Positions 1 through 64,000 of a stretch of 64,000 nucleotides of DNA are shown in pieces. Source of the DNA: Parvibaculaceae bacterium Mf 1.05b.01 (lineage in GTDB: Bacteria > Pseudomonadota > Alphaproteobacteria > Parvibaculales > Parvibaculaceae); assembly GCA_000509225.1 (NCBI GenBank), contig BAOK01000001.1, forward strand, positions 930,001-994,000, written 5' to 3'. Numbering within the stretch: position 1 is the stretch's first letter; each line of letters starts with the position of its first letter. Both the position numbers and the translations under genes were made by a program. The notes beneath the pieces were generated by a model. It did not search any database, was not told the DNA's origin, and saw only the letters and a program-made list of their open reading frames with translations.

Positions 1-182
1 TCGCCATTGGCGAACTCCAGAGCAGGCACCCGTGCTTTGGCATTGATCCCTGCATAGGCTGACCCTGTTTCTGTTTGTCCTTTGGAAGGGTCGTATCGTT
101 CAAGGCTGAACTCCATGCCCAGTTCACGAAGGATAATATGGGTAGCAAGAGAGCAGGATGCGGGAACGTAGTAGAGTTTCAT
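1..182 (-). CDS. Glutathione S-transferase, N-terminal fragment (cut by window edge)
   Basis: The minus strand from an ATG at 182 reads open to the window edge and gives about 60 residues starting MKLYYVPASCSLATHIILRE. This is the thioredoxin-like N-terminal domain of a bacterial glutathione S-transferase. The PASCSLA stretch puts a cysteine at residue 10, where beta-class enzymes carry their catalytic Cys, and the ARVPALEF stretch has the cis-proline glutathione-binding loop. These enzymes conjugate or bind glutathione in the cytoplasm. Its start lies 15 bases from the stop of the upstream nitronate monooxygenase gene on the same strand, so the two are probably cotranscribed as a detoxification pair. 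The C-terminal helical domain is outside the window. Confidence 0.85.
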   Translation of the reverse strand, partial: MKLYYVPASCSLATHIILRELGMEFSLERYDPSKGQTETGSAYAGINAKARVPALEFANG

Positions 183-196
183 GGGGGTTCCTTTCA

Positions 197-1279
197 TTAA
201 GCCGCAGCGGCCTGATTGCTGAGCGAGGTTGATAGGGCGTCCATCAGGGACGCCACATTCCGGTGTTGAAGGTTTGGGGCGGATTGGCCTGCATAGAGGG
301 ATGTGAGATCGGTTTGGTTCGCGATCATGGATGCTTTCTTAAGAGGCGCGACAAACCAGGCCTGAACAGGGAAGGGCGCGATTTGATTGTCCGGGCGTTC
401 TAGTTCGTTGATCAATCGGTTGCGGACCCCACGGGCCAGACGGCCGGTATAGGTACGCGTGAGCGTCGTATCGGTGACGGCGGTCTTGTCGAACAACAGG
501 TCGCGGTGCGCGTCCGTAGTGCCGGATTCCTCGCATGCCAGAAAGGCAGTGCCCAGCTGGGCGGCTGAGGCACCAAGTAGCCGGGCGGCATCAACGCCGC
601 GCGCATCGACAATGCCGCCAGCGGCGATGATAGGTGTCTCAACTTTTGCGGCGGCGGTTTGCACAAGGGCGCTTGTGCTCATGAGACTATCTTCTGCGCG
701 TTTAAGAAATGAAGGGCGATGGCCGCCGGCTTCGAAACCGGTGGCGACAATCGCGCTTACGCCTGCCAAATCGAGGGCAACGGCTTCGGCTACACTGGTT
801 GCGGCACCTACGGTGAGAATGCCGCGCTCCTCACAGGCCCGAAGAATGTCGATGGAGGGAATTCCGAACACAAAACTCAGGACGGGAGGACGCGCCTGCA
901 GTATGCCCTCCATCTGTTCCTCGAAGGATTCGTGAAACCTAACCGGGCGTTTTGGAAGCTCCAGCCCTAGTTCGTCGTAGTAGGGTTTGAACTGGGTGGC
1001 ATAGGTCTCATAAGCGTGGTCGGAGAGTGAAAGAGCTTCCGGGTCGTGGTCTTCAACCCAAAGGTTCATCGCGAAAGGTTGGCCGGTCTCGCGGGCAATC
1101 GCTTTGGTGGTGCTGATGATCTCGTCAGGCGTCAGGATATGAGCACCAAAGGACCCAAGACCCCCTTTGTTGGACACAGCGCTGGTGAGTTCCACTGTGG
1201 AAATCCCCCCACCAAAGGGCCCTTGAATGACTGGGAGTTTGAGTTGCAAAAGGCTCGTAAGTCGATTGTCGATGGCCAT
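197..1279 (-). CDS. Nitronate monooxygenase / 2-nitropropane dioxygenase family flavoprotein
   Basis: A 360-residue TIM-barrel FMN enzyme of the nitronate monooxygenase family, which oxidises alkyl nitronates such as propionate 3-nitronate. Visible family marks are PVIQGPFGGG near residue 16, the GFEAGGHRPSF motif at 181-191 whose His187 matches the catalytic histidine, and the FMN phosphate loop AAGGIVDARG at 219-228 followed by QLGTAFLACEES. The length is typical. It is transcribed divergently from an HxlR-type regulator 121 bases away, and the gap holds a repeated TTTGGTAACCT that may be the operator. Related proteins include enoyl-ACP reductase FabK, but the EAGGH motif and context favour nitronate monooxygenase. 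The true substrate is not evident from sequence. Confidence 0.88.
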   Translation of the reverse strand: MAIDNRLTSLLQLKLPVIQGPFGGGISTVELTSAVSNKGGLGSFGAHILTPDEIISTTKAIARETGQPFAMNLWVEDHDPEALSLSDHAYETYATQFKPYYDELGLELPKRPVRFHESFEEQMEGILQARPPVLSFVFGIPSIDILRACEERGILTVGAATSVAEAVALDLAGVSAIVATGFEAGGHRPSFLKRAEDSLMSTSALVQTAAAKVETPIIAAGGIVDARGVDAARLLGASAAQLGTAFLACEESGTTDAHRDLLFDKTAVTDTTLTRTYTGRLARGVRNRLINELERPDNQIAPFPVQAWFVAPLKKASMIANQTDLTSLYAGQSAPNLQHRNVASLMDALSTSLSNQAAAA

Positions 1280-1352
1280 GTCTGAGGCTCCGCGTTTAAC
1301 TGATTGAGCGGCTCAGATAGGGGTTCGACTTACCAATGTAAATCAGATAACC

Positions 1353-1390
1353 TTTGGTAACCTCACTTTTGAGTTTCCATTTGGTAACCT
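1353..1390. promoter_or_regulatory. Candidate HxlR operator: direct repeat TTTGGTAACCT
   Basis: The 121-base divergent gap between the nitronate monooxygenase gene and the HxlR regulator has two exact copies of TTTGGTAACCT, at 1353-1363 and 1380-1390, 27 bases apart start to start. Each contains the odd-length palindrome GGT-A-ACC. A partial inverse match (TTACCAATG) lies at 1330-1338. The second copy is about 10 bases from the regulator start codon. The position and repetition suggest autoregulation and control of the divergent gene; this is inference. Confidence 0.5.
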
Positions 1391-1400
1391 GGTTTCACGT

Positions 1401-1751
1401 ATGGCAGTAAAGATCCGAAAGAACAAAGTCGCCCCTCCGCCGGAGAAATGTGCGCTGACAGAATGCATGTCGGTGATCGGGGGGACGTGGACGCCAAATG
1501 TGATCTGGCATTTGGGCGACGGGCCGCGCAGGTTCAGCGAACTTCAGATTGATATTCCGCCGATTTCGGCCAAGGTACTGACGCAGCGCCTGCGACAGCT
1601 TGAGGCAAAAGGTGTGGTCTTGCGTGAAGTGAAGCCGACCTCACCGCCGACAGTTGAGTACTCGTTGACCGAGCTTGGGTGTGAATTGATTCCTGCGATC
1701 CAGGCCATCGTCACGGTAGGAGAAAAGCTCAAGCTTCGCGAGGAAGCTTGA
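1401..1751 (+). CDS. HxlR family winged-helix transcriptional regulator
   Basis: A 116-residue protein with the full HxlR signature: an N-terminal cysteine in the segment CALTECMSVIGGTWTP, the helix-turn-helix around FSELQIDIPPISAKVLTQRL, and the wing ending in VEYSLTELG. HxlR proteins are small dimeric DNA-binding regulators that often sense electrophiles or oxidants through the N-terminal Cys. It sits divergent to the nitronate monooxygenase/GST genes, which suggests it senses reactive nitro or carbonyl compounds and controls those genes. Two TTTGGTAACCT repeats lie directly upstream. The basic N-terminus (MAVKIRKNKVAPPPEK) is as expected. The ligand is unknown. Confidence 0.9.
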   Translation: MAVKIRKNKVAPPPEKCALTECMSVIGGTWTPNVIWHLGDGPRRFSELQIDIPPISAKVLTQRLRQLEAKGVVLREVKPTSPPTVEYSLTELGCELIPAIQAIVTVGEKLKLREEA

Positions 1752-1765
1752 GCTCAGTCTTGTTC

Positions 1766-3655
1766 TTAAGGTTCAACGATGTTGAACCAGAAGTCGAACA
1801 CATCAAGCAGACCGAGTAGCTCGGTCAGGGCTTCAGGGCGGCCTGTGATTCTAGCCCCGTCTGCCATGGCTTCCTCGACTGTCTTTTCGCCAAGGGCCAA
1901 TTGAGCGAGCGCGAGGCGTTCAATCTGGATATTCGCGTCAGCGCCAGCTGCTTTCTTGCCGGGCTCGTGATGCAACACCGCGTTTGTCACAGTGACCAGA
2001 TAGGTTTCACCGGTATCGCTGACTGTGAGATTGAAGGTGAACTCTTTCTCCCCTGCATTCGGGCCGTTCAGGCGCACAGACATGGAATCCAGCAATTCGT
2101 TGGAGGGGAGACCCCGCACAGTATCGGCGCCGGCCGGGCGTGGGAAATCTGACGCAGGCATGGGATTGCGAAGTTCCTGCGCCGCAGTCAGATAAAATGC
2201 GCGCCAGGGTCCCGACTCTGCCTGATATCCCAGTTGCTCAAACGCGTCGGCTTGAAGTTGCCGAGCACCGTCATTGCCAGGTTCTGCGAAGACCAGATGG
2301 TTCACCAGCTCCGCAACCCAGCGATAATCGCCTTCGTCAAAAGACGCTTTGGCTTTTTCAAGCACCGCGTCTGCACCGCCGATGGCTGCGACATAGCGTT
2401 TGCCTGCTTCTACAGGTGGCCATTTGTGCAGATTGGCCGGGTTGCCATCGAACCAGCCGAGATAGCGCTGGTAGATCGCCTTGGTGTTGTGGCTCAGCGT
2501 GCCGTAATAGCCGCGCGTGTACCACTCGCGTTCAAGACTTGGCGGCAGCTTGAAGTCTTCTGCGATTTCAAGCGGTGTTTGTCCGTGATTGGCCAGGCGC
2601 AATGTCTGGTCATGGACATATTTGTAAAGGTCGCGCTGCTTTTGCAGGAAGGTCACGCTTGCGTCTTTTCCCCAACGTGGCCAGTGATGGCTTGCGAAGA
2701 GTACTTCTGTCTGAGAGGCATAAAGGTCAATCGCCTCATTGATATAGTAGCTCCAGGACTTAGCGTCCCGCACAACAGCGCCGCGAGGTGTGATGATGTT
2801 GTGGAGATGGCAGGAGCAATTTTCCGCCATGCAGAGCGCTTTGTATTGCGGGAAGAAGAAATTCATCTCCGCGGGTGCTTCGGTGTCCGGCGTTACCTGA
2901 AAGATGATTTCGACACCATCGACGGTAAGGGTTTCACCTGTTTCAGAAATGCTGACGGTGGGGGGTACGAGGCTTACTTTGCCAACGGACACTGTTTTGC
3001 CGAGACCCGCGTCAACATGGCCTTTTGGCCCTGGTGGTAACATAGAGCCGTACATGTAGGTGGCGCGGCGTCCCATGGCATTGCCTGCGAGCACATTTTC
3101 GCTGACCGCGGCTTCGAGGAACCCCTCAGGCGCGATGATCTGAAGACCGTTGGCAATGTCCTGGTCGCTCAAAACGCCCCTTACCCCGCCATAGTGATCG
3201 ACATGACTATGGGTGTAGATCACGGCTGTGACAGGCTTGTCGCCGCGATGTTCGCGCATCAGGGCGAGAGCTGCGGCTGCAGGTTCGGCTGAGATTAGCG
3301 GGTCGATGACGATGTAACCCGTATCGCCTTCGATGAAGGTGATGTTTGACAGGTCGAAATTGCGGACCTGATAAACGCCGTCAGTGACCTTGAAGAGGCC
3401 GTGAATGGCATTGAGTTTCGCCTGACGCCAAAGGCTTGGGTTCACTGTGTCGGGTGCTTCATCCTTGATGAAATCAAAGCGCGACATGTCCCAAACGGTG
3501 TTACCCGCCTCATTCACAACCTTTGCGTCGGGAATTGTGCCGATGAACCCGTTCGATGCCAGGTCGAAATCTTCGCTGGTGTCTTCAGGCAGAATTTTCT
3601 GTGTGGCCGCCTGAGCCTTTTTAGTGGCTTCTGTGGCGTCTTTTTGTGCGGGCAT
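1766..3655 (-). CDS. Alkylsulfatase, BDS1/SdsA-like metallo-beta-lactamase fold
   Basis: A 629-residue class III alkylsulfatase, which hydrolyses primary alkyl sulfates such as dodecyl sulfate to alcohol plus sulfate using two zinc ions. The metal motif THSHVDHYGG is at about residues 148-157, with further ligands in CMAENCSCHLHNI and ASHHWPRWG, then a helical dimerisation domain and a C-terminal SCP2-like lipid-binding domain (LNGPNAGEKEFTFNLTVSDT). I place the start at 3655 because GGGGGAAAC precedes that ATG; a longer frame reaches 3721. The chosen N-terminus (MPAQKDATEATKKAQ) is polar and has no visible signal peptide, unlike secreted SdsA1. The next gene upstream on the same strand is a DNA glycosylase, apparently unrelated. 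Confidence 0.88.
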   Translation of the reverse strand: MPAQKDATEATKKAQAATQKILPEDTSEDFDLASNGFIGTIPDAKVVNEAGNTVWDMSRFDFIKDEAPDTVNPSLWRQAKLNAIHGLFKVTDGVYQVRNFDLSNITFIEGDTGYIVIDPLISAEPAAAALALMREHRGDKPVTAVIYTHSHVDHYGGVRGVLSDQDIANGLQIIAPEGFLEAAVSENVLAGNAMGRRATYMYGSMLPPGPKGHVDAGLGKTVSVGKVSLVPPTVSISETGETLTVDGVEIIFQVTPDTEAPAEMNFFFPQYKALCMAENCSCHLHNIITPRGAVVRDAKSWSYYINEAIDLYASQTEVLFASHHWPRWGKDASVTFLQKQRDLYKYVHDQTLRLANHGQTPLEIAEDFKLPPSLEREWYTRGYYGTLSHNTKAIYQRYLGWFDGNPANLHKWPPVEAGKRYVAAIGGADAVLEKAKASFDEGDYRWVAELVNHLVFAEPGNDGARQLQADAFEQLGYQAESGPWRAFYLTAAQELRNPMPASDFPRPAGADTVRGLPSNELLDSMSVRLNGPNAGEKEFTFNLTVSDTGETYLVTVTNAVLHHEPGKKAAGADANIQIERLALAQLALGEKTVEEAMADGARITGRPEALTELLGLLDVFDFWFNIVEP

Positions 3656-3742
3656 GTTTCCCCCTGCGGATCGCTTGTTTTGTTGGGGGTAGTTTAGACA
3701 GGAAAGGGGCGTCGCGCCCATGCCCTATGTGGCGAATTCCGT

Positions 3743-4390
3743 CTATCGGGACAGGTACTTTTTTGCGGCTCTGAACACATCGTGGAACATGGCCTCTGTC
3801 AGGCGCCCGGTGTTCGTGTTGTAGCGCGAGCAATGGTAGCTATCGAACAGGGTGATGCCATTTCCCAGGTCGTGCTCAGCGCCATGGGCGAAGGTGAATG
3901 CAGCGCGTTTGAGGCCATAGGCGCTGATGACGTTCTCATGAGAGACGCGCCCGAGCGAAATGATGACGGACAGGTTGGGGAGGGCTGCGAGACGGGCCTC
4001 AAGGAACCCTCGGCATAATTTTGCCTCTGGCCCGGTCGGTTTGTTTTGCGGCGGGACACAGCGCACAACATTCGAAATCATGCAGTCCACAAGTTCCAGG
4101 CCGTCGTCGGGCCGGGCATCATATACGCCTTTGGCAAAGCCGAACTCGAGGAGCGTCGGGTAGAGAAGGTCACCTGCCCAGTCACCGGTAAATGGTCGAC
4201 CTGTCCGGTTGGCACCCTGAAGGCCCGGCGCCAATCCCATCACCATGAGCCTTGCGGAATCGTTTCCGAGCGAAGGTACCGGCGCGTTGAACCAATCCGG
4301 GTGTGCTTTTTGATTGGCCGTTCTGAAATCCACCAAACGTGGGCAAAGCGGGCAATCAAGGGGTGCTTCGGCAGTGTAGGTTGGGTCCAT
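3743..4390 (-). CDS. Uracil-DNA glycosylase, family 5-like (UdgB type), Fe-S
   Basis: A 215-residue DNA repair glycosylase that would remove uracil and other deaminated bases. The segment MGLAPGLQGANRTGRPFTGD at 51-70 matches motif 1 of the family 5 (UDGb) enzymes, which have a nonpolar residue where family 1 has a catalytic Asp. The C-terminal motif is YHCSRYNTNTGRLT, compared with the HPS/HVS-type motif of the family. Cysteines in CPLCPRL (13 and 16) and two further cysteines in the middle fit the 4Fe-4S cluster of families 4 and 5. The ATG at 4390 is chosen because the protein aligns from MDPTYTAEAP; the frame stays open upstream to 4582 with no family similarity and overlaps folK. Divergent from folK. 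Confidence 0.82.
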   Translation of the reverse strand: MDPTYTAEAPLDCPLCPRLVDFRTANQKAHPDWFNAPVPSLGNDSARLMVMGLAPGLQGANRTGRPFTGDWAGDLLYPTLLEFGFAKGVYDARPDDGLELVDCMISNVVRCVPPQNKPTGPEAKLCRGFLEARLAALPNLSVIISLGRVSHENVISAYGLKRAAFTFAHGAEHDLGNGITLFDSYHCSRYNTNTGRLTEAMFHDVFRAAKKYLSR

Positions 4391-4493
4391 GAGGTTCGCT
4401 TTGGCTTTCTGACTGGTAGAGGCGGTGGGCCATCTGATAGACCGGGTGGGCATTTGCGGCAAGCGTAAGCCAGTCCCGTGGTTGGAGAGTGAT

Positions 4494-5012
4494 ATGATCT
4501 TGGTGGCGTTGGGAGCCAATTTACCAGGTTCCTGGGGGAGCCCTAAGGAGGGTTTGGAGGCAGCGCTCGCGCAGTTTCCCACCTATGGGCTGAAGGTAGA
4601 GACGGTCTCGCCGTTCTATCTGACACCCGCTGTGACACCCTACGCTCAGCCAGATTTCGTGAATGGGGTGGCTTCCATCTCTTCAGCGCTCGATCCCTCT
4701 GAACTGCTCAAACAGTTGCACCGGATTGAAGCAGCCTTTGGACGGGTGAGGGGGCAGCGATGGGCAGAACGGACCCTTGATCTGGACCTCATCGACTATA
4801 ATAACCTTGTTTTGCCTGAATCTGGCGGAAAGGGGCCTGTATTGCCCCACCCAAGAGTAGCCGAACGGGCCTTTGTATTGGGGCCGCTGGTTGATATTGC
4901 CCCAAACTGGCGCCATCCGATCCTCGGGACATCGGCCAAGGAGCTGTTTGAGGCTGTGTCGATTGAAGACAGACAGGGTATGAAGCAGCTCACTTCTGCC
5001 TCAAAAGGCTGA
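4494..5012 (+). CDS. folK: 2-amino-4-hydroxy-6-hydroxymethyldihydropteridine pyrophosphokinase
   Basis: A 172-residue HPPK, which transfers pyrophosphate from ATP to 6-hydroxymethyl-7,8-dihydropterin in folate synthesis. Family marks are the N-terminal ILVALGANLPG, the substrate loop RVRGQRWAERTLDLDLIDY with the DLDL magnesium-binding aspartates, and LPHPRVAERAFVLGPL. The start is the ATG at 4494, preceded by GGAGAG; this gives the usual HPPK N-terminus, whereas a longer frame from 4425 adds an unrelated leader. No folB or folP is in the window. It lies just upstream of rpoZ, separated by two palindromic elements, so it may be its own transcription unit. Confidence 0.92.
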   Translation: MILVALGANLPGSWGSPKEGLEAALAQFPTYGLKVETVSPFYLTPAVTPYAQPDFVNGVASISSALDPSELLKQLHRIEAAFGRVRGQRWAERTLDLDLIDYNNLVLPESGGKGPVLPHPRVAERAFVLGPLVDIAPNWRHPILGTSAKELFEAVSIEDRQGMKQLTSASKG

Positions 5013-5022
5013 AAACAAGGGG

Positions 5023-5066
5023 CTAGAGCGTTTCGCGTTTTGGCAGCGTTGGATGAACCGCTCTAG
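5023..5066. repeat. Palindromic element with T-tract after folK
   Basis: Perfect 8-base arms CTAGAGCG (5023-5030) and CGCTCTAG (5059-5066) flank 28 bases, followed directly by TTTTTTGTTTTG. It could act as a weak terminator for folK. It lies just before copy 1 of the dispersed hairpin repeat, whose right edge also ends in CGCTCTA, so 5023-5126 can also be seen as one composite element with CTAGAGCG and CGCTCTAA at its ends. Confidence 0.5.
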
Positions 5067-5080
5067 TTTTTTGTTTTGTC

Positions 5081-5123
5081 GCGTTTTCGAACCATAAAAG
5101 TCTGCAACTTTTATTGAAAACGC
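5081..5123 (+). repeat. Dispersed hairpin repeat, copy 1
   Basis: Imperfect palindrome with outer arms GCGTTTTC (5081-5088) and GAAAACGC (5116-5123), inner arms AAAAGT and ACTTTT, and loop CTGCA. It lies between folK and rpoZ. Five other copies of the same sequence occur in the window at 9956, 27076, 47255, 61687 and 61742, all in the same orientation. Function unknown; it resembles REP-type elements in structure. Confidence 0.85.
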
Positions 5124-5213
5124 TCTAAGACGCTGTTTTCGCTTGCGTTTGGCCGGTATCCCGCCTAAACAGAGCCCGAATCCAATTTCCCCAAGCGCCC
5201 GGAGTGTGACTGC

Positions 5214-5624
5214 ATGGCTCGCGTGACAGTAGAAGACTGCGTAGACAAGGTCCCCAATCGTTTCGATCTCGTCCTAATGGCTGCCCATCGGGCCCGTGCC
5301 ATGTCTGCCGGTTCTGAGCTTACGATTGACCGCGACAACGACAAGAACCCAGTCGTTGCGCTCCGTGAGATTGCCGAACAGACGGTTGTCCCCGCTGAGA
5401 TCCGCGAAGACATCATCGAGAACATGCAGAAACGCGTGGATGATGATGAACCGGAAGGCGTTCTTGGTGCTGATGGGGCTGACGACGAAGATGGCGCACC
5501 AGCACCTGAGGTTCAGCTCGGAGAGGGTGACCGGATGAGCGAAGACGAGCTTCTTCGTGCTCTCCAGGCTCAGATTGATGCGCCAGCGCCACCGCGTGCT
5601 CCTGAAACAGAGGAATATGATTGA
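5214..5624 (+). CDS. rpoZ: DNA-directed RNA polymerase omega subunit
   Basis: A 136-residue omega subunit, which assists beta-prime folding and RNA polymerase assembly and forms part of the ppGpp site 1. The N-terminal 60 residues ([20 protein letters not shown], then [11 protein letters not shown]) are clearly RpoZ; the acidic C-terminal tail rich in Asp, Glu, Ala and Pro is longer than in enterobacteria but usual for alphaproteobacteria. It precedes the rsh gene, the common rpoZ-spoT arrangement, which links the ppGpp target to its synthetase. A GGAG lies 10 bases before the ATG. A strong terminator hairpin follows at 5674-5715, so rsh probably has its own promoter or depends on read-through. 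Confidence 0.95.
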
Positions 5625-5673
5625 GCGGCGCCTTCCACATAGGGGCTGAGTTCTTCAAACTCCGTCCGAGAAT

Positions 5674-5715
5674 GCGCCGCCCGGCATTTGCTTTGAGGGC
5701 GGCGTTTTTCGTTTT
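5674..5715 (+). terminator. Rho-independent terminator after rpoZ
   Basis: Arms CGCCGCCC (5675-5682) and GGGCGGCG (5697-5704) form a GC-rich stem with a 14-base loop, followed by TTTTTCGTTTT. It stands 50 bases after the rpoZ stop and about 55 bases before rsh. Confidence 0.85.
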
Positions 5716-5770
5716 GGGTTAGATTTGACTGCACGCTGCAGGAGAGGCAGCGGGAAAGAGACGGAGTGTG

Positions 5771-7921
5771 ATGCTGCGCCAGTATGAACTGGTGGACAAG
5801 GTGCTGGCCTACGATCCGGTGGCGGACGAGGCACTGATCAACCGCGCCTATGTTTATGCGACTAAAATGCACGGCAACCAGCTTCGCCATTCTGGCGACC
5901 CCTATTTTTCACACCCGATCGAAGTCGCTGGTATTTTGACTGATTTGCGGCTCGACGCTGCAACCATCATTACGGGGCTTTTGCACGATACCGTCGAGGA
6001 CACAGAGGCGACGGCGGAAGATATCGCCTCGCTCTTTGGAGGGGAGATTGCAGGGCTCGTTGATGGGGTCACAAAACTCTCGCAGCTTGAATGGGACAGC
6101 GAAGACGCAAAGCAGGCGGAGAACTTCCGCAAATTCCTGCTGGCCATGTCGAACGACATTCGTGTGCTGCTCGTTAAGCTCGCAGACCGGCTTCACAATA
6201 TGCGGACCCTTCATCATATTCCCAAAGAACAGAAACGCCGCAGGATTGCGCAGGAAACACTAGACATTTACGCACCCCTCGCAGGGCGCATGGGGATGCA
6301 TGAGTTCCGAGAGGAACTGGAAGATCTGTCTTTTCAGGTGATCAATGTTGAGGCTCGCCAAGCGATTGAAGCCCGGCTGGACACATTCCGTTCTGAAAGT
6401 GGTGATGTGATCGAGAGCATCAGAGGGCACATATCCGCGCTCTTTGAAGGAACGGACCTGGAAGTCACCGTCCGTGGTCGCCAAAAAAGGCCTTACTCAA
6501 TCTGGCGGAAAATGCAGAGCCGGTCGGCGTCGCTCGAACAACTTTCTGACATTTTCGCTTTCCGCGTTCTCGTCGCTGACGAAACAGATTGCTATCGCGC
6601 GCTCGGTGTCTTGCATCGTCGGTGGCCAAGCGTGCCAGGGCGTTTCAAGGACTATATCTCAACACCCAAAAACAATGGATACCGCTCGATCCACACCACC
6701 ATTGTGGGACCGGAGCAAAAACGGGTGGAAATACAAATCCGTACTCAGGATATGCACGATGTAGCTGAATATGGCATCGCCGCGCATTGGATATACAAAA
6801 ACCCGGAAAAACGGACGGCTGAGAACACCTACGCAGACACGTTTGGGTGGCTGAGACAGCTGGTCGAAATGCTCGAACATGGCAGTTCGGCAGAGGAGTT
6901 TCTTGAGCATTCAAAGCTTCAGCTGTTCTCCGATCAAGTGTTCTGTTTTACCCCGAAGGGCATGCTCATCAACCTACCGCGCGGCGCAACTGCCCTTGAT
7001 TTTGCCTATGCCGTCCACACCAGGGTGGGCGACACCTGCGTGGGCGCAAAAATCAATGGGCGCCACTTGCCGCTTCGGACACCACTTGCGAACGGCGACG
7101 AGGTGGAAATCGTTCGCTCCAAAGCCCAGCGGCCAGTGCCGATCTGGGAAGCCTATGTCGTAACCGGTAAGGCACGATCTGCCATCCGCCGCGCTCTTCG
7201 TCAGGAGCAACTTGAGGAATTTGTTCTGCTCGGGCGCCAGATGGTGCGCTCTATCTTTGAAGCCTCTGAAAAAGACGCAACCGATGCCGTGATTGAACGG
7301 GCCTTGGGGCCGTTGGGACATGAGACGCTGGACGATCTCTTCGGCGCAGTCGGTGAGGGCACTTTGTCGGCGCATGAGGTGCTTGACCAGGTCTATCCTG
7401 CGGGTAAGCAGGGTAAGGGCGGCAAAAAGACGAAAGCGCGCGCTGCGGAAAAAGCTGACCGTCTCAATGCCAAGCCTCTGGTTCGCCTCCGCGGCGGTGA
7501 GCGGGGTCATGCGATCCGTTTTGCTGAGAATACCTTCCCTCTGCCTGGTGACAGAATCGTCGGCATTTTGACGCCGGGCGAGGGTGTGGTCGTTTATCCG
7601 ATTTCATCGCCGCTGTTGGAAGCCCTGGAAGGGGAGACAGAGCGCTGGGTGGATGTTGCCTGGGAAACGCCAGAGCAAGAGGTTGGGACCTTTGTCAGCC
7701 GCTTCAATATCCGGGCATCCAATGAAGTTGGGGCGCTGGGTGCTATCTCAACGCTTATCGCTGACTATGACGGGAACATTAATAATATGAGCCTCGCGCA
7801 GCGCGACGTTGATTTTTACGACATGGTGGTTGATGTCGATGTCAGAGACCTCAAGCACGCCACCCGGATCATCAACGCCCTCAAAGGCTTGTCGGTGGTA
7901 AATGCGATCGGTCGCGTATAA
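5771..7921 (+). CDS. rsh: Bifunctional (p)ppGpp synthetase/hydrolase (RelA/SpoT family)
   Basis: A 716-residue long-form stringent-response enzyme. The N-terminal HD hydrolase has RHSGDPYFSHP, LLHDTVEDT and KLADRLHNMRTL, so the hydrolase looks intact. The synthetase domain follows with GRQKRPYSIWRKM, ISTPKNNGYRSIHTT and EIQIRTQDMHDVAEYG. Next come a TGS domain (VFCFTPKGMLINLPRGATALDF begins it), a helical region with a Lys-rich linker (KQGKGGKKTKARAAEK), and a C-terminal ACT domain (FNIRASNEVGALGAISTL). Alphaproteobacteria usually have this single bifunctional enzyme. I choose the ATG at 5771 because GGAG lies 4 bases upstream; a GTG at 5768 adds one residue. It sits next to rpoZ and upstream of pyrE. 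Confidence 0.95.
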   Translation: MLRQYELVDKVLAYDPVADEALINRAYVYATKMHGNQLRHSGDPYFSHPIEVAGILTDLRLDAATIITGLLHDTVEDTEATAEDIASLFGGEIAGLVDGVTKLSQLEWDSEDAKQAENFRKFLLAMSNDIRVLLVKLADRLHNMRTLHHIPKEQKRRRIAQETLDIYAPLAGRMGMHEFREELEDLSFQVINVEARQAIEARLDTFRSESGDVIESIRGHISALFEGTDLEVTVRGRQKRPYSIWRKMQSRSASLEQLSDIFAFRVLVADETDCYRALGVLHRRWPSVPGRFKDYISTPKNNGYRSIHTTIVGPEQKRVEIQIRTQDMHDVAEYGIAAHWIYKNPEKRTAENTYADTFGWLRQLVEMLEHGSSAEEFLEHSKLQLFSDQVFCFTPKGMLINLPRGATALDFAYAVHTRVGDTCVGAKINGRHLPLRTPLANGDEVEIVRSKAQRPVPIWEAYVVTGKARSAIRRALRQEQLEEFVLLGRQMVRSIFEASEKDATDAVIERALGPLGHETLDDLFGAVGEGTLSAHEVLDQVYPAGKQGKGGKKTKARAAEKADRLNAKPLVRLRGGERGHAIRFAENTFPLPGDRIVGILTPGEGVVVYPISSPLLEALEGETERWVDVAWETPEQEVGTFVSRFNIRASNEVGALGAISTLIADYDGNINNMSLAQRDVDFYDMVVDVDVRDLKHATRIINALKGLSVVNAIGRV

Positions 7922-7969
7922 AAATCAGGCTCTTAAGAAGCCAACAACAAAAAACTGGTATGGAATGTT

Positions 7970-8554
7970 ATGGATGAAAAACAGGTTTTGAAGGAATTTT
8001 CAGACGCTGGGGCCCTTTTGGATGGGCATTTCGTGCTGTCGTCCGGGCTCCATTCCAGCCGGTATCTGCAATGCGCGCGGGCGTTGATGGACGCAAAGCG
8101 TGCCGCGCGGCTGTGTAAAGCTTTGGCGAAGAAGGTGCAGGCGCTCATCACCAAGCCGATTGACCTGGTGGTCTCTCCGGCGATGGGCGGCGTGATTGTC
8201 GGATATGAAATGGGCCGGCAATTGGGGGTTCCTGCCATCTTTCTCGAACGGGTGGACGGCGAGTTCACGCTCCGCCGCGGCTTTGACATCCCCAAAGGCA
8301 CGCGGGTGTTGATGGTCGAAGATATTGTCACCACTGGACTTTCGTCCCGTGAAGCCATTGCCGCCATTCGGGCGGCTGGTGGGAGTGTTGTTGGCGCGGC
8401 CTGCCTGATTGACCGCTCCAGCGGGAAAGCAAAAATCGGCGTGAAGCTCGCTTCGCTGACGCAGCTTTCTGTTCCTGCCTATGAGGCAGACAAATTGCCG
8501 CCAGAATTGGCGGCTATACCTGCAGTGAAGCCGGGAAGTCGGGGGCTAAAGTAG
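7970..8554 (+). CDS. pyrE: Orotate phosphoribosyltransferase
   Basis: A 194-residue type I phosphoribosyltransferase that makes orotidine 5'-phosphate from orotate and PRPP, the fifth step of pyrimidine synthesis. The PRPP loop is VLMVEDIVTTGLSSREAI, with the two acidic residues and TTG. Other family features are SSGLHSSRYLQCARAL near the N-terminus and PAMGGVIVGYEMGRQLG. It stands 48 bases after rsh and 6 bases before the DUF2062 gene, so the latter is likely cotranscribed. The longer (about 190-residue) form is common in alphaproteobacteria. Confidence 0.95.
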   Translation: MDEKQVLKEFSDAGALLDGHFVLSSGLHSSRYLQCARALMDAKRAARLCKALAKKVQALITKPIDLVVSPAMGGVIVGYEMGRQLGVPAIFLERVDGEFTLRRGFDIPKGTRVLMVEDIVTTGLSSREAIAAIRAAGGSVVGAACLIDRSSGKAKIGVKLASLTQLSVPAYEADKLPPELAAIPAVKPGSRGLK

Positions 8555-8560
8555 GGACCC

Positions 8561-9145
8561 ATGTTTCGTCGCCGTGTTCAACTCCACCCCATTGAGCGTT
8601 TACGCGAGCTTGTCTGGCCACGGCTAGGCTGGAAGCGGGCCTTTCAATATGGTTGGCGGCGGGTATGGCGGCTTGGCGGGACCCCCCATGCGGTTGCGCT
8701 GGGGGTGTCGGCGGGCGCTTTTGCCTCATTCACCCCTTTCATCGGATTTCACTTCGCGATCGGGTTCGCCATCGCTTGGGTGTTGCGCGGGAATCTGATC
8801 GCATCGGCATTTGGGACCTTTGTCGGCAATCCTTTGACATTCCCGATCATCTGGCTTGCGACCTACGACCTTGGGTATTGGTTGTTGCAGGGGTCAGAGG
8901 CTCCATCGGAACCCGAACTCCAGGTTGATATGTTGTCGGGTCAGGCCTGGGACGGCGTATTGCCGGTTCTGGTGCCAATGTTGGTTGGCGGTATACCATT
9001 GGGTCTTGTGACAGCAGGAATAGTCTATTACCTCACTCGCAGCACGGTTGAAGCCTATCAGGCCAAACGCCGTGCTCGGTTGGCAAAACTGGCTGCGATC
9101 CGTGAAGATGGCTCGGATGAGCAAGGTGCGGTTGCTAAGCTGTAA
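8561..9145 (+). CDS. DUF2062 membrane protein
   Basis: A 194-residue inner-membrane protein of the DUF2062 family, whose function is unknown. It has a basic N-terminus (MFRRRVQLHPIERLRELVWP), the family segment GGTPHAVALGVSAGAFASFT, then hydrophobic helices around GFHFAIGFAIAWVLRGN, an FGTFVGNPLTFPIIW stretch, and a last helix around LVGGIPLGLVTAGIVYYL with a basic tail. It lies 6 bases after pyrE and 34 bases before pdxJ; this placement between pyrE and pdxJ is one I know from other alphaproteobacteria, so it is probably part of the operon without sharing its metabolism. Confidence 0.85.
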   Translation: MFRRRVQLHPIERLRELVWPRLGWKRAFQYGWRRVWRLGGTPHAVALGVSAGAFASFTPFIGFHFAIGFAIAWVLRGNLIASAFGTFVGNPLTFPIIWLATYDLGYWLLQGSEAPSEPELQVDMLSGQAWDGVLPVLVPMLVGGIPLGLVTAGIVYYLTRSTVEAYQAKRRARLAKLAAIREDGSDEQGAVAKL

Positions 9146-9179
9146 AAGCTGGCCTGTAGCGCGAGTGCGAGAGGAATAG

Positions 9180-9944
9180 ATGACAGACAGACACGAATTG
9201 CGTCTGGGCGTGAATATCGACCATGTAGCGACCATCCGAAACGCGCGAGGCGGCGGACATCCTGACCCTCTTAGAGCCGCTCACATAGCCGCGGCCGCCG
9301 GTGCCGATGGTATCACGGCTCACCTTCGTGAAGACCGCCGTCACATATCCGATGAGGACATTGATCGCCTCATGGATCAGCTGACGTTGCCGCTTAATCT
9401 CGAAATGGCCGCAACAGATGAAATGATGGAGATTGCCCTTCGTCATCGCCCCCACGCGGTCTGCCTGGTGCCAGAAAATCGGGAAGAACGCACAACGGAA
9501 GGTGGCCTTGATGTCGCCGGACAGCACAACCGGTTGGCGCCCATGATTGCCGAACTGTCAGCGGCCTCTGCGCGTGTGTCCCTTTTCATCGAAGCAGATC
9601 AAAGACAGCTTGAAGCCGCTGTTAGCCTAAAAGCCCCTGTCGTTGAGCTGCATGCCGGGGCTTATTGTGATGCCTGCTTTGACGGGGATGGTGCTACAGC
9701 TGGCCGGGAACTTGAGCGGCTGCAAGAGGCGGCGACAGCAGGGGCCTCAATGGGTCTTGAGGTTCATGTTGGTCATGGTCTCACCTTTGATACGGTCGGG
9801 CCGGTGGCTGCCATGCCAGAAGTCAAAGAGCTTAATATCGGGCATTTTCTCATTGGTGAGGCGATCTTTATTGGTCTGGATGCCTCAATAAGGAAAATGC
9901 GGGCCTTGATGGACGAAGCGCGAGCAGAGACACTGGGCGCTTAG
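9180..9944 (+). CDS. pdxJ: Pyridoxine 5'-phosphate synthase
   Basis: A 254-residue TIM-barrel enzyme that condenses 3-amino-1-hydroxyacetone phosphate with deoxyxylulose 5-phosphate to pyridoxine 5'-phosphate, the last ring-forming step of the DXP-dependent vitamin B6 pathway. Conserved features are [18 protein letters not shown] at the N-terminus, the segment [35 protein letters not shown], and the phosphate-binding end [17 protein letters not shown]. Length is usual. It is followed by copy 2 of the hairpin repeat and then acpS, a gene pair (pdxJ-acpS) conserved in many proteobacteria. Confidence 0.96.
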
Positions 9945-9955
9945 AACCACTTATC

Positions 9956-9998
9956 GCGTTCTCGAACTGTAAAAGTCTGCAACTTTTGCTGAAAACGC
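9956..9998 (+). repeat. Dispersed hairpin repeat, copy 2
   Basis: Outer arms GCGTTCTC (9956-9963) and GAAAACGC (9991-9998) with the same AAAAGT-CTGCA-ACTTTT core as copy 1. It fills the 77-base gap between pdxJ and acpS. A small second hairpin CCCTC-CT-GAGGG (10004-10015) follows, and its right arm is the likely acpS ribosome binding site. Confidence 0.85.
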
Positions 9999-10021
9999 TC
10001 TAACCCTCCTGAGGGCTTCAT

Positions 10022-10444
10022 ATGATTCTGGGTATCGGCAACGATATTATCGACATTCAACGCATTGAACGCACGCTTGAACGGTATGGCGAACGGTTCA
10101 TCAACCGCCTTTATACCGACATCGAGCAACAGAAGTCAGAGCGCCGTCGAAATCGGGCCGCGTCCTATGCGAAGCGATTTGCCGCCAAGGAGGCGTGCTC
10201 GAAGGCATTGGGCACCGGTATTCGTCAAGGTGTCTTCTGGCGGGATATGGGTGTCGTCAACCTCCGGTCGGGACAGCCGACCATGGCATTGACGGGCGGG
10301 GCAGCCGAGCGCCTGGCTCGCATGGTGCCGATGGATATGGAACCTCAAATTCACCTCACAATCACGGATGATGGGCCTTTGGCGCAGGCGATTGTCATCA
10401 TTTCGGCGGTTCCTGGGGGCGGACCCGGCAGCAGTAACCTTTAG
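10022..10444 (+). CDS. acpS: Holo-[acyl-carrier-protein] synthase
   Basis: A 140-residue AcpS, which transfers the 4'-phosphopantetheine arm of CoA to acyl carrier protein. The magnesium-binding motif [20 protein letters not shown] is at the N-terminus and the second motif, [17 protein letters not shown], is in the middle; both are complete. The C-terminal [16 protein letters not shown] is typical. The start ATG has GAGGG seven bases upstream, within a small hairpin that might limit translation. lepB starts 82 bases downstream on the same strand. Confidence 0.95.
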
Positions 10445-10526
10445 CGAGGTTCAGAGGGTGACGGGCCCTAGTTTGTGGTATGGTCCCGCCACTTTTGACA
10501 TATTTCGTGAGTGAGCGCCGGTAGTA

Positions 10527-11279
10527 ATGACCGAAAAAATGAAAAGCCTGCGGGAAGTCGCGTGGGCAGAGAATGTAAAGACTATCGCCTATGCGCTCCT
10601 GATTGCGCTGTTGATCCGGACCTTTCTCTTTCAACCGTTTAATATTCCCAGCGGATCAATGATCCCCAATCTGCTGATTGGTGATTATCTTTTCGTCTCG
10701 AAATATTCCTATGGCTATTCGCGGCATTCTTTTCCGTTTAGCCCCGGCCTGTTTGACGGGCGGGTGCTGTCGGGTGAACCTGAACGGGGCGATATTGCAG
10801 TGTTTAAAACGCCGAAGGACAATCGCACGGACTTTATCAAACGGGTGATCGGTCTCCCCGGCGATGAGATCCAACTGAGGAATTCGATCCTCTACATTAA
10901 TGGCGTCGCGGTTCCGCGAGAACGGATCGAGAATTTCATCTCCCGTGATCGCTTCGGAAATGTGGAAGAGATTGCGCAGTTTCAGGAAACGCTGCCGAAT
11001 GGGGTGATCTATACAACGCTCGACAGTCGGTTGAATGCACGCAGTGATAATACAGGTGTCTATCGGGTTCCCGCAGGGCACTATTTCATGATGGGCGACA
11101 ACCGCGACAATTCAGCAGATAGCCGTGTTCCAAGTGAAGTGGGGTATGTGCCTCTCGAGAATTTTGTCGGTAAGGCGCAAGTAATCTTCTTCTCCACCGA
11201 TAGCTCCGCCCGTATCTGGGAGTTTTGGGGCTGGCCGAGTGCGATCCGTTGGGATCGCATATTCGACGGTCTCAATTGA
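10527..11279 (+). CDS. lepB: Signal peptidase I
   Basis: A 250-residue type I signal peptidase that removes signal peptides from exported proteins at the outer face of the inner membrane. One N-terminal membrane helix (about 17-33) is followed by the catalytic Ser44 in NIPSGSMIPNLLIGDYLFVS, the box with the general base Lys105 in DFIKRVIGLPGDEIQL, and the GDNRDNSADSRV motif. This is the single-helix form common in alphaproteobacteria. rnc begins 7 bases downstream, then era overlaps rnc, so lepB-rnc-era forms a conserved operon. Confidence 0.96.
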   Translation: MTEKMKSLREVAWAENVKTIAYALLIALLIRTFLFQPFNIPSGSMIPNLLIGDYLFVSKYSYGYSRHSFPFSPGLFDGRVLSGEPERGDIAVFKTPKDNRTDFIKRVIGLPGDEIQLRNSILYINGVAVPRERIENFISRDRFGNVEEIAQFQETLPNGVIYTTLDSRLNARSDNTGVYRVPAGHYFMMGDNRDNSADSRVPSEVGYVPLENFVGKAQVIFFSTDSSARIWEFWGWPSAIRWDRIFDGLN

Positions 11280-11286
11280 TAACCCC

Positions 11287-11970
11287 ATGACGGATGAAAT
11301 TGCGGCATTAGCGGAACGGGTTGGGCATCAATTCAAGGATGTAACTCTGCTTCGAACTGCGCTGACCCATGGAAGTCAGGCCCTGGCTCAGGGTGAGATT
11401 GGGTATGAGCGGTTGGAGTTTTTAGGCGACCGTGTCCTTGGTCTGGCTATCGCAGACATGTTGTATCATCGCTTTCGGGCGGAAGAAGAAGGCGACCTTG
11501 CGGTTCGTCTCAATGCGCTCGTCCGGGCAGAAACCTGCGCCACTGTTGCCCGTGAGTTGGATATGGGCGCTGCCCTTCGCATGACAAAGGGCGAGGAGAA
11601 AGCCGGTGCGCGAGATCGCGGAAGCATTCTGGCAGATGCCTGTGAAGCGGTTATTGCGGCGCTCTATCTAGATGGGGGGATGCCGGTTGCAAGGGCATTC
11701 ATTGAAACCTGGTGGGGCCCGAAGCTAGAAGCCATGAAAGCGCCACCGCGGGATCCCAAAACCATCTTGCAGGAATGGGCGCAGGCGCAGAAGAAGGGCC
11801 TGCCGCGTTATGCTGCAGTGGGCCGGACGGGTCCGGATCACGCGCCAGAATTTGAGATAGAATTGACGGTGTCCGGATTGCCTCCTGTGGTGGCAAAAGG
11901 ACCTTCCAAACGAATGGCCGAGCAGGCTGCTGCGGAGCAAATGTTAAAGCGAGAAGGAATTAGCTCATGA
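11287..11970 (+). CDS. rnc: Ribonuclease III
   Basis: A 227-residue double-strand RNA endonuclease for rRNA precursor processing and mRNA decay. The signature ERLEFLGDRVLGLAIADML lies near residue 40, the second catalytic cluster is in ADACEAVIAALYLDGG, and the C-terminal 70 residues form a double-stranded RNA-binding domain (PKTILQEWAQAQKKGLPRY to AEQAAAEQML). I use the ATG at 11287 right after lepB because the protein aligns from MTDEIAALAERVG; a frame-extended start at 11239 would overlap lepB. Its stop overlaps the era start by four bases. Confidence 0.95.
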   Translation: MTDEIAALAERVGHQFKDVTLLRTALTHGSQALAQGEIGYERLEFLGDRVLGLAIADMLYHRFRAEEEGDLAVRLNALVRAETCATVARELDMGAALRMTKGEEKAGARDRGSILADACEAVIAALYLDGGMPVARAFIETWWGPKLEAMKAPPRDPKTILQEWAQAQKKGLPRYAAVGRTGPDHAPEFEIELTVSGLPPVVAKGPSKRMAEQAAAEQMLKREGISS

Positions 11971-12893
11971 CAAATGCTCCAGCAGACAGTGGTGCATCGC
12001 AGACAAGGTGCGGTTTTGTGGCACTGATTGGTGCGCCGAATGCTGGTAAGTCAACGCTGCTCAACCAGATGGTGGGGTCCAAAGTCTCGATTGTGACCCA
12101 TAAGGTTCAAACGACCCGCGCACGTATCCGGGGGATTGCCCTTGAAGGACAGACGCAGATCGTTTTTGTGGATACACCAGGCATCTTTCAGCCTCGCCGC
12201 CGGCTAGACCGGGCCATGGTTGAGGCTGCGTGGGGTGGTGCAGCAGATTCTGACGCGGTTGTTTTGCTGGTAGATGCCCAGCGTGGCGTTGATGAAGATG
12301 TCGAACGCATCCTCGATGGTCTCAAGAACTCTGGGCGCTCGGCCATGCTGGCGCTTAACAAGATCGACCTCGTAAAACATGAAGCCCTTCTGGCTTTGAC
12401 GGCACGATTGACAGAGACCGCCGATTTTTCCGATGTCTTTATGATCTCTGCGGAAAAAGGACACGGTCTTGACCACCTGCGCAAGCACCTTGCAGAGTTG
12501 ATGCCGTTGGGGCCCTGGCACTATCCGGAAGATCAAATTGCCGACATACCTTTGCGCTCAATGGCAGCTGAAATCACTCGTGAAAAACTCTATCTCCGGC
12601 TGCATCAGGAAGTCCCCTATGCCCTCACCGTTGAGACTGAGCAGTGGACGAGCCAGAAGGATGGCAGCGCGAAAGTTGAGCAGACAATCTATGTGGAACG
12701 GGATAGTCAGAAGAAGATTGTGATTGGTAAGGGCGGCCAGTCTCTCAAAGCCATCGGCAAGATGGCGCGGGAAGAGATGGCCGAATTGTTTGATCATAAG
12801 GTTCACCTTTTCCTTCATGTGAAGGTCCGAGAAAAGTGGGGCGAGGAGAAGGAACGGTTTCAGGAAATGGGATTGGATTTTCCGAAGGACTGA
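11967..12893 (+). CDS. era: GTPase Era, ribosome assembly factor
   Basis: A 308-residue GTPase that binds 16S rRNA and supports 30S subunit maturation. Visible motifs are G1 GAPNAGKSTLLN, switch II VDTPGIFQPRR, G4 NKID, and a C-terminal KH domain containing VIGKGGQSLKAIGKMA. Its ATGA overlap with rnc indicates translational coupling of two RNA-maturation factors. recO follows after 62 bases. Length and domain order are standard. Confidence 0.96.
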   Translation: MTNAPADSGASQTRCGFVALIGAPNAGKSTLLNQMVGSKVSIVTHKVQTTRARIRGIALEGQTQIVFVDTPGIFQPRRRLDRAMVEAAWGGAADSDAVVLLVDAQRGVDEDVERILDGLKNSGRSAMLALNKIDLVKHEALLALTARLTETADFSDVFMISAEKGHGLDHLRKHLAELMPLGPWHYPEDQIADIPLRSMAAEITREKLYLRLHQEVPYALTVETEQWTSQKDGSAKVEQTIYVERDSQKKIVIGKGGQSLKAIGKMAREEMAELFDHKVHLFLHVKVREKWGEEKERFQEMGLDFPKD

Positions 12894-12955
12894 CGGTCAA
12901 TTTGGCAGTAAGCGCCTGAGAGTTTGAGATGGTCGCATAACGGGAGGAGGCTGAT

Positions 12956-13705
12956 TTGGAGTGGCGTGACGAAGGTGTCGTGCTTTCCGTCAAATCGCAC
13001 GGCGAGACCAGTGCGATTGTCGAACTCTTCACGTCAGAACATGGACGCCATGCTGGTCTGGTGCGTGGCGGCGCCTCGCGGCGCATGAAACCTGTCCTGC
13101 AACCTGGAAACACTGTGAGCGCGACCTGGCGTGCTCGCCTGCCGGACCATTTGGGTAACTTCACCATCGACCTTGGTCGCGCGCGCGCCGGGATCTTGAT
13201 GGACGACCCTTTGTCGCTGGCGGGTTTGAGCGGTGCTTGCGCCGTCGTTTCTGCTCTGCCGGAGCGGGAGCGCCACACGGCGCTCTATGAGGCGTTTATC
13301 GTTCTTCTTGATACGTTGGAGGAAGTTGACGTTTGGCCGGCGGTTTTCGTGCGATTTGAGTTGGGGCTTCTGCAGGAGCTGGGCTTCGGCCTTGATCTCA
13401 CAAAATGTGCTGCGACAGGGAAAACTGACGATCTCATCTATGTCTCGCCCAAGACAGGCCGCGCTGTGAGCCGCGAGGCAGGGGAGCCCTACGAGAAACG
13501 GCTCTATCGCCTGCCACCGTTTCTGGTCGGAGGGCGTGTCACAGCAGCTGAACCTGAGGATGTTGCCGATGGCCTGCGCCTGACGGGACATTTTCTGGAA
13601 CGCTACCTATTCGGTCCGTTTCATGGCCGATTGCCGGATGCGCGCTATCGTTTGATTGACCGGCTTTCAAATGCCGCCAATGCTAAGACGCTTGGCGCTC
13701 AATAA
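12956..13705 (+). CDS. recO: DNA repair protein RecO (TTG start)
   Basis: A 249-residue RecO, the RecFOR pathway protein that binds ssDNA and helps load RecA. The N-terminal OB fold begins EWRDEGVVLSVKSHGETSAI and the helical body follows to FLERYLFGPFHGRLPDARYRL. Alphaproteobacterial RecO starts at this position, where the codon is TTG at 12956; a strong GGGAGGAGG ribosome site lies 5 bases upstream and supports it. The era-recO neighbourhood is conserved. It ends 5 bases before the stop of a convergent minus-strand gene. Confidence 0.92.
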   Translation: MEWRDEGVVLSVKSHGETSAIVELFTSEHGRHAGLVRGGASRRMKPVLQPGNTVSATWRARLPDHLGNFTIDLGRARAGILMDDPLSLAGLSGACAVVSALPERERHTALYEAFIVLLDTLEEVDVWPAVFVRFELGLLQELGFGLDLTKCAATGKTDDLIYVSPKTGRAVSREAGEPYEKRLYRLPPFLVGGRVTAAEPEDVADGLRLTGHFLERYLFGPFHGRLPDARYRLIDRLSNAANAKTLGAQ

Positions 13706-13710
13706 GTGTC

Positions 13711-14292
13711 TCAAGTCTTCGTCGCGACTGCGTGGTCGACCAGCGTCTCCAGCGCGGTGAGGACGAGCTTTGTCGGTGCATCAAGTTTCACATCAAGCGC
13801 GTTTCTGTTGAAGAGCGCATCGAGGTGGGCTGCGAAGACGGCAGGGTCTCGTGCACCGTCGGTGATATTGGCCTGCAAATATCGCAACAGCGATGCGGTG
13901 ATGCGGATGACCGGAATGTGATCAAGCGCTTTAGCTGCCCCATGTATGTCTTTGCACTCTGCGACAAAGGGGGCCCGGTCAGGAAGAAGACCCTTTTGCA
14001 AATCCCGATAGACGGGTTCAATCTGATTGATCTTCTTGTTTAATGCTGAGATGCATTTTTTTTCATTCTCAGTGATGAGTGTGGTCATCTTCTGAAGACG
14101 AGCGGTATCCGGCTTAAATTTGCTTTCCGTGAGATTGCGTACGTGCTTCAGACTGGGGTCATGCGTGACCTTGGCCAACAAAAGATTTGGTGGATTGATG
14201 AACTCGCATGGATCACCCTTCTTATTGCCGCCGCGTTTGCCGGCGGGTGCCTGCTTGCTTCCCTTCTGCGATTTGTCAGCCTTGATGGTCAT
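13711..14292 (-). CDS. Hypothetical protein, possible degenerate Hpt-like domain
   Basis: A 193-residue protein I do not recognise with confidence. The first 25 residues are basic and Gly/Lys-rich, the rest is predicted mostly helical. The segment ECKDIHGAAKALDHIPVIRI resembles the His-containing helix of small Hpt-like proteins that accompany CheY-type regulators in alphaproteobacteria (pattern A-H-D-I-x-G), but here the usual His position is Lys and a His lies two residues later. It lies 55 bases downstream of a response regulator gene on the same strand, so the two are probably one operon. If the Hpt reading is right, it would interact with that regulator; the sequence does not prove it. 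Confidence 0.55.
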   Translation of the reverse strand: MTIKADKSQKGSKQAPAGKRGGNKKGDPCEFINPPNLLLAKVTHDPSLKHVRNLTESKFKPDTARLQKMTTLITENEKKCISALNKKINQIEPVYRDLQKGLLPDRAPFVAECKDIHGAAKALDHIPVIRITASLLRYLQANITDGARDPAVFAAHLDALFNRNALDVKLDAPTKLVLTALETLVDHAVATKT

Positions 14293-14347
14293 AGGTCTAT
14301 GCTCGTTTTAGCACTGTGTATGGGCAGCCTTTGTTTTAGGCTGTCAC

Positions 14348-14893
14348 TCAAATTGCCCAGGTATCTGCATCATCTGCGTTTTGCACGGTCTGATCTCCGT
14401 CGCTGCCACGTTTGTCGTCACCGAAAAAGACGTCGTCCGTGTGACGCCGTCGGTCGGGGCCGAAATAGGGGCCAACTTTTACAAACTGTCTCGGTCGCTC
14501 AATGACACTTATTACGCGGGTCATCAGGCTTTGAGCCGATACCGGTTTGGCCAGATATTCAGTTACACCCTGGTCCCGCGCTTTTTCGATGTTGGCCATT
14601 TCCACATGGCCGGAGAGCATGATGATCGGCACGAAAGGATTGGGGTTGTCTGCGTCCATGCGAATGCGCCGAACTAACTCATACCCATCCATGGGCTTCA
14701 TACTCGCATCGGTAATCAGGAGATCTGGCACCTGTTCTTTGTAAAGTTTCAGTGCAGCTTCACCGTCGGCAGCGGTAATAACTTTTCCCAGTCCCATGAG
14801 GATCAATAGATCGTGGATCAGCTTGCGCATGTAGGGACTGTCGTCCACAAACATGGCCGTCAGAACACTGAGGTCGTAATCAGTTGATGACAT
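14348..14893 (-). CDS. CheY-like response regulator with C-terminal GPDRRR tail
   Basis: A 181-residue protein with one receiver domain and no DNA-binding domain. The acidic pocket is Asp17-Asp18, the phosphoacceptor is Asp62 in LLITDASMKPMDG, and Ser94 and Lys116 complete the switch residues. A C-terminal tail carries GPYFGPDRRRH, a motif seen in many alphaproteobacterial receiver proteins, then an acidic segment. I use the ATG at 14893, which has GGGAAA upstream, rather than a TTG at 14905. Such stand-alone receivers act by protein contact, often in phosphorelays. The only candidate partner nearby is the downstream Hpt-like gene; no histidine kinase is in the window. Confidence 0.85.
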   Translation of the reverse strand: MSSTDYDLSVLTAMFVDDSPYMRKLIHDLLILMGLGKVITAADGEAALKLYKEQVPDLLITDASMKPMDGYELVRRIRMDADNPNPFVPIIMLSGHVEMANIEKARDQGVTEYLAKPVSAQSLMTRVISVIERPRQFVKVGPYFGPDRRRHTDDVFFGDDKRGSDGDQTVQNADDADTWAI

Positions 14894-15112
14894 AGCATTT
14901 CCCAATAAGTCGCCTAAAGTATTCAGCGATTGTTAACGGAAAACTTTTTACAGCCGATAAACAAAAACGAAGATTTTTTATGCAAGTACGCTTACATGCC
15001 AGGTCGCAATATAGGGCGAGAATCGTTCATTCTCTTTATTTTACTGAGACTCAGGTCCTCTGGGAACGGACCTATACGGCTAAGATTTAGACCGTTGGAA
15101 CTAGTTTTGTGC

Positions 15113-15523
15113 CTATTGTTGGGCTACTGCCTTGCTTAAATCCGCAATTAGGTTTGTCCATGTTCTTTCGTCATTTTCTGTCCAGTGGTCACCCAGTATC
15201 TCTCGAAACGTTTCGACGACTGTGATGAAGAAGGTCTCGAAGGTTTCGGGAGGAACTCCGATCTGATCATGATTGATCTTTTCGGTCGCGATCAGACTGG
15301 TCGCGTAATGCTTATCGCCGGTGAAGTCGAGGAAGCACTCGATAACTTGTGCGAGCATATTTCCTTTCACGCTGTTGTCTCGATCAAGCAAAAACAATTC
15401 ACGCATTTCTGGGTGCTTGGTAAACAGCCTTTTGTAAACCAGGTCCGTCGGATCACCGTGAAATTCGGCAATGCGCTCCAGGCACTCTTCAATTGGATTG
15501 ATGGTTGTTTCAACGGCACTCAT
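15113..15523 (-). CDS. Globin-like heme protein (bacterial single-domain)
   Basis: A 136-residue globin. The segment NHDQIGVPPETFETFF matches the proximal F-helix region of bacterial globins, with the proximal His in NHDQIGV and a following VVETFREILGDHWTEND G/H-helix pattern. The middle segment PEMRELFLLDR is also typical. These bind heme and oxygen or nitric oxide, but this one has no reductase domain. I use the ATG at 15523 with AGAGAG upstream; a longer frame reaches 15562. It is alone between the response regulator and the DUF3179 gene on the same strand. A second, different globin lies at 41296. Confidence 0.75.
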   Translation of the reverse strand: MSAVETTINPIEECLERIAEFHGDPTDLVYKRLFTKHPEMRELFLLDRDNSVKGNMLAQVIECFLDFTGDKHYATSLIATEKINHDQIGVPPETFETFFITVVETFREILGDHWTENDERTWTNLIADLSKAVAQQ

Positions 15524-15579
15524 ATGACTCTCTCTGGGCAGCTTACGTTGTGTTCTGGCCAACGTGAGAGAGGTGATTG

Positions 15580-16974
15580 CTAGTCTTTCGACACGTCCGC
15601 CAGCTCCCCACTATCGCCGAGATACCCTGCCCACGCAAACCAGTAGGCGATATGACCAGGCAGACGCGGAAAGGACTTTCCATCAGAGTTTGTCAGGGCT
15701 TCCTCGGTGGCCCGCCACATTTCTCCATTTGCGACCACTTGTCGCGGATCGTCCGTTTTCTGGAATTTGGTTCCGTCAGTGCGATATGCGCGCACGGTCC
15801 GGGTCTCGGCATCGCCGATAAGAGTGAGGGTCAGTGCCCCGGCGATGTCGTTGATAACCGGCTCGTTTTCAAAACTTGCAAGCGACCAGGCCTTGTCGAT
15901 GCCAGAGGACCTGAGAGCGAAGACATAGTCTTTGGGGTCCAGTTCCGTTCGTTCAACACGGGCAGGGAAGAGTAGGTCAGCGCTTTCGAAATAGTCGCCA
16001 TAGGGTTTGCCTGGACGATAGTCGCGACGATAGCCGGTCTCAAGGGCCAGGACTTTCGTTGCTGGGTTGTCGGTCTTCCAGTCTCCCCAGCTGGTTATGG
16101 CGACAGGCAGGGTCTTGAGCGCAATGTCAGAATCTGAGAGGCGCCCGACGACAGGCTTTCCGGTGAACTGGTTCCAGAGAGATTGTGTCTGGTGATCATA
16201 CATGAGCTTGTTTGATCGATAGAGAAACCCAGAGCTTCCGAAGGTGAAGTTCGATCCGTCCGGGCGCCTCGTGTCGAACAGAATGCCGGAGGCACACAGC
16301 GTGCAGTAGGCGAGTGAAACCGGCACGCCCCCAATGACGTCGTTAAACATTTCATGCCAGTCCATGATCCGCAGAGGGTATGCCCGAATGTCCCCATTTA
16401 TGGACACACCAAACACGAGCTCATCGTCTGTCAGATAGTCGGCGTCTGAAGCCTCTATGAGATCAGGGTTCGTGAGTGCCGGTATGCCATCTTTGTAGAC
16501 ACCCCCCCAAACAATCTCCTCCATGCGGATTTTGTGCCTGACACCTGGATAGACGAAACTGATGAAATTAGGGTCGATTGCGGTGAAGAGAGTGGTGAGG
16601 AAGCTGTCATGGCCGTCGAAGGCCTGGATCTCTGGGTGAACTTCCTGCCAGAGAACCCAGTCGTGCCATCGGTCACCCGCTTGTTCTCCTGTCAGGGTTT
16701 CGAGGGCATCGATGATGAGCTCTCGCTCATCTGCCGAGAATCTGAGGCCGCGAATAAGCGCAGGGATCGCTGGTTTGCCACCCACATCTCTTAGCCATTC
16801 AATGGAGACCCGTCTTAAGATTGGTGACTGCGACAGCAGCTGCGCAGCCATGGTGGCCGTCTGCAGCGGGTCAGCTTCACTGGCCTTTGTCGGCGCCAAA
16901 GGAGCCATGAGGGCCAGGCTTACCGTTGCACTAATGGTGAGTTGGGAAAGGCGTCGTTGTAGGGACCGGGGCAT
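15580..16974 (-). CDS. DUF3179 domain-containing exported protein
   Basis: A 464-residue protein of unknown function. The N-terminus MPRSLQRRLSQLTISATVSL plus ALMAPLAPTKASEA looks like a signal peptide. The DUF3179 domain fills the C-terminal two thirds: GDIRAYPLRIMDWHEMFND, then AYCTLCASG with the CxxC cysteines 224 and 227, and GSSGFLYRSNKLMYD. I choose the ATG at 16974 because GGAGAG precedes it; in-frame ATGs at 16986 and 17001 are alternatives. The CxxC pair in an exported protein could bind metal or act in redox; this is inference. The neighbours give no clear clue. Confidence 0.85.
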   Translation of the reverse strand: MPRSLQRRLSQLTISATVSLALMAPLAPTKASEADPLQTATMAAQLLSQSPILRRVSIEWLRDVGGKPAIPALIRGLRFSADERELIIDALETLTGEQAGDRWHDWVLWQEVHPEIQAFDGHDSFLTTLFTAIDPNFISFVYPGVRHKIRMEEIVWGGVYKDGIPALTNPDLIEASDADYLTDDELVFGVSINGDIRAYPLRIMDWHEMFNDVIGGVPVSLAYCTLCASGILFDTRRPDGSNFTFGSSGFLYRSNKLMYDHQTQSLWNQFTGKPVVGRLSDSDIALKTLPVAITSWGDWKTDNPATKVLALETGYRRDYRPGKPYGDYFESADLLFPARVERTELDPKDYVFALRSSGIDKAWSLASFENEPVINDIAGALTLTLIGDAETRTVRAYRTDGTKFQKTDDPRQVVANGEMWRATEEALTNSDGKSFPRLPGHIAYWFAWAGYLGDSGELADVSKD

Positions 16975-17118
16975 TTTTCTCTCCATTGTTGGAGAAAGCA
17001 TAGCCAGCGTGGCGATCTCAGGGCGTCACAGCGCGTGAACTCTCTGTGATGGCGGTTCTTTATTGTTTTTGAGCGGATTTCGGCTGGGAGTGGCGCCGAA
17101 TCTCGCTATAAATCAAGA

Positions 17119-19368
17119 ATGACAAAGGCCACATTGCCCCCCGAAACACCCGATCAGGAAGTCAATCTGCGTGAAGCGCTGGAAGAGCGTTATCTCGCCT
17201 ATGCGCTGTCGACCATCATGCACCGGGCTCTTCCTGATGTGCGAGATGGCCTGAAGCCGGTGCATCGGCGTTTGCTTCATGCGATGCGGCAATTGAAGCT
17301 CGATCCAAATTCCGGGTTTAAGAAATCAGCGCGTATCGTTGGTGATGTGATGGGGCGTTATCATCCTCATGGTGACCAGGCGATCTATGATGCGCTTGTC
17401 AGACTTTCCCAGGAATTTGCTCAGCGCTATCCGCTTGCCGAGGGGCAGGGCAATTTCGGGAATATTGACGGCGATAATGCCGCCGCCATGCGGTACACCG
17501 AAACCAGGCTGACAGAGATCGCCCAGCGTCTGCTGGATGGGATCGACGAGGACACGGTCGATTTCCGAGAGACCTATGATGGCGAGGAGCGCGAACCGGT
17601 CGTGCTGCCGGGCAATTTTCCGAACCTTCTCGCAAATGGTGCCAATGGTATTGCTGTTGGTATGGCGACCAGCATTCCGCCGCACAATGTGGGCGAGCTT
17701 TGTACCGCTGCTTTGCATCTGATCAAGCATCCAAACACAACCGCCGCGAAGATGGTGGAGATGGTTCCCGGTCCGGATTTTCCAACCGGCGGCATCATTG
17801 TGGAAAGCAAAGAGACGATCCAGGAAGCCTATGCGACCGGACGTGGCGGCTTCCGCCTTCGTGCCCGATGGGAAAAAGAAGAAGGTTCCCGGGGAAGCTG
17901 GCAGATTGTCGTCACTGAAATTCCATATCAGGTTCAAAAAGCCAAGCTGATTGAACGGATCGCTGACCTGCTTCTCGCCAAGAAGCTGCCATTGCTGGAC
18001 GATGTTCGGGACGAGTCTGCGGAAGACATACGTCTGGTTCTGGTTCCCAGGAGTAAGAATGTAGATCCGAAACATTTGATGGAGTCGCTTTTTAAGACGA
18101 GTGACCTGGAAGTTCGCGTTCCGCTAAACCTCAATGTTTTGTCCGCCGGCCAGGTGCCCGGCGTGATGAACCTGCGCGATGCGTTGAAAGCCTGGCTTGA
18201 TCACCGCAAAGAGGTTCTGGTTCGCCGCAGCAAGTTCCGGCTTGAGAAGATTGAGCGGCGCTTGGAAATCCTGGCGGGCTACCTGATTGCCTATCTCAAT
18301 CTGGATGAAGTGATCCGGATCATTCGGGAGGAAGATGAGCCCAAGCAGTTCATGATGAAGGCGTTCGACCTTACCGACAATCAGGCCGAAGCCATCCTCA
18401 ACATGCGCCTGCGGGCTTTGCGGAAGCTCGAAGAAATTGAGATCAAAAAAGAGCACAAGGATCTCAATGTTGAGCGCAAGAAAATCAAAGCGCTGCTGAA
18501 ATCTGATCCGGACCAGTGGAAAGTGATCTCTGGCGAGATCAGCGAACTCAAGAAGGAATATGGTCCAAAGACCGAGCTTGGCCGCCGTCGCTCGACACTC
18601 GGCGAGGCGCCGGTCCTCGAGGATGTGCCTCTTGAGGCGATGATCGAGAAAGAACCGATCACGATCGTCTGTTCAGATAAGGGTTGGATCCGCTCCATGA
18701 AGGGGCATATGGAGAAGACCGGCGACCTCAAATATAAAGAGGGTGACCGGGAACGTTTTGTGCTTCATGCGGAGACGACCGACAAGATTTTGTTGTTTGC
18801 GACCGATGGCCGTTTTTATACGGTTCCAGCGGACCGACTTCCCGGCGGGCGCGGCAATGGTCAGCCGATCCGGTTCTTCTTCGATCTGGAGGAGGGGCAC
18901 GACATTGTTGCACTCTTCATCCACAAGCCTGGCCGGAAGCTGCTCGTGGCCTCACGCACCGGCCATGGCTTCATTGTGCCCGAAGATGATGTGATTGCGC
19001 TGCGTCGCCCGGGCAAACAGACCCTCAACGTGTCTGGCGACAATGAGGCCTGCGCCTGCGCTGTCGTTGATGGCGATCATATTGCCGTCATTGGTGAGAA
19101 CCGGAAACTGCTGCTCTTTAAAATCGATGATGTGCCGGAGATGGGACGTGGTAAAGGCGTGCGCCTGCAGAAATACAAGGACGGTGGTCTTTCAGACGTG
19201 AAGACATTCTCACTGAAAGAAGGGCTCACGATCTTCGATCGATCCGGTCGGGCGCGGAGTTTTACGAAGACGGAACTCAAAGACTGGATGGGCGCCCGCG
19301 CTCAGGCTGGGCGTCTGCCGCCGAAGGGTTTCCCGCGGACAGAGAAGTTCGGGAACAGGTTCGAATAG
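17119..19368 (+). CDS. parC: DNA topoisomerase IV subunit A
   Basis: A 749-residue type IIA topoisomerase subunit that decatenates daughter chromosomes with ParE. The breakage-reunion domain starts [20 protein letters not shown], the active-site tyrosine is Tyr126 in [12 protein letters not shown], and the C-terminal beta-pinwheel begins near residue 500. Length near 750 and the absence of a GyrA box (QRRGGKG) fit ParC and not GyrA. At the quinolone-determining site the sequence is [12 protein letters not shown], with Gln87 in the position of E. coli Ser80 and Asp91 in that of Glu84, a form I believe is common in alphaproteobacteria. parE is not in the window. Confidence 0.94.
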
Positions 19369-19447
19369 GTTTCTTCGGCGGCTGCGATGGCAACCCAGCA
19401 ACAAATGAAAACGTAGGAACAGCTGTCCAACACGCGTTTCATTGACG

Positions 19448-19819
19448 CTATTTGGACAGATCCTGCGCAAGCATCAATGCATTTCCATCGGGATCATAGA
19501 ATGTCGCCGTGCTGACCATTCCCTCGATTGTGTCGGTGGGGCCGTCGAACTTAACGTCCGCCGCTTCCAGAGCTTCTCTAGCGAGTGTGATGTCCGCGAC
19601 ACCGAACACAGGGACCGTATTGCCTGGCGAAGCCTGGGTTTGTTCACCCAACCCAAGTGTTACTCCAGCTGTTTTTGTTTGGACCTCGCTCCATCCGGCT
19701 TCGTCAGCATGGAACAGAAGCTCAAAGCCGAGAATGTCCTCATACCATTTTGCACTGGAATGTCTGTCTCGCACGGACATAGCGAGAGTGAGTGTGTTTT
19801 CCAGTGTGATGACAGGCAT
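19448..19819 (-). CDS. VOC family (glyoxalase/bleomycin-resistance-like) protein
   Basis: A 123-residue vicinal-oxygen-chelate fold protein. Two beta-alpha-beta-beta-beta units are visible: SVRDRHSSAKWYEDILGFEL in the first half, and FGVADITLAREALEAADV followed by ATFYDPDGNALMLAQ in the second. Members include glyoxalase I, dioxygenases and drug-binding proteins; the sequence alone does not choose. It is divergent from a tandem HxlR-type regulator with only 39 bases between, so it is likely controlled by that regulator. No metal-ligand assignment is secure. Confidence 0.85.
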   Translation of the reverse strand: MPVITLENTLTLAMSVRDRHSSAKWYEDILGFELLFHADEAGWSEVQTKTAGVTLGLGEQTQASPGNTVPVFGVADITLAREALEAADVKFDGPTDTIEGMVSTATFYDPDGNALMLAQDLSK

Positions 19820-19841
19820 GGGGTTTTCTCTTTCATAAAAA

Positions 19842-19858
19842 TATATATACTATATTAA
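19842..19858 (+). promoter_or_regulatory. AT-rich divergent promoter; possible leaderless start
   Basis: The 39-base gap between the VOC gene and the regulator is almost pure A/T at 19837-19858, with TATACT at 19846-19851 lying 7 bases before the regulator ATG at 19859 and no ribosome binding site. A minus-10 box here would start transcription at or next to the ATG, giving a leaderless mRNA. The same AT block probably serves the divergent gene. Confidence 0.4.
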
Positions 19859-20395
19859 ATGGACATTGAGACGCTTGTCAAAGTGACATCGCGAGCATGG
19901 TCGTTGAAGATTCTTGAGCTGATGCACGATGGTGTGTCTGCCCGACAAGCCCCCTTGCTCGCAGCATCAGGTGCCAGTCGGACCGCTTTCGTGCAGTCAC
20001 TATCTCACTTGGAAGGTTTAGGCCTTTTAGAGCGCAATCCTGGGCACGGGCATCCGCTCAGACCGGAATTTCGGCTAACACCAGCGGGGCAGGCGCTGGC
20101 ATGCATTGCGCATTGCATAGGTGGTGTCGCAGAAGATACTGAGGGTGCTTTTCTTGTGAGGAAAACCTGGACCGTTCCGGTGCTGGCAGTAGCGAGCAAG
20201 CCGAAGGTCTTTTCGCAACTGAAACGGGAACTAACGCCCATAACGGACCGAGCACTGTCGAAGTCACTCCGCGACCTGGTCTCACAGAATTGGATCGAGC
20301 GATCCGTAAACGTCGAGTTGCATCCGCCGCGTCCGTACTACCAGGTTGTCAATGAAGGCGCACAAATCAGTCACGCGATAGGCCTGCCGGGATGA
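19859..20395 (+). CDS. Tandem HxlR-like transcriptional regulator
   Basis: A 178-residue protein made of two winged-helix halves in tandem. The N-terminal half contains RAWSLKILELMHDGVSARQA and GLLERNPGHGHPLRPEFRLT; the C-terminal half contains RKTWTVPVLAVASKPKVFSQ and ITDRALSKSLRDLVSQNWIE, which is close to an HxlR recognition helix and wing. Ordinary HxlR proteins have one such domain and dimerise, so this looks like a fused pair. It is divergent from the VOC protein and likely regulates it. There is no Shine-Dalgarno sequence before the ATG, and a minus-10-like TATACT lies 7 bases upstream. Confidence 0.72.
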   Translation: MDIETLVKVTSRAWSLKILELMHDGVSARQAPLLAASGASRTAFVQSLSHLEGLGLLERNPGHGHPLRPEFRLTPAGQALACIAHCIGGVAEDTEGAFLVRKTWTVPVLAVASKPKVFSQLKRELTPITDRALSKSLRDLVSQNWIERSVNVELHPPRPYYQVVNEGAQISHAIGLPG

Positions 20396-20408
20396 TGGGC
20401 TGGAGATC

Positions 20409-20897
20409 TCAATCGAAGACAAAATCGACAGGCAGGGTGCCCATGGTGCCCCAATAGCTCACGCGAAGTTCGTAGCTCGTATCAGGCCGTAAGCGTGTTG
20501 CATCAATATCGAGAACAAAGGCCTCAGTTGTGTTGCTGTTCGCCGGCAGAGAGCCTTGCATCATCACTTGTGGGCAGATTTCGTCGAGCTTTGCCTGAAC
20601 AAAGTCGCGACGGCTATCAACCAGAACCCACTTAAAGACCTTGCAGGGAGTTGGGGCCGTTAGCGCCAATTCATTATCTGTATTGTTGATAAGCTGAACC
20701 TGAACCTGCAAAGGGATGATGTCGCCAGACTGGACGCCTACTTCCCCGGAGACTTTCAGCTCCAAATCTTCTGTAAAGCTCACCAGGCCATACTCGCTTG
20801 CAAGGCCGATGGTGAGAATGCCGAAAACCAGAACAAGGCCCATGGGCGAGAACGAGCCAAGACCCCGGCCGGGTTTGAGAAAATCAGGTATACGCAT
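20409..20897 (-). CDS. Hypothetical membrane-anchored protein next to TRAP genes
   Basis: A 162-residue protein I do not recognise. It has a basic N-terminus, one membrane helix (about residues 19-34, MGLVLVFGILTIGLAS), then an exported domain rich in beta strands with two cysteines (PTPCKVFKW and DEICPQVM) that could form a disulfide. The repeated hydrophobic/polar alternation (IPLQVQVQLINNTDNELALT and SYELRVSYWGTMG) suggests an immunoglobulin-like sandwich. It starts 27 bases after the stop of the TRAP large permease on the same strand, so it is probably the last gene of that operon. Its role in transport is not known. Confidence 0.6.
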   Translation of the reverse strand: MRIPDFLKPGRGLGSFSPMGLVLVFGILTIGLASEYGLVSFTEDLELKVSGEVGVQSGDIIPLQVQVQLINNTDNELALTAPTPCKVFKWVLVDSRRDFVQAKLDEICPQVMMQGSLPANSNTTEAFVLDIDATRLRPDTSYELRVSYWGTMGTLPVDFVFD

Positions 20898-20924
20898 GAT
20901 GGAAGCCTAACAGTCTGGGGCGGG

Positions 20925-22511
20925 TCATCCAAATATCACTTCTGGCAGCCAGGTCGCAATTGCAGGGTACCGAGCAATGATGATGAGGGCCAGAATCTGG
21001 ATGAAAACAAAGGGAATAACGCCGCGATAAATTTGGGCAGTGCGGACTTCGTCTGGCGCGACACCGCGAAGATAGAATAGCGCAAATCCAAAGGGGGGTG
21101 TCAGGAACGACGTCTGCAGGTTGATTGCCATCATCACCCCAAGCCAGATCGGATCAAATCCCATCACCAGTAATATGGGGGCAACAATGGGGACAACTAC
21201 AAAGGTGATCTCAATGAAATCCAGGAAGAAGCCCAGGATGAACATCACAGCCATCACGATCACAACGGGCGCTAGTGGTCCGAAAGCCCATGTCGCCCAG
21301 CTGTCTGGATCATGGAGCAGGAATTCCTGAACTGTTTCGTCACCGCCCAGGCCCCTGAACACAAGGCTGAAGAGGGCGGCGCCAATCAGGATCACGAAAA
21401 CCATTGAACTGGTGCGTGTCGTTGATTGGACCACGTCTGAGAGGATGCCGCTGCCAAAGAGCCTGAGGCAACTAACAACAACGCCCCATGCAATACCTAA
21501 GGACAGGAGGCCTGCGATGCCAATCGCCACGCGTTCTCCAGCACCGATTTCGGTTCGGGTTACACGTAGGTCGACAATGCTGGTCAGGATGAGGACGCCG
21601 ATGAGGCTTGCTGCCGCAAGGATGATTGCCCGTTTGGCACCTGCCTGACGATAGCCTGCAAGAAGCAGCGACCCGATTGCGCCGACGCCTGCGGCCTCAG
21701 TGGGTGTCGCGATGCCACCTAGGATTGAACCAAGAACGGAAAGGATCAAGAGGACCGGCGGCACCAGTGCTCGGATTGTCTTTTTGTAGAGCTCGCGGCG
21801 GTTGAGCGTTTCATCTGCTGGCATGGCAGGGCTCGATGCAGGGTGCACCGCGGCGCGGAAGATCTGATAGGCGATATAGAGGCCGACCAGCATGAAACCT
21901 GGAATAAGCGCGCCTGCGAAGAGGTCGCCCACAGACATGGTCTCGAGCACGAACAGGCCCTGCGATGTCTGGGCCTGTTGATAGGCGTTTGACAGCACAT
22001 CGCCCAGTAGCACCAGCACAATGGAGGGTGGAATGATCTGGCCAAGTGTACCGGCCGCCGCGATGCTTCCCGTCGCAAGGGGAATATCGTAGCCGCGGCG
22101 TAGCATGGTCGGCAGCGACAAGAGCCCCATGGTCACGACGGTGGCGCCGACAATCCCCGTTGAGGCTGCGAGTAGCGCGCCCACAATTGAGACTGAGTAG
22201 CCGAGACCCCCTCTGATCGAGCCGAAGAGTTGGCCCATGCTTTCCAGGAGTTCTTCAGCGACCTTGGACCGCTCCAGCATGGTTCCCATGAAGACAAAAA
22301 GCGGCACGGCGATCAGGGTCTCATTTGTCATCGTGCCGAAGATGCGGGAGGGCAAAGCGCCTAAAAACCCGAAATCGAAAATGCCAAGTGCAATGCCGAT
22401 GAGTGCGAAGAGCAGGGCGACACCGGCGAGCGTAAAGGCGACAGGGAAACCTGACAGAAGAACGATGCAGGCAACCGCAAACATCAGGACGTCGAGAACA
22501 TCAGCTGTCAT
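20925..22511 (-). CDS. TRAP transporter large permease (DctM type, extended)
   Basis: A 528-residue membrane protein of the DctM family, the ion-coupled channel of a tripartite ATP-independent periplasmic transporter. Typical segments are FVFMGTMLERSKVAEELLES, GALLAASTGIVGATVVTMG, and LQTSFLTPPFGFALFYLRGV. It is about 90 residues longer than the usual DctM; the extra part (around residues 285-365) adds two likely helices, RAIILAAASLIGVLILTSI and VAIGIAGLLSLGIAWGVV. It follows the small permease by 2 bases and the binding protein by one gene, giving the full dctP-dctQ-dctM order. Confidence 0.92.
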   Translation of the reverse strand: MTADVLDVLMFAVACIVLLSGFPVAFTLAGVALLFALIGIALGIFDFGFLGALPSRIFGTMTNETLIAVPLFVFMGTMLERSKVAEELLESMGQLFGSIRGGLGYSVSIVGALLAASTGIVGATVVTMGLLSLPTMLRRGYDIPLATGSIAAAGTLGQIIPPSIVLVLLGDVLSNAYQQAQTSQGLFVLETMSVGDLFAGALIPGFMLVGLYIAYQIFRAAVHPASSPAMPADETLNRRELYKKTIRALVPPVLLILSVLGSILGGIATPTEAAGVGAIGSLLLAGYRQAGAKRAIILAAASLIGVLILTSIVDLRVTRTEIGAGERVAIGIAGLLSLGIAWGVVVSCLRLFGSGILSDVVQSTTRTSSMVFVILIGAALFSLVFRGLGGDETVQEFLLHDPDSWATWAFGPLAPVVIVMAVMFILGFFLDFIEITFVVVPIVAPILLVMGFDPIWLGVMMAINLQTSFLTPPFGFALFYLRGVAPDEVRTAQIYRGVIPFVFIQILALIIIARYPAIATWLPEVIFG

Positions 22512-22513
22512 GA

Positions 22514-23062
22514 TCAGAGGCTCTCCGACGGGCTGCTGTCATCGTCTCTTGCCGTCGCTCGACCCGTGAGCGTCAGGAGGGAGCGAAGGACTGTCGACAG
22601 ACCCTGCAGGATGATGAATAGAGCAAAGACAGGAATAACCGTCTTGAGCAAGAAAACCGCTGGAATGCCGCTGGTCTCTCTTGAGCCTTCGAGGACTCTC
22701 CAGGAGCTGGCGACATAGGGCCAGGAGACGTAGATCACGAGGATCGCGACCGGCCACAGGAACATAATCGTCCCGATCAGATCGATGGTCGCTTTGTATT
22801 TCGGTGATGCTTCCCGGTAGAAAATGTCGACCCGCACATGGCCATCGCAATAGAGCGTGTAGCCCGCTGCGAGCATAAACAGGATACCGTGAAGGTAGAT
22901 GATGCTTTCCTGCATCCAGACGCTGGAGAGGCCAAAGACATAGCGCATCATCACCACGGTGAACTGGATCAGGACCATGAGCAGAGCTGCCCAGGCGATG
23001 ATCCGTCCCGTGCGATTGGAGAACGCATCAATCCAATCGGCAACTTTAGTGAGCGTAGTCAA
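22514..23062 (-). CDS. TRAP transporter small permease (DctQ type)
   Basis: A 182-residue four-helix membrane protein, the small subunit that pairs with DctM. It has the family pattern ADWIDAFSNRTGRIIAWAAL, the segment WMQESIIYLHGILFMLAAGY with the conserved Glu, and YCDGHVRVDIFYREAS. It is packed between the binding protein (2 bases) and the large permease (2 bases), which indicates one mRNA. The C-terminus is short and acidic. Length is usual. Confidence 0.9.
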   Translation of the reverse strand: MTTLTKVADWIDAFSNRTGRIIAWAALLMVLIQFTVVMMRYVFGLSSVWMQESIIYLHGILFMLAAGYTLYCDGHVRVDIFYREASPKYKATIDLIGTIMFLWPVAILVIYVSWPYVASSWRVLEGSRETSGIPAVFLLKTVIPVFALFIILQGLSTVLRSLLTLTGRATARDDDSSPSESL

Positions 23063-23064
23063 AA

Positions 23065-24135
23065 TCAGCCACGTGCTTCGGTGAATGCTTGCTCAGCGAT
23101 GCGGGTCCATTCGCGAGAGGCATCAAGCGAGGCTTTGAAGCTCTCATAGACCCGTTTGGTAATGTCGTCGGTGCCGACAGCTTCTTCCAGAACGATGTCG
23201 GACTGTTCTTTAATCCCTGCCATGATTTCCGGTGTGAACTGACGAAGCTTTACGCCGTGCTCACTCACCAGTGTTTGCAGGGAGGTCGCGTTAAAATGGT
23301 TGAATTCGGCCAGCGTATAATTGTTTTCAGCCTGACATGCTGTCTGGATTGCTTGCTGCTGAAACGGTGTCAGCGAGTTCCAGACTTCCAGGTTGAAGCC
23401 TGTTGCGAGCGCTGAGCCCGGCTCATGGAAGCCAGGCCAATAGTAATATTCAGCAACCTGGTGGAAGCCAAAGGCGACATCGTTCCAGGGACCAACCCAT
23501 TCTGTGGCGTCAATGGTGCCTGCCTGGAGCGCCTGATAGATTTCATTGCCGGGGAGCGTAACCGCTGCGGCTCCGAGACGACGCATGACTTCGCCGCCAA
23601 GACCCGGCATGCGGATTTTGAGACCTTTGAAGTCTTCAAGTGTGTTGATCTCTTTGCGAAACCATCCGCCCATCTGGACGCCCGTATTGGCGCTCATGAA
23701 GGGTTTGATGTTGAAACCCGACGCCAGTTCGTCCCAAAGCGCCTGTCCGCCGCCCCAGTAGATCCAGGCGTTGATTTCGTTGGCGGTCATACCGAAGGGG
23801 ACGGCGGTGAAGAAGTTGTAGGCGACGGACTTGCCCTGCCAGTAATATTCAGCCCCGTTGTACATGTCGGCTGCGCCGCTTGAGACTGTGTCAAAAGCTT
23901 CCAGGGCAGGAACCAATTCGCCAGCAGCAAAGACTTTAACCTCGAGCTCGCCATTGGTGAGCTCGTTGATACGCTTTGCCGTGCGTTCTGCAGAGACACC
24001 AAGACCCGGGAAATTCTTCGGCCAGGTAGTGACCATCTTCAGGGTCCGCGGACTGTTTGCGATTGCTGGTGCTGCAATGGTCGTGGCCGCAGTCGCGGCG
24101 ATGCCTGCGCCTGCCAAAAATGAACGCCGCTTCAT
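23065..24135 (-). CDS. TRAP substrate-binding protein, DctP family, TakP/lactate-binding-like
   Basis: A 356-residue periplasmic receptor with a twin-arginine signal, MKRRSFLAGAGIAATAATTI. The mature part resembles the R. sphaeroides 2-oxoacid receptor TakP and the related calcium-lactate receptor: KMVTTWPKNFPGLGVSAE, ANTGVQMGGWFRKEI, IDATEWVGPWNDVAFGFHQV and YYYWPGFHEPGSAL. These proteins bind monocarboxylates through a cation. Pyruvate, 2-oxobutyrate, branched 2-oxoacids or lactate are therefore the likely substrates; the exact one is not settled. It is the first gene of the dctPQM operon. Tat export of a TRAP receptor fits folding before export. Confidence 0.9.
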   Translation of the reverse strand: MKRRSFLAGAGIAATAATTIAAPAIANSPRTLKMVTTWPKNFPGLGVSAERTAKRINELTNGELEVKVFAAGELVPALEAFDTVSSGAADMYNGAEYYWQGKSVAYNFFTAVPFGMTANEINAWIYWGGGQALWDELASGFNIKPFMSANTGVQMGGWFRKEINTLEDFKGLKIRMPGLGGEVMRRLGAAAVTLPGNEIYQALQAGTIDATEWVGPWNDVAFGFHQVAEYYYWPGFHEPGSALATGFNLEVWNSLTPFQQQAIQTACQAENNYTLAEFNHFNATSLQTLVSEHGVKLRQFTPEIMAGIKEQSDIVLEEAVGTDDITKRVYESFKASLDASREWTRIAEQAFTEARG

Positions 24136-24314
24136 GGTTTGTAACTCCCGGTACCCACAGATTTCCCCTGGCCGTCGACAGAAAAGCGTCCGGCTGATTA
24201 GTGGGGCTCAGTATAGGGAGCGGTGCCTCGCACGCAATGGCCTAGGAGGGGGATTTTGCAGTGTTTCGAGGGGGTTAGCGCGCTCGATTGAGAGACCTGT
24301 TTCAGTCGCCTGTT

Positions 24315-25061
24315 TCAGTTGTCTGGGAGGACTTCCCAGCCTTCCGGACGTAAACCCTCCAGCGGCTTGAAGCGGGCCTTGTAGGCCATTTTCTGGGACC
24401 CAGCGACCCAATATCCGAGATAAACGTAGGGAAGCCCCAACTGACGGGCACGGGTGATGTGGTCCAGAATCATATAAGTGCCCAGGCTTCTATTCGGCTG
24501 GGCGGCGTCAAAATAGGAATAGACCATGGAGAGGCCGTCTTCGAGCCGATCTGTTAAAGCGACGGCGGTTAGATCACCTTGGGTTTCGCTGCACAGTTCC
24601 TGGCGCTGTCGATATTCAAAAATACCGGTGTTCACCGTCGTGTCTTCAACCATGGAGGCATAATCAAGGGCGGTCATGTCAGACATGCCGCCTTCTGCAT
24701 GGCGTCCGTCGAGATAGGCGCGAAGCAGGCTGAATTGCTCTTCACTTGCGATCGGCGCTTCTGTGGTTCGAACCAGATCATTATTGATCTTGCGGATGCG
24801 CTTGAAGGACTTGGTTTCGACAAACTGATCCACGAGCACCCTGACGGAAACACAGGCTGAGCAGTCGTCACAGGCTGGACGGTAGGCGATATTCTGACTG
24901 CGCCGAAAACCACCATGAGTGAGGGCGTTGTTCAGCAGGTCGGCATTTTCGCCCATCAGGTGGGTAAACACCTTCTTCTCGTAAAAGCCGTCGAGATAGG
25001 GGCACTTGGACGGTGCCGTAATATAGAACTGCGGAAATTTTGATCCGAACTGTGTCGTCAC
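24315..25061 (-). CDS. bpt: Aspartate/glutamate leucyltransferase (Bpt, ATE-like)
   Basis: A 248-residue aminoacyl-tRNA protein transferase that adds Leu to proteins with N-terminal Asp or Glu, marking them for ClpS/ClpAP degradation. Conserved parts are [39 protein letters not shown] with cysteines in ACDDCSAC (64, 67, 70), and the C-terminal GNAT-like segment [20 protein letters not shown]. Length and motifs fit bacterial Bpt and not the longer eukaryotic ATE1. In rhizobia this gene sits near parC and an RDD gene, as it does here. It starts 48 bases downstream of the SLC13 gene stop on the same strand. Confidence 0.94.
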
Positions 25062-25109
25062 TTGATCAATGTCCGTTTTTCCATCGCGCCCGATGTGGGG
25101 TTGATTGCG

Positions 25110-26963
25110 TCAGAGTCCATAATACCACGGTGCGAACAGAGAGAAAGTTATCCATAGGATGATAATCAGCGGACCGCCGACGTTCAAAAAATCCCGGAAT
25201 TGATAGTGTCCCGGGCCCATGACCAAAAGGTTGGTTTGATATCCCATGGGCGTCGCAAAGGAGCAGTTTGCCGCGAAGATGACGGCATAGATAAAGATCA
25301 TCGGATCTACCCCGAGTTCCTGTGCCGTACCAGCGGCTATCGGGACGAAGAGAACCGCCGTCGCATTGTTGCTGAGCATGTTGGTCATGATGGCGATCAG
25401 CAGGAAAAAGGCTGACAAAACAACTGCCGTTCCTGCACCCTGAAATGCGTTCACAACAGCATGTGCAAGGAAGCCGGCGCCCCCGGTGAATTGCAGGGAT
25501 GCGCCCATGGCGAGCGCGGCACCAACAAGCAGGAAGATGCGTCGATCAACGGCGCGAGATGCCTGCCGGATGTTGAGCACATCAAAAGCGATCATGCCTG
25601 CTGCACCTGCAAGTGCCGCAACCTCGATAGGAACCACGCCGGTAACGGCTGCCAGGATGCTCGTGCCAAAAATAATGCGGGCTCGCCAGGCTCGCCGGAT
25701 GTCCGGAATTTCAGTCGCAGACCATTCGAGTGGGATGACGTCTCTGTTCAGACGCAGGCCCTGAACATCATCGGCTTCCCCAAGGATCAGCAGGACATCA
25801 CCATCCTCAAGACGGATGTCGCTCATGCGGGCGCGGATCATACGACTGCGGCGCTGAATGCCGAGCACGATGCATCCTGTTTCGTGGCGAAAGCCGATCT
25901 GCTCAATATTGCGGCCAATCATGCGGGACCCAGGCGCGACGACGGCTTCGACCAGTGTGATCTTGCCGGACCCTGCGGGTGTTTCTTCGCTGTCTTCAGC
26001 GTGGAGGGTTTCTTCCAGCATGCCGCGAAAAATATTGGAGCTTGATTTGAGGGCGTCGGTGAGGCTTTGCCTTGTGGCTGCCAAGATGAGCGTATCGCCC
26101 GGCTGTAGTGTTATCTCATCAAAAGGCGGAAGGATCGGGTGTTCGCCGCGCATAACCATGCGAACCGTCATTCCCTTCAGTGATGGAAACATACCGGCGA
26201 CTGCCGTCTCGCCTATGAGTGGGTGATTGTAGGTGAGGTGGATCTGCGCGATGTATTGCTTGCCGGACCCGTGACCAAGTTCATCCGTCAGTCCTTCGCG
26301 TTTGGGCAATATGCGGGGGGCAACAAACAACACATAGACCATGCCGACGCTCGCCATAACGAGGCCCGGGATCGTGAAGTCAAAAAAGCCTATCTGACCA
26401 AGCCCGAGGCTTGCGGTAATACCCGCTGTGAGCAGGTTGGTAGACGAGCCGATAAGCGTGGTCATGCCGCCGAGGATACAGACGAAGCTCAACAGCATCA
26501 TGACCTGGCTGGCCTGTTTGCGCATTTGAGCTGCCAGGGTCACTAGGACTGGAATAAACATCACCGCCACAGGTGTGTTGTTCAGGAAGGCGCTGATGGC
26601 TGCCACAAAGAAAAGGGTGCCAATGAGCGTTGTTTTTGGTTTGCTGCCGCCAATGGAGGCAATCCACTGAGTGGGTGCTTCCATTGCGCCGGAGTGAAAA
26701 AGCCCTTGGCCGACCACAAGGAGCGATAACACTGCAACAAGTGCCGGATTGGCGAAGCCCGCCAATAGTTGGGCGCTGGACAGAAGGTTCGTTCCGTCTG
26801 CGGCTATGACCGGGAACAATGTGAAAAAAACCAGGAAGAACCCGATTACGAGCAAGGACGTCAACTCAAGTGTGAGTCGCTCGGTGCTGTAGAGCACGAT
26901 CGCAGCAATGATGGCGCCAAAGGTGACCCACATCTGCCACGTCTCGGGGGCAAGTGCTTGCAT
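25110..26963 (-). CDS. SLC13/DASS family transporter with two RCK_C (TrkA-C) domains
   Basis: A 617-residue inner-membrane permease. The membrane part is split: helices in residues 1-210 and 400-617, including LNNTPVAVMFIPVLVTLA and NMLSNNATAVLFVPIAAG, which match the repeated SNN(T/A) ion-binding hairpins of divalent-anion:Na+ symporters. Between them are two TrkA-C regulatory domains, the first around MVMRGEHPILPPFDEITLQP and the second around IGRNIEQIGFRHETG and ARMSDIRLEDGDVLLIL. Such proteins move sulfate, dicarboxylates or other anions with sodium; the substrate is not evident here. It stands alone between the RDD gene and bpt. Copy 3 of the hairpin repeat lies upstream. Confidence 0.88.
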   Translation of the reverse strand: MQALAPETWQMWVTFGAIIAAIVLYSTERLTLELTSLLVIGFFLVFFTLFPVIAADGTNLLSSAQLLAGFANPALVAVLSLLVVGQGLFHSGAMEAPTQWIASIGGSKPKTTLIGTLFFVAAISAFLNNTPVAVMFIPVLVTLAAQMRKQASQVMMLLSFVCILGGMTTLIGSSTNLLTAGITASLGLGQIGFFDFTIPGLVMASVGMVYVLFVAPRILPKREGLTDELGHGSGKQYIAQIHLTYNHPLIGETAVAGMFPSLKGMTVRMVMRGEHPILPPFDEITLQPGDTLILAATRQSLTDALKSSSNIFRGMLEETLHAEDSEETPAGSGKITLVEAVVAPGSRMIGRNIEQIGFRHETGCIVLGIQRRSRMIRARMSDIRLEDGDVLLILGEADDVQGLRLNRDVIPLEWSATEIPDIRRAWRARIIFGTSILAAVTGVVPIEVAALAGAAGMIAFDVLNIRQASRAVDRRIFLLVGAALAMGASLQFTGGAGFLAHAVVNAFQGAGTAVVLSAFFLLIAIMTNMLSNNATAVLFVPIAAGTAQELGVDPMIFIYAVIFAANCSFATPMGYQTNLLVMGPGHYQFRDFLNVGGPLIIILWITFSLFAPWYYGL

Positions 26964-27075
26964 TGATTAATGTTTGACCGTTGTTGCCGCGTTTCGTGAA
27001 CCGGCATCATATCGCAATTTCGCGAACCGTCGCAGAGAATGATTGTGATCGCGGGATTTTATCTCCCATTTTGTC

Positions 27076-27118
27076 ACGTTTTCGAACCATAAAAGTCTGC
27101 AGCTTTTGTTGAAAACGT
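27076..27118 (+). repeat. Dispersed hairpin repeat, copy 3
   Basis: Outer arms ACGTTTTC (27076-27083) and GAAAACGT (27111-27118); both arms changed by the same G-to-A/C-to-T pair, so base pairing is kept compared with copy 1. The core is AAAAGTCTGCAGCTTTT. It ends one base before the stop codon of the minus-strand RDD gene. Paired changes suggest selection on the hairpin. Confidence 0.85.
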
Positions 27119-27119
27119 T

Positions 27120-27644
27120 TCATTGTACAGCGTTTGTCCGGATAAACACTGATCCTGAGAGAAAGTCATGCAGGCAGCGTTTTCTTCTATTGAAAAGCGC
27201 AACGGCTAGTGACAGGCCAAACAGCGGGGTTGCTGTAATGTAGAATAATAAGGTCTGTACGAATGCCTGCACGTAGCCAGGGCGGAGACCGTCCCATGTC
27301 CGCATTTCGATGCCTTGCCATTGCATGCCGGGTGTTGCCGAGCGAGAGCCCCCCAGCGTCATTGTAAAGTAGGCAAAAAACAGGACGGGCGTGATCAGGC
27401 CAAATCCAGGCCACAAAACTCCGAGACTAAGAATGCCAAGGATGCCGAAAAGAATGGACGCTGCAAAAAATAGAACGGCAATGGCAGCAAGGTCGGCTAA
27501 GAAAGCAAGAATGCGGGAGCGCAATAGGCCTTTGAATGCCTCTGGATTGTTGGCAGGATTTGGAGCGCCTGCTGCGTTGAAGCTGTCCCTGATATAGTCG
27601 CTCGACAGAAAGGTGCCCCGAGAATTGCCTTGGGCGTCGTCCAT
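27120..27644 (-). CDS. RDD family membrane protein
   Basis: A 174-residue membrane protein with the RDD domain. The Arg of the domain lies in FKGLLRSRILAFLADLAAIA, followed by helices to FGLITPVLFFAYFTMTLGGS, then GSRSATPGMQWQGIEMRTWD, and the C-terminal LFNRRKRCLHDFLSGSVFIR. RDD proteins are poorly understood; some have been linked to ion transport. In rhizobial genomes an RDD gene often lies between hemB and bpt; here hemB and RDD are separated by the motAB-to-dehydrogenase block. The next gene upstream is motB, 72 bases away on the same strand. Confidence 0.9.
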   Translation of the reverse strand: MDDAQGNSRGTFLSSDYIRDSFNAAGAPNPANNPEAFKGLLRSRILAFLADLAAIAVLFFAASILFGILGILSLGVLWPGFGLITPVLFFAYFTMTLGGSRSATPGMQWQGIEMRTWDGLRPGYVQAFVQTLLFYITATPLFGLSLAVALFNRRKRCLHDFLSGSVFIRTNAVQ

Positions 27645-27716
27645 TCAATTTCTCCTGATGCCAAGAAGGCTGTCAGAGATATTTGGGGAGTTGGGACGGT
27701 TTGCGCAAGAGGTGGC

Positions 27717-28664
27717 TTAGCGCCCGAAACCTGGTGGGATAACAGGGGCCTCGTTCAGCAGGAGAATGCCGACACGCCGGTTTGCTGGCAGATAAACATC
27801 TTCTGGGAAAAGCGGATCAGAATCTGCCTTGCCCGCAACTTCTGAGATCTGGTCTGATTTAATACCGTTCATCTGCAGAATACGGCGGGTTGCATTCGCC
27901 CGGTCTGCGGTCAGTTCCCAGTTGGAGTAGCCTGGAATGCCGTCCAGCTGTGTCGCATCTGTGTGTCCAGTAATGACCAGTCGGTTGGGCAATTGCTGTA
28001 TGACTTTCGCAACCTGCTCAAGAACCAGACGCGTGCGCTCATAGGGTTCTGCATGTCCTGGTGGGAACATGGAGCGGCCATCCTGATCTGTCAGTTGAAT
28101 GTGAAGCCCTTCAGGGGTCTCTTCTATAATGATGTTCCGGGACAGTTCCGCAAGTTCGGGAAGATCCTGCATAGACTGACGAAGACTCGCAGCGGCACTC
28201 GCGAACTGACTTTGGTCATTCGCGGCGTTCTGATCTTTTTCGAGCGCAGATGATTCAAAGTCAGCGGTTCCCGGCGCTTCGCCATTCGATGAGTCTTTGC
28301 CGTCGGCGCGGGCTGCGGTCCGCTGGTTTTCGGTTTCCGGACTCTTTGGCGCCGCCGGTGTTGAAATTGACATCATCACCTTTGGTGCAGATCCGGCCAT
28401 GCGTGATCCGTCCACGTCAAATGCTGTACCGCCCATAACACCGCCAGCGCCCGAGGTGGAGCGGCTGACACTTGCGGGGGCGAAGTAGTCGGCCAGCCCC
28501 TGTTTCTGTTCTGGGGTTGTCATAGAAATCAGCCACATCAACAAGAAGAATGCCATCATCGCGGTAACGAAGTCGGCATAGGCAATCTTCCACGCACCAC
28601 CATGGTGGCCGTGAGCTGCTTTCTTCACCTTCTTGATGATGATGGGTTGTTCGTTCATTGACAT
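27717..28664 (-). CDS. motB: Flagellar motor stator protein MotB
   Basis: A 315-residue stator subunit. The N-terminal tail HGGAWKIAYADFVTAMMAFF contains the single membrane helix with the proton-binding Asp of the YADF motif. A long Ser/Ala/Glu-rich linker (about residues 75-150) precedes the OmpA-like peptidoglycan-binding domain, with LVITGHTDATQLDGIPGYSN and ANATRRILQMNGIKSDQI. It is 13 bases after motA on the same strand. No other flagellar genes are present, so the stator pair is separate from the main flagellar cluster. The N-terminal IIIKKVKKAAHGHHGG is typical of alphaproteobacterial MotB. Confidence 0.93.
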   Translation of the reverse strand: MSMNEQPIIIKKVKKAAHGHHGGAWKIAYADFVTAMMAFFLLMWLISMTTPEQKQGLADYFAPASVSRSTSGAGGVMGGTAFDVDGSRMAGSAPKVMMSISTPAAPKSPETENQRTAARADGKDSSNGEAPGTADFESSALEKDQNAANDQSQFASAAASLRQSMQDLPELAELSRNIIIEETPEGLHIQLTDQDGRSMFPPGHAEPYERTRLVLEQVAKVIQQLPNRLVITGHTDATQLDGIPGYSNWELTADRANATRRILQMNGIKSDQISEVAGKADSDPLFPEDVYLPANRRVGILLLNEAPVIPPGFGR

Positions 28665-28677
28665 GCTGAGCTACAAC

Positions 28678-29544
28678 CTAGCTTGTTGGTATAGTGAGGT
28701 TACCGGTCGACTCTTCAACTTCCGCGAAGGTCGGGCGATAAGGCGTCATCACCGCTTTGCGAGCGAACTCAACAGAAACGGCCGGTGCGTAGCCGTTCAT
28801 ATGCGCGAGCAAGCCAGCCTTCATGGACAGGAAATATTTGCTTTCCGCTTCGTAGGCTGCTTTCAGAAAACTCGCCATTGGAGAGAAGAAGCCATAGGCA
28901 ACAAACACGCCGAAGAAGGTCCCGACAAGCGCGCCGCCGATGAGGTGCCCTAGAATCTCTGGTGGCTGGTCGATAGACCCCATGGTTTTAATCACACCCA
29001 ACACCGCAGCAACAATGCCGAGCGCCGGGGTGCCATCACCAAGTGCCTGCATAGAACCGACGGCAAGCTCCTGTTCCTGATGATGAGTTTCGAGCTCCTC
29101 GTCCATCAGGGCTTCCAGCTCATGCGCGTTTTCCGTGCCCAGCGTGATCATGCGCAGGTAGTCGCACATGAATTCCACTGCGTGGTGGTCAGAGGCGAAG
29201 ATTGGAAACTGGTTGAAGATGTCGGACCCATGAGGGTCTTCAATGTGAGCTTCAAGGGCTAGGGAGCCCTTCGCTTTTGCCAGCTTGAAAAGCGTGAATT
29301 GCAAACCAAGCAACTCCAGGAATGCTTCCTTGGAGTATTTCGAGCCCTTGAACATGGTGCCGAAGATGCTGCCCATGTTTTTCAGAACAGGGCTAGGGTT
29401 GCCAATGATGAACGCGCCTATGGCGGCGCCCAGAATGATGACAAATTCAAATGGCTGCCAGAGCACGCCAAGCTTGCCGCCCATTGCGGCGTAGCCGCCA
29501 AACACGCAGAGACAAACAATTATAACACCAACAATCAGCTGCAT
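28678..29544 (-). CDS. motA: Flagellar motor stator protein MotA
   Basis: A 288-residue four-helix stator subunit that with MotB conducts protons and turns the flagellar rotor. The N-terminal helix MQLIVGVIIVCLCVFGGYAA, the segment EFVIILGAAIGAFIIGN, the cytoplasmic loop with charged residues, and the C-terminal ALGIVAAVLGVIKTMGSIDQ and LIGGALVGTFFGVFVAYGF are all characteristic of the MotA (stator) family rather than ExbB. Length is typical of alphaproteobacterial MotA. It is the first gene of motAB. Confidence 0.94.
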   Translation of the reverse strand: MQLIVGVIIVCLCVFGGYAAMGGKLGVLWQPFEFVIILGAAIGAFIIGNPSPVLKNMGSIFGTMFKGSKYSKEAFLELLGLQFTLFKLAKAKGSLALEAHIEDPHGSDIFNQFPIFASDHHAVEFMCDYLRMITLGTENAHELEALMDEELETHHQEQELAVGSMQALGDGTPALGIVAAVLGVIKTMGSIDQPPEILGHLIGGALVGTFFGVFVAYGFFSPMASFLKAAYEAESKYFLSMKAGLLAHMNGYAPAVSVEFARKAVMTPYRPTFAEVEESTGNLTIPTS

Positions 29545-29842
29545 CGCGAGACCGCCCTTACCTGTGATCCAGTCGCGCTACTACAAGCCCATTACGTAGC
29601 AGCCATCCTGGCCAACACTTTTCGAGGCTCATTCTGCTCAGGCATTGTTAATATGGTGTTGAAAGATCCTGTCATAGGCGCGCGTTTGTTCAACTATTGG
29701 GGTAAACTGCCAATGGTCGCGCAAATCAGGTTTCGGGAATGCGGGTTGCACCGATTTTCCGGCTTGCCTAAAAGGGCTCGGGTGAGTTTCTTCACCAATC
29801 GGAAATGTCTGTTAAGAAATCGATACTGCATTGGAAAACCAG
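29545..29842. other. Intergenic region between divergent motA and flavin reductase
   Basis: About 300 bases without a gene. It must hold the motAB promoter on the minus strand and the flavin reductase promoter on the plus strand. I see no strong minus-35/minus-10 pair and no repeat, hairpin or RNA gene here. Confidence 0.5.
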
Positions 29843-30325
29843 ATGAACACCTTTGATAGTCGCTCCTTTCGTAACGCACTTGGCGAATTTGCGACCGGCG
29901 TTGCCATTGTGACTACTCAGGTTGGTGACGATGCCCCTATTGGAATTACGGTCAATTCCTTCTCCTCTGTGTCGCTCGACCCGCCGCTGGTTTTGTGGTG
30001 TCTCGACAAAGCGTCGGACCGCCTTGAGGTGTTTGAAAAATGCGACGGGTTCACGATCAATATCCTGGCGGCAGCCCAGCAGGAGCTCTCCAACCGCCTG
30101 TCGCGCTCAGGGCAGCCGCATCTGGATGGGATCGCGGTTGATGAGGGCGTAAATGGGTGTCCGTACCTGTCCGAGGCATTGGCGACTTTTCAATGCGACG
30201 TCCACGCGCGTCATGACGCGGGCGATCACATCATCATGGTTGGTCGGGTGAAGTCTTTCCAACAACCCAGTGCAGAGACACCCCTGATCTACCATCGTGG
30301 CGGATATTGCGCACTGGCGACCTAA
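29843..30325 (+). CDS. Flavin reductase family protein (FMN-binding split barrel)
   Basis: A 160-residue protein of the HpaC/flavin reductase family, which supplies reduced flavin to two-component monooxygenases. Visible are RNALGEFATGVAIVTTQ, the flavin-binding GITVNSFSSVSLDPPLVLWC, and the ending PLIYHRGGYCAL. I use the ATG at 29843; a TTG at 29831 adds four residues. Its monooxygenase partner is not adjacent. The stop overlaps the stop of the convergent MarR regulator by four bases, so the two may be related only by position. Confidence 0.88.
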   Translation: MNTFDSRSFRNALGEFATGVAIVTTQVGDDAPIGITVNSFSSVSLDPPLVLWCLDKASDRLEVFEKCDGFTINILAAAQQELSNRLSRSGQPHLDGIAVDEGVNGCPYLSEALATFQCDVHARHDAGDHIIMVGRVKSFQQPSAETPLIYHRGGYCALAT

Positions 30326-30798
30326 TCAGGTGTTCTCTCAGGTGGCGGTGTCGGCGTCATCTTTTTCAGATTGTCGCGCATGAGGCGCATATTGCTGAGA
30401 AACTGCCGATATTCCTCGGCCTCAATTCCCTCGATGACCCCTTTATGCATATCTTTGACAATGTCTTCGCCACCCGATCTTAGCTCGTGGAGTACGGGGG
30501 TCAGGAAAATGCACTTTGCCCGGCCGTCCTGCGGGTGGGGCTTGCGTTGAACCAAGCCTATTTCCTCAAGCTCGGAGATGTAGATCCCGGCGGACACTTT
30601 GTGGATGCCGAGCGCATCGGCGAGTTCGGTCTGTGTCAGACCATCCGTCTTCAACAGGGTGACGATTACACGTGTCTGGTTTCGGCTAAGGCCGCTGCGG
30701 CTGTCATAATTGTGTTGCAGCAGGGCACCCACTTCTGAGAACAGTTCAATGAAGTAGAAGGGGTCCAGCTCGTCTCGATCTGTGTCTTGATTAACCAT
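30322..30798 (-). CDS. MarR family transcriptional regulator
   Basis: A 158-residue winged-helix regulator. The recognition region LTQTELADALGIHKVSAGIY and the wing RKPHPQDGRAKCIFLTP (with the conserved D-x-R) are clear, flanked by dimerisation helices. The HPQDGRAK wing is as expected for MarR. It is convergent with the flavin reductase gene and divergent from the exbB operon 229 bases away, so it could control either. Ligand and target are unknown. The C-terminus is Pro-rich (TPTPPPERTPD). Confidence 0.88.
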   Translation of the reverse strand: MVNQDTDRDELDPFYFIELFSEVGALLQHNYDSRSGLSRNQTRVIVTLLKTDGLTQTELADALGIHKVSAGIYISELEEIGLVQRKPHPQDGRAKCIFLTPVLHELRSGGEDIVKDMHKGVIEGIEAEEYRQFLSNMRLMRDNLKKMTPTPPPERTPD

Positions 30799-31027
30799 CT
30801 AGCTCTTTGGGCTCTTTGTTTTTTCCGCGCTTTTGTCACCAAACCGTGCGCTAGATATGTTTGGTAGGGAGATTCTGGTCTTTTGTCGAAGTGATTGCAC
30901 TGACTAAATTGATTTGGCTGCCTGCAGAAATCCGGGTTGACCACATCGCCTTTCCGGTGTTCTAGTAAAGTCACATTACTAATTGTTCGGCTCGAGTGCA
31001 ATCGGGCTGTTTGGGGGAGTGATACTG

Positions 31028-31798
31028 GTGGCCGATGAGGAAAGTGTAGTGAGTGAGGAAACAGTTGCAGGCGAGGATGGCGCAGCTGAAGGCACGGGAG
31101 AAACTGCAACAGGGGAAACAGGGGTAGAAGGTGCAGAAGCACTTACCGGACTCGATGCGGCTGCTGCTGCGGGTGCTGATGGCGGCATTTGGGAGCTTAT
31201 CCCGCTTGTCGATAGAGGCGGCCCAATCGTCGTTATTCTGCTTTGCCTGTCGGTTCTTTCGCTCGCGATTATTCTGCTTAAGGTATTCCAGTTCTGGCGC
31301 GCAGGCCTAACCCGGCGTGCGTTTATTGATGTGGCTATCGACAAAATCAAATCAGGTGATCGGGATGGTGCCGCAGCGGTGCTCCGTAAAACGCGGTCGC
31401 CGGTTGCGCGGACCTTGTTGGCGGGCATTGAAGGCGCGCAGAATGGCGGCAATGCGGAGGAAGAAATCGCCCGTGTTGGCGGCAATGAGCTGGGCGGATT
31501 GCAAAGCTACTTCCGTTGGCTTGAAGTGATCGGGAATATTTCGCCTCTGCTCGGCCTCCTGGGTACCGTAATTGGGATGATCAACGCGTTCCAGCAGTTG
31601 CAGCTTGCTGGCAATAAGGTTGATCCGGCGATCCTGTCCGGTGGGATCTGGGTGGCGTTGCTGACGACTGCTGTTGGTCTTGCGGTCGCCATTCCAGCAA
31701 TTGCGTCTCTTAATCTCTTGGAGAGCAGGGTTGATGTCGCGCGCTTAACATTGCGGGATGCGTCCTCAAGGTTGCTTGCAGCCCTTAAATCTGCCTAA
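31028..31798 (+). CDS. exbB: ExbB/TolQ/MotA family proton channel with acidic N-terminal extension
   Basis: A 256-residue ExbB-like protein, the pentameric membrane part of a proton-driven energy transducer. Helix 1 is RGGPIVVILLCLSVLSLAII; helices 2 and 3 contain ISPLLGLLGTVIGMINAFQQ and GIWVALLTTAVGLAVAIPAI, with the conserved threonines and prolines. The first about 55 residues are acidic and Glu/Gly/Ala/Thr-rich with no signal peptide. I choose the GTG at 31028, with GGGGGAG 9 bases upstream; a TTG at 30983 lacks such a site. It is the first gene of an operon with two exbD genes and a TonB-like gene, all overlapping or closely spaced. Confidence 0.88.
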   Translation: MADEESVVSEETVAGEDGAAEGTGETATGETGVEGAEALTGLDAAAAAGADGGIWELIPLVDRGGPIVVILLCLSVLSLAIILLKVFQFWRAGLTRRAFIDVAIDKIKSGDRDGAAAVLRKTRSPVARTLLAGIEGAQNGGNAEEEIARVGGNELGGLQSYFRWLEVIGNISPLLGLLGTVIGMINAFQQLQLAGNKVDPAILSGGIWVALLTTAVGLAVAIPAIASLNLLESRVDVARLTLRDASSRLLAALKSA

Positions 31799-31809
31799 GG
31801 CGGTTTGCC

Positions 31810-32214
31810 ATGTTTGATGAAGCAATCCACAAAAAGAGGATCGTGAGCTTAACGCCACTTATCGATGTGGTGTTTCTGCTCTTGATCTTTTTCATGCTGG
31901 CGAGTTCATTTTTGCAGACCCAGTCGATTGCCGTTCTTACACCGGCACCAGATCCGGAGGAGGTCGAGACTGACCGTCACGTGGTTGAGGTCTGGGTTCT
32001 GACTGACGGGAGTCTGCGGCTCGACGGTGAACCGATCACGCCTGAGGCATTGAGTGAAGGTATTCGTACCAATCTCGGCGGTGACCCTGAGGCCGTTGTC
32101 TCAATTTTGGCTGAAAATGGCTCGGCGGTGCAGCCGCTGATTTCGTCGATTGAAGCTGCCCGCAATGGTGGTGCTCAGTCCATTGGAACATCACGAGTGG
32201 AGAGTTTGAGATAA
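31810..32214 (+). CDS. exbD: ExbD/TolR family protein, canonical (membrane Asp present)
   Basis: A 134-residue ExbD. After a short basic cytoplasmic start (MFDEAIHKKRIVSLTPLIDV) comes the single membrane helix LIDVVFLLLIFFMLASSF, in which Asp19 matches the essential proton-carrying Asp25 of E. coli ExbD. The rest is a periplasmic domain (RHVVEVWVLTDGSLRLDGEP and onward). It lies 11 bases after exbB and its stop overlaps the start of a second exbD by one base. In ExbB-ExbD motors a dimer of ExbD sits inside an ExbB pentamer. Confidence 0.92.
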   Translation: MFDEAIHKKRIVSLTPLIDVVFLLLIFFMLASSFLQTQSIAVLTPAPDPEEVETDRHVVEVWVLTDGSLRLDGEPITPEALSEGIRTNLGGDPEAVVSILAENGSAVQPLISSIEAARNGGAQSIGTSRVESLR

Positions 32215-32618
32215 TGATCGATTTCGAAGAACCTCCTCAGCGTCGGCCTTATGAATCGGTTGTGCCTCTGATCAATGTGGTCTTCCTCCTGCTGATCTTT
32301 TTCCTCCTGGCCGGTACGTTGCAGCCAACCGACGATGTCGATGTTGATCTCCCGGTGGGACAGGTGGATGACAAGCGCGCGTCTGAGGACCTGGTGCTCT
32401 ATGTCGAGGCTGATGGGTTTGTCTATCTGGGCGATCGTGTCATGGGCGCTGATCTTGCAGCCTATGCATTGCGTGATTTCCTGGATGAACAGGGAATTTA
32501 TGACGTCTCCATTAAGGCAGATGAAAACGCACCTGCCCATGAGTTGATTAAGCTTATGGAGGGCCTCCGGAACGTTGGCGTGCGCGAAGTGAACCTTGTG
32601 ACGGAGCAATCCGAATGA
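32214..32618 (+). CDS. ExbD/TolR family protein, variant with Asn for the membrane Asp
   Basis: A 134-residue ExbD paralogue. The membrane segment is VVPLINVVFLLLIFFLLAGT: the residue equal to the proton-carrying Asp is Asn21, codon AAT at 32274-32276. The rest is an ordinary ExbD periplasmic domain (EDLVLYVEADGFVYLGDRV and beyond). It overlaps the first exbD by one base and the TonB-like gene by four. A protein with no protonatable Asp should not move protons as a homodimer; together with the Asp-bearing paralogue it could form an asymmetric dimer with one working site. I recall Asn-type ExbD in other alphaproteobacteria, but know of no tested role. Confidence 0.9.
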   Translation: MIDFEEPPQRRPYESVVPLINVVFLLLIFFLLAGTLQPTDDVDVDLPVGQVDDKRASEDLVLYVEADGFVYLGDRVMGADLAAYALRDFLDEQGIYDVSIKADENAPAHELIKLMEGLRNVGVREVNLVTEQSE

Positions 32619-33526
32619 GTATGGCTGAGTCAGGTCAATTAAGTGGCTTTGAAGCCCCCCGTCTTCGAACCGTGTTGCTTTGGTCTGTTGGCCTTCACCT
32701 GCTGGTGCTGGTCTACTTTTTGTTGGGTGGCGGGATTTTTGGGTCAGAGGGACCTGGAGACGGCGACGCTCTAACCTTCCAGCTGGCTGCAGGGCTCGAC
32801 AATAATGACGATGCGGCTGCCCAGATTGATGGCTCTAACGAACAAACACCGACATTCGCGGATGCGGACATCGATCCCGTTCCTGAACCCACGCCTGAAC
32901 CGGAGCCCAAACCCGAACCAAAACCTGAAGTAAAACCGGAACCCAAACCGCAGGTTACGGATCAAATGCCGACACGCCGGAACGAAGACGTGCAACCTCA
33001 GCAGGCAGCAACCACGCAACAGCGCGGCGACGAAGAGGTTGCGACGCCCGGCGGCTCTACGGGGATCGTTGGCTATGACCATTACGGCGGCGGCGGCGAT
33101 CTGGAAGAGACAATTCGAAACCGCCCGGGCAATTCACTCACGGGCAATGCGATTAGTGCGCGCCTGACAGGCCAAACTCTTTTTCTTGAGATGGGACGTC
33201 TGGATATTCAGGGCGGCAACCGTCTCACCAATGTGGAGATTCAGCTCAATGCGGACGGCACAAGCCGTGTGAAGCTCATTTATTACCACTACAAGACCTA
33301 CCACCGGGAACACTCATCGACCCGCTCGAAGCGGGGCAGTGGGCGTTGGTGGATTGAAGGCAATCGCTGGTGTCATCAATCAGAAATCATCTCCTATGGC
33401 ACCAAGGACTGTTATGACATGAACCTTGATGGGTCTGTCTTGCGCCTCTATTACGCGGAGTGTCTGCGGAACTCGTCCCCGCACTGTAAATCCTATCGAT
33501 TGGCGGGTGAGGGCTCTATCCGATAG
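32615..33526 (+). CDS. TonB-like protein with non-TonB four-cysteine C-terminal domain
   Basis: A 303-residue protein with TonB architecture at its N-terminal side. The membrane helix (about 19-38) contains LWSVGLHLLVL, with Ser24 and His28 spaced as Ser16 and His20 of E. coli TonB, and a Pro-rich stretch (about 87-112, PEPKPEPKPEVKPEPKP) would span the periplasm. The C-terminal about 130 residues are not a TonB domain; they hold NSLTGNAISARLTGQ, NVEIQLNADGTSRVKL, GRWWIEGNRWCHQ, and Cys at 253, 266, 283 and 291. The pattern resembles small DUF995-like exported beta domains (DG..GxWxIxGxxxC). It overlaps exbD2 by four bases. No TonB-dependent receptor is nearby. Confidence 0.82.
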   Translation: MSMAESGQLSGFEAPRLRTVLLWSVGLHLLVLVYFLLGGGIFGSEGPGDGDALTFQLAAGLDNNDDAAAQIDGSNEQTPTFADADIDPVPEPTPEPEPKPEPKPEVKPEPKPQVTDQMPTRRNEDVQPQQAATTQQRGDEEVATPGGSTGIVGYDHYGGGGDLEETIRNRPGNSLTGNAISARLTGQTLFLEMGRLDIQGGNRLTNVEIQLNADGTSRVKLIYYHYKTYHREHSSTRSKRGSGRWWIEGNRWCHQSEIISYGTKDCYDMNLDGSVLRLYYAECLRNSSPHCKSYRLAGEGSIR

Positions 33527-33529
33527 GGC

Positions 33530-35947
33530 TCAAGGAGCGGGCGTTAGCTCCATGCGGGACTTGGCAGCGATTGAGGCGCGGTCTGTTGCAATGGTGATGC
33601 TTCCGCCCTCTGCCCAGTCGGTTGCCAGGTGGTCAAAGTCCGGCGAAAAAGGGTTGCCGGACTGGCCTGTTGAAATCATGTAGCGCGATGCATCAAGGTC
33701 CGCGAGATCATACACGGCGCGATAGCCCGCCGCGTGGATGTTGTCGAACGGGTTGCTCGACCCGATGGAATGTTGTCCGCGATTGATGGTGTGATTTCCG
33801 CCGGATGAGGGGCGGACAATTGTGAGCGCATCGCCAAGCAGTGGCAAAAATGACCCCGGTATGTGTCGGTTTACGACAGGGTGCGCTTCATCCCATCTCC
33901 AGGCATTCATATCGTCGCCAAATCGTTCCTTTGAGTCGGCAAGGGCTTTTGTGAGAGCCTCGTCTACAAGGGCAGAACAGCTTTCCTCCACATTGAGCGT
34001 TGTGGTGTTGTCGCACCAGGCCTCCTTGCCTTCAACACCTGTCAGAACCTGTTCCATGAAGACGGGGTGGAAACGCCAGCGAGACGCAAACTCTTCCTTT
34101 AGTTCATCTGCATAGACAAGGCGGGTCAGTTCCCGCATCCAGCTGAGGAACAGGATCGGTTCCGGCTTGTCCCCGTCCATTCTGTGGTCCCATTCGGCAA
34201 GGCGTGCCCGTACAGCAGCGGTCTCTGGTGCATCTGCGGCCATGGTGAGAAGCAATGGTGTGAACTTGGCGGCGAAGCTTGAGCCATTGTCCATCAGCAT
34301 CACGTTGAAACTGTCGACCGTATGGGCCGTAGACGCCGCCAGCAGCTCTTCAATCCGTTCTGCGCGGTAGGGAAGATCCCATTGTTTGGTGATGGAATAG
34401 GGATAGCTGTCTGAGACGATCTTATTGTTTGCGGTGACAATCTTCCCGCTCGTTGGATTGAAGGTCTGGGGCAGGCCTTCGAACGGAATTCGGCCCGTCC
34501 AGCTGTTTTCTGCTTTCCAGCCTGGTGTTGGGATGAGGCCCTGGGTTTCATGAGCTTCGTTTCGAACAGGAATTTGAGCCGGCGCGATGAACCCAATTTC
34601 CCCCTCCACATTTGCAAACACCATATTCTGCATGGGCGCCACGTAAGAGCGAAGGGCGTTCCGAAATTCTTCGAAGTTTTGGGCCTTGGTGATGTTGTGG
34701 CCTGCCTCAATGGTGAGGTCTGGGCTCGCGAACGCGGTCCAGGAAAGCGAGATGACATGACCTTCTTCGATGAGTTCGTCCGCACCAAAGAAGTCAGACG
34801 GGAGGACCGGGCCATTTCTGGTTGAGCGGATTGTGAATAGTTCATCCTCGCCGAAGCGCACTTTGATGATTTCCGTGCGTTCGTCGAACGCTTGATAGCC
34901 TTCAGGCGTCAGATACTCGCCTGGATTGTCCGGGTTCAGCTTTTCAACGTAGAGGTCCTGCGTGTCGGGACCTGTATTCGTGTACCCCCAGGCAATATGG
35001 TCATTGCGTCCAAGCACGACGCTTGGCACACCAGCGATTGTGCCGCCGACCACATTTCGATCCGGATAGGCGAGGTGGGCGAGGTACCATATTGAGGGGG
35101 CGAGCATGCCGAGGTGGGGATCATTGGCAAGCAGTGGTTTGCCGCTTGCTGTGTGGCTGCCATCGACAACCCAATTGTTGGACGCGCCTTTGGGGCCAAT
35201 GTCAGGGATCGCCGCTGCGGCTTCTCGGATCGGCGTATCTGCATAGAGGCTTGCCAGATCAGGCAGAGCGACTGGCCCATCTCCCGGGTAGGGGGGGAAG
35301 AAGGCAGCCAGTTGGTCCGTCGTCAGCACTTCTGCCAGCCGAGCTCGGGACAGTTCCCGGGTGGCATTGCCAGACAGCCCAAGCGCCAGGAGTTTGATCA
35401 TCACGACAGAATCTGCCGGGACCCACGGGTCAGGCGTGTGGGCCATGAACAAGAACTCTGGCGGCAGGGGGATCTCGCGCTGAGCCAGGTAAGAGTTTAC
35501 GCCCGCAGCATAGGCCGCAAGCAGAGATTGGGTTTCCGGAGCGAGATCGGAAACCGTCGCCTGGGCCTGTCCATAGAGATCAAGGGTACGAAGGTAGCGG
35601 TCGGCGGGCAGGGCGAAACTTCCCAGGAGTTCGGCGAGGCGGCCCTGGCCCACACGGCGAAAAAGTTCCATCTGCCAGAGCCTGTCCTGGGCATGGGTTA
35701 CGCCGAGGCCAAAGGCGACATCTTCCTCGCTGGTTCCAAAGATATGGGGCACGCTGTTTTCATCGCGGATGATCTCGACCGGTGCTGAGAGACCAGCCAA
35801 CTGGAAACTGCCGTCGTGGGCGTCCACGGACTGGCGGGCAGCACCATAGCGGTCCATGAGAAGGAGACCGACCACGGCGATCAGAGCCAATAAGGCAAAT
35901 CCCGTCCATTTCCCGATTTTCAGTGCTGTGCTCATGTTTCTTTTCAT
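33530..35947 (-). CDS. Penicillin acylase family Ntn-hydrolase
   Basis: An 805-residue amide hydrolase, probably acting on acyl amides or N-acyl homoserine lactones in the periplasm. The N-terminus has a hydrophobic segment (WTGFALLALIAVVGLLLM). The precursor would be cut before Ser256 in GPKGASNNWVVDGSHTASGK, which becomes the N-terminal nucleophile of the beta chain; the spacer and HLGMLAPSIWYLAHLAYPD follow, as in the family. I take the ATG at 35947 (MKRNMSTALK); ATG 35935 is an alternative and the frame opens to 36007. It is convergent with the TonB-like gene and divergent from a dehydrogenase gene. The substrate cannot be read from sequence. Confidence 0.88.
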   Translation of the reverse strand: MKRNMSTALKIGKWTGFALLALIAVVGLLLMDRYGAARQSVDAHDGSFQLAGLSAPVEIIRDENSVPHIFGTSEEDVAFGLGVTHAQDRLWQMELFRRVGQGRLAELLGSFALPADRYLRTLDLYGQAQATVSDLAPETQSLLAAYAAGVNSYLAQREIPLPPEFLFMAHTPDPWVPADSVVMIKLLALGLSGNATRELSRARLAEVLTTDQLAAFFPPYPGDGPVALPDLASLYADTPIREAAAAIPDIGPKGASNNWVVDGSHTASGKPLLANDPHLGMLAPSIWYLAHLAYPDRNVVGGTIAGVPSVVLGRNDHIAWGYTNTGPDTQDLYVEKLNPDNPGEYLTPEGYQAFDERTEIIKVRFGEDELFTIRSTRNGPVLPSDFFGADELIEEGHVISLSWTAFASPDLTIEAGHNITKAQNFEEFRNALRSYVAPMQNMVFANVEGEIGFIAPAQIPVRNEAHETQGLIPTPGWKAENSWTGRIPFEGLPQTFNPTSGKIVTANNKIVSDSYPYSITKQWDLPYRAERIEELLAASTAHTVDSFNVMLMDNGSSFAAKFTPLLLTMAADAPETAAVRARLAEWDHRMDGDKPEPILFLSWMRELTRLVYADELKEEFASRWRFHPVFMEQVLTGVEGKEAWCDNTTTLNVEESCSALVDEALTKALADSKERFGDDMNAWRWDEAHPVVNRHIPGSFLPLLGDALTIVRPSSGGNHTINRGQHSIGSSNPFDNIHAAGYRAVYDLADLDASRYMISTGQSGNPFSPDFDHLATDWAEGGSITIATDRASIAAKSRMELTPAP

Positions 35948-36029
35948 CTCTGCTTTTGCGGACTGCTTTGCGTTATGGGGGCCCGGTCCGCTACAAAAGG
36001 CTCCCAATATCAGAATAAGGGCAAAAACT

Positions 36030-36908
36030 GTGGGCGTGGATAAATCAGTCGCATTTATTGGACTTGGCGTGATGGGGTACCCGATGGCGGGTCATTTAAG
36101 CCAAATGGGTCACTCGGTGACAGTGTTCAACCGCACAAGTACGACCGCGGAAAAATGGGTCGCCGAGCACGGGGGCAAGATGGCTTCGACACCTGCTGAG
36201 GCGGTGAAGGGAGCTGATTTTGTCTTTTGCTGCGTGGGGAATGATGACGACCTGCGGTCGGTCACGCTCGGTGAACGAGGTGCGTTCGCTGGCATGAGTG
36301 CCGGAACTGTCTTTGTGGATCACACAACAGCTTCTGCCGGAGTTGTCCGGCAACTTGCAGAAATTGGCGCAAAGACGGGGATTGGTGTTCTTGATGCACC
36401 GGTCTCTGGCGGGCAGGCCGGAGCTGAAAATGGGGCACTCACCGTGATGGTGGGTGGTGAGGAAGCCGTCTTTCAAAAGGCACAGCCGCTAATCGACTGT
36501 TTTTCAAAGTCGGTCCGTTTGATGGGGCCAGCGGGGGCCGGACAGCTCACCAAGATGGTCAATCAGATCTGCATTGCAGGGCTTGTGCAAAGTCTTTCCG
36601 AAGGCATTCAGTTTGCTGAGAAGGCTGGGCTGGATGCGGCGGCGGTGATTGATGTGATTTCCAAAGGGGCGGCGCAATCCTGGCAGATGGAGAACCGCTT
36701 TGAGACAATGATCGCCGGTGAGTTTGAGCATGGGTTTGCCGTCGACTGGATGCGCAAGGATCTGGCAATCTGTCTGGAAGAAGCCCGTCGCAATGGATCG
36801 CAACTGCCGATCGCCGCATTGGTCGATCAGTTTTATGCCGATGTGCAGGAAATGGGTGGCGGCCGGTGGGATACGTCCAGTCTGATCGCGCGTCTGAAAC
36901 GCACGTAG
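36030..36908 (+). CDS. NAD(P)-dependent beta-hydroxyacid dehydrogenase (3-hydroxyisobutyrate DH family)
   Basis: A 292-residue dehydrogenase. The Rossmann fold begins AFIGLGVMGYPMAGHLSQMG, the substrate motif is DAPVSGGQAGAENGALTVM, and the catalytic Lys is in QLTKMVNQICIAG. Relatives include 3-hydroxyisobutyrate dehydrogenase, tartronate semialdehyde reductase and GLYR-type enzymes; the exact substrate is open. The GTG at 36030, 8 bases after AAGGG, is the likely start; the frame extends further upstream across the divergent acylase gene. A paralogue, the likely mmsB, lies 3.4 kb downstream at 40314 in the valine operon. Confidence 0.88.
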   Translation: MGVDKSVAFIGLGVMGYPMAGHLSQMGHSVTVFNRTSTTAEKWVAEHGGKMASTPAEAVKGADFVFCCVGNDDDLRSVTLGERGAFAGMSAGTVFVDHTTASAGVVRQLAEIGAKTGIGVLDAPVSGGQAGAENGALTVMVGGEEAVFQKAQPLIDCFSKSVRLMGPAGAGQLTKMVNQICIAGLVQSLSEGIQFAEKAGLDAAAVIDVISKGAAQSWQMENRFETMIAGEFEHGFAVDWMRKDLAICLEEARRNGSQLPIAALVDQFYADVQEMGGGRWDTSSLIARLKRT

Positions 36909-36925
36909 AGCTTTGGCGCCCGCGA

Positions 36926-37933
<1,008 letters not shown>

Positions 37934-38021
37934 TCAATTCTTATTATGATGGTTCTGTCATATCGGCTGGCGGGCAAGCTGGCAACATTCCGTAGGGTCC
38001 GCTTTGTGAGAAAAGGCTTGT

Positions 38022-38050
38022 TTGACAGGGGATTACCGGGCTTTTATCAC
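38022..38050 (+). promoter_or_regulatory. Candidate promoter of the valine-degradation operon
   Basis: TTGACA at 38022-38027, a 17-base spacer, and TATCAC at 38045-38050. Transcription would start near 38057, about 46 bases before the acyl-CoA dehydrogenase ATG. The minus-35 is a perfect match; the minus-10 is partial. Confidence 0.4.
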
Positions 38051-38102
38051 CCACAGAACGAGATGCGTACTCTCCATACGTGTCCAAGCGGGAGGTGCTG
38101 GT

Positions 38103-39242
38103 ATGCAGTTTGATTTGTCCGAGGAACAGCTGGCGTTTCAGGACGTCGCGCGCGGGTTCGCCCAGGACGAGTTGGCGCCTTATGCCGCTGAGTGGGACCG
38201 GGACGCTATCTTCCCGGTTGATACGATGCGCAAAGCCGCAGCACTTGGCTTTGCGGGGATATATGTCCGCGAAGATGTCGGGGGGTCGGCGCTCACCCGT
38301 CTTGATGCAGCACTGATCTTTGAGGCGCTCTCAGCCGGGTGCACGTCGACGGCAGCTTATATGTCGATCCATAATATGGCGTCCTGGATGATCGATCGCT
38401 TCGGGTCGGATGAGCAGCGGTCAAAATGGCTGCCAGACCTCACGACCATGAACAAGATTGCCAGCTATTGCCTGACGGAACCCGGTTCCGGATCGGATGC
38501 CGCCTCGCTTCGGACCAAAGCGGTGCGAGATGATGATCATTATGTTCTCAATGGCTCGAAAGCCTTTATCTCGGGAAGCGGCACCTCAGATGTTTATGTC
38601 TGCATGGTGCGTACCGGCGAGGATGGGCCGAAAGGGGTTTCCTGTCTGGTCGTTGAAAAAGGCACACCGGGCCTTTCATTTGGCGCGACTGAAAGGAAGA
38701 TGGGTTGGAACAGTCAGCCAACCGCAGCCGTGATTTTTGAAGATGCTCGTGTTCCTGTTGAAAACCTGATTGGGGAAGAAGGTCAGGGCTTTAAAATTGC
38801 GATGATGGGGCTGGACGGTGGCCGCCTAAACATAGGTGCCTGTTCGCTGGGGACCGCTCAGACGGCGCTCGAGACCGCAAAAGCCTATATGCAGGAGCGC
38901 AAGCAGTTCGGTCGTCGGCTCGCTGACTTCCAGGCGCTTCAGTTCAAGCTCGCCGACATGGCGACGGAGCTCGAAGCTGCGCGTTTGCTGCTCTATCAAG
39001 CAGCGGTGAAGGTGGACGCCAAAGCACCTGACGCGACGATGCAGGCCGCCATGGCAAAACGGTTTGCGACTGATACGGGGTTCCGTGTGGTCAATGAAGC
39101 GCTGCAGATCCATGGTGGCTATGGCTATCTCAAAGACTATCCGCTGGAGCGGCATTTGAGGGATGTACGCGTGCATCAGATACTGGAAGGGACCAATGAA
39201 ATCATGCGCGTCATCATTGCCCGTGAGATGTTGAAAGACTGA
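38103..39242 (+). CDS. Acyl-CoA dehydrogenase, probably isobutyryl-CoA dehydrogenase
   Basis: A 379-residue flavoprotein that oxidises acyl-CoA to enoyl-CoA and passes electrons to ETF. Visible are [34 protein letters not shown], and the end [19 protein letters not shown], with the catalytic Glu expected just before that segment. Its operon partners, 3-hydroxyisobutyryl-CoA hydrolase and 3-hydroxyisobutyrate dehydrogenase, make isobutyryl-CoA (valine pathway) the likely substrate. The ATG at 38103 has GGGAGG upstream; a longer frame from 38022 is unlikely because it precedes the promoter-like TTGACA. The next gene is 8 bases downstream. Confidence 0.9.
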
Positions 39243-39250
39243 AGGCCCAA

Positions 39251-40291
39251 ATGAGTGACGAGCCAGAAATTTTGTTTGAACAACGCGGACCGATTGGTCT
39301 CGTGACCCTCAATCGTCCGAAGGTACTGAATGCGCTCACCTATAATATGGTGAAGCAGCTTCATCCCCAGCTTGTGGAATGGGCCGAAGATGATGCGATT
39401 TCCGCCGTTGTCATTCAGGCGGCGGGTGAAAAGGCGTTCTGCGCTGGCGGTGACATTCGGGTGCTTCATGATCAGGGGAAAGCCGGGTCGCCTGAAGTGA
39501 TCAATTTCTACCGTGATGAGTACCGCCTCAATCGCACCATCAAGCGCTATCCAAAGCCTTATGTGGCACTCATGAGTGGGATCAATATGGGCGGCGGTGT
39601 CGGGGTGTCGGTGAACGGCAGCCACCGCGTTGCATCTGAACGCCTGACGTTCGCGATGCCCGAAACCGGGATCGGATTGTTTCCAGATGTTGGGGGCACC
39701 TATTTCCTGCCGCGCTGTCCGGGTGAAGTTGGCATGTATCTCGGGCTGACGGGCGCGCGCCTGAAAGTTGCCGATGCCGTCTATGCCGGGATCGCAGACG
39801 CTTTCGTACCAGCAGACAGGCATGAGGCTCTTCTTGCTCGGTTTGTTGAGGGCGAAGCCGTAGATGCTGCGATAGCAGCAGAAACTCAAGCAATTGAGGA
39901 TGCACCCCTGGCGGAATTGCAGGGCCAGATCGATGCAGCTTTTAGCGCAGAGAGTGTAGACGCCATTCTTCAGCGATTAGACGCAGATGGTGGTGAGTGG
40001 GCGACAAAAACGGCTGAAACCATTCGATCCAAGTCGCCTCTGTCAACGCGCGTTGCATATGGACAAATTCGTGCGGGAGCAGAGCTTGATTTCGAAGACT
40101 GTATGTCACTTGAATTTCGACTGACAAACAGGTTTATGGCTGCGCCGGACTTCTATGAAGGCGTGCGGGCCGTGGTGATTGATAAGGATCAGGCGCCGAA
40201 ATGGCAGCCTGCATCTCTGGACGCTGTAACAGACGAGCAGGTGGCGGGGTACTTCGCATCACTTGGTGAGAATGAACTGACGTTCGATTGA
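39251..40291 (+). CDS. 3-hydroxyisobutyryl-CoA hydrolase (enoyl-CoA hydratase family)
   Basis: A 346-residue crotonase-fold protein of the HIBCH type, which releases free 3-hydroxyisobutyrate from its CoA ester in valine breakdown. The oxyanion and active-site segments are FCAGGDIRVLHDQGK, SGINMGGGVGVSVNGSHRVA and FAMPETGIGLFPDVGGTYFL. The GLFPDVGG pattern separates HIBCH from ordinary enoyl-CoA hydratases, and the length of about 345 fits. It follows the acyl-CoA dehydrogenase by 8 bases and precedes mmsB by 22, so one operon covers three consecutive pathway steps except the hydratase, which is not in the window. Confidence 0.9.
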   Translation: MSDEPEILFEQRGPIGLVTLNRPKVLNALTYNMVKQLHPQLVEWAEDDAISAVVIQAAGEKAFCAGGDIRVLHDQGKAGSPEVINFYRDEYRLNRTIKRYPKPYVALMSGINMGGGVGVSVNGSHRVASERLTFAMPETGIGLFPDVGGTYFLPRCPGEVGMYLGLTGARLKVADAVYAGIADAFVPADRHEALLARFVEGEAVDAAIAAETQAIEDAPLAELQGQIDAAFSAESVDAILQRLDADGGEWATKTAETIRSKSPLSTRVAYGQIRAGAELDFEDCMSLEFRLTNRFMAAPDFYEGVRAVVIDKDQAPKWQPASLDAVTDEQVAGYFASLGENELTFD

Positions 40292-40313
40292 ACTTATTTC
40301 CGGGAGGCAAGAG

Positions 40314-41204
40314 ATGGCGAAGATTGGATTTATCGGGCTGGGCAATATGGGCGGACCGATGGCGCAGAACCTTATCAAGGCTGGGCATGATCTGATGGTT
40401 TTCGACCTGTCGGCTGACGCCGTCAAAAAGGCAACGGATGCGGGCGCGTCTGCGGCCAACTCTGCTTCCGATGTGGCACGTGGCGTTGATGCGGTCGTCA
40501 CCATGCTACCCGCCGGTGCGCACGTCTCGTCAGTCTATCTGGGCGAAGATGGTCTTCTTGCGGCGGCAGACAAAGGAACCTTGTTCATCGACTCCTCGAC
40601 CATCGATGTCACAACAGCGCGCACCGTCATTTCAGAAGCGCAAACCGCAGGTATGCAGATGATTGATGCGCCGGTGTCGGGTGGGGTTGGCGGAGCGGAA
40701 GCAGGGACATTGACCTTCATGGCCGGGGGTGAAGAAGCAGCCTTTGCGGCAGCAAAACCCTATCTCGACATAATGGGGCAAAACATTTTTCACGCAGGTG
40801 CAGCCGGCAACGGTCAGGTCGCTAAGGTCTGCAACAATATGCTCCTGGGAATTTCCATGATCGGTGTTTCAGAAGCTTTTGTGCTTGCTGAAAAACTGGG
40901 TCTGGATGGTCAGACCCTGTTTGATATTTCGTCCACGGCGTCGGGTCAGTGTTGGTCCATGACGTCCTATTGCCCGGTTCCGGGCCCTGTGCCGAGTTCA
41001 CCGGCGAACCGAGATTACCAGGCAGGCTTTACCGCAGGCATGATGTTAAAAGATTTGCGTCTTGCGCAGGAAGCCGCCCAAAGTGCCAAAGCCGCAACGC
41101 CACTTGGGGCTCAAGCCGCCGCTCTCTACAGTCTGATGGAGTCAGGCGGGCACGAGCAAGTCGATTTTTCCGGCATTATCAAACTGTTGAAGGGCGACCT
41201 TTAG
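40314..41204 (+). CDS. mmsB: 3-hydroxyisobutyrate dehydrogenase
   Basis: A 296-residue NAD-dependent enzyme that oxidises 3-hydroxyisobutyrate to methylmalonate semialdehyde. Typical parts are KIGFIGLGNMGGPMAQNLIK, DAPVSGGVGGAEAGTLTFMA, the catalytic Lys in GQVAKVCNNMLLGISM, and TSYCPVPGPVPSSPANRDYQ, which is characteristic of true MmsB. It is the third gene of the valine operon, with GGGAGG upstream. The next enzyme, methylmalonate-semialdehyde dehydrogenase (mmsA), is not in the window. Confidence 0.92.
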   Translation: MAKIGFIGLGNMGGPMAQNLIKAGHDLMVFDLSADAVKKATDAGASAANSASDVARGVDAVVTMLPAGAHVSSVYLGEDGLLAAADKGTLFIDSSTIDVTTARTVISEAQTAGMQMIDAPVSGGVGGAEAGTLTFMAGGEEAAFAAAKPYLDIMGQNIFHAGAAGNGQVAKVCNNMLLGISMIGVSEAFVLAEKLGLDGQTLFDISSTASGQCWSMTSYCPVPGPVPSSPANRDYQAGFTAGMMLKDLRLAQEAAQSAKAATPLGAQAAALYSLMESGGHEQVDFSGIIKLLKGDL

Positions 41205-41295
41205 GTCCATTGCACCTGTTTTGGTTTGGATCGCCTTAACCAGGACTTAGGGTGTGGTCGTTAGCTTGCTACTCGCATAACGCGAGGAGAAGAAA

Positions 41296-41715
41296 ATGAC
41301 CCCAACCGAAATCAGACTTGTTCAAGGCTCTTTTGAAGCCGTTAGGCCCATCGCGGATAAGGCCGCGGAACTCTTCTATGGCCGTCTGTTTGAGATCGCG
41401 CCTGAGGTAAAGCCGCTTTTTTCAGGAGATATGGATGAGCAGGGGCGGAAGCTGATGAAGACGCTTGCCGTTGCTGTTGCGGGGCTCAACGACCTTAATT
41501 CTCTGGTGCCTGTTGTGCAGAAGCTAGGGCAGGGACACGTGGCTTATGGCGTTAAGCCTGAGCATTATGACAGTGTGGGGGCGGCACTTTTATGGACCTT
41601 GGAACAGGGTCTCGGTGAGGCTTATACGCCGGAAGTTGATGCTGCTTGGAAACATACTTACCAAATCCTTTCCGACACAATGATAGGCGCAGCCTACGGT
41701 CAAGCCGCTGAATGA
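41296..41715 (+). CDS. Single-domain globin (Vitreoscilla hemoglobin-like)
   Basis: A 139-residue heme protein of the flavohemoglobin/VHb globin group without a reductase domain. The pattern is MTPTEIRLVQGSFEAVRPIA and AELFYGRLFEIAPEVKPLF at the A-B-C helices, with the proximal His in QGHVAYGVKPEHYDSVGAAL and a final GLGEAYTPEVDAAWKHTYQI. GGAG precedes the ATG. These globins bind oxygen or nitric oxide; the partner reductase is not nearby. It stands 91 bases after mmsB and may be separate. A distinct globin is at 15113. Confidence 0.88.
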   Translation: MTPTEIRLVQGSFEAVRPIADKAAELFYGRLFEIAPEVKPLFSGDMDEQGRKLMKTLAVAVAGLNDLNSLVPVVQKLGQGHVAYGVKPEHYDSVGAALLWTLEQGLGEAYTPEVDAAWKHTYQILSDTMIGAAYGQAAE

Positions 41716-41867
41716 TCGATCTGTAGGGAAAACATCCCCAAATTTAGGCCAAATTTGAGGTTCTGATTAAGCCACCATTAGGACGCCGCTTGTAGTGTGG
41801 CATTTATGGGTTTGCGGCGATCTGAGTTTGAGTTTGCCGCGAGAGCGGATTTGTAGAGGTTTGTTCC

Positions 41868-42380
41868 ATGAGTGCGATGATCGAAGAAGCAGAAACAAGT
41901 GAGCCAAGGAGTGCTTCCCCGGAGGCGCGTGAGGCCTATCTGACGGCGCTGACATTTGTTGAGCGACTTCACCGTCGTTTGCTGGATGTGATCAAGGATG
42001 AACTTGATCGTAGTGGTAATGTTGAAATCAACAGTGTGCAGGCACTGCTTCTGTTCAATATTGGTGATCAGGAGATGACGGCTGGTGAGTTGCGCTCACG
42101 CGGTCACTATCTCGGATCAAATGTTTCCTACAATCTGAAGAAGCTTGTGGAAGCCGGCTACATCAACCATCAGCGTTCGGAGATGGACCGACGGTCCGTG
42201 CGTGTTCGGCTGACGCAAAAAGGTCGGGAAATCTGCGACACGATTGACACGCTTTACAACCGCCATATCGACACGATTTCTGAAGTGGGTGATGTGAGCC
42301 AGGAAGAACTTCAGGTCATCAATAAGACGCTGAACAAGCTGGAACGCTTCTGGACAGATCAGATCCGTTTCCGCCTCTAA
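41868..42380 (+). CDS. ldtR: MarR family regulator LdtR-like
   Basis: A 170-residue winged-helix protein with the LdtR pattern: TFVERLHRRLLDVIKDELDR, RGHYLGSNVSYNLKKLVEAG and a wing with HQRSEMDRRSVRVRLTQKG. LdtR is known in Liberibacter and rhizobia as a regulator of the L,D-transpeptidase gene ldtP and osmotic stress tolerance. Here an L,D-transpeptidase gene lies about 1 kb downstream, separated by one minus-strand gene, so the regulator and target are close neighbours. The family call is by resemblance; the ligand is not known here. It is convergent with the DUF1295 gene. Confidence 0.82.
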   Translation: MSAMIEEAETSEPRSASPEAREAYLTALTFVERLHRRLLDVIKDELDRSGNVEINSVQALLLFNIGDQEMTAGELRSRGHYLGSNVSYNLKKLVEAGYINHQRSEMDRRSVRVRLTQKGREICDTIDTLYNRHIDTISEVGDVSQEELQVINKTLNKLERFWTDQIRFRL

Positions 42381-42398
42381 GCTGGATCAACGAAGAAC

Positions 42399-43193
42399 TT
42401 ATTTGTGCCGTTTCCATGAAGGTGGAAGCGGCACAAATGCATTTACGGACTGCTGATAATCCACATATTCGGGTTTTGCTCGTGCCATGCGGCGCTCTAA
42501 CAGGGCGACGCCGGAAACACGAAGCAACAGGAAGGTCATGATGATCGGACTTGCAATCGTGAAGAAGCCGTAGGGCGCATCGGCAGCGATGAAAAACAAG
42601 CCCCACCAAAGACACGCATTTCCGAAATAGTTCGGATGCCTGCTCCACGACCACAGGCCGAGAGACATGATCTTACCCTGATTGGCAGGTATAGCCTTGA
42701 AGTCTCTCAATTGTGCGTCGGCCAGGGCTTCGATCACAAAACCAAGTGTGAAGACGACGCAACCGAGTGCTGTGAAATACCCAAAGGATGCCCCCGCACT
42801 TTGAGAGATGCCGATTTGGAGGGGCATGGAAACCAGCCACATGAGGCCTCCCTGAAGACCATAGACGGTGATGAGCGAACGTCTGCCGAATGACGGGCCG
42901 GCTTTCTTGCGCATTGCTATGTAGCGGGCATCCTCTTTTCTGCCATGTGACAGCCACCGGCCGGCTAGATGAGTGCCCAGGCGAATGGACCATAAAGACG
43001 CAAAGGCGGTGAGAAGGAGCCCAGACGGGCCGGGCGCTTCGGTGACGAAAAAGGTTGTGAGTGCGACAATGCCAAATCCCGGACCCCAGAAAATGTCGAT
43101 GATACTCGCATCGCGAATCCTGATACTCACACACCAAAGAGCGAACAGACTGATGGCAATCACGGCTAAATTTATTATCAGTATTTGCGACAT
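42399..43193 (-). CDS. DUF1295 (steroid 5-alpha-reductase-like) membrane protein
   Basis: A 264-residue membrane protein with several helices and the conserved C-terminal motif LGLWSWSRHPNYFGNACLWW, typical of DUF1295 and related isoprenylcysteine methyltransferase/steroid reductase-type proteins. Function is unknown in bacteria; some relatives reduce or methylate lipids. It is divergent from the L,D-transpeptidase gene (152 bases away) and convergent with ldtR. Its final codons overlap a 15-bp inverted repeat at 42401-42438. Confidence 0.82.
   Translation of the reverse strand: MSQILIINLAVIAISLFALWCVSIRIRDASIIDIFWGPGFGIVALTTFFVTEAPGPSGLLLTAFASLWSIRLGTHLAGRWLSHGRKEDARYIAMRKKAGPSFGRRSLITVYGLQGGLMWLVSMPLQIGISQSAGASFGYFTALGCVVFTLGFVIEALADAQLRDFKAIPANQGKIMSLGLWSWSRHPNYFGNACLWWGLFFIAADAPYGFFTIASPIIMTFLLLRVSGVALLERRMARAKPEYVDYQQSVNAFVPLPPSWKRHK
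42401..42438. terminator. 15-bp inverted repeat between convergent ldtR and DUF1295 genes
   Basis: Arms ATTTGTGCCGTTTCC (42401-42415) and GGAAGCGGCACAAAT (42424-42438) with an 8-base loop pair perfectly apart from one G-U. It encodes the last residues of the DUF1295 protein and begins 20 bases after the ldtR stop. There is no U-tract on either side, so a bidirectional terminator is plausible but not proved. Confidence 0.5.
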
Positions 43194-43345
43194 ATACTGG
43201 ATTTACCCTTTTTGTGTGGGGGCTATTAATAAGTGAAACATGGCCTCTAACTTGCGTTCATCATGGCAAACTGTTGCCGAACAACCAAAAACTGTCTCAA
43301 AGAGGCAATTTACCCTATTTGTGCTTTGACTCTGGTGTGCCGAAA

Positions 43346-44659
43346 ATGAACGCTAACAGACGTAAATTCGAGACAGGCCGCGGGGGCAGCGCTGTGACAC
43401 ATGTCGCAAAGACATCTTTCGACTACCTGATACTGGCTGCGAGCGCTGTTTTTGTGGCCGCTGCGGTCTTTTTTGCCTCCTCTGCGTCCGCCGAAGATGC
43501 GTTCAACCCTTGGGAACAGCAGTGGGTTGATCCCTGGAATCCAAGTTCTGAAGCTCTCATTCCGGACACGCCTACCTCGCTTTCAAGCGTGCCCACGCTC
43601 GGCGACGCAGGCTTCTGGCCGGTGCTACGCGCCATGTCCATGTATGAGCAGATCCAGGAGTGGGGTGGCTGGAAGCCGATCCCACGTGGTGAGAAAATCG
43701 AATTGGGTGACCGCGACGACCGGGTTCCGCTTATTCGTGAACGTCTTGTGGCGACGGGCGACCTGGCCATTTCTGGCGGGGATCCAGCGGTCTATGACGA
43801 ACATGTTTTTGAGGGTACGCGTCGTTTCCAAAGCCGCCATGGTCTGACGCCAGATGGTGTTATCGGACCGAAGACAATCGACACGATGAATGTGCCGGTG
43901 TCGAAGCGGATTAAGCAGCTGGCAATCAATCTTCAGCGGTTGAACGAAGTGTCAGAGTCGCTGGGGCGTCGCTACGTGTTCGTGAACATTGCAGGTCAAG
44001 AGGTTGAAGCGGTCACGGACGGTCGGGTTGATCTTCGTCGGCGCGTGATTGTTGGCAAAGAAGACCGGCAAACGCCAGAGATCACCAGTGAGATCACTTT
44101 TCTTGCATTCAATCCTTATTGGCATGTGCCTCGCAGCATCGCAGAAAAGGATCTGATCCCGAAAGCACGCCGGAACCCAGCCTATTTCGAACGGCTCGGC
44201 ATTCGTGTTTACCGAGGTGGCCGTGAAGTCAGCGCACGGTCCGTCAATTGGTACCGGACCGGCGCGAATGATGTGCGATTGCGTCAGGACCCAAGCCCTA
44301 GAAATTCGCTGGGCACAGTGAAGATTCATTTCAATAACCCTTACGCTGTCTATCTCCATGATACACCGTCGAAGAGCCTGTTTGGCCGTACAGCACGGAC
44401 CTATAGCTCCGGCTGCGTTCGGGTTGAAGATGTGCACGACCTGTCAGCATGGCTGCTCAGCGAAACAGAAGGGTGGGACCGCGCGCGTGTTGACGGGGTG
44501 GTCAACGATCGTACTCGTCGCGATGTGCGGCTAGCAGAGTCTGTTCCAGTTTATCTGCTGTACCTCACTGCCTGGGTGGACGATAGCGGTGTCGTGAATT
44601 TCCGCGACGATGTCTATGATATCGACCGGCGGGTACGGACATCGTCGCTGACCAGGTAG
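43346..44659 (+). CDS. L,D-transpeptidase, YkuD family, with peptidoglycan-binding domain
   Basis: A 437-residue exported cell-wall enzyme that crosslinks peptidoglycan or attaches it to proteins. A signal-like segment (FDYLILAASAVFVAAAVFFA) is near residue 25. A peptidoglycan-binding domain follows (GTRRFQSRHGLTPDGVIGPK), then the YkuD domain with HDTPSKSLFGRTARTYSSGC and VRVEDVHDLSAWLL: the HxxTP...SSGCVR pattern with the catalytic Cys. The start ATG at 43346 (MNANRRKFETGRG) gives a plausible basic N-terminus; the frame extends upstream to 43214 without sense. The nearby LdtR-type gene is its likely regulator. GDPD follows after 70 bases. Confidence 0.9.
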   Translation: MNANRRKFETGRGGSAVTHVAKTSFDYLILAASAVFVAAAVFFASSASAEDAFNPWEQQWVDPWNPSSEALIPDTPTSLSSVPTLGDAGFWPVLRAMSMYEQIQEWGGWKPIPRGEKIELGDRDDRVPLIRERLVATGDLAISGGDPAVYDEHVFEGTRRFQSRHGLTPDGVIGPKTIDTMNVPVSKRIKQLAINLQRLNEVSESLGRRYVFVNIAGQEVEAVTDGRVDLRRRVIVGKEDRQTPEITSEITFLAFNPYWHVPRSIAEKDLIPKARRNPAYFERLGIRVYRGGREVSARSVNWYRTGANDVRLRQDPSPRNSLGTVKIHFNNPYAVYLHDTPSKSLFGRTARTYSSGCVRVEDVHDLSAWLLSETEGWDRARVDGVVNDRTRRDVRLAESVPVYLLYLTAWVDDSGVVNFRDDVYDIDRRVRTSSLTR

Positions 44660-44729
44660 GCCTATTGATCGCAGGGTCTTTCAATCTGCATTGGATGAAC
44701 CGGATGTCATTCTGAGCGGAGTTCGAAAC

Positions 44730-45521
44730 ATGGCGCGGCCAGCGAAATATCCCTACCTAGAGTTTGATGGCGTTCTGGCATTTGCTCACAGGGGTGGAAC
44801 AAGCACCCATCCTGAGAACACCTTGCCCGCTTTCCAGCATGCTATCGATCTTGGGTATCGCTATCTGGAGACAGATGTTCATGCGACGCGCGACGGTGTG
44901 CTGCTGGCTTTCCATGATGAGGAACTGGACCGGGTCACGGATAGGACCGGTCGGATCGCCGAGATGGATTATGCGGAGGTTGCGAAGGCGCGTATTGATG
45001 GACGGGAAGCCATCCCGCTCTTTGCTGAGCTGCTGGCCAGTTGGCCAGAGGCCAGATTCAATATTGATCCGAAGCAGGACAATGCGGCAGGGCCCTTGGC
45101 GAAAGTGCTCAAGGAGGCCAATGCCCTCGACCGTGTCTGTGTGACGTCGTTCTCTGACAAGCGCACCGTTGGGATCAGGGAGATTTTGGGGCCACGGCTG
45201 TGTACAGGGCTTGGGCCGCTGGGTACGACAAGGATGCGGTTTTCAAGCTTATCGGGCCCGTTCTCGAGCATTTGGGGGAGTTTCTCACAAGGGTGTCTGC
45301 AAATTCCCACGCATCAGTTTGGTGTTCGGCTGGTTGATGGTCGGTTGATAGACCATGCCCATGAGCGGGGGCTCCAGGTGCATGTGTGGACGATAGACGA
45401 TCCTGATGAAATGAGGCGTCTGCTTGACTTGGGCGTCGACGGGGTGATGACAGATCGCCCTGAAGTGCTTAAATCTGTGCTGGAAGAGCGGGGGGACTGG
45501 GCGCTAAACGACTGGTTCTAG
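44730..45521 (+). CDS. Glycerophosphodiester phosphodiesterase family protein
   Basis: A 263-residue TIM-barrel phosphodiesterase that cleaves glycerophosphodiesters to glycerol 3-phosphate and an alcohol. Catalytic motifs are FAHRGGTSTHPENTLPAF and YLETDVHATRDGVLLAFHD, and the C-terminal HVWTIDDPDEMRRLLDLGVD and VMTDRP. The usual metal-binding HD and E residues are present. The ATG at 44730 with GGAG 8 bases upstream is chosen over a TTG at 44691. It has no signal peptide, so it is cytoplasmic and probably acts in lipid headgroup recycling. The next gene, hemA, is 161 bases away. Confidence 0.9.
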   Translation: MARPAKYPYLEFDGVLAFAHRGGTSTHPENTLPAFQHAIDLGYRYLETDVHATRDGVLLAFHDEELDRVTDRTGRIAEMDYAEVAKARIDGREAIPLFAELLASWPEARFNIDPKQDNAAGPLAKVLKEANALDRVCVTSFSDKRTVGIREILGPRLCTGLGPLGTTRMRFSSLSGPFSSIWGSFSQGCLQIPTHQFGVRLVDGRLIDHAHERGLQVHVWTIDDPDEMRRLLDLGVDGVMTDRPEVLKSVLEERGDWALNDWF

Positions 45522-45682
45522 TATTTGGCGATATTTTCTGCGACAATTCGCGAGTGGCGCTGACAGCAGAAATCTGCTGATTTCCTTGAGTGCAGGAGCG
45601 CGTTAACGGACTATAAACCATAAATAACCACTCTTCCTATGGTGGTGCGTTGGTTTATGGGCAACTAGAAGTGGAATGGACG

Positions 45683-46894
45683 ATGGACTATGAAGGCAAA
45701 CTGTCGGAAGCGTTGACCTCGCTGCGGAATGAGGGCCGATACCGAGTTTTTGCCGATATTGTCCGGCATCGTGGAAGCTTTCCTCGTGCTACCTTTCACG
45801 CGCCAGACGGCGAGAAAGAGATCGTTGTCTGGTGCTCAAATGATTATCTGGGGATGGGCCAGAATGAGCTCGTGACAACAGCCATGCATGAAGCTGTTGA
45901 CCTTGTGGGTGCAGGCTCTGGCGGCACGCGCAACATCTCTGGAACGACCCACTATCATGTAGAGCTTGAGAAAGAAATTGCGGACCTTCACCAGAAGGAT
46001 TCTGCTCTGCTCTTTACCTCAGGCTATATCGCCAACGATGCAACTCTCAGCACCCTGGCACGGGTCTTTGGAGATTGTCTGACGATTTCTGATGAGCTCA
46101 ATCATGCATCCATGATTGAAGGTATTCGCCGCAGCGGTGGCCCTAAACGGGTATGGCGGCATAATGATCTTGAGCACCTGGAAGAGCTTCTGCAGTCCGC
46201 GCCGCTCGATCAACCGAAGATCGTTGCTTTTGAATCTGTTTATTCCATGGACGGGGATATTGCCCCTATCGGAGAGATCTGCGATCTCGCGCACAAATAT
46301 GGGGCGCTGACCTATCTGGATGAAGTCCACGCGGTTGGTCTTTATGGCCCGCGCGGTGGGGGGATTGCTGAGCGGGACGGTGTTCTCGACAAAGTCGACA
46401 TTATCGAAGGTACGCTTGCAAAAGGGTTTGGCGTGATGGGCGGCTACATTGCTGCGAGCGAAGCCGTGGTTGATGTCGTGCGGTCTTATGCACCTGGGTT
46501 TATCTTCTCGACGTCTCTTTCACCGGTTCTTGTTGCGGGCATCCTTGCAAGTGTTCGTCACCTGAAATCAAGCAATGTCGAGCGCGAGGTGCATCAAGAA
46601 CGCGCTCAAACGCTCCGCAACATGCTTCTGGACGCAGGTCTGCCGGTCATGATGTGCGAAAGTCATATTGTGCCGGTGATGGTCAAAGACCCGGTTCTCT
46701 GCAAGCAAGTCGCTGATGATCTGCTAAGCGATCACAATATCTACGTTCAGCCGATTAATTACCCGACTGTTCCGCGCGGGACAGAACGGCTTCGCTTCAC
46801 ACCATGTCCTCTTCATACGGACGAAATGATGGAGAGCCTCGTGCACGCCCTTGATGAGGTGTGGACCCGGCGCAAGATCAGGCGTGCGGCGTAA
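45683..46894 (+). CDS. hemA: 5-aminolevulinate synthase
   Basis: A 403-residue PLP enzyme that makes 5-aminolevulinate from glycine and succinyl-CoA, the committed step of heme synthesis in the C4 pathway of alphaproteobacteria. The glycine-rich segment [20 protein letters not shown], the PLP-binding [20 protein letters not shown] and the Schiff-base Lys in [16 protein letters not shown] are all present. The ATG at 45683 ([12 protein letters not shown]) is preceded by GGAA; a frame opening at 45650 is less likely. A DUF6898 gene overlaps its end. hemB lies 8 kb upstream. Confidence 0.95.
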
Positions 46895-47183
46895 GATTCC
46901 GCGTTCCAACCCTGGAAAGGGCGGCTCATCGGGGACCGACGGGGGAGCCCGTGAGGTGTATTTTGAGCTCTATCCGGTCGGGGATAGCATGAAAGTGTCA
47001 GCGGTCGATGGTGCCACTGGGACAGAAGTGTCGATTGTCGGGCCGGCAAAGCTGCCCCAAGCAGAGCTTGAGCGTGTGGCACTCAATAAGCTGCACTATG
47101 TCATGAATCAAAAAGCTGATGAGAATGAGCCGTCTTCGCCTGTTTCCGAGTCAGGAAAAAAGGGCAAAGGGTGGGTTGTTTAA
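46884..47183 (+). CDS. DUF6898 family small protein
   Basis: A 99-residue protein of unknown function with the DUF6898 core [20 protein letters not shown] followed by [20 protein letters not shown] and [12 protein letters not shown]. The N-terminus is basic ([13 protein letters not shown]). The GTG at 46884 overlaps the hemA stop by 11 bases; a longer frame to 46851 is open. Small proteins of this family are often next to hemA in alphaproteobacteria as I recall. Its function is not known; the conserved core suggests a small all-beta/alpha fold. Confidence 0.7.
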
Positions 47184-47254
47184 GGCCCAGGGTTTGAACG
47201 GCTCTGGCAGCGCCACTTAAGCAAGAAATTCTCAAACCCGACATTTGTCTTGTC

Positions 47255-47297
47255 GCGGTTTCGAACCATAAAAGTCTGCAACTTTTATTGAAGATGC
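47255..47297 (+). repeat. Dispersed hairpin repeat, copy 4
   Basis: Outer arms GCGGTTTC (47255-47262) and GAAGATGC (47290-47297) are more diverged than in other copies, while the core AAAAGTCTGCAACTTTT is identical to copy 1. It ends one base before the stop codon of the minus-strand mucR gene, in the gap between convergent DUF6898 and mucR genes. Confidence 0.8.
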
Positions 47298-47298
47298 T

Positions 47299-47742
47299 TT
47301 AGTCGCGCTTGCGCGGCGCACTGTTTTGTCCAAGACCGATCTTCTTCGCAAGCTTAGAACGCTGTGCGGCATAGTTGGGGGCCACCATAGGGTAGTCGGC
47401 CGGAAGTCCCCATTTTGCGCGATATTCTTCGGGTGACAGGCCATACCTTGAACGTAGGTACCGCTTCAGCATTTTCAGCTTTTTCCCGTCTTCCAGACAG
47501 ATCAAGTATTCGTCTGTTACTGACTCTTCGACGGCAATTGCGGGTCCTTGCTGTGTCAGACCAGCTCCAGCCTCTTCGCCCAATGCCGCAAGAACACCGT
47601 GCACGGTGCGGATCATGTCCGGCAACTCATCAACTGCGAGAGAGTTGTTGCTGACATAGGCAGCTACAATTTCTGACGCAAACTGAAGTGTTGCAGGTGA
47701 TGGGGAATCGTCACGATCACTCGGCATCTTGGAATCCGACAA
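47299..47742 (-). CDS. mucR: MucR/Ros family transcriptional regulator, zinc ligands altered
   Basis: A 147-residue regulator of the MucR/Ros family, H-NS-like proteins that silence AT-rich promoters in alphaproteobacteria. The conserved end SPEEYRAKWGLPADYPMVAP and NYAAQRSKLAKKIGLG is clear. In the zinc finger, Ros has CxxC...H...H; here there is one Cys (Cys82 in YLICLEDGKKLK), and the usual His positions read Tyr95 and Arg99/Tyr100 in KRYLRSRYGL. So most zinc ligands are missing, as in the zinc-free Ros homologues described from Mesorhizobium loti. The N-terminal half carries the oligomerisation region. It is convergent with DUF6898, and a 391-base gap separates it from glyA. Confidence 0.88.
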   Translation of the reverse strand: MSDSKMPSDRDDSPSPATLQFASEIVAAYVSNNSLAVDELPDMIRTVHGVLAALGEEAGAGLTQQGPAIAVEESVTDEYLICLEDGKKLKMLKRYLRSRYGLSPEEYRAKWGLPADYPMVAPNYAAQRSKLAKKIGLGQNSAPRKRD

Positions 47743-48133
47743 GAATCTAAACCAGATATCAATGAACCAATACTTGTGAGGTGTATCGCAAAGAGCGCAA
47801 GATTAATCAAGTATTTCTTCGAACTATTTGAAAAGTGGCCGCGATGCTTTTTGTAAAACGCCCATGTGTTTGATGACCTTTGGTATTACCCAAGCAAATA
47901 GCTTGGTTTTGTTCATCGGGTGATCGCAGGTGATGCGAGCGGAAAATAGCTGGCTTGAATGGAGTGTGCTGGAGCTTTTTTTGACTGTCTCAGCTTGTGC
48001 GGCGTTGGCGCGGGGTGACTATATGTGGTAACTAGCGCGCCTTACATTAACGCAATCTGACTCTGGGCCCGACCCCCCCTGTTTGCCCTCTGGGTTCGCC
48101 CTCCAGTGACAGTTTCAGAAAAAGGTTTCAGAC
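47743..48133. other. 391-base gap between mucR and glyA
   Basis: It must hold the mucR promoter (minus) and the glyA promoter (plus). I see a terminator-like hairpin at 47890-47912, a direct repeat CTCTGGGNNCG (48061 and 48088) before glyA, and GTTTCAGA at 48111 and 48124. No coding region or recognisable riboswitch is visible. MucR often represses its own gene, so mucR-binding sites are expected in the AT-rich part (47743-47850). Confidence 0.5.
47890..47912 (+). terminator. Terminator-like hairpin upstream of glyA (no gene before it on + strand)
   Basis: CCAAGC (47890-47895), loop AAATA, GCTTGG (47901-47906), then TTTTGTT. On the plus strand the last gene before it is DUF6898, 700 bases away and beyond convergent mucR. 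It could end an unannotated RNA starting in the mucR upstream region, or attenuate the glyA transcript. Confidence 0.4.
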
Positions 48134-49447
48134 ATGGCCGTCTCCAGCCCCGCAAGCATGGATACCTCGTCTTCGCAGTTCTTTAGTCGGTCACTGGAAG
48201 ACAGTGACCCGGAGATTTTTGGCGCGATTGAGCGTGAGCTGGGTCGTCAGCAAAACCAAATCGAGCTCATTGCTTCAGAGAACATTGTCTCCAAAGCAGT
48301 GCTTGAGGCACAGGGCTCCGTTCTGACCAATAAATATGCCGAAGGATATCCCGGGCGCCGGTACTATGGCGGGTGTGAGTTTGTTGATGTCGCGGAAGAG
48401 CTCGCCATTGAGCGTGCAAAACAACTTTTCAATTGCGCCTATGTGAACGTTCAACCCAATTCCGGCAGCCAGGCAAACCAGGGTGCGTTGATGGGTATGA
48501 TCAAGCCAGGAGACACGATCCTGGGGATGAGCCTTGCGGCTGGTGGCCACCTGACACACGGTGCGAAACCCAATCAGTCGGGCAAATGGTTTAACGCCGT
48601 TCAGTATGGGGTGCGGGCGCAAGATCATTTGATCGATATGGATGAGGTTGCAAGTCTTGCGAAAGAACACAAGCCGCAGCTCATCATCGCCGGTGGCTCA
48701 GCCTATCCACGTATTATTGATTTTGCCGCCTTCCGTCAGATCGCCGATAGCGTGGGTGCCTATCTGATGGTGGATATGGCGCATTTTGCGGGCCTCGTGG
48801 CTGGTGGCGTTCATCCAAGTCCGCTGCCTTATGCAGACGTGGTGACGACAACAACTCACAAGACATTGCGCGGTCCTCGGGGCGGCATGATCCTGTCCAA
48901 CAATGAAGAGCTGGGCAAAAAATTCAATTCAGCCATTTTCCCTGGCATTCAGGGCGGTCCGCTGATGCATGTCATTGCCGGCAAGGCAGTGGCATTTGGG
49001 GAAGCATTGCGGCCGAGCTTCAAGTCCTATGCAGGTCAGATCGTTGAAAACGCGCGGATGCTTGCTGGCACTCTGGTCGAAAATGGCCTTGATATTGTTT
49101 CTGGCGGGACCGACACGCATCTCATGCTGGTTGATCTTCGGCCTAAGGGGCAGACCGGGAATGTTGCTGAAGCGAGCCTGGAGCGCGCGAACATTACCTG
49201 CAACAAAAACGGCATTCCATTCGATCCGGAGAAACCTGCGGTTACCTCTGGCGTTCGCTTAGGCACACCAGCGGGGACGACCCGTGGGTTCGGGACCGCT
49301 GAATTCCGACTTGTGGGTGAGCTTATTGCCCGGGTGCTTGACGGGCTGGCTGCAAATGGTGCGGATGGGAACGCAGAGACTGAAGCGGCGGTGCGGGCTG
49401 AAGTTGACGCACTCTGCAGTCGTTTTCCGATCTATGGTGACGCATAG
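48134..49447 (+). CDS. glyA: Serine hydroxymethyltransferase
   Basis: A 437-residue PLP enzyme that converts serine to glycine and transfers the one-carbon unit to tetrahydrofolate. The Schiff-base Lys is in [51 protein letters not shown] and [11 protein letters not shown] are conserved. It is followed 65 bases later by nrdR; glyA-nrdR-ribD is an order I know from rhizobia. A 391-base upstream gap contains a hairpin and direct repeats that may regulate it. No riboswitch was recognised. Length is usual. Confidence 0.95.
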
Positions 49448-49512
49448 TCGAGCCGGACTTCGGTTCGAGAGGTTTCAATTGGCTGCGGCCAAATAGGGGA
49501 GTTTGAGGCAGC

Positions 49513-49977
49513 ATGCGGTGCCCATATTGCGGAAACGAAGACACCCAGGTGAAAGATTCCCGTCCCACTGAGGACAATACGGCTATCCGGCGTCGACGCT
49601 TCTGTCCCGGTTGTGGGGGGCGTTTCACCACATTTGAACGTATCCAGCTTCGAGAGCTCACAATCGTGAAATCCAGCGGCCGCAGGGTGCCGTTTGACCG
49701 CGATAAACTCATGCGCTCCGTGCAAGTTGCTATGCGCAAACGCCCGGTTGAGGCTGAGCGCGTCGAGCGTATGGTAAGCGGCATTGTCAGGCGCCTGGAA
49801 AGTATGGGCGAACCTGAGATTCCGTCTCAAGTTGTGGGCGAGCTGATTATGGAAGGGCTCCGCTCGTTGGATGATATTGCTTATGTGCGTTTTGCCTCAG
49901 TCTATAAAAACTTCCGGGAAGCCAAGGACTTTGAAGAAGTGCTTGGAGAGCTCTCAGGGCCCGGCGAAGACGACTGA
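49513..49977 (+). CDS. nrdR: Transcriptional repressor NrdR
   Basis: A 154-residue repressor of ribonucleotide reductase genes. The N-terminal zinc ribbon is [20 protein letters not shown] and [18 protein letters not shown] with two CxxC pairs, followed by the ATP-cone, which senses ATP/dATP. Length is typical. In the neighbourhood it lies between glyA and ribD, a common alphaproteobacterial order. No nrd genes are in the window, so its targets lie elsewhere. Confidence 0.96.
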
Positions 49978-50031
49978 CGACAGATTTTACAGCTTGGACA
50001 ATCATCGCCATTCGCTGCAGGGAGTGATCCT

Positions 50032-51144
50032 GTGACGGCGGTCTTTGATGAGCAGATGATGCGCATAGCGCTCAGCCTCGCTGAACGGGGTCTGGGGCGG
50101 GTCGCGCCCAATCCTTCCGTTGGGTGCGTGATCGTTGATGAGACCTCTGGGACCATTATAGGTCGTGGCTGGACGCAACCATCTGGTCGCCCCCACGCAG
50201 AAGCTGAAGCTATTGCCCGTGCTGGTGCCGCTGCAAAGGGCGCTACCGCTTATGTCACCCTGGAACCTTGCGCTCATACCGGAAAAACGCCTCCGTGCGC
50301 GCAGGCGCTCGTAAATGCAGGGGTTACTCGGGTGGTGAGTGCATTGAAAGATCCGGATCCGCGGGTTGCGGGGGCCGGGTATGCGATGCTTTCTGATGCC
50401 GGCGTCGAAATTGTGGACGGCGTGTTGGCTGCAGAGGCGGCGCTGCTCAATGAAGGTTTTCTGACAAGGGTGAGCTCTGGTCGTCCTATGGTCAGTGTTA
50501 AGCTTGCAAGCTCTCTGGATGGACGGACTGCGACGCATTCTGGCCATAGTCAATGGATTACCGGAGAGCGCGCGCGGAACCGTGCACATCTGATGCGGGC
50601 GCGCACGGATGCCATCATGGTCGGTAGCGCAACGGCCATCGTGGATGATCCTGATCTCACATGTCGTCTTCCTGGACTCGGTGATCGCTCGCCCCGCCGT
50701 ATTGTTGCTGATGGACGGTTAAGGTTGCCGCTCACATCCAAGCTGGTTCGCTCAGCCCGCGATGTACCGGTTTGGATTTTGACATTTCCAGACGGAGATG
50801 CCGCGCGCCGCCAGGCATTTGAAGATTGCGGCGTTGTGCTTATAGATGTTCCCGCGGGGCCTGACGGCACGATGGACATGGCGGTTGCGCTCTCACTGCT
50901 TGGCGAGCGAGGCATTACACGGTTGATGGTCGAAGGTGGCTCTCGTCTTGTGTCGTCGCTTATGCGGGCAGGGCTGGTTGACCGGCTTGACTGGTTTCAG
51001 GCGCCCAAGATTATCGGTGGCGACGGATATCCGGCTTTGGTCGGACTGGGCATTGATACAGTCGATGAAGCGCCTGGATTTGAGCTTCTTGAAGTGCTCT
51101 CACTCGGCGAAGATACGCTGCAAAGCTTTAGTGTGAAAAGGTAA
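50032..51144 (+). CDS. ribD: Bifunctional diaminohydroxyphosphoribosylaminopyrimidine deaminase / reductase
   Basis: A 370-residue riboflavin enzyme. The N-terminal deaminase domain has the zinc motif HAEAEAI with LEPCAHTGKTPPCAQAL, and the C-terminal reductase domain has VKLASSLDGRTATHSGHSQW and MVEGGSRLVSSLMRAGLVD. It carries out the second and third steps of riboflavin synthesis. It is the first of four adjacent rib genes (ribD, ribE, ribBX, ribH) on one strand with gaps of 0-6 bases. Standard length. Confidence 0.95.
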   Translation: MTAVFDEQMMRIALSLAERGLGRVAPNPSVGCVIVDETSGTIIGRGWTQPSGRPHAEAEAIARAGAAAKGATAYVTLEPCAHTGKTPPCAQALVNAGVTRVVSALKDPDPRVAGAGYAMLSDAGVEIVDGVLAAEAALLNEGFLTRVSSGRPMVSVKLASSLDGRTATHSGHSQWITGERARNRAHLMRARTDAIMVGSATAIVDDPDLTCRLPGLGDRSPRRIVADGRLRLPLTSKLVRSARDVPVWILTFPDGDAARRQAFEDCGVVLIDVPAGPDGTMDMAVALSLLGERGITRLMVEGGSRLVSSLMRAGLVDRLDWFQAPKIIGGDGYPALVGLGIDTVDEAPGFELLEVLSLGEDTLQSFSVKR

Positions 51145-51150
51145 GTAGTC

Positions 51151-51750
51151 ATGTTCACAGGGATTGTCACAGACGTCGGCAAGATCAGCACGATCGAGCA
51201 AAAGGGCGACATGCGCTATGTGATTGAAACCTCCTACGACCCAACAACTATTGCGCTTGGTGCATCGATTATGTGTGACGGTTGCTGCCTGACCGTTGTG
51301 GAAAAAGGCACCATGAATGGGACCAATTGGTTTGCTGTGGATGCGTCCAAAGAAACGCTTGATTGCACCTCACTCGCCGACTGGACAGAGGGACGGTCAA
51401 TCAATCTGGAACGTGCTCTGAAAGTGGGTGACGAGCTTGGCGGTCATATCGTGAGCGGCCATGTGGATTGTGTGGCCGAAATCACCGACATTCGGGATGA
51501 AGGTGACTCCAAACGATTTACCTTTCGCGTCCCAACCAACCAAAGGTTTTTCATCGCGCCGAAAGGTTCCGTCACTCTTTCCGGAACCTCTTTGACTGTG
51601 AATGAGGTCGAGGGGGACACGTTCGGCGTTAACATTATTCCGCATACCCAGGAGGTCACAACCTGGGGACATGCAAAGGTTGGCGATAAGATCAACCTTG
51701 AAATAGACGTGCTGGCCCGCTATGTCGCGCGCCTGACACAAGAGGACTAA
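51151..51750 (+). CDS. ribE: Riboflavin synthase alpha subunit
   Basis: A 199-residue enzyme that dismutates 6,7-dimethyl-8-ribityllumazine to riboflavin. The two similar barrel halves show as MFTGIVTDVGKIS with MCDGCCLTVVEK and ALKVGDELGGHIVSGHVD with LSGTSLTVNEVEGD. Length and two-domain form are normal. It follows ribD by 6 bases and precedes ribBX by 5, inside the rib operon. Confidence 0.95.
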   Translation: MFTGIVTDVGKISTIEQKGDMRYVIETSYDPTTIALGASIMCDGCCLTVVEKGTMNGTNWFAVDASKETLDCTSLADWTEGRSINLERALKVGDELGGHIVSGHVDCVAEITDIRDEGDSKRFTFRVPTNQRFFIAPKGSVTLSGTSLTVNEVEGDTFGVNIIPHTQEVTTWGHAKVGDKINLEIDVLARYVARLTQED

Positions 51751-51755
51751 GACCC

Positions 51756-52892
51756 GTGTACAAAGAATTTCTATCGCCTATTGAAGAAGTGATCGAAGAC
51801 GCCCGCAACGGCAAGATGTTTGTGCTTGTTGACGCTGAGGACCGGGAAAATGAGGGCGACCTTGTTATTCCAGCTCAAATGGCAACGCCGGAGACCGTCA
51901 ACTTCATGGCGAAATACGGCCGTGGTTTGATCTGCCTGTCCATGAACTCTGATCGGGCGAAGCAGCTCAATCTGGAGCTGATGTCATCCAACAATCAATC
52001 GAGACACCAGACTGCGTTTACGGTGTCGATTGAGGCACGGGAGGGGATCACAACGGGCATCTCCGCACATGACCGGGCGCATACGATTGCCGTTGCGATT
52101 GATCCTACAAAGGGGGCGACGGACATTGTCTCACCGGGCCATGTGTTTCCGCTCGTGGCCCGTGACGGTGGCGTGCTTGTCCGCGCAGGTCATACTGAGG
52201 CAGCGGTTGATATCTCTCGCCTCGCGGGTCTTTATCCCGCAGGTGTCATTTGCGAGATTATGAATGATGATGGGACGATGGCGCGCTTGCCAGATCTTGT
52301 TCAGTTCGCGCAGCTTCATGGGCTAAAGATCGCAACGATTGCGGATCTCATTGCCTACCGCCGTCGTCACGACAATCTTATTCATCGTGCGATCGAGACA
52401 GAGATTGAAAGTGAGTATGGGGGCACGTTCAACCTCAATGTCTACCTCAACACGGCTGAGTATGCGGAGCATATCGCGCTGACCATGGGTGACCTCACCA
52501 CGCCGGAACCGGTTCTGGTGCGAATGCATGCGATCAATGTGTTTGATGACATGCTTGGGGCCAAGGGTGGACGGAACAGCCTCATTGAAGACTCGATGCG
52601 AACCATTGCGAAAGAAGGTCGCGGTGTCATCGTTCTGATCCGAGATACGACGGCAACGGTTGTCTCTGACATGCTGCTCCATAAGGGTGAGTCAGAGGAA
52701 CAGGGACCACGCCGTCTCCGCGAATATGGGGTGGGGGCACAGATCCTGCTCGACCTAGGCGTGCATGACATGATTTTGATGTCAGACACACCACGTCAGA
52801 TTGTTGGACTTGAAGGTTACGGTCTTCGGGTGGTTGAGCAGCGCTCTGTCGACGGGAAGAAAGTCACGTCCAAAGATGCGGAAACAGTCTGA
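51756..52892 (+). CDS. ribB: 3,4-dihydroxy-2-butanone 4-phosphate synthase with degenerate GTP cyclohydrolase II-like domain (RibBX type)
   Basis: A 378-residue protein with two domains. Residues 1-205 are a complete DHBP synthase with [24 protein letters not shown], and [20 protein letters not shown], making the four-carbon unit of riboflavin from ribulose 5-phosphate. Residues 206-378 look like GTP cyclohydrolase II but have no cysteine at all; the three zinc Cys of RibA (EC..GD..G..RCDC) are replaced by [18 protein letters not shown]. So GTP cyclohydrolase II activity is unlikely. This matches the RibBX variant described from Proteobacteria. A separate ribA should be present elsewhere. It overlaps ribH by one base. 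Confidence 0.9.
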
Positions 52893-53350
52893 TGTCGGGT
52901 AAACATATTCTGATTGTTGAAGCGCGTTTCTACGAAGACCTGGCCGATGAGTTGGCTCGGGGAGCCATCGCTGAGATTGAGGCGCAAGGAGGCACATATG
53001 AACGGGTGGCCGTTCCGGGTGTCCTCGAGATCCCGGCAGCGGTGAAGATTGCCTCAGATGCCAGCCGGGCTGGTGGCCTGGATAAGGCCTATGATGGGTA
53101 CGTGACCCTGGGTGTCGTCATCCGTGGCGAAACAACGCATTACGACATTGTGTCGAATGAATCGGCCCGCGCGCTGATGGATTTGACCATTGATGACAAG
53201 ATTGCGCTGGGCAATGGCATACAGACCGTTGAAAACAACGATCAGGCTTGGGCCAGGGCGAATGTTTCTGACAAAAATAAAGGTGGCGGTGCAGCGGCTG
53301 CGGCGCTAGCAATGGCGGCGTTGAAACAGCGATACGGCGCAGGAGCGTAA
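52892..53350 (+). CDS. ribH: 6,7-dimethyl-8-ribityllumazine synthase
   Basis: A 152-residue lumazine synthase, the penultimate step of riboflavin synthesis. Typical segments are [20 protein letters not shown], the substrate loop [14 protein letters not shown] and [21 protein letters not shown], the last containing the conserved His of the family. The N-terminus overlaps ribBX by one base. nusB follows 7 bases later; ribH-nusB adjacency is widely conserved. Confidence 0.95.
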
Positions 53351-53357
53351 ATTCAGA

Positions 53358-53849
53358 ATGTCCTCTTCCAAACCGGGCAAAGTCTCCAAAAGAGCGGGCC
53401 GAAGTGCGGCGCGGCTTGCTGCCGTGCAGGCGCTCTATCAGATGGACGTGGCCCAGACCGACCTGGAAGACGTGATTGAGGAATTTGTTCACCATCGGTT
53501 CGGCCGAGAGGTTGAGGGCGAGCTCTATCACGAAGCGGAAGAAGCCCATTTCGATGATGTTGTGCGCGGTGTTGTTCGTGAGCAAAAGGTCATCGATGTT
53601 CGGATCAATGATGCACTAGCTGATGGCTGGGTCTTGGCCCGGCTCGACAGTACGCTTCGGGCAACTCTACGGGCGGGGTGCTACGAACTCCAGCGGAGTA
53701 AGGACATACCGGGCAAAGTTGTGATTACCGAATATCTCGACATTGCCAAAGCCTTTTTCGAGAATGATGAACCCAAAGTGGTAAACGCTGTTCTGGACCG
53801 GGTTGCCCGTGCGATCCGGCCGCAGGAATTTGGGCAAGCGAGCGCCTGA
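53358..53849 (+). CDS. nusB: Transcription antitermination factor NusB
   Basis: A 163-residue NusB, an RNA-binding antitermination factor that works with NusE on rRNA operons. The helical core shows SARLAAVQALYQMDVAQTDL and LARLDSTLRATLRAGCYEL, followed by VVITEYLDIAKAFFENDEPK and VNAVLDRVARAIR. The extra N-terminal basic tail (SSKPGKVSKRAGR) is usual in alphaproteobacteria. thiL begins one base after its stop. Confidence 0.95.
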   Translation: MSSSKPGKVSKRAGRSAARLAAVQALYQMDVAQTDLEDVIEEFVHHRFGREVEGELYHEAEEAHFDDVVRGVVREQKVIDVRINDALADGWVLARLDSTLRATLRAGCYELQRSKDIPGKVVITEYLDIAKAFFENDEPKVVNAVLDRVARAIRPQEFGQASA

Positions 53850-53850
53850 T

Positions 53851-54852
53851 ATGGGGCGGGGCGGCGACGCAGATGCGATGCCCGATGAATTCTCATTGAT
53901 TGAGCGCCTGTTCGAACCGTTGGCGGGTCCCGAGGGGCTCGGTCTACGGGATGACGCAGCTGTGCTGACACCTCTGCCTGGTCGTGACCTCGTCCTTACA
54001 AAAGATGCTATTGCCGAAGGCCGTCACTATCTTTCCAGTGACCCGCCCGACACGGTTGCCAAAAAGCTCATACGCGTAAACCTGTCTGACCTGGCCGCGA
54101 AGGGGGCAACCCCACGCGGGTATCTGTTGTCCTGCGCTTGGTCAGCGGAAACCCCTCTCGATTGGATGGAGGCCTTCGCCGGTGGTCTTAAGGACGATCA
54201 ATCCAAATTTGGTCTTTCTTTGTGGGGTGGCGATACGATCAGGGTTTCGGGCCCCTCGGTTTTTTCACTCACTGCTATAGGTGACGTACCGTCGGGTCAG
54301 ATGGTGACCCGTGCAGGTGCAGCGGCCGGTGATGACCTGTGGGTGACGGGCACAATTGGAGATGGCGCGCTGGGGCTGTTGGCAGCGCAAGGCGACTATG
54401 GCGCCACCGAGCCGGAGGACAGAGATTATCTGATCAGCAGGTATCGACTCCCTCAGCCACCCGTCGCGTTTGGAGGAAAGCTTGCAGGGTTGGCTTCAGC
54501 CGCTCTTGATGTTTCCGACGGTTTGCTGGGCGACCTGGATCATTTATGCGCTGCGTCCCAGGTTGGGGCACGGGTTGATAGGTCAGCCATCCCTTTGTCT
54601 CAGGCGTTCGCAACGTGCTTAGCGTCCGATGAGAAATATTGGGAGCTCGTCTATGGAGGCGGCGATGATTACCAGATCCTGTTTGCTGCATCGTCAAAGC
54701 AGCGATCAACGATAGAAAGCCATGCAGGTGAAGCCGGTATCAGGGTCCATCGAATAGGCGCATTGACGGACGACCATGTCAACGGCGTTCAAGTTGCTGG
54801 ATCTGACGGGCAGGTGCAGCAATTCAGCCGGTGGGGATACCGTCATTTTTAA
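53851..54852 (+). CDS. thiL: Thiamine-monophosphate kinase
   Basis: A 333-residue enzyme that phosphorylates thiamine monophosphate to thiamine diphosphate. Conserved are FSLIERLFEPLAG, GLRDDAAVLTPLPG, LVLTKDAIAEGRHYLSSD and NLSDLAAKGATPRGYLLSCA, plus GGDDYQILFAA near the C-terminus. Two starts are possible: ATG 53851 right after nusB, or ATG 53878 (MPDEFSLIERLF), closer to the conserved sequence; I list the first. nusB-thiL is a common pair. It ends the rib-nusB-thiL block. Confidence 0.92.
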   Translation: MGRGGDADAMPDEFSLIERLFEPLAGPEGLGLRDDAAVLTPLPGRDLVLTKDAIAEGRHYLSSDPPDTVAKKLIRVNLSDLAAKGATPRGYLLSCAWSAETPLDWMEAFAGGLKDDQSKFGLSLWGGDTIRVSGPSVFSLTAIGDVPSGQMVTRAGAAAGDDLWVTGTIGDGALGLLAAQGDYGATEPEDRDYLISRYRLPQPPVAFGGKLAGLASAALDVSDGLLGDLDHLCAASQVGARVDRSAIPLSQAFATCLASDEKYWELVYGGGDDYQILFAASSKQRSTIESHAGEAGIRVHRIGALTDDHVNGVQVAGSDGQVQQFSRWGYRHF

Positions 54853-54878
54853 CTCAAACTAATCAGTGTTTGGCCCTA

Positions 54879-55562
54879 TCAGGGTTTTGTTGTTGCGCTG
54901 CGACCGGCATTATCGCTTATAGACCTGTCTGGCGCCGCTCGAGTGGTGATGGAGACTTTGCCAGTATGTGACAGCGTGTACCCCCCTTGTTGTTCTCTTC
55001 CGAAATACATAGTTGAGGTAGTGCCAAACCCTGCATTGTAGTGGGATTGCGAACTTATCACTGTCTGGATTTCAGTTTTGACGTCGCCAGCGACTCCTGC
55101 ATTTGATGAAATTACGAGATAGCGGTCTTCGGGCTCAGCTTGAAAGATCGCCATCAGGCTGTTGCCGCGGTTAAGGAATGCGTCGTGATCGTAAATCTGA
55201 CGGACCTGTTCTGCCCCATCTAGAGTGACGGCGGTGGGAGCGAAGGTACTCCCGCCAATTTTTGGCGAAGCAACGGTGACAAGGTATGGGCCGGTTGATC
55301 TTGGCAATGCCACGACCTCATACAATTGTTTATTGCCGTTTCCATCAAGCTTGCAGGGACTGCTGCGCTGAACTTCAAAGTCGATTGTCAGCGGTTTTTC
55401 CGGATCAAGGCCGATGGGTTTTGCGCGTGATCGTGTAAAATTCTGATCGCATGAAATCGCTTCAAGCGACACAGTTACGTCTTGTGTTGGAGCCGGTTTG
55501 GTGGCGCAGGCTGCAAGCAAAAGACCGCTTGCAGCTATTATAAGACTGGCCTTTAACGTCAT
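54879..55562 (-). CDS. Hypothetical lipoprotein, first of a lipoprotein pair's downstream gene
   Basis: A 227-residue putative lipoprotein. The signal MTLKASLIIAASGLLLAACA ends in the lipobox LLAAC, so the mature protein would be lipidated at Cys19. The mature part is beta-rich with PLTIDFEVQRSSPCKL, LPRSTGPYLVTVASPKIGG and YDHDAFLNRGNSLMAIFQ, and a short Gly/Ser/Thr-rich tail. I do not recognise the family. Its start overlaps the end of another lipoprotein gene by four bases on the same strand, so they are translated as a pair. Function unknown. Confidence 0.68.
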   Translation of the reverse strand: MTLKASLIIAASGLLLAACATKPAPTQDVTVSLEAISCDQNFTRSRAKPIGLDPEKPLTIDFEVQRSSPCKLDGNGNKQLYEVVALPRSTGPYLVTVASPKIGGSTFAPTAVTLDGAEQVRQIYDHDAFLNRGNSLMAIFQAEPEDRYLVISSNAGVAGDVKTEIQTVISSQSHYNAGFGTTSTMYFGREQQGGYTLSHTGKVSITTRAAPDRSISDNAGRSATTKP

Positions 55563-56335
55563 CGCAGCAAAGTTCCGACTGTCTCTGCTGTCTTTGTCAG
55601 GGCCTCGTCCAGTCCTTCAGTGGCTTTCTCCGGCGCTGACTCCAGGGTGTCGAAATCCGCAAATGAATATTGAGGTGCGGGAGGGATGGTGACGCGGTTT
55701 TGCAAGCCACCATTTCCCATTGGATTGTATACGACATCATCACGCATCAACACGGACTTGTTGGCTGCGCTGACGAGACGTGTTTCTACCAATACAACGG
55801 GGCGGAAGGGTGCACTGGAAGATGTGCTTGCTGCGCCGTATCCATAGCCTTCAACGATGACATCGAGGAACGCATCTACGTCTGCACCGGCAGGAGCTGT
55901 ATAGGTCGGCTGAAACCTTTCCGTGCCGCGTTGACGTTGGCCGGAACGTGGAACGCTCACAACCTGATAGCCTTTCTCCTCAAGACTCGCTTGAAGAGCG
56001 GTTGTGAAGGTGTCTGGTGCGTCAAAAGATTGTGCGTCTAACAACTCCTGCAGCGAGTCACCTCTGTTTGATTCAATCCCTGCATCAACACCCGCGATGA
56101 CCAGTCCGACAGCTAGCCCAATCAATCCGGCGCCGGCCACCGCATTGGCGGCATTCTTACCCGGGGATGTCGCGAGAGACGCAGATGCTTGCTTTGGCAT
56201 GTCAGGCACGAGAAGGCCGATTGTTTGGATTTCTGTGCCGACCGGTTTAACGAATGGAATGGATTTTGGTTGTTGCGCGCAAGCTGCCACTGCCAGCGCA
56301 AGGGCCAGAACGGCCCCGCGTTTGATTGCTGTCAT
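55559..56335 (-). CDS. Hypothetical lipoprotein with glycine-zipper segment
   Basis: A 258-residue putative lipoprotein. The signal MTAIKRGAVLALALAVAACA gives lipidation at Cys19. The mature protein has a Gly/Ala-rich hydrophobic stretch (GAGLIGLAVGLVIAGVDAG) resembling a glycine zipper and then a domain with TTALQASLEEKGYQVVSV, PVVLVETRLVSAANKSVLMR and VTIPPAPQYSFADFDT. It is transcribed ahead of the 54879 lipoprotein with a four-base overlap. The ATG at 56335 is chosen; the frame runs upstream to 56437 without sense. I do not recognise the family; an outer-membrane partner is plausible but not shown. Confidence 0.68.
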   Translation of the reverse strand: MTAIKRGAVLALALAVAACAQQPKSIPFVKPVGTEIQTIGLLVPDMPKQASASLATSPGKNAANAVAGAGLIGLAVGLVIAGVDAGIESNRGDSLQELLDAQSFDAPDTFTTALQASLEEKGYQVVSVPRSGQRQRGTERFQPTYTAPAGADVDAFLDVIVEGYGYGAASTSSSAPFRPVVLVETRLVSAANKSVLMRDDVVYNPMGNGGLQNRVTIPPAPQYSFADFDTLESAPEKATEGLDEALTKTAETVGTLLR

Positions 56336-56486
56336 CTGTATGTCCCCCAGCACTCGGTGACACACACAACGCACGCCACACCCCAAATACCGTGACAAAA
56401 TTAGACAATACAGTTCATAATACAAGACGTAATTCATCTAAAACTATGGATTACCGCTAGTGCCAAAGCTTATGTAGTTTTGTGAA

Positions 56487-56996
56487 TCAAAAGCGTTTTT
56501 CCATGAAACATCGTCGCTCGACGGGAAGACCCGCCTGAGCTTCGTGCTCTCTTAGGATATGAAAACCAGGTGTCCATTCTGCAGGAGAGACAATCTGGTA
56601 TCCATGTCGCTTGTAAAATGGTGCATTCCAGGGAACGTCGGCGAAGGTAGACAGGGTCGTGCGGGCAGAGCTTGTTTTTCTGGCCAACTCGTCGATTGCG
56701 TCTAGAAGACGACCGCCGAGTCCTTTGCGTCCATGCGCGGGATCGACAGACATTTCCTGCAGGTGCAGCGATCCGTCGAGGGCGAATGAAAGCGCGAAAC
56801 CGACGACCGTCCCACTGGCATGGACCGCGACAATGGCGCCTTCGGATCGGATGAAGCTTGCAACAAAGTCGGGATCCGCAAAATCGCCAGCCAATTGATC
56901 GAGGCCAACAGTTTTGAAGAGTTCACCGGCGTTGAGTTCAATTTGTGCTAAAGCAGGCAGATCGCTCAGTTGAGCGTGTCTGATTGAATAAGTCAT
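56487..56996 (-). CDS. GNAT family N-acetyltransferase
   Basis: A 169-residue acetyltransferase fold protein. The acetyl-CoA-binding stretch is EMSVDPAHGRKGLGGRLLDA, preceded by SGTVVGFALSFALDGSLHLQ, and the end YKRHGYQIVSPAEWTPGFH. The substrate is unknown. I use the ATG at 56996 (MTYSIRHAQLSD); a longer frame starts at 57041. It is divergent from the MFS gene. The ending GLPVERRCFMEKRF is usual for such enzymes. Confidence 0.85.
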   Translation of the reverse strand: MTYSIRHAQLSDLPALAQIELNAGELFKTVGLDQLAGDFADPDFVASFIRSEGAIVAVHASGTVVGFALSFALDGSLHLQEMSVDPAHGRKGLGGRLLDAIDELARKTSSARTTLSTFADVPWNAPFYKRHGYQIVSPAEWTPGFHILREHEAQAGLPVERRCFMEKRF

Positions 56997-57304
56997 TGTG
57001 GGTCTTTCTAATTCCAACCTAATAGGTCGCAAGCTCAACATGAGCTGCGTTTGGCCCTCGGCGTGGTTTGTGCCGTGAAGGGCGTCTGTCTATGTGTGGC
57101 CGTCCTATCTATGGACATCAGGGGCGTGGGAATTAGCGCATGGGTACAGAGCGGTCCTTTTGTCACTCGATCGCGAAATTACCAGAAATAGGGAGGGATG
57201 GAAAATCCTTCTAAAGGCTCAAGCATATTCCCGGCCGACATGTTGACAGACATTGCGGCTGTTTTGACCTTGGTGTTGGTAGGGCCATGTCCTAGCGTCA
57301 TCCT
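56997..57304. other. 308-base divergent gap between GNAT and MFS genes
   Basis: No coding region, repeat or RNA gene is visible. A TTGACA at 57243-57248 stands before the MFS gene but no convincing minus-10 follows at the right spacing. Confidence 0.4.
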
Positions 57305-58516
57305 ATGTCTCAAATAGATTCTTCTCAGAACGACCGCCTTGCGAAGCGAAACACCGTTCTTCTCTCAGGAGGGCAGGCGCTCTATGGGTCCAACATGGCA
57401 GTGCTCATTACGCTGAGCGGACTTGCAGGCGTTTATCTATCGCCAGACCCGGCTTATGCAACATTGCCTATAAGCGCCATGGTCGTCGGCACTGCAACCT
57501 CGACTGTCCCAGCTTCGCTCTTCATGCAGCGAACGAGCCGTCGGCGTGGATTTATGTTGGGCACTGGGGCTGGCATTTTCGGCGCCGCGCTTGCGATGAC
57601 TGCGTTGTTTGGGAACTCATTTGCACTTTTTTGCATCGCGCTCTTCGTATGCGGGATCTATCAGGCTTTTGCCGGGTATTACCGGTTTGCAGCCGCGGAC
57701 ACCGCAAGCGAAGAGTTCCGCCCACGGGCGATTTCCTGGGTGATGGCGGGTGGTGTTGCCGCGGCATTTGTGGGCGCTCAGCTTGTCGCGCTCTCGAGTG
57801 ACTGGTTAGGTCCCGTTCCTTTTGTTGGTGGCTACGCCACCTGCGTTGTTCTTAGTCTCATTGCGTTCATCGTGATGTCATTTCTAACGATCCCAAAGCT
57901 CAGCGCCGACGACCAGGCGAATACAGGGCGGCCTCTGCGAGAGATATTTGCCCAGCAGAAAGCCATTGTCGCCGTGGGGTGTGGCATGGTTGGGTATGGG
58001 ATCATGACACTCGTTATGACCGCAACGCCGATCGCCATGGTCGGGTGTGGCTTGAGCGTCAAAGACGCTGCCTTCGTTATTCAGTGGCACATTTTCTCTA
58101 TGTTTGCGCCAAGCTTCTTTACCGGCAATCTGATCGCGCGCTTTGGTGTGGGGCCTATTTTGGGAACCGGCTTGGCGCTGCTGGCAGGCTGTGGATTTGT
58201 AGCGCTTGGCGGGCTGGAGATTGAGCGTTTCGTCACGGCGCTTATCCTGCTTGGGTTGGGCTGGAACTTTACGTTTGTTGGCGCGACGACGCTTTTGACT
58301 GAGTGCTATACCGCAGCTGAACGGAGCAAGGCGCAGGCCGCGAATGATCTGATGGTATTCGTGGTGGTTGCGATCGCGTCTTTTGGGTCAGGTGGATTGC
58401 TCAACGGGTGGGGCTGGGACGCCGTGAACTATGCGCTCTTTCCGTTTGTTGGCGCGGCGCTCCTCCTTTTGGTCTGGTTTTTCATCCACGGACGCGGACG
58501 CGCTTCAGCGCTCTAG
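57305..58516 (+). CDS. MFS transporter
   Basis: A 403-residue, probably 12-helix major facilitator. Visible are LSGGQALYGSNMAVLITLSG in the first helix, a basic loop MQRTSRRRGFMLGTGAGIFG that matches motif A in position between helices 2 and 3, and helices to FPFVGAALLLLVWFFIHGR. Substrate is unknown. It is next to a Cys-cluster protein (79 bases) on the same strand, but no functional link is evident. Confidence 0.88.
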   Translation: MSQIDSSQNDRLAKRNTVLLSGGQALYGSNMAVLITLSGLAGVYLSPDPAYATLPISAMVVGTATSTVPASLFMQRTSRRRGFMLGTGAGIFGAALAMTALFGNSFALFCIALFVCGIYQAFAGYYRFAAADTASEEFRPRAISWVMAGGVAAAFVGAQLVALSSDWLGPVPFVGGYATCVVLSLIAFIVMSFLTIPKLSADDQANTGRPLREIFAQQKAIVAVGCGMVGYGIMTLVMTATPIAMVGCGLSVKDAAFVIQWHIFSMFAPSFFTGNLIARFGVGPILGTGLALLAGCGFVALGGLEIERFVTALILLGLGWNFTFVGATTLLTECYTAAERSKAQAANDLMVFVVVAIASFGSGGLLNGWGWDAVNYALFPFVGAALLLLVWFFIHGRGRASAL

Positions 58517-58594
58517 CCGGCGGTTATAGTTAACGAAATCAGAAGATTTCCATGGAATGGTTGCCGCTCAAGACACACTCTAGGGGTGATGCGC

Positions 58595-59005
58595 ATGGGC
58601 CAAGTTGAGGATGTTCTGAAGAATCAGCCGCTAGACTGCGGTGCCTGCAACAAATGCTGCAGGAAAAAGCCCGGAATTCTTCTATTTCCCGAAATTGGTG
58701 ATGACCCGGCGGTTTATGGCGACAATGTTGAGATTGTCGACGACCGCCCGATCCTTAAGACAAAACCAAATGGGGATTGTGTCTATCTGGATCTGGAAAC
58801 CGGGTGCACGAACTACGAAAATCGCCCGCGCGTCTGCCGAACTTATGATTGCCGGTCTGACTATATTCAATGGATTGAAAAGCCCAGAGCTGAGCGACGG
58901 GCGATGATGAAAAAGGGCCTGCTCAATCAGAGTGTTCAGAAAGAGGGACGGACGCGCCTTAAAGCCATCCTTCAATCGAAAAGGCCGCTGATTGTCGCCG
59001 ACTGA
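58595..59005 (+). CDS. YkgJ family cysteine-cluster protein
   Basis: A 136-residue protein with the CxxC-rich core LDCGACNKCCRKKPGILL and CVYLDLETGCTNYENRPRVC with RTYDCRSDY; about eight cysteines are arranged as in the YkgJ (zinc/iron-chelating) family. Such proteins are thought to bind a metal or Fe-S cluster. Function is unknown. I use the ATG at 58595, 8 bases after AGGGG; a GTG at 58586 adds three residues. The next gene, hppA, is 497 bases away. Confidence 0.83.
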   Translation: MGQVEDVLKNQPLDCGACNKCCRKKPGILLFPEIGDDPAVYGDNVEIVDDRPILKTKPNGDCVYLDLETGCTNYENRPRVCRTYDCRSDYIQWIEKPRAERRAMMKKGLLNQSVQKEGRTRLKAILQSKRPLIVAD

Positions 59006-59502
59006 CGAAAAACCGGACCTGCGCCTATCTCGATTCGCCAATGCGCAAACGAAGCGCGAGAATCGGTCTGCAGTCTGTTGGAGCTTCGACTGCCGATGAC
59101 GAATTACACATTGGCAGAGGCAGAGTCGGAAAAACAGATGGGCGGCGATGAAGTCAGGCCAAGATAATCACTACTTTTAGGTAGAAAGTGAGCGGCAATT
59201 GACGCGGGTGCTGCATGATGAGGCAGCGTTCCGCAGATCGTCAGAGAAAACGCAGCGGAAACCGTGTGTCAGAAAATAGAAACCTATTTTGGGCATTCGC
59301 TGCACTGTTTTCTGAGCTGAACGTCAGTCCGCTCTAACCCCTTGCCAATCAAAGAAAAATACCTAGCTCGCACTGTTGCGCCCATGATTAAGGTTTGGCA
59401 CTCTTCTGCCCATCTTAGGGGAGGGGGCACCAACTAGGAGGTAGTTGGGGAACCCTTGTCTCATATCAGAAGTTCAATCCTATAAAGGGATAAGGAAAAA
59501 CT
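59006..59502. other. 497-base leader/intergenic region before hppA
   Basis: The longest gene-free stretch in the window. It contains a perfect hairpin CCAACTA (59430-59436), loop GGAGG, TAGTTGG (59442-59448), 54 bases before the hppA start. A sigma-54-like TTGGCAC...TGC at 59395 has one base too few between its elements. I see no coding region, tRNA or known riboswitch. Confidence 0.5.
59430..59448 (+). promoter_or_regulatory. Hairpin with exposed GGAGG loop upstream of hppA
   Basis: Seven-base perfect arms CCAACTA/TAGTTGG with the five-base loop GGAGG, a Shine-Dalgarno-like sequence but with no start codon in range. Could be a regulator or protein-binding site on the hppA leader; this is inference. 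Confidence 0.35.
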
Positions 59503-61617
59503 ATGAGCACGTCTTTGTGGGCAATCATTGGGTGTGGCGCCTTGGCCGTCTTGTACGGCATCTGGGCTTCACGTTCAGTGATGGCAGCCGACGCGGGTAA
59601 CGCGCGGATGCAGGAGATCGCGTCAGCGATCCAAGAGGGGGCTAGCGCCTACCTAAACCGTCAATATCGCACAATCGGATATGTGGGTGTTGTCATTTTC
59701 GTCGCAGTTTGGTGGCTGCTGGGCATGACCGTGGCTATTGGCTTTGCCATTGGCGCCATTCTTTCCGGTGCTGCAGGTTATATCGGCATGCTTGTGTCGG
59801 TGCGGGCGAACGTTCGAACGACCCAGGCAGCGAGTGAGAGCCTTGCTGCTGGTCTCTCCATTGCCTTTAAGTCTGGTGCCGTCACCGGCATGCTGGTGGC
59901 TGGTCTGGCGCTTCTGGCTGTCGCGGTCTATTTCGGCATTTTGACCGGGCAAATGGGCCATGAAGCCGGATCACGTGTGGTGATTGATGCGCTTGTCGCA
60001 TTGGGCTTTGGTGCTTCTCTTATCTCAATTTTTGCGCGTCTCGGCGGCGGCATCTTTACAAAGGGTGCCGATGTTGGTGGCGACCTGGTTGGTAAGGTTG
60101 AGGCTGGTATCCCGGAAGATGATCCGCGGAACCCGGCAACGATTGCTGACAATGTCGGCGACAATGTTGGCGACTGTGCCGGCATGGCTGCTGACTTGTT
60201 TGAAACCTATGCGGTGACGATTGTTGCCACGATGGTGCTCGCATCCATCTTCTTTGCCGGTGACATGATGGTCAACATGATGACTTATCCGCTGGCTATT
60301 GGCGGTGCCTGCATCATCACCTCCATCATCGGTACGTTCTTTGTGCGTCTTGGCAAAAGCAACTCAATCATGGGTGCGCTCTACAAGGGCTTCGTTGCGT
60401 CAGCTGTGTTGTCGCTTGGCGCTCTCTATTACGTCACAGAACGGCTTGTCGGTTTCGCTACGGAGCTTACGGTCGCGGATCAAACCTTTACGGGCCAAAG
60501 CCTGTTCTTGTGCGGCGTTTGTGGCCTGTTGATCACCGGTCTCATCATCTGGATCACAGAGTACTACACAGGTGTTGATTATCGTCCTGTGAAGTCAATC
60601 GCGGCTGCCTCTGAAACCGGCCACGGTACAAATGTGATCCAGGGTCTTGCTGTTTCTATGGAAGCGACGGCCTTGCCTGCTTTGGTCATCGTGATTGGTA
60701 TCATCGCCACTTACAGCCTTGCGGGTCTCTTCGGGATCGCCATTGCTGTGACGACGATGCTGGCGCTTGCCGGTATGGTGGTTGCGCTCGATGCATTTGG
60801 TCCTGTGACCGATAATGCGGGTGGTATTGCGGAAATGGCGGATCTTCCTGAAGACGTTCGCAAGACGACGGATGCTCTGGATGCCGTGGGCAACACAACG
60901 AAGGCTGTGACCAAGGGGTATGCGATTGGTTCCGCGGGCCTTGGTGCTCTGGTTCTCTTTGCAGCCTACACGCAGGATTTGATCCTGTTCGCAGCTAACT
61001 CAGAGACCTATCCGTACTTTGCGGGTGTTGTGGCCGACTTCTCTCTATCCAACCCGTATGTCGTGGTGGGACTGTTTGTTGGTGGTCTGTTGCCTTACCT
61101 CTTCGGCTCTATGGGCATGATGGCTGTTGGCCGTGCTGCTGGTGCGATTGTTGAAGAAGTGCGTCGCCAGTTCAAAGAGAAGCCAGGCATCATGCAGGGC
61201 ACGGAGAAGCCGGATTATGGTGCAGCGGTTGACCTGCTGACCAAAGCTGCGATCAAAGAGATGGTCGTCCCATCCTTGCTGCCGGTTCTCTCACCTGTTG
61301 TGCTTTACTTCATCGTGCTGGCCGTGGCTGACAAATCAGCTGCCTTCTCAGCGCTTGGGGCGATGCTGCTCGGTGTGATCATCACGGGTCTCTTCGTGGC
61401 GCTTTCCATGACTGCCGGTGGTGGTGCATGGGACAATGCCAAGAAGTACATCGAAGATGGCAATCATGGTGGCAAGGGTTCAGAAGCCCACAAAGCTGCC
61501 GTGACCGGCGACACTGTTGGTGATCCTTACAAGGACACTGCGGGTCCGGCTGTGAACCCAATGATCAAGATCACGAACATTGTGGCTCTGCTGCTGCTCG
61601 CGATCCTCGCTCACTAA
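59503..61617 (+). CDS. hppA: K+-insensitive pyrophosphate-energized proton pump (H+-PPase)
   Basis: A 704-residue membrane-bound inorganic pyrophosphatase that couples PPi hydrolysis to proton movement. Motifs are [20 protein letters not shown] and [20 protein letters not shown], with the C-terminal [20 protein letters not shown]. The K+-class marker is GNTTKA with Lys467, which marks K+-independent enzymes; K+-dependent ones have Ala (GNTTAA). This is the type of Rhodospirillum rubrum and relatives. It has GGA upstream of ATG 59503 and a strong terminator at 61644. It likely conserves energy from PPi made in biosynthesis, including the neighbouring fba-linked metabolism only indirectly. Confidence 0.95.
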
Positions 61618-61643
61618 GCTGGGTCCATTCAGACAAAAAGAAA

Positions 61644-61674
61644 CCCCGCGAGGAGCGATCCTCGCGGGGTTTTC
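61644..61674 (+). terminator. Strong rho-independent terminator after hppA
   Basis: Perfect 11-base arms CCCCGCGAGGA (61644-61654) and TCCTCGCGGGG (61659-61669), loop GCGA, followed by TTTTCTCTT. On the other strand the A-rich left flank (AAAAAGAAA) would give a U-tract too, so it may act in both directions between convergent hppA and fba. Confidence 0.92.
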
Positions 61675-61686
61675 TCTTGTTCTGCC

Positions 61687-61729
61687 GCATTTTCGAGCCA
61701 CAAAGGTCTGCAACCTTTGTTGAAAATGC
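61687..61729 (+). repeat. Dispersed hairpin repeat, copy 5 (tandem with copy 6)
   Basis: Arms GCATTTTC (61687-61694) and GAAAATGC (61722-61729); both arms carry the same compensatory G-to-A/C-to-T change relative to copy 1. The inner stem also shows a paired change, AAAGGT with ACCTTT. This indicates selection for the structure. It lies right after the hppA terminator. Confidence 0.85.
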
Positions 61730-61741
61730 TTTTGGTCTGCC

Positions 61742-61785
61742 GCATTTTCGAACCACAAAAGTCTGCAACTTTTTCTGAAAAATGC
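61742..61785 (+). repeat. Dispersed hairpin repeat, copy 6 (tandem with copy 5)
   Basis: Arms GCATTTTC (61742-61749) and GAAAAATGC (61777-61785), core AAAAGTCTGCAACTTTTT, 55 bases after copy 5. Both copies share the flank TCTGCC before the arm. It lies between the copies and the stop of fba, in the gap between convergent hppA and fba. Confidence 0.85.
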
Positions 61786-61803
61786 TTCGGGCGCTGCCGC
61801 TGA

Positions 61804-62877
61804 TTATCCGGCGAGCGATTTGCCCGTCGAGCCTAGATCGTCACAAGCAACGAGGAGCCGATCAACGATGCCTTCCTCGCCTTTGCGCAGCCAGGCCCGT
61901 GGGTCGTACTTCTTCTTGTAGGGTTCGTCGGTCTCAGGATCGATCTGATACTTAAACGCTTTGGCGTTTTCTTCGACGTATTTCCCGACTTGTTCTGAGA
62001 AGGCAAACTGGGTGTCGGTGTCAATGTTCATCTTGAAGACGCCGTAACCAACAGCTTCTGTGATCTTTGCTTTTTCTGATCCTGACCCGCCATGGAAGAC
62101 AAAGTGAAGCGGATGGTCGTTGCCGGTTTTTTCCGCTGCGGAGACAGCTTCCTGTGACGCTTTCAGGATCTCTGGGCGCAGTTTTACGTTGCCAGGTTTG
62201 TAGACGCCATGAACGTTGCCAAAGGCTGCGGCTACGGAGAAGTGCCCAAGTGGGGCCAGCCGACGATAGGCGGTTAGAACTTCATCTGGCTGTGTGTAGA
62301 GCTTGTCATTGTCTATTTCATCAAGGTCTTTGCCAACACCATCTTCTTCACCACCGGTCACACCCAGTTCGATTTCAAGGCTCATCCCGATTGGCGCGAG
62401 GCGCTTCAGAAGCCGCTCACATTCTGCCAGGTTGTCCTCGAGGCTTTCTTCGGAAAGGTCGAGCATGTGCGAGCTGAAAAGGGGCTTGCCAGTTGCTTTG
62501 AAACGTTCTTCGCCTGCGTCAATCAAGGCGTCCACCCAAGGAATGAGGGCCCGGTTTGCGTGGTCGGTATGGAGAACCGCACAGACGCCATAGGCTTCGG
62601 CGACACGATGGACATGTTCAGCGGCTGAGACGGCGCCGAGTACTTTGGCTTTTTCGCTGTCCTTGATGCCCTTACCGGCATAAAACTGCGCGCCACCACC
62701 AGACAATTGAATGATGATGTCAGACTTGGCTTTCGATGCTGCTTCTAAAACCGCGTTGATTGACTGTGTATTGACCACGTTCACCGCTGGCAGGGCGTAT
62801 CCGCCTGTTTTGCAGGCCTCGACAAGGGCGATGTAGTCGGCACCAGTTTGGACGCCAGGTTTCAGTTTTGTAGACAT
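61804..62877 (-). CDS. fba: Class II fructose-bisphosphate aldolase
   Basis: A 357-residue zinc-dependent aldolase (class IIA, E. coli FbaA type), which splits fructose 1,6-bisphosphate to triose phosphates or forms it in gluconeogenesis. Visible are the zinc motif AVLHTDHANRALIPWVDA, LEIELGVTGGEEDGV, LHFVFHGGSGSEKAKI and MNIDTDTQFAFSEQVG. Length fits. It is convergent with hppA across the terminator and the tandem hairpin repeats. Its start at 62877 is followed upstream by the bamE gene region (62979-63461) on the same strand. Confidence 0.95.
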   Translation of the reverse strand: MSTKLKPGVQTGADYIALVEACKTGGYALPAVNVVNTQSINAVLEAASKAKSDIIIQLSGGGAQFYAGKGIKDSEKAKVLGAVSAAEHVHRVAEAYGVCAVLHTDHANRALIPWVDALIDAGEERFKATGKPLFSSHMLDLSEESLEDNLAECERLLKRLAPIGMSLEIELGVTGGEEDGVGKDLDEIDNDKLYTQPDEVLTAYRRLAPLGHFSVAAAFGNVHGVYKPGNVKLRPEILKASQEAVSAAEKTGNDHPLHFVFHGGSGSEKAKITEAVGYGVFKMNIDTDTQFAFSEQVGKYVEENAKAFKYQIDPETDEPYKKKYDPRAWLRKGEEGIVDRLLVACDDLGSTGKSLAG

Positions 62878-62978
62878 AAATTTTTATTCTCAGTTGGTTG
62901 GTCCCTGAGACGGCGTGCGTCTCAGATCCAGGTTTGAATGGCTCCCGCCCAATGCGGGATCGGTTGCTAAATCAAGTT

Positions 62979-63461
62979 TCAGCGGCCCTGCTGAGCCGGC
63001 GCATTCTGGTTGAAGCGACCCAAATTGCCGAATATCTGGCCGAGAACAGTCAGTTCCTTGCCGCGAGTTGGCGTTTTGCGGGTGCGGAAATCGATAATCT
63101 GTCCGTCTTCAAGTCCGTAATATCCGACATCTTCAACGGTTTTTGTGTCGTCAAAATAGATGGCAACAACCTTCCGGTCGACCTCTTCGGGAGTGTAAAA
63201 CATGAGCTTCTCGAAGGTCGAGGAAATGTAAAACCAAGTATCACCGTCAACAGTCGCGACAGTTGAGGGGCTGCCGAGAATGGCCGTGACCTCCGCCTCA
63301 CTCGTAAGACCAGGTTTGATCTGGTCGAAATCACGCTGGTCGTAAACGTACCCACGTTCCTCGATTTCAGTGCTGCATCCTGCGAGTGCGGTTGCACCGA
63401 TTACTGAGGCAATGATTGCTGACTTGAAGGGGGCCAGCAGAGCGGTTAAACGCTGTCTCAT
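62979..63461 (-). CDS. bamE: Outer membrane protein assembly factor BamE (SmpA/OmlA) lipoprotein
   Basis: A 160-residue outer-membrane lipoprotein of the BAM complex. The signal MRQRLTALLAPFKSAIIASV and lipobox ALAGC give lipidation at Cys29. The family marks are FDQIKPGLTSEAEVTAILGS (the G-x-T-xx-E-V pattern) and GDTWFYISSTFEKLMF. The alphaproteobacterial BamE is longer than the E. coli form (about 113 residues), as here. It is divergent from the bc1 chaperone gene, 124 bases away. fba lies 101 bases downstream. Confidence 0.92.
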   Translation of the reverse strand: MRQRLTALLAPFKSAIIASVIGATALAGCSTEIEERGYVYDQRDFDQIKPGLTSEAEVTAILGSPSTVATVDGDTWFYISSTFEKLMFYTPEEVDRKVVAIYFDDTKTVEDVGYYGLEDGQIIDFRTRKTPTRGKELTVLGQIFGNLGRFNQNAPAQQGR

Positions 63462-63585
63462 CGAAATACCTTTATTGCTCCCGGCACGTGTCCGGGGGGT
63501 TGCGCAAGTCCCCTGTTGACCTACCTGTAACGGCGTCTAGATTCAAGCTTTCCTGCCGATTTGGTGGAAGAGAGAAAGAAACAAC

Positions 63586-64000
63586 ATGTTTTGGAAAAGC
63601 TGGTTTGGGGCCTCATCTGCAGATGACAGCTCTTTTCTCCTCTACAGAAATCTGGTCGATCAGGCCCGATCCCCTCAGTTTTACCTGAATGTGGGGGTTC
63701 CAGACACGTTGGACGGCCGTTTTGACATGATTGTTCTCCATATGGTTGTGGTGATTGAGCGGTTGAGCGTGATCGGGGCACCCGCCAAGGACCTCAGCCA
63801 AAAGCTGTTTGATGTGATGTTTGATGACATGGACCAGGCACTGCGCGAAATTGGTGTCGGAGACCTGTCTGTGGGCAAGAAGGTGAAGACCATGGCACGC
63901 GCGTTCTATGGGCGGCTTGGCGCCTATGATGACGCTTTTCAGACGGGAACGGATGAGGCTCTTGAGGCAGCGCTGAAACGGAATGTTTTCCGCGAGGCGG
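63586..64000 (+). CDS. Ubiquinol-cytochrome c chaperone (CBP3-like), partial at window end
   Basis: From the ATG at 63586 (AGAGAAAG upstream) the frame is open to the window end, 138 codons, beginning MFWKSWFGASSADDSSFLLY and containing LVDQARSPQFYLNVGVPDTL, DGRFDMIVLHMVVVIERL and KVKTMARAFYGRLGAYDDAF. This is the Cbp3-type ubiquinol-cytochrome c chaperone family, needed for cytochrome b assembly in complex III in mitochondria and alphaproteobacteria. The gene is cut by the window edge. The bamE-chaperone divergent pair is one I know from alphaproteobacterial genomes. Confidence 0.88.
   Translation, partial: MFWKSWFGASSADDSSFLLYRNLVDQARSPQFYLNVGVPDTLDGRFDMIVLHMVVVIERLSVIGAPAKDLSQKLFDVMFDDMDQALREIGVGDLSVGKKVKTMARAFYGRLGAYDDAFQTGTDEALEAALKRNVFREA

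Follow-up and report, generated by a model that had tools for sequence, protein, structure and literature searches.

A conserved alphaproteobacterial operon pairs an Asp-type and an Asn-type ExbD with a TonB-like protein of unmatched C-terminal domain: a possible branch of the Ton motor with an exchanged outer end

In current models of the ExbBD, TolQR and MotAB motors, two Asp residues on twin helices alternate (PMC12905483, PMC9389320). Five ExbB/TolQ/MotA subunits surround two ExbD/TolR/MotB subunits, and the two Asp residues swap protonation in 36-degree steps, using ten protons per turn (PMC12905483, PMC9389320, PMC9008036). The Asp is described as absolutely required (PMC12905483, PMC9389320), and the MotB D22N substitution serves as a protonation mimic (PMC12905483, PMC9389320, PMC9008036). 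The locus described here carries exactly such an Asp-to-Asn difference between two adjoining exbD genes, followed by a gene for a TonB-like protein without a recognizable TonB C-terminal domain. What kind of motor would these genes encode, and what would its transducer hold? The window, by which we mean the whole 64,000-nucleotide stretch of DNA that was analysed, comes from a genome of 3.8 Mb in two contigs, and the features of the locus are as follows.

31028..31798, + strand: ExbB (MotA/TolQ/ExbB channel), 256 aa from the GTG at 31028; a TTG at 30983 is also in frame
31810..32214, + strand: ExbD1, with the transmembrane Asp19 (codon GAT, 31864-31866)
32214..32618, + strand: ExbD2, with Asn21 (codon AAT, 32274-32276) in place of the transmembrane Asp
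32615..33526, + strand: TonBx, a TonB-like transducer of 303 aa
32666..32734, + strand: TonBx membrane helix, approximately residues 18-40, with S24-x3-H28 (by eye and alignment)
32771..32791, + strand: putative TonBx D-box-like strand L53-TFQLA-A59, directly after the helix (after the pattern in PMC10907165)
32873..32953, + strand: TonBx Pro/Glu/Lys-rich linker
33110..33523, + strand: TonBx C-terminal domain, residues 166-303, with Cys253, 266, 283 and 291 invariant

The preliminary description of this DNA had read positions 31028-33526 as an ExbB/ExbD(Asp)/ExbD(Asn)/TonB-like operon with intergenic spacings of +11, -1 and -4, and the reading frames and the Pfam scan bear this out. ExbB matched MotA_ExbB (E=6.7e-27) and the two ExbD copies matched family ExbD (E=9.2e-19 and 2.4e-20). 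Its remark that one ExbD lacks the membrane Asp was likewise correct, with Asp19 in ExbD1 and Asn21 in ExbD2. In the NCBIfam scan, matches to TolQ, TolR and TolA models at the locus stayed below threshold, and the Pfam scan of the window proteins gave no match to the TolA C-domain. Elsewhere in the same genome, a TolR-like gene and a TolQ-like neighbour (L063, L139) were named by reading.

As read from the sequence, ExbB retains the pore Thr of LGTV and that of LLTTA, and has Val at the position equivalent to E. coli ExbB Glu176. The lack of a Glu176 equivalent has been taken as a mark of the non-working ExbB3 (PMC8599685), and on that view the Val counts against a working motor in the window. 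At the ExbB of other Asp/Asn loci, the position is Glu in 25 of the 45 that could be scored (4 of 49 loci were unscored). The Glu176 change was considered as a match to the Asp/Asn type and dropped, because the position also varies in some other ExbB proteins.

Does the Asn of ExbD2 reflect decay? The ExbD sequences collected, a sample in which pairs and close relatives are over-represented, came to 224 distinct ones: 147 with Asp, 76 with Asn and 1 with Ser. That 76 of the 77 distinct non-Asp copies carry Asn makes the residue look selected. It does not vary across the 18 rows of A5, an alignment of selected Asn copies, and it sits in a strongly conserved stretch of the pore helix; decay is rejected on account of this near-invariance. 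A quick tree of 116 ExbD proteins was built with the Asp/Asn column left out (16 of 113 inner branches starred, deep branches weak). The ExbD1 proteins of TonBx operons formed one clade (98*) and the ExbD2 proteins another (97*, the Ser copy included), each lying close to its counterpart from the other Asp/Asn operons. The Asp/Asn state changes at least four times on this tree, which leaves a single origin of Asn unsupported.

The two ExbD proteins could still work apart, either as separate ExbD1 and ExbD2 homodimer motors or with the Asn form outside the pore in a structural or regulatory role, so that the working motor would be a two-Asp ExbD1 dimer. For Myxococcus AglR-AglQ-AglS, which likewise has two dissimilar MotB/TolR-type subunits to a single channel protein, the choice between AglQ/AglS hetero- and homodimers is given as unsettled (PMC9389320); there both AglQ and AglS carry the aspartate (PMC9389320), whereas the window has Asp plus Asn. 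We regard such a division of the two subunits as improbable, because the genes overlap and come in a fixed order, one with Asp and one with Asn, and because the Asn and its pore helix are so strongly kept. A possible natural ExbD-ExbD fusion points the same way: at L165 an Asp-ExbD and an Asn-ExbD lie in a single 287-aa open frame, which would suit a heterodimer, although the assembly has 410 contigs and a frameshift of overlapping genes may explain it.

Asp/Asn pairs were found well beyond this operon. The next best matches of an ExbD2 profile were ExbD pairs of quite different alphaproteobacteria, again with Asp first and Asn second. Among 114 genomes of the class, sampled at about one per family and with ExbD read where a tandem was indicated, Asp/Asn pairs occurred in at least 18 genomes (17 families) and Asp/Asp pairs in at least 11; the other 85 had no pair seen or were unread. 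Three genomes of other classes (G649, G539, G550) had Asp/Asn pairs among the best 30 of 296 phylum matches. A tblastn search found no plasmid relatives of ExbD2.

At all 9 loci tested, the gene downstream of the Asp/Asn pair coded for a TonB that carries TonB_C, some others being too short or without a clear frame; at L176 and L177 a protein other than TonB-like stood next to the pair. One of the nine, L138, lies in the same genome as the window and combines an Asp/Asn pair with a Plug + barrel receptor, Peripla_BP_2, FecCD, ExbB and a TonB_C TonB, by reading a haem/iron uptake cluster. In Phaeobacter inhibens pP88_b (L250) the pair is inside an annotated haem-type cluster with a receptor, and Leisingera sp. 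S132 (L251) has a further Asp/Asn exbB-exbD-exbD-tonB operon. The Ruegeria TM1040 haem cluster, which we liken to these by its gene content and not by its ExbD residues, contains exbD1 and a 'duplicate' exbD1a, and its receptor HmuR is required for growth on haem (PMC5225302). Given the occurrence of Asp/Asn pairs in receptor-linked clusters, the motors built on such pairs most likely function as Ton motors.

The window operon resembles L138, L250 and L251 in having Asp then Asn, in the TonB-like gene that usually comes next and in its related ExbD clades; it differs from them in the transducer, which in those tested carries TonB_C, and some of those operons lie beside receptors. With the Ton system in general, including tonB1-exbB1-exbD1-exbD2 of Sphingobium SYK-6, it shares the ExbB and ExbD families, tandem exbD genes, a TonB-like helix and linker, and the arrangement in one operon. 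In SYK-6, both ExbD1 and ExbD2 carry Asp25 (PMC8599685), whereas in the window the Asp by which Ton systems are recognized is found in ExbD1, Asn takes its place in ExbD2, and TonBx is without TonB_C.

From a short N-terminal stretch TonBx passes into a single membrane helix and a short strand-like segment, and a Pro/Glu/Lys linker then leads to the last 138 residues. An alignment of 31 TonBx proteins has the helix His in 30, the Ser four residues upstream in 26 and the four Cys throughout; the His is missing solely from an additional copy in G030, which has no linker. An extra C-domain protein of this His-less kind lies at L049:8569-9258. The N-terminal, Pro-rich part scored 20.9 bits against Pfam TonB_N, below the cut-off of 33, and residues 74-136 scored 37.3 bits against the NCBIfam TonB model, below the cut-off of 315. 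TonB is attached to its motor by an SHLS helix motif (PMC12905483; a role of the motif is also given in PMC12204202), and the D-box, a strand in which hydrophobic and polar residues alternate, is captured between two ExbD (PMC10907165). Judged by sequence, TonBx appears to keep both of these motor-facing elements, as the S-x3-H helix and the D-box-like strand. Two other TonB genes of the same genome were found by PF03544, TonBx not being among them.

The C-terminal domain gave no credible family match in Pfam, NCBIfam or PDB profiles, also when distant relatives were included, its best PDB profile match being at chance level (E=0.089). TonB_C (PF03544) gave no signal in 17 aligned members. The preliminary description had called this a non-TonB C-terminal domain and had named a TonB_C match as the finding that would overturn it; the match was looked for and is absent. 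The Pfam scans gave no vWA match in TonBx, and no viral relatives of the domain were found. An AlphaFold model was poor (pLDDT 48, from 4 input sequences) and suggests an all-beta fold, in which disulfides may form among the four Cys.

It might be proposed that the system is nevertheless ordinary, and that a strongly diverged C-domain still grips a TonB-dependent receptor encoded elsewhere. No such receptor lies near the operon, as had been described, the nearest of five Plug domains in the genome being about 210 kb away. Those five receptors are candidate partners, and tonB is infrequently found beside its motor, standing anywhere or near receptor genes (PMC12204202). We nonetheless consider this explanation to have rather low probability: TonB_C signal and credible PDB matches are missing from the domain as stated, the genome already has two proteins with TonB_C, and relatives of the C-domain occur without any TonB-like part, which descent from TonB_C does not predict. 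These relatives (L121, L123-L125, L127) are either short and secreted or multidomain, and one is the tail of a protein kinase.

The four genes proved to be a conserved unit. Of the 40 genomes of its family, which in the collection used is also the entire order, 39 have TonBx. In 32 of these 39, exbB-exbD-exbD stands beside it, and all 32 operons read have both exbD frames open, with Asp-ExbD first and Asn-ExbD second, an order too constant to be put down to chance. Across 385 genomes of the class, a C-domain profile matched 21, nine of them strongly (E<1e-40): the window's own family accounts for five of these, and families f126 and f167 together for the other four. The ExbD2 profile returned the identical nine at E<=1e-55, with the next at 4e-28. 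The same four genes are found at the f126 loci (3 genomes) and the f167 locus (1); in one (L113) Asn is replaced by Ser, which counts against the explanation preferred below. The weaker C-domain relatives L114-L120 and L122 look TonB-like and have no exbB or exbD within the stretches fetched, and L126 has no C-domain frame. In 299 genomes of the phylum, the C-domain matched its own genome and one genome of the same class, with no others.

A lack of co-occurrence of the four genes elsewhere had been put forward as a second way to dismiss the proposal of a new system, and the operons in 32 genomes of the order and in f126 and f167 speak otherwise. The proposal itself stands in part. The conserved four-gene unit, the unmatched C-domain and the lack of a receptor nearby support it, and the Asn-type ExbD is no hallmark of it, Asp/Asn pairs being widespread. 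In a survey of co-occurrence, which had been suggested, ExbD2 and the C-domain are strong in the same nine genomes, and the TonB after the other Asp/Asn pairs tested carries TonB_C. The Asn-ExbD thus belongs to a general motor class and the C-domain defines the TonBx branch, so that what had been taken for one 'new system' comes apart into an Asp/Asn Ton motor of wide occurrence and a branch of it whose outer end is exchanged.

Given that TonBx is nearly universal in the order, which suggests a housekeeping role, a Tol-like part in envelope maintenance deserves attention: the C-domain would hold peptidoglycan, a lipoprotein or a lipid, and the motor would keep the outer membrane tied down. The sub-threshold TolQ, TolR and TolA matches and the lack of a nearby receptor fit such a part. 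TolQ-TolR-TolA shares with the operon a homologous plan of motor and transducer. The seven neighbours scanned by Pfam are flavin reductase, MarR, penicillin amidase, a 3-hydroxyisobutyrate dehydrogenase type, ALAD, MotA and MotB; no Pal, TolB or CpoB-like gene is among them, and the neighbouring MotB carries an OmpA domain. The operon thus differs from TolQ-TolR-TolA in this respect, as well as in the missing TolA C-domain match, and the genome has its TolR-like and TolQ-like genes elsewhere. We therefore take a Tol-like role to be unlikely on balance, though a serious alternative. A functional link to the adjoining MotA/MotB genes was also considered and set aside, as it amounts to synteny only.

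TonBx also occurs without adjoining motor genes in six genomes, namely G001 (on an 8.9 kb contig), G002, G013, G029, G035 and G036, and can thus persist without this motor; in G020 a C-domain fragment alone remains. The window and f126 share a slot in which MotB, flavin reductase, the operon, the 3-hydroxyisobutyrate dehydrogenase type and hemB follow one another (by Pfam in the window; by reading, within the fetched stretch, in f126). In G002, G013 and G029, TonBx stands alone beside a MarR-like gene in this slot, by reading, and loss of the motor genes would be the simpler interpretation. The strand after the helix is LEVTLV in G001 and G002, VAVTIF in G013, VAITIF in G029 and INVTIF in G036, all of which resemble the E. 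coli D-box ISVTMV more than LTFQLA of the window does, while that of G035 is nearer to the operon type. The E. coli-like strand in five relatives without adjoining motor genes may be a sign of use with another ExbBD.

These six genomes, together with the extra C-domain protein that lacks the helix His, would fit a TonBx uncoupled from any motor, its C-domain serving as a periplasmic ligand-binding or signalling domain and the operon being a relic. This seems very unlikely to us, in view of the near-constant helix His, the open exbD frames in every operon read and the strands of the five relatives, which look as if rewired to another motor.

We therefore read the operon as a branch of the Asp/Asn Ton motor in which the outer end of the transducer has been exchanged, and give the whole explanation that follows a probability of roughly 0.55. 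The operon product would be a proton-driven motor of the 5:2 type, in which five ExbB encircle one ExbD1/ExbD2 heterodimer. The proton-binding Asp would then lie on one of the two shaft helices only, with the Asn partner as a permanently 'protonated-like' companion. The motor would grip TonBx via the S-x3-H helix and the D-box-like strand and pull it through the Pro-rich linker. The four-Cys, probably all-beta C-domain would replace TonB_C and hold something in the envelope that is not a classic TonB-box receptor.

If this is true, such a motor would need 5 protons for a turn in place of 10, and exchange of protonation between two Asp would be impossible. A one-Asp shaft would test the two-Asp rotary model with respect to the need for both Asp, the number of protons per turn and the symmetry of the shaft; a conserved motor found in nature, whose one side bears Asp and whose other side bears the protonation-mimic residue of MotB, would be a ready experiment. 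The wider statement, that alphaproteobacteria widely use an obligate-heterodimer, one-Asp Ton motor and that one branch, its TonB receptor-binding end exchanged for a new Cys-rich domain, pulls on a different envelope partner, is offered tentatively, as somewhat short of an even chance. In the literature searched, mostly open-access and with preprints outside its scope, we came across neither an account of an Asp/Asn ExbD pair nor one of the TonBx C-domain.

A close parallel for the exchange of the outer end was reported in 2025, when TonB-like transducers with a vWA C-terminal domain and an unlike TolR-type gene pair were described (PMC12204202). Like TonBx, these have a TonB/TolA-like motor-binding helix with His and a different C-terminal domain, and they go with a tolQ-like gene and a pair of unlike tolR-like genes. 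They differ in the vWA fold, and the text consulted makes no mention of one partner having lost its Asp. The exchanged C-domain of TonBx would add another kind of TonB_C-less TonB-like transducer beside them, and possibly a new job for the motor. Two ExbD orthologues are also mentioned for Caulobacter (PMC12864828).

The ExbB encoded in the TonBx operon of the window (31028-31798) carries Val at the position of E. coli Glu176, as read by eye from the alignment. Across the TonBx-operon loci (n = 32), this position was occupied by Val in 18, Glu in 7, Ala, Gln and Thr in 2 each, and Ile in 1.

A single continuous frame of 287 aa spans the Asp-ExbD and the Asn-ExbD at L165:1039-1902 (genome G162); the two genes are either naturally fused there or overlap and have been joined by a frameshift. 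In the pair at L190:1004-1886 (G148), the second member has Asp, yet it clusters with the Asn copy of locus L187; this Asp may reflect a reversal or the older state.

The C-domain was also encountered in other settings. In G020, a genome of the same order, the sole TonBx remainder in the usual slot is a 68-aa C-domain fragment (L255:2332-2538) adjoining MarR-like, flavin-reductase-like, MotA and MotB genes; it is a product of either decay or misassembly in this 71%-complete genome. In G030, of the same order, TonBx is directly followed by a second C-domain protein (L049:8569-9258), which has a hydrophobic start and lacks the helix His and the linker. The far end of a protein kinase in G221 (L123:6059-8155), with an apparent membrane segment, is similar to the C-domain core (GxWWxEGxxxC...C). 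Four other alphaproteobacterial families have TonB-like proteins whose C-domain is related (loci L114-L120 and L122); the stretches fetched around them showed neither exbB nor exbD.

Plasmids of Pseudosulfitobacter sp. DSM 107133 (L248:5992-8757, within a type VI secretion gene cluster) and Qingshengfaniella alkalisoli (L249:4904-7790) carry exbB-exbD-exbD-DUF4384 operons with Asp in both ExbD, and the DUF4384 protein is possibly another non-TonB partner for an ExbBD motor. The genome of the window itself holds another Asp/Asn motor in a receptor-linked cluster of iron/haem type (L138, G000:C2:204000-219000). This cluster encodes a separate ExbB, a TonB that has TonB_C, and one ExbD with Asp and one with Asn; the Asn copy reads PLINIVL.
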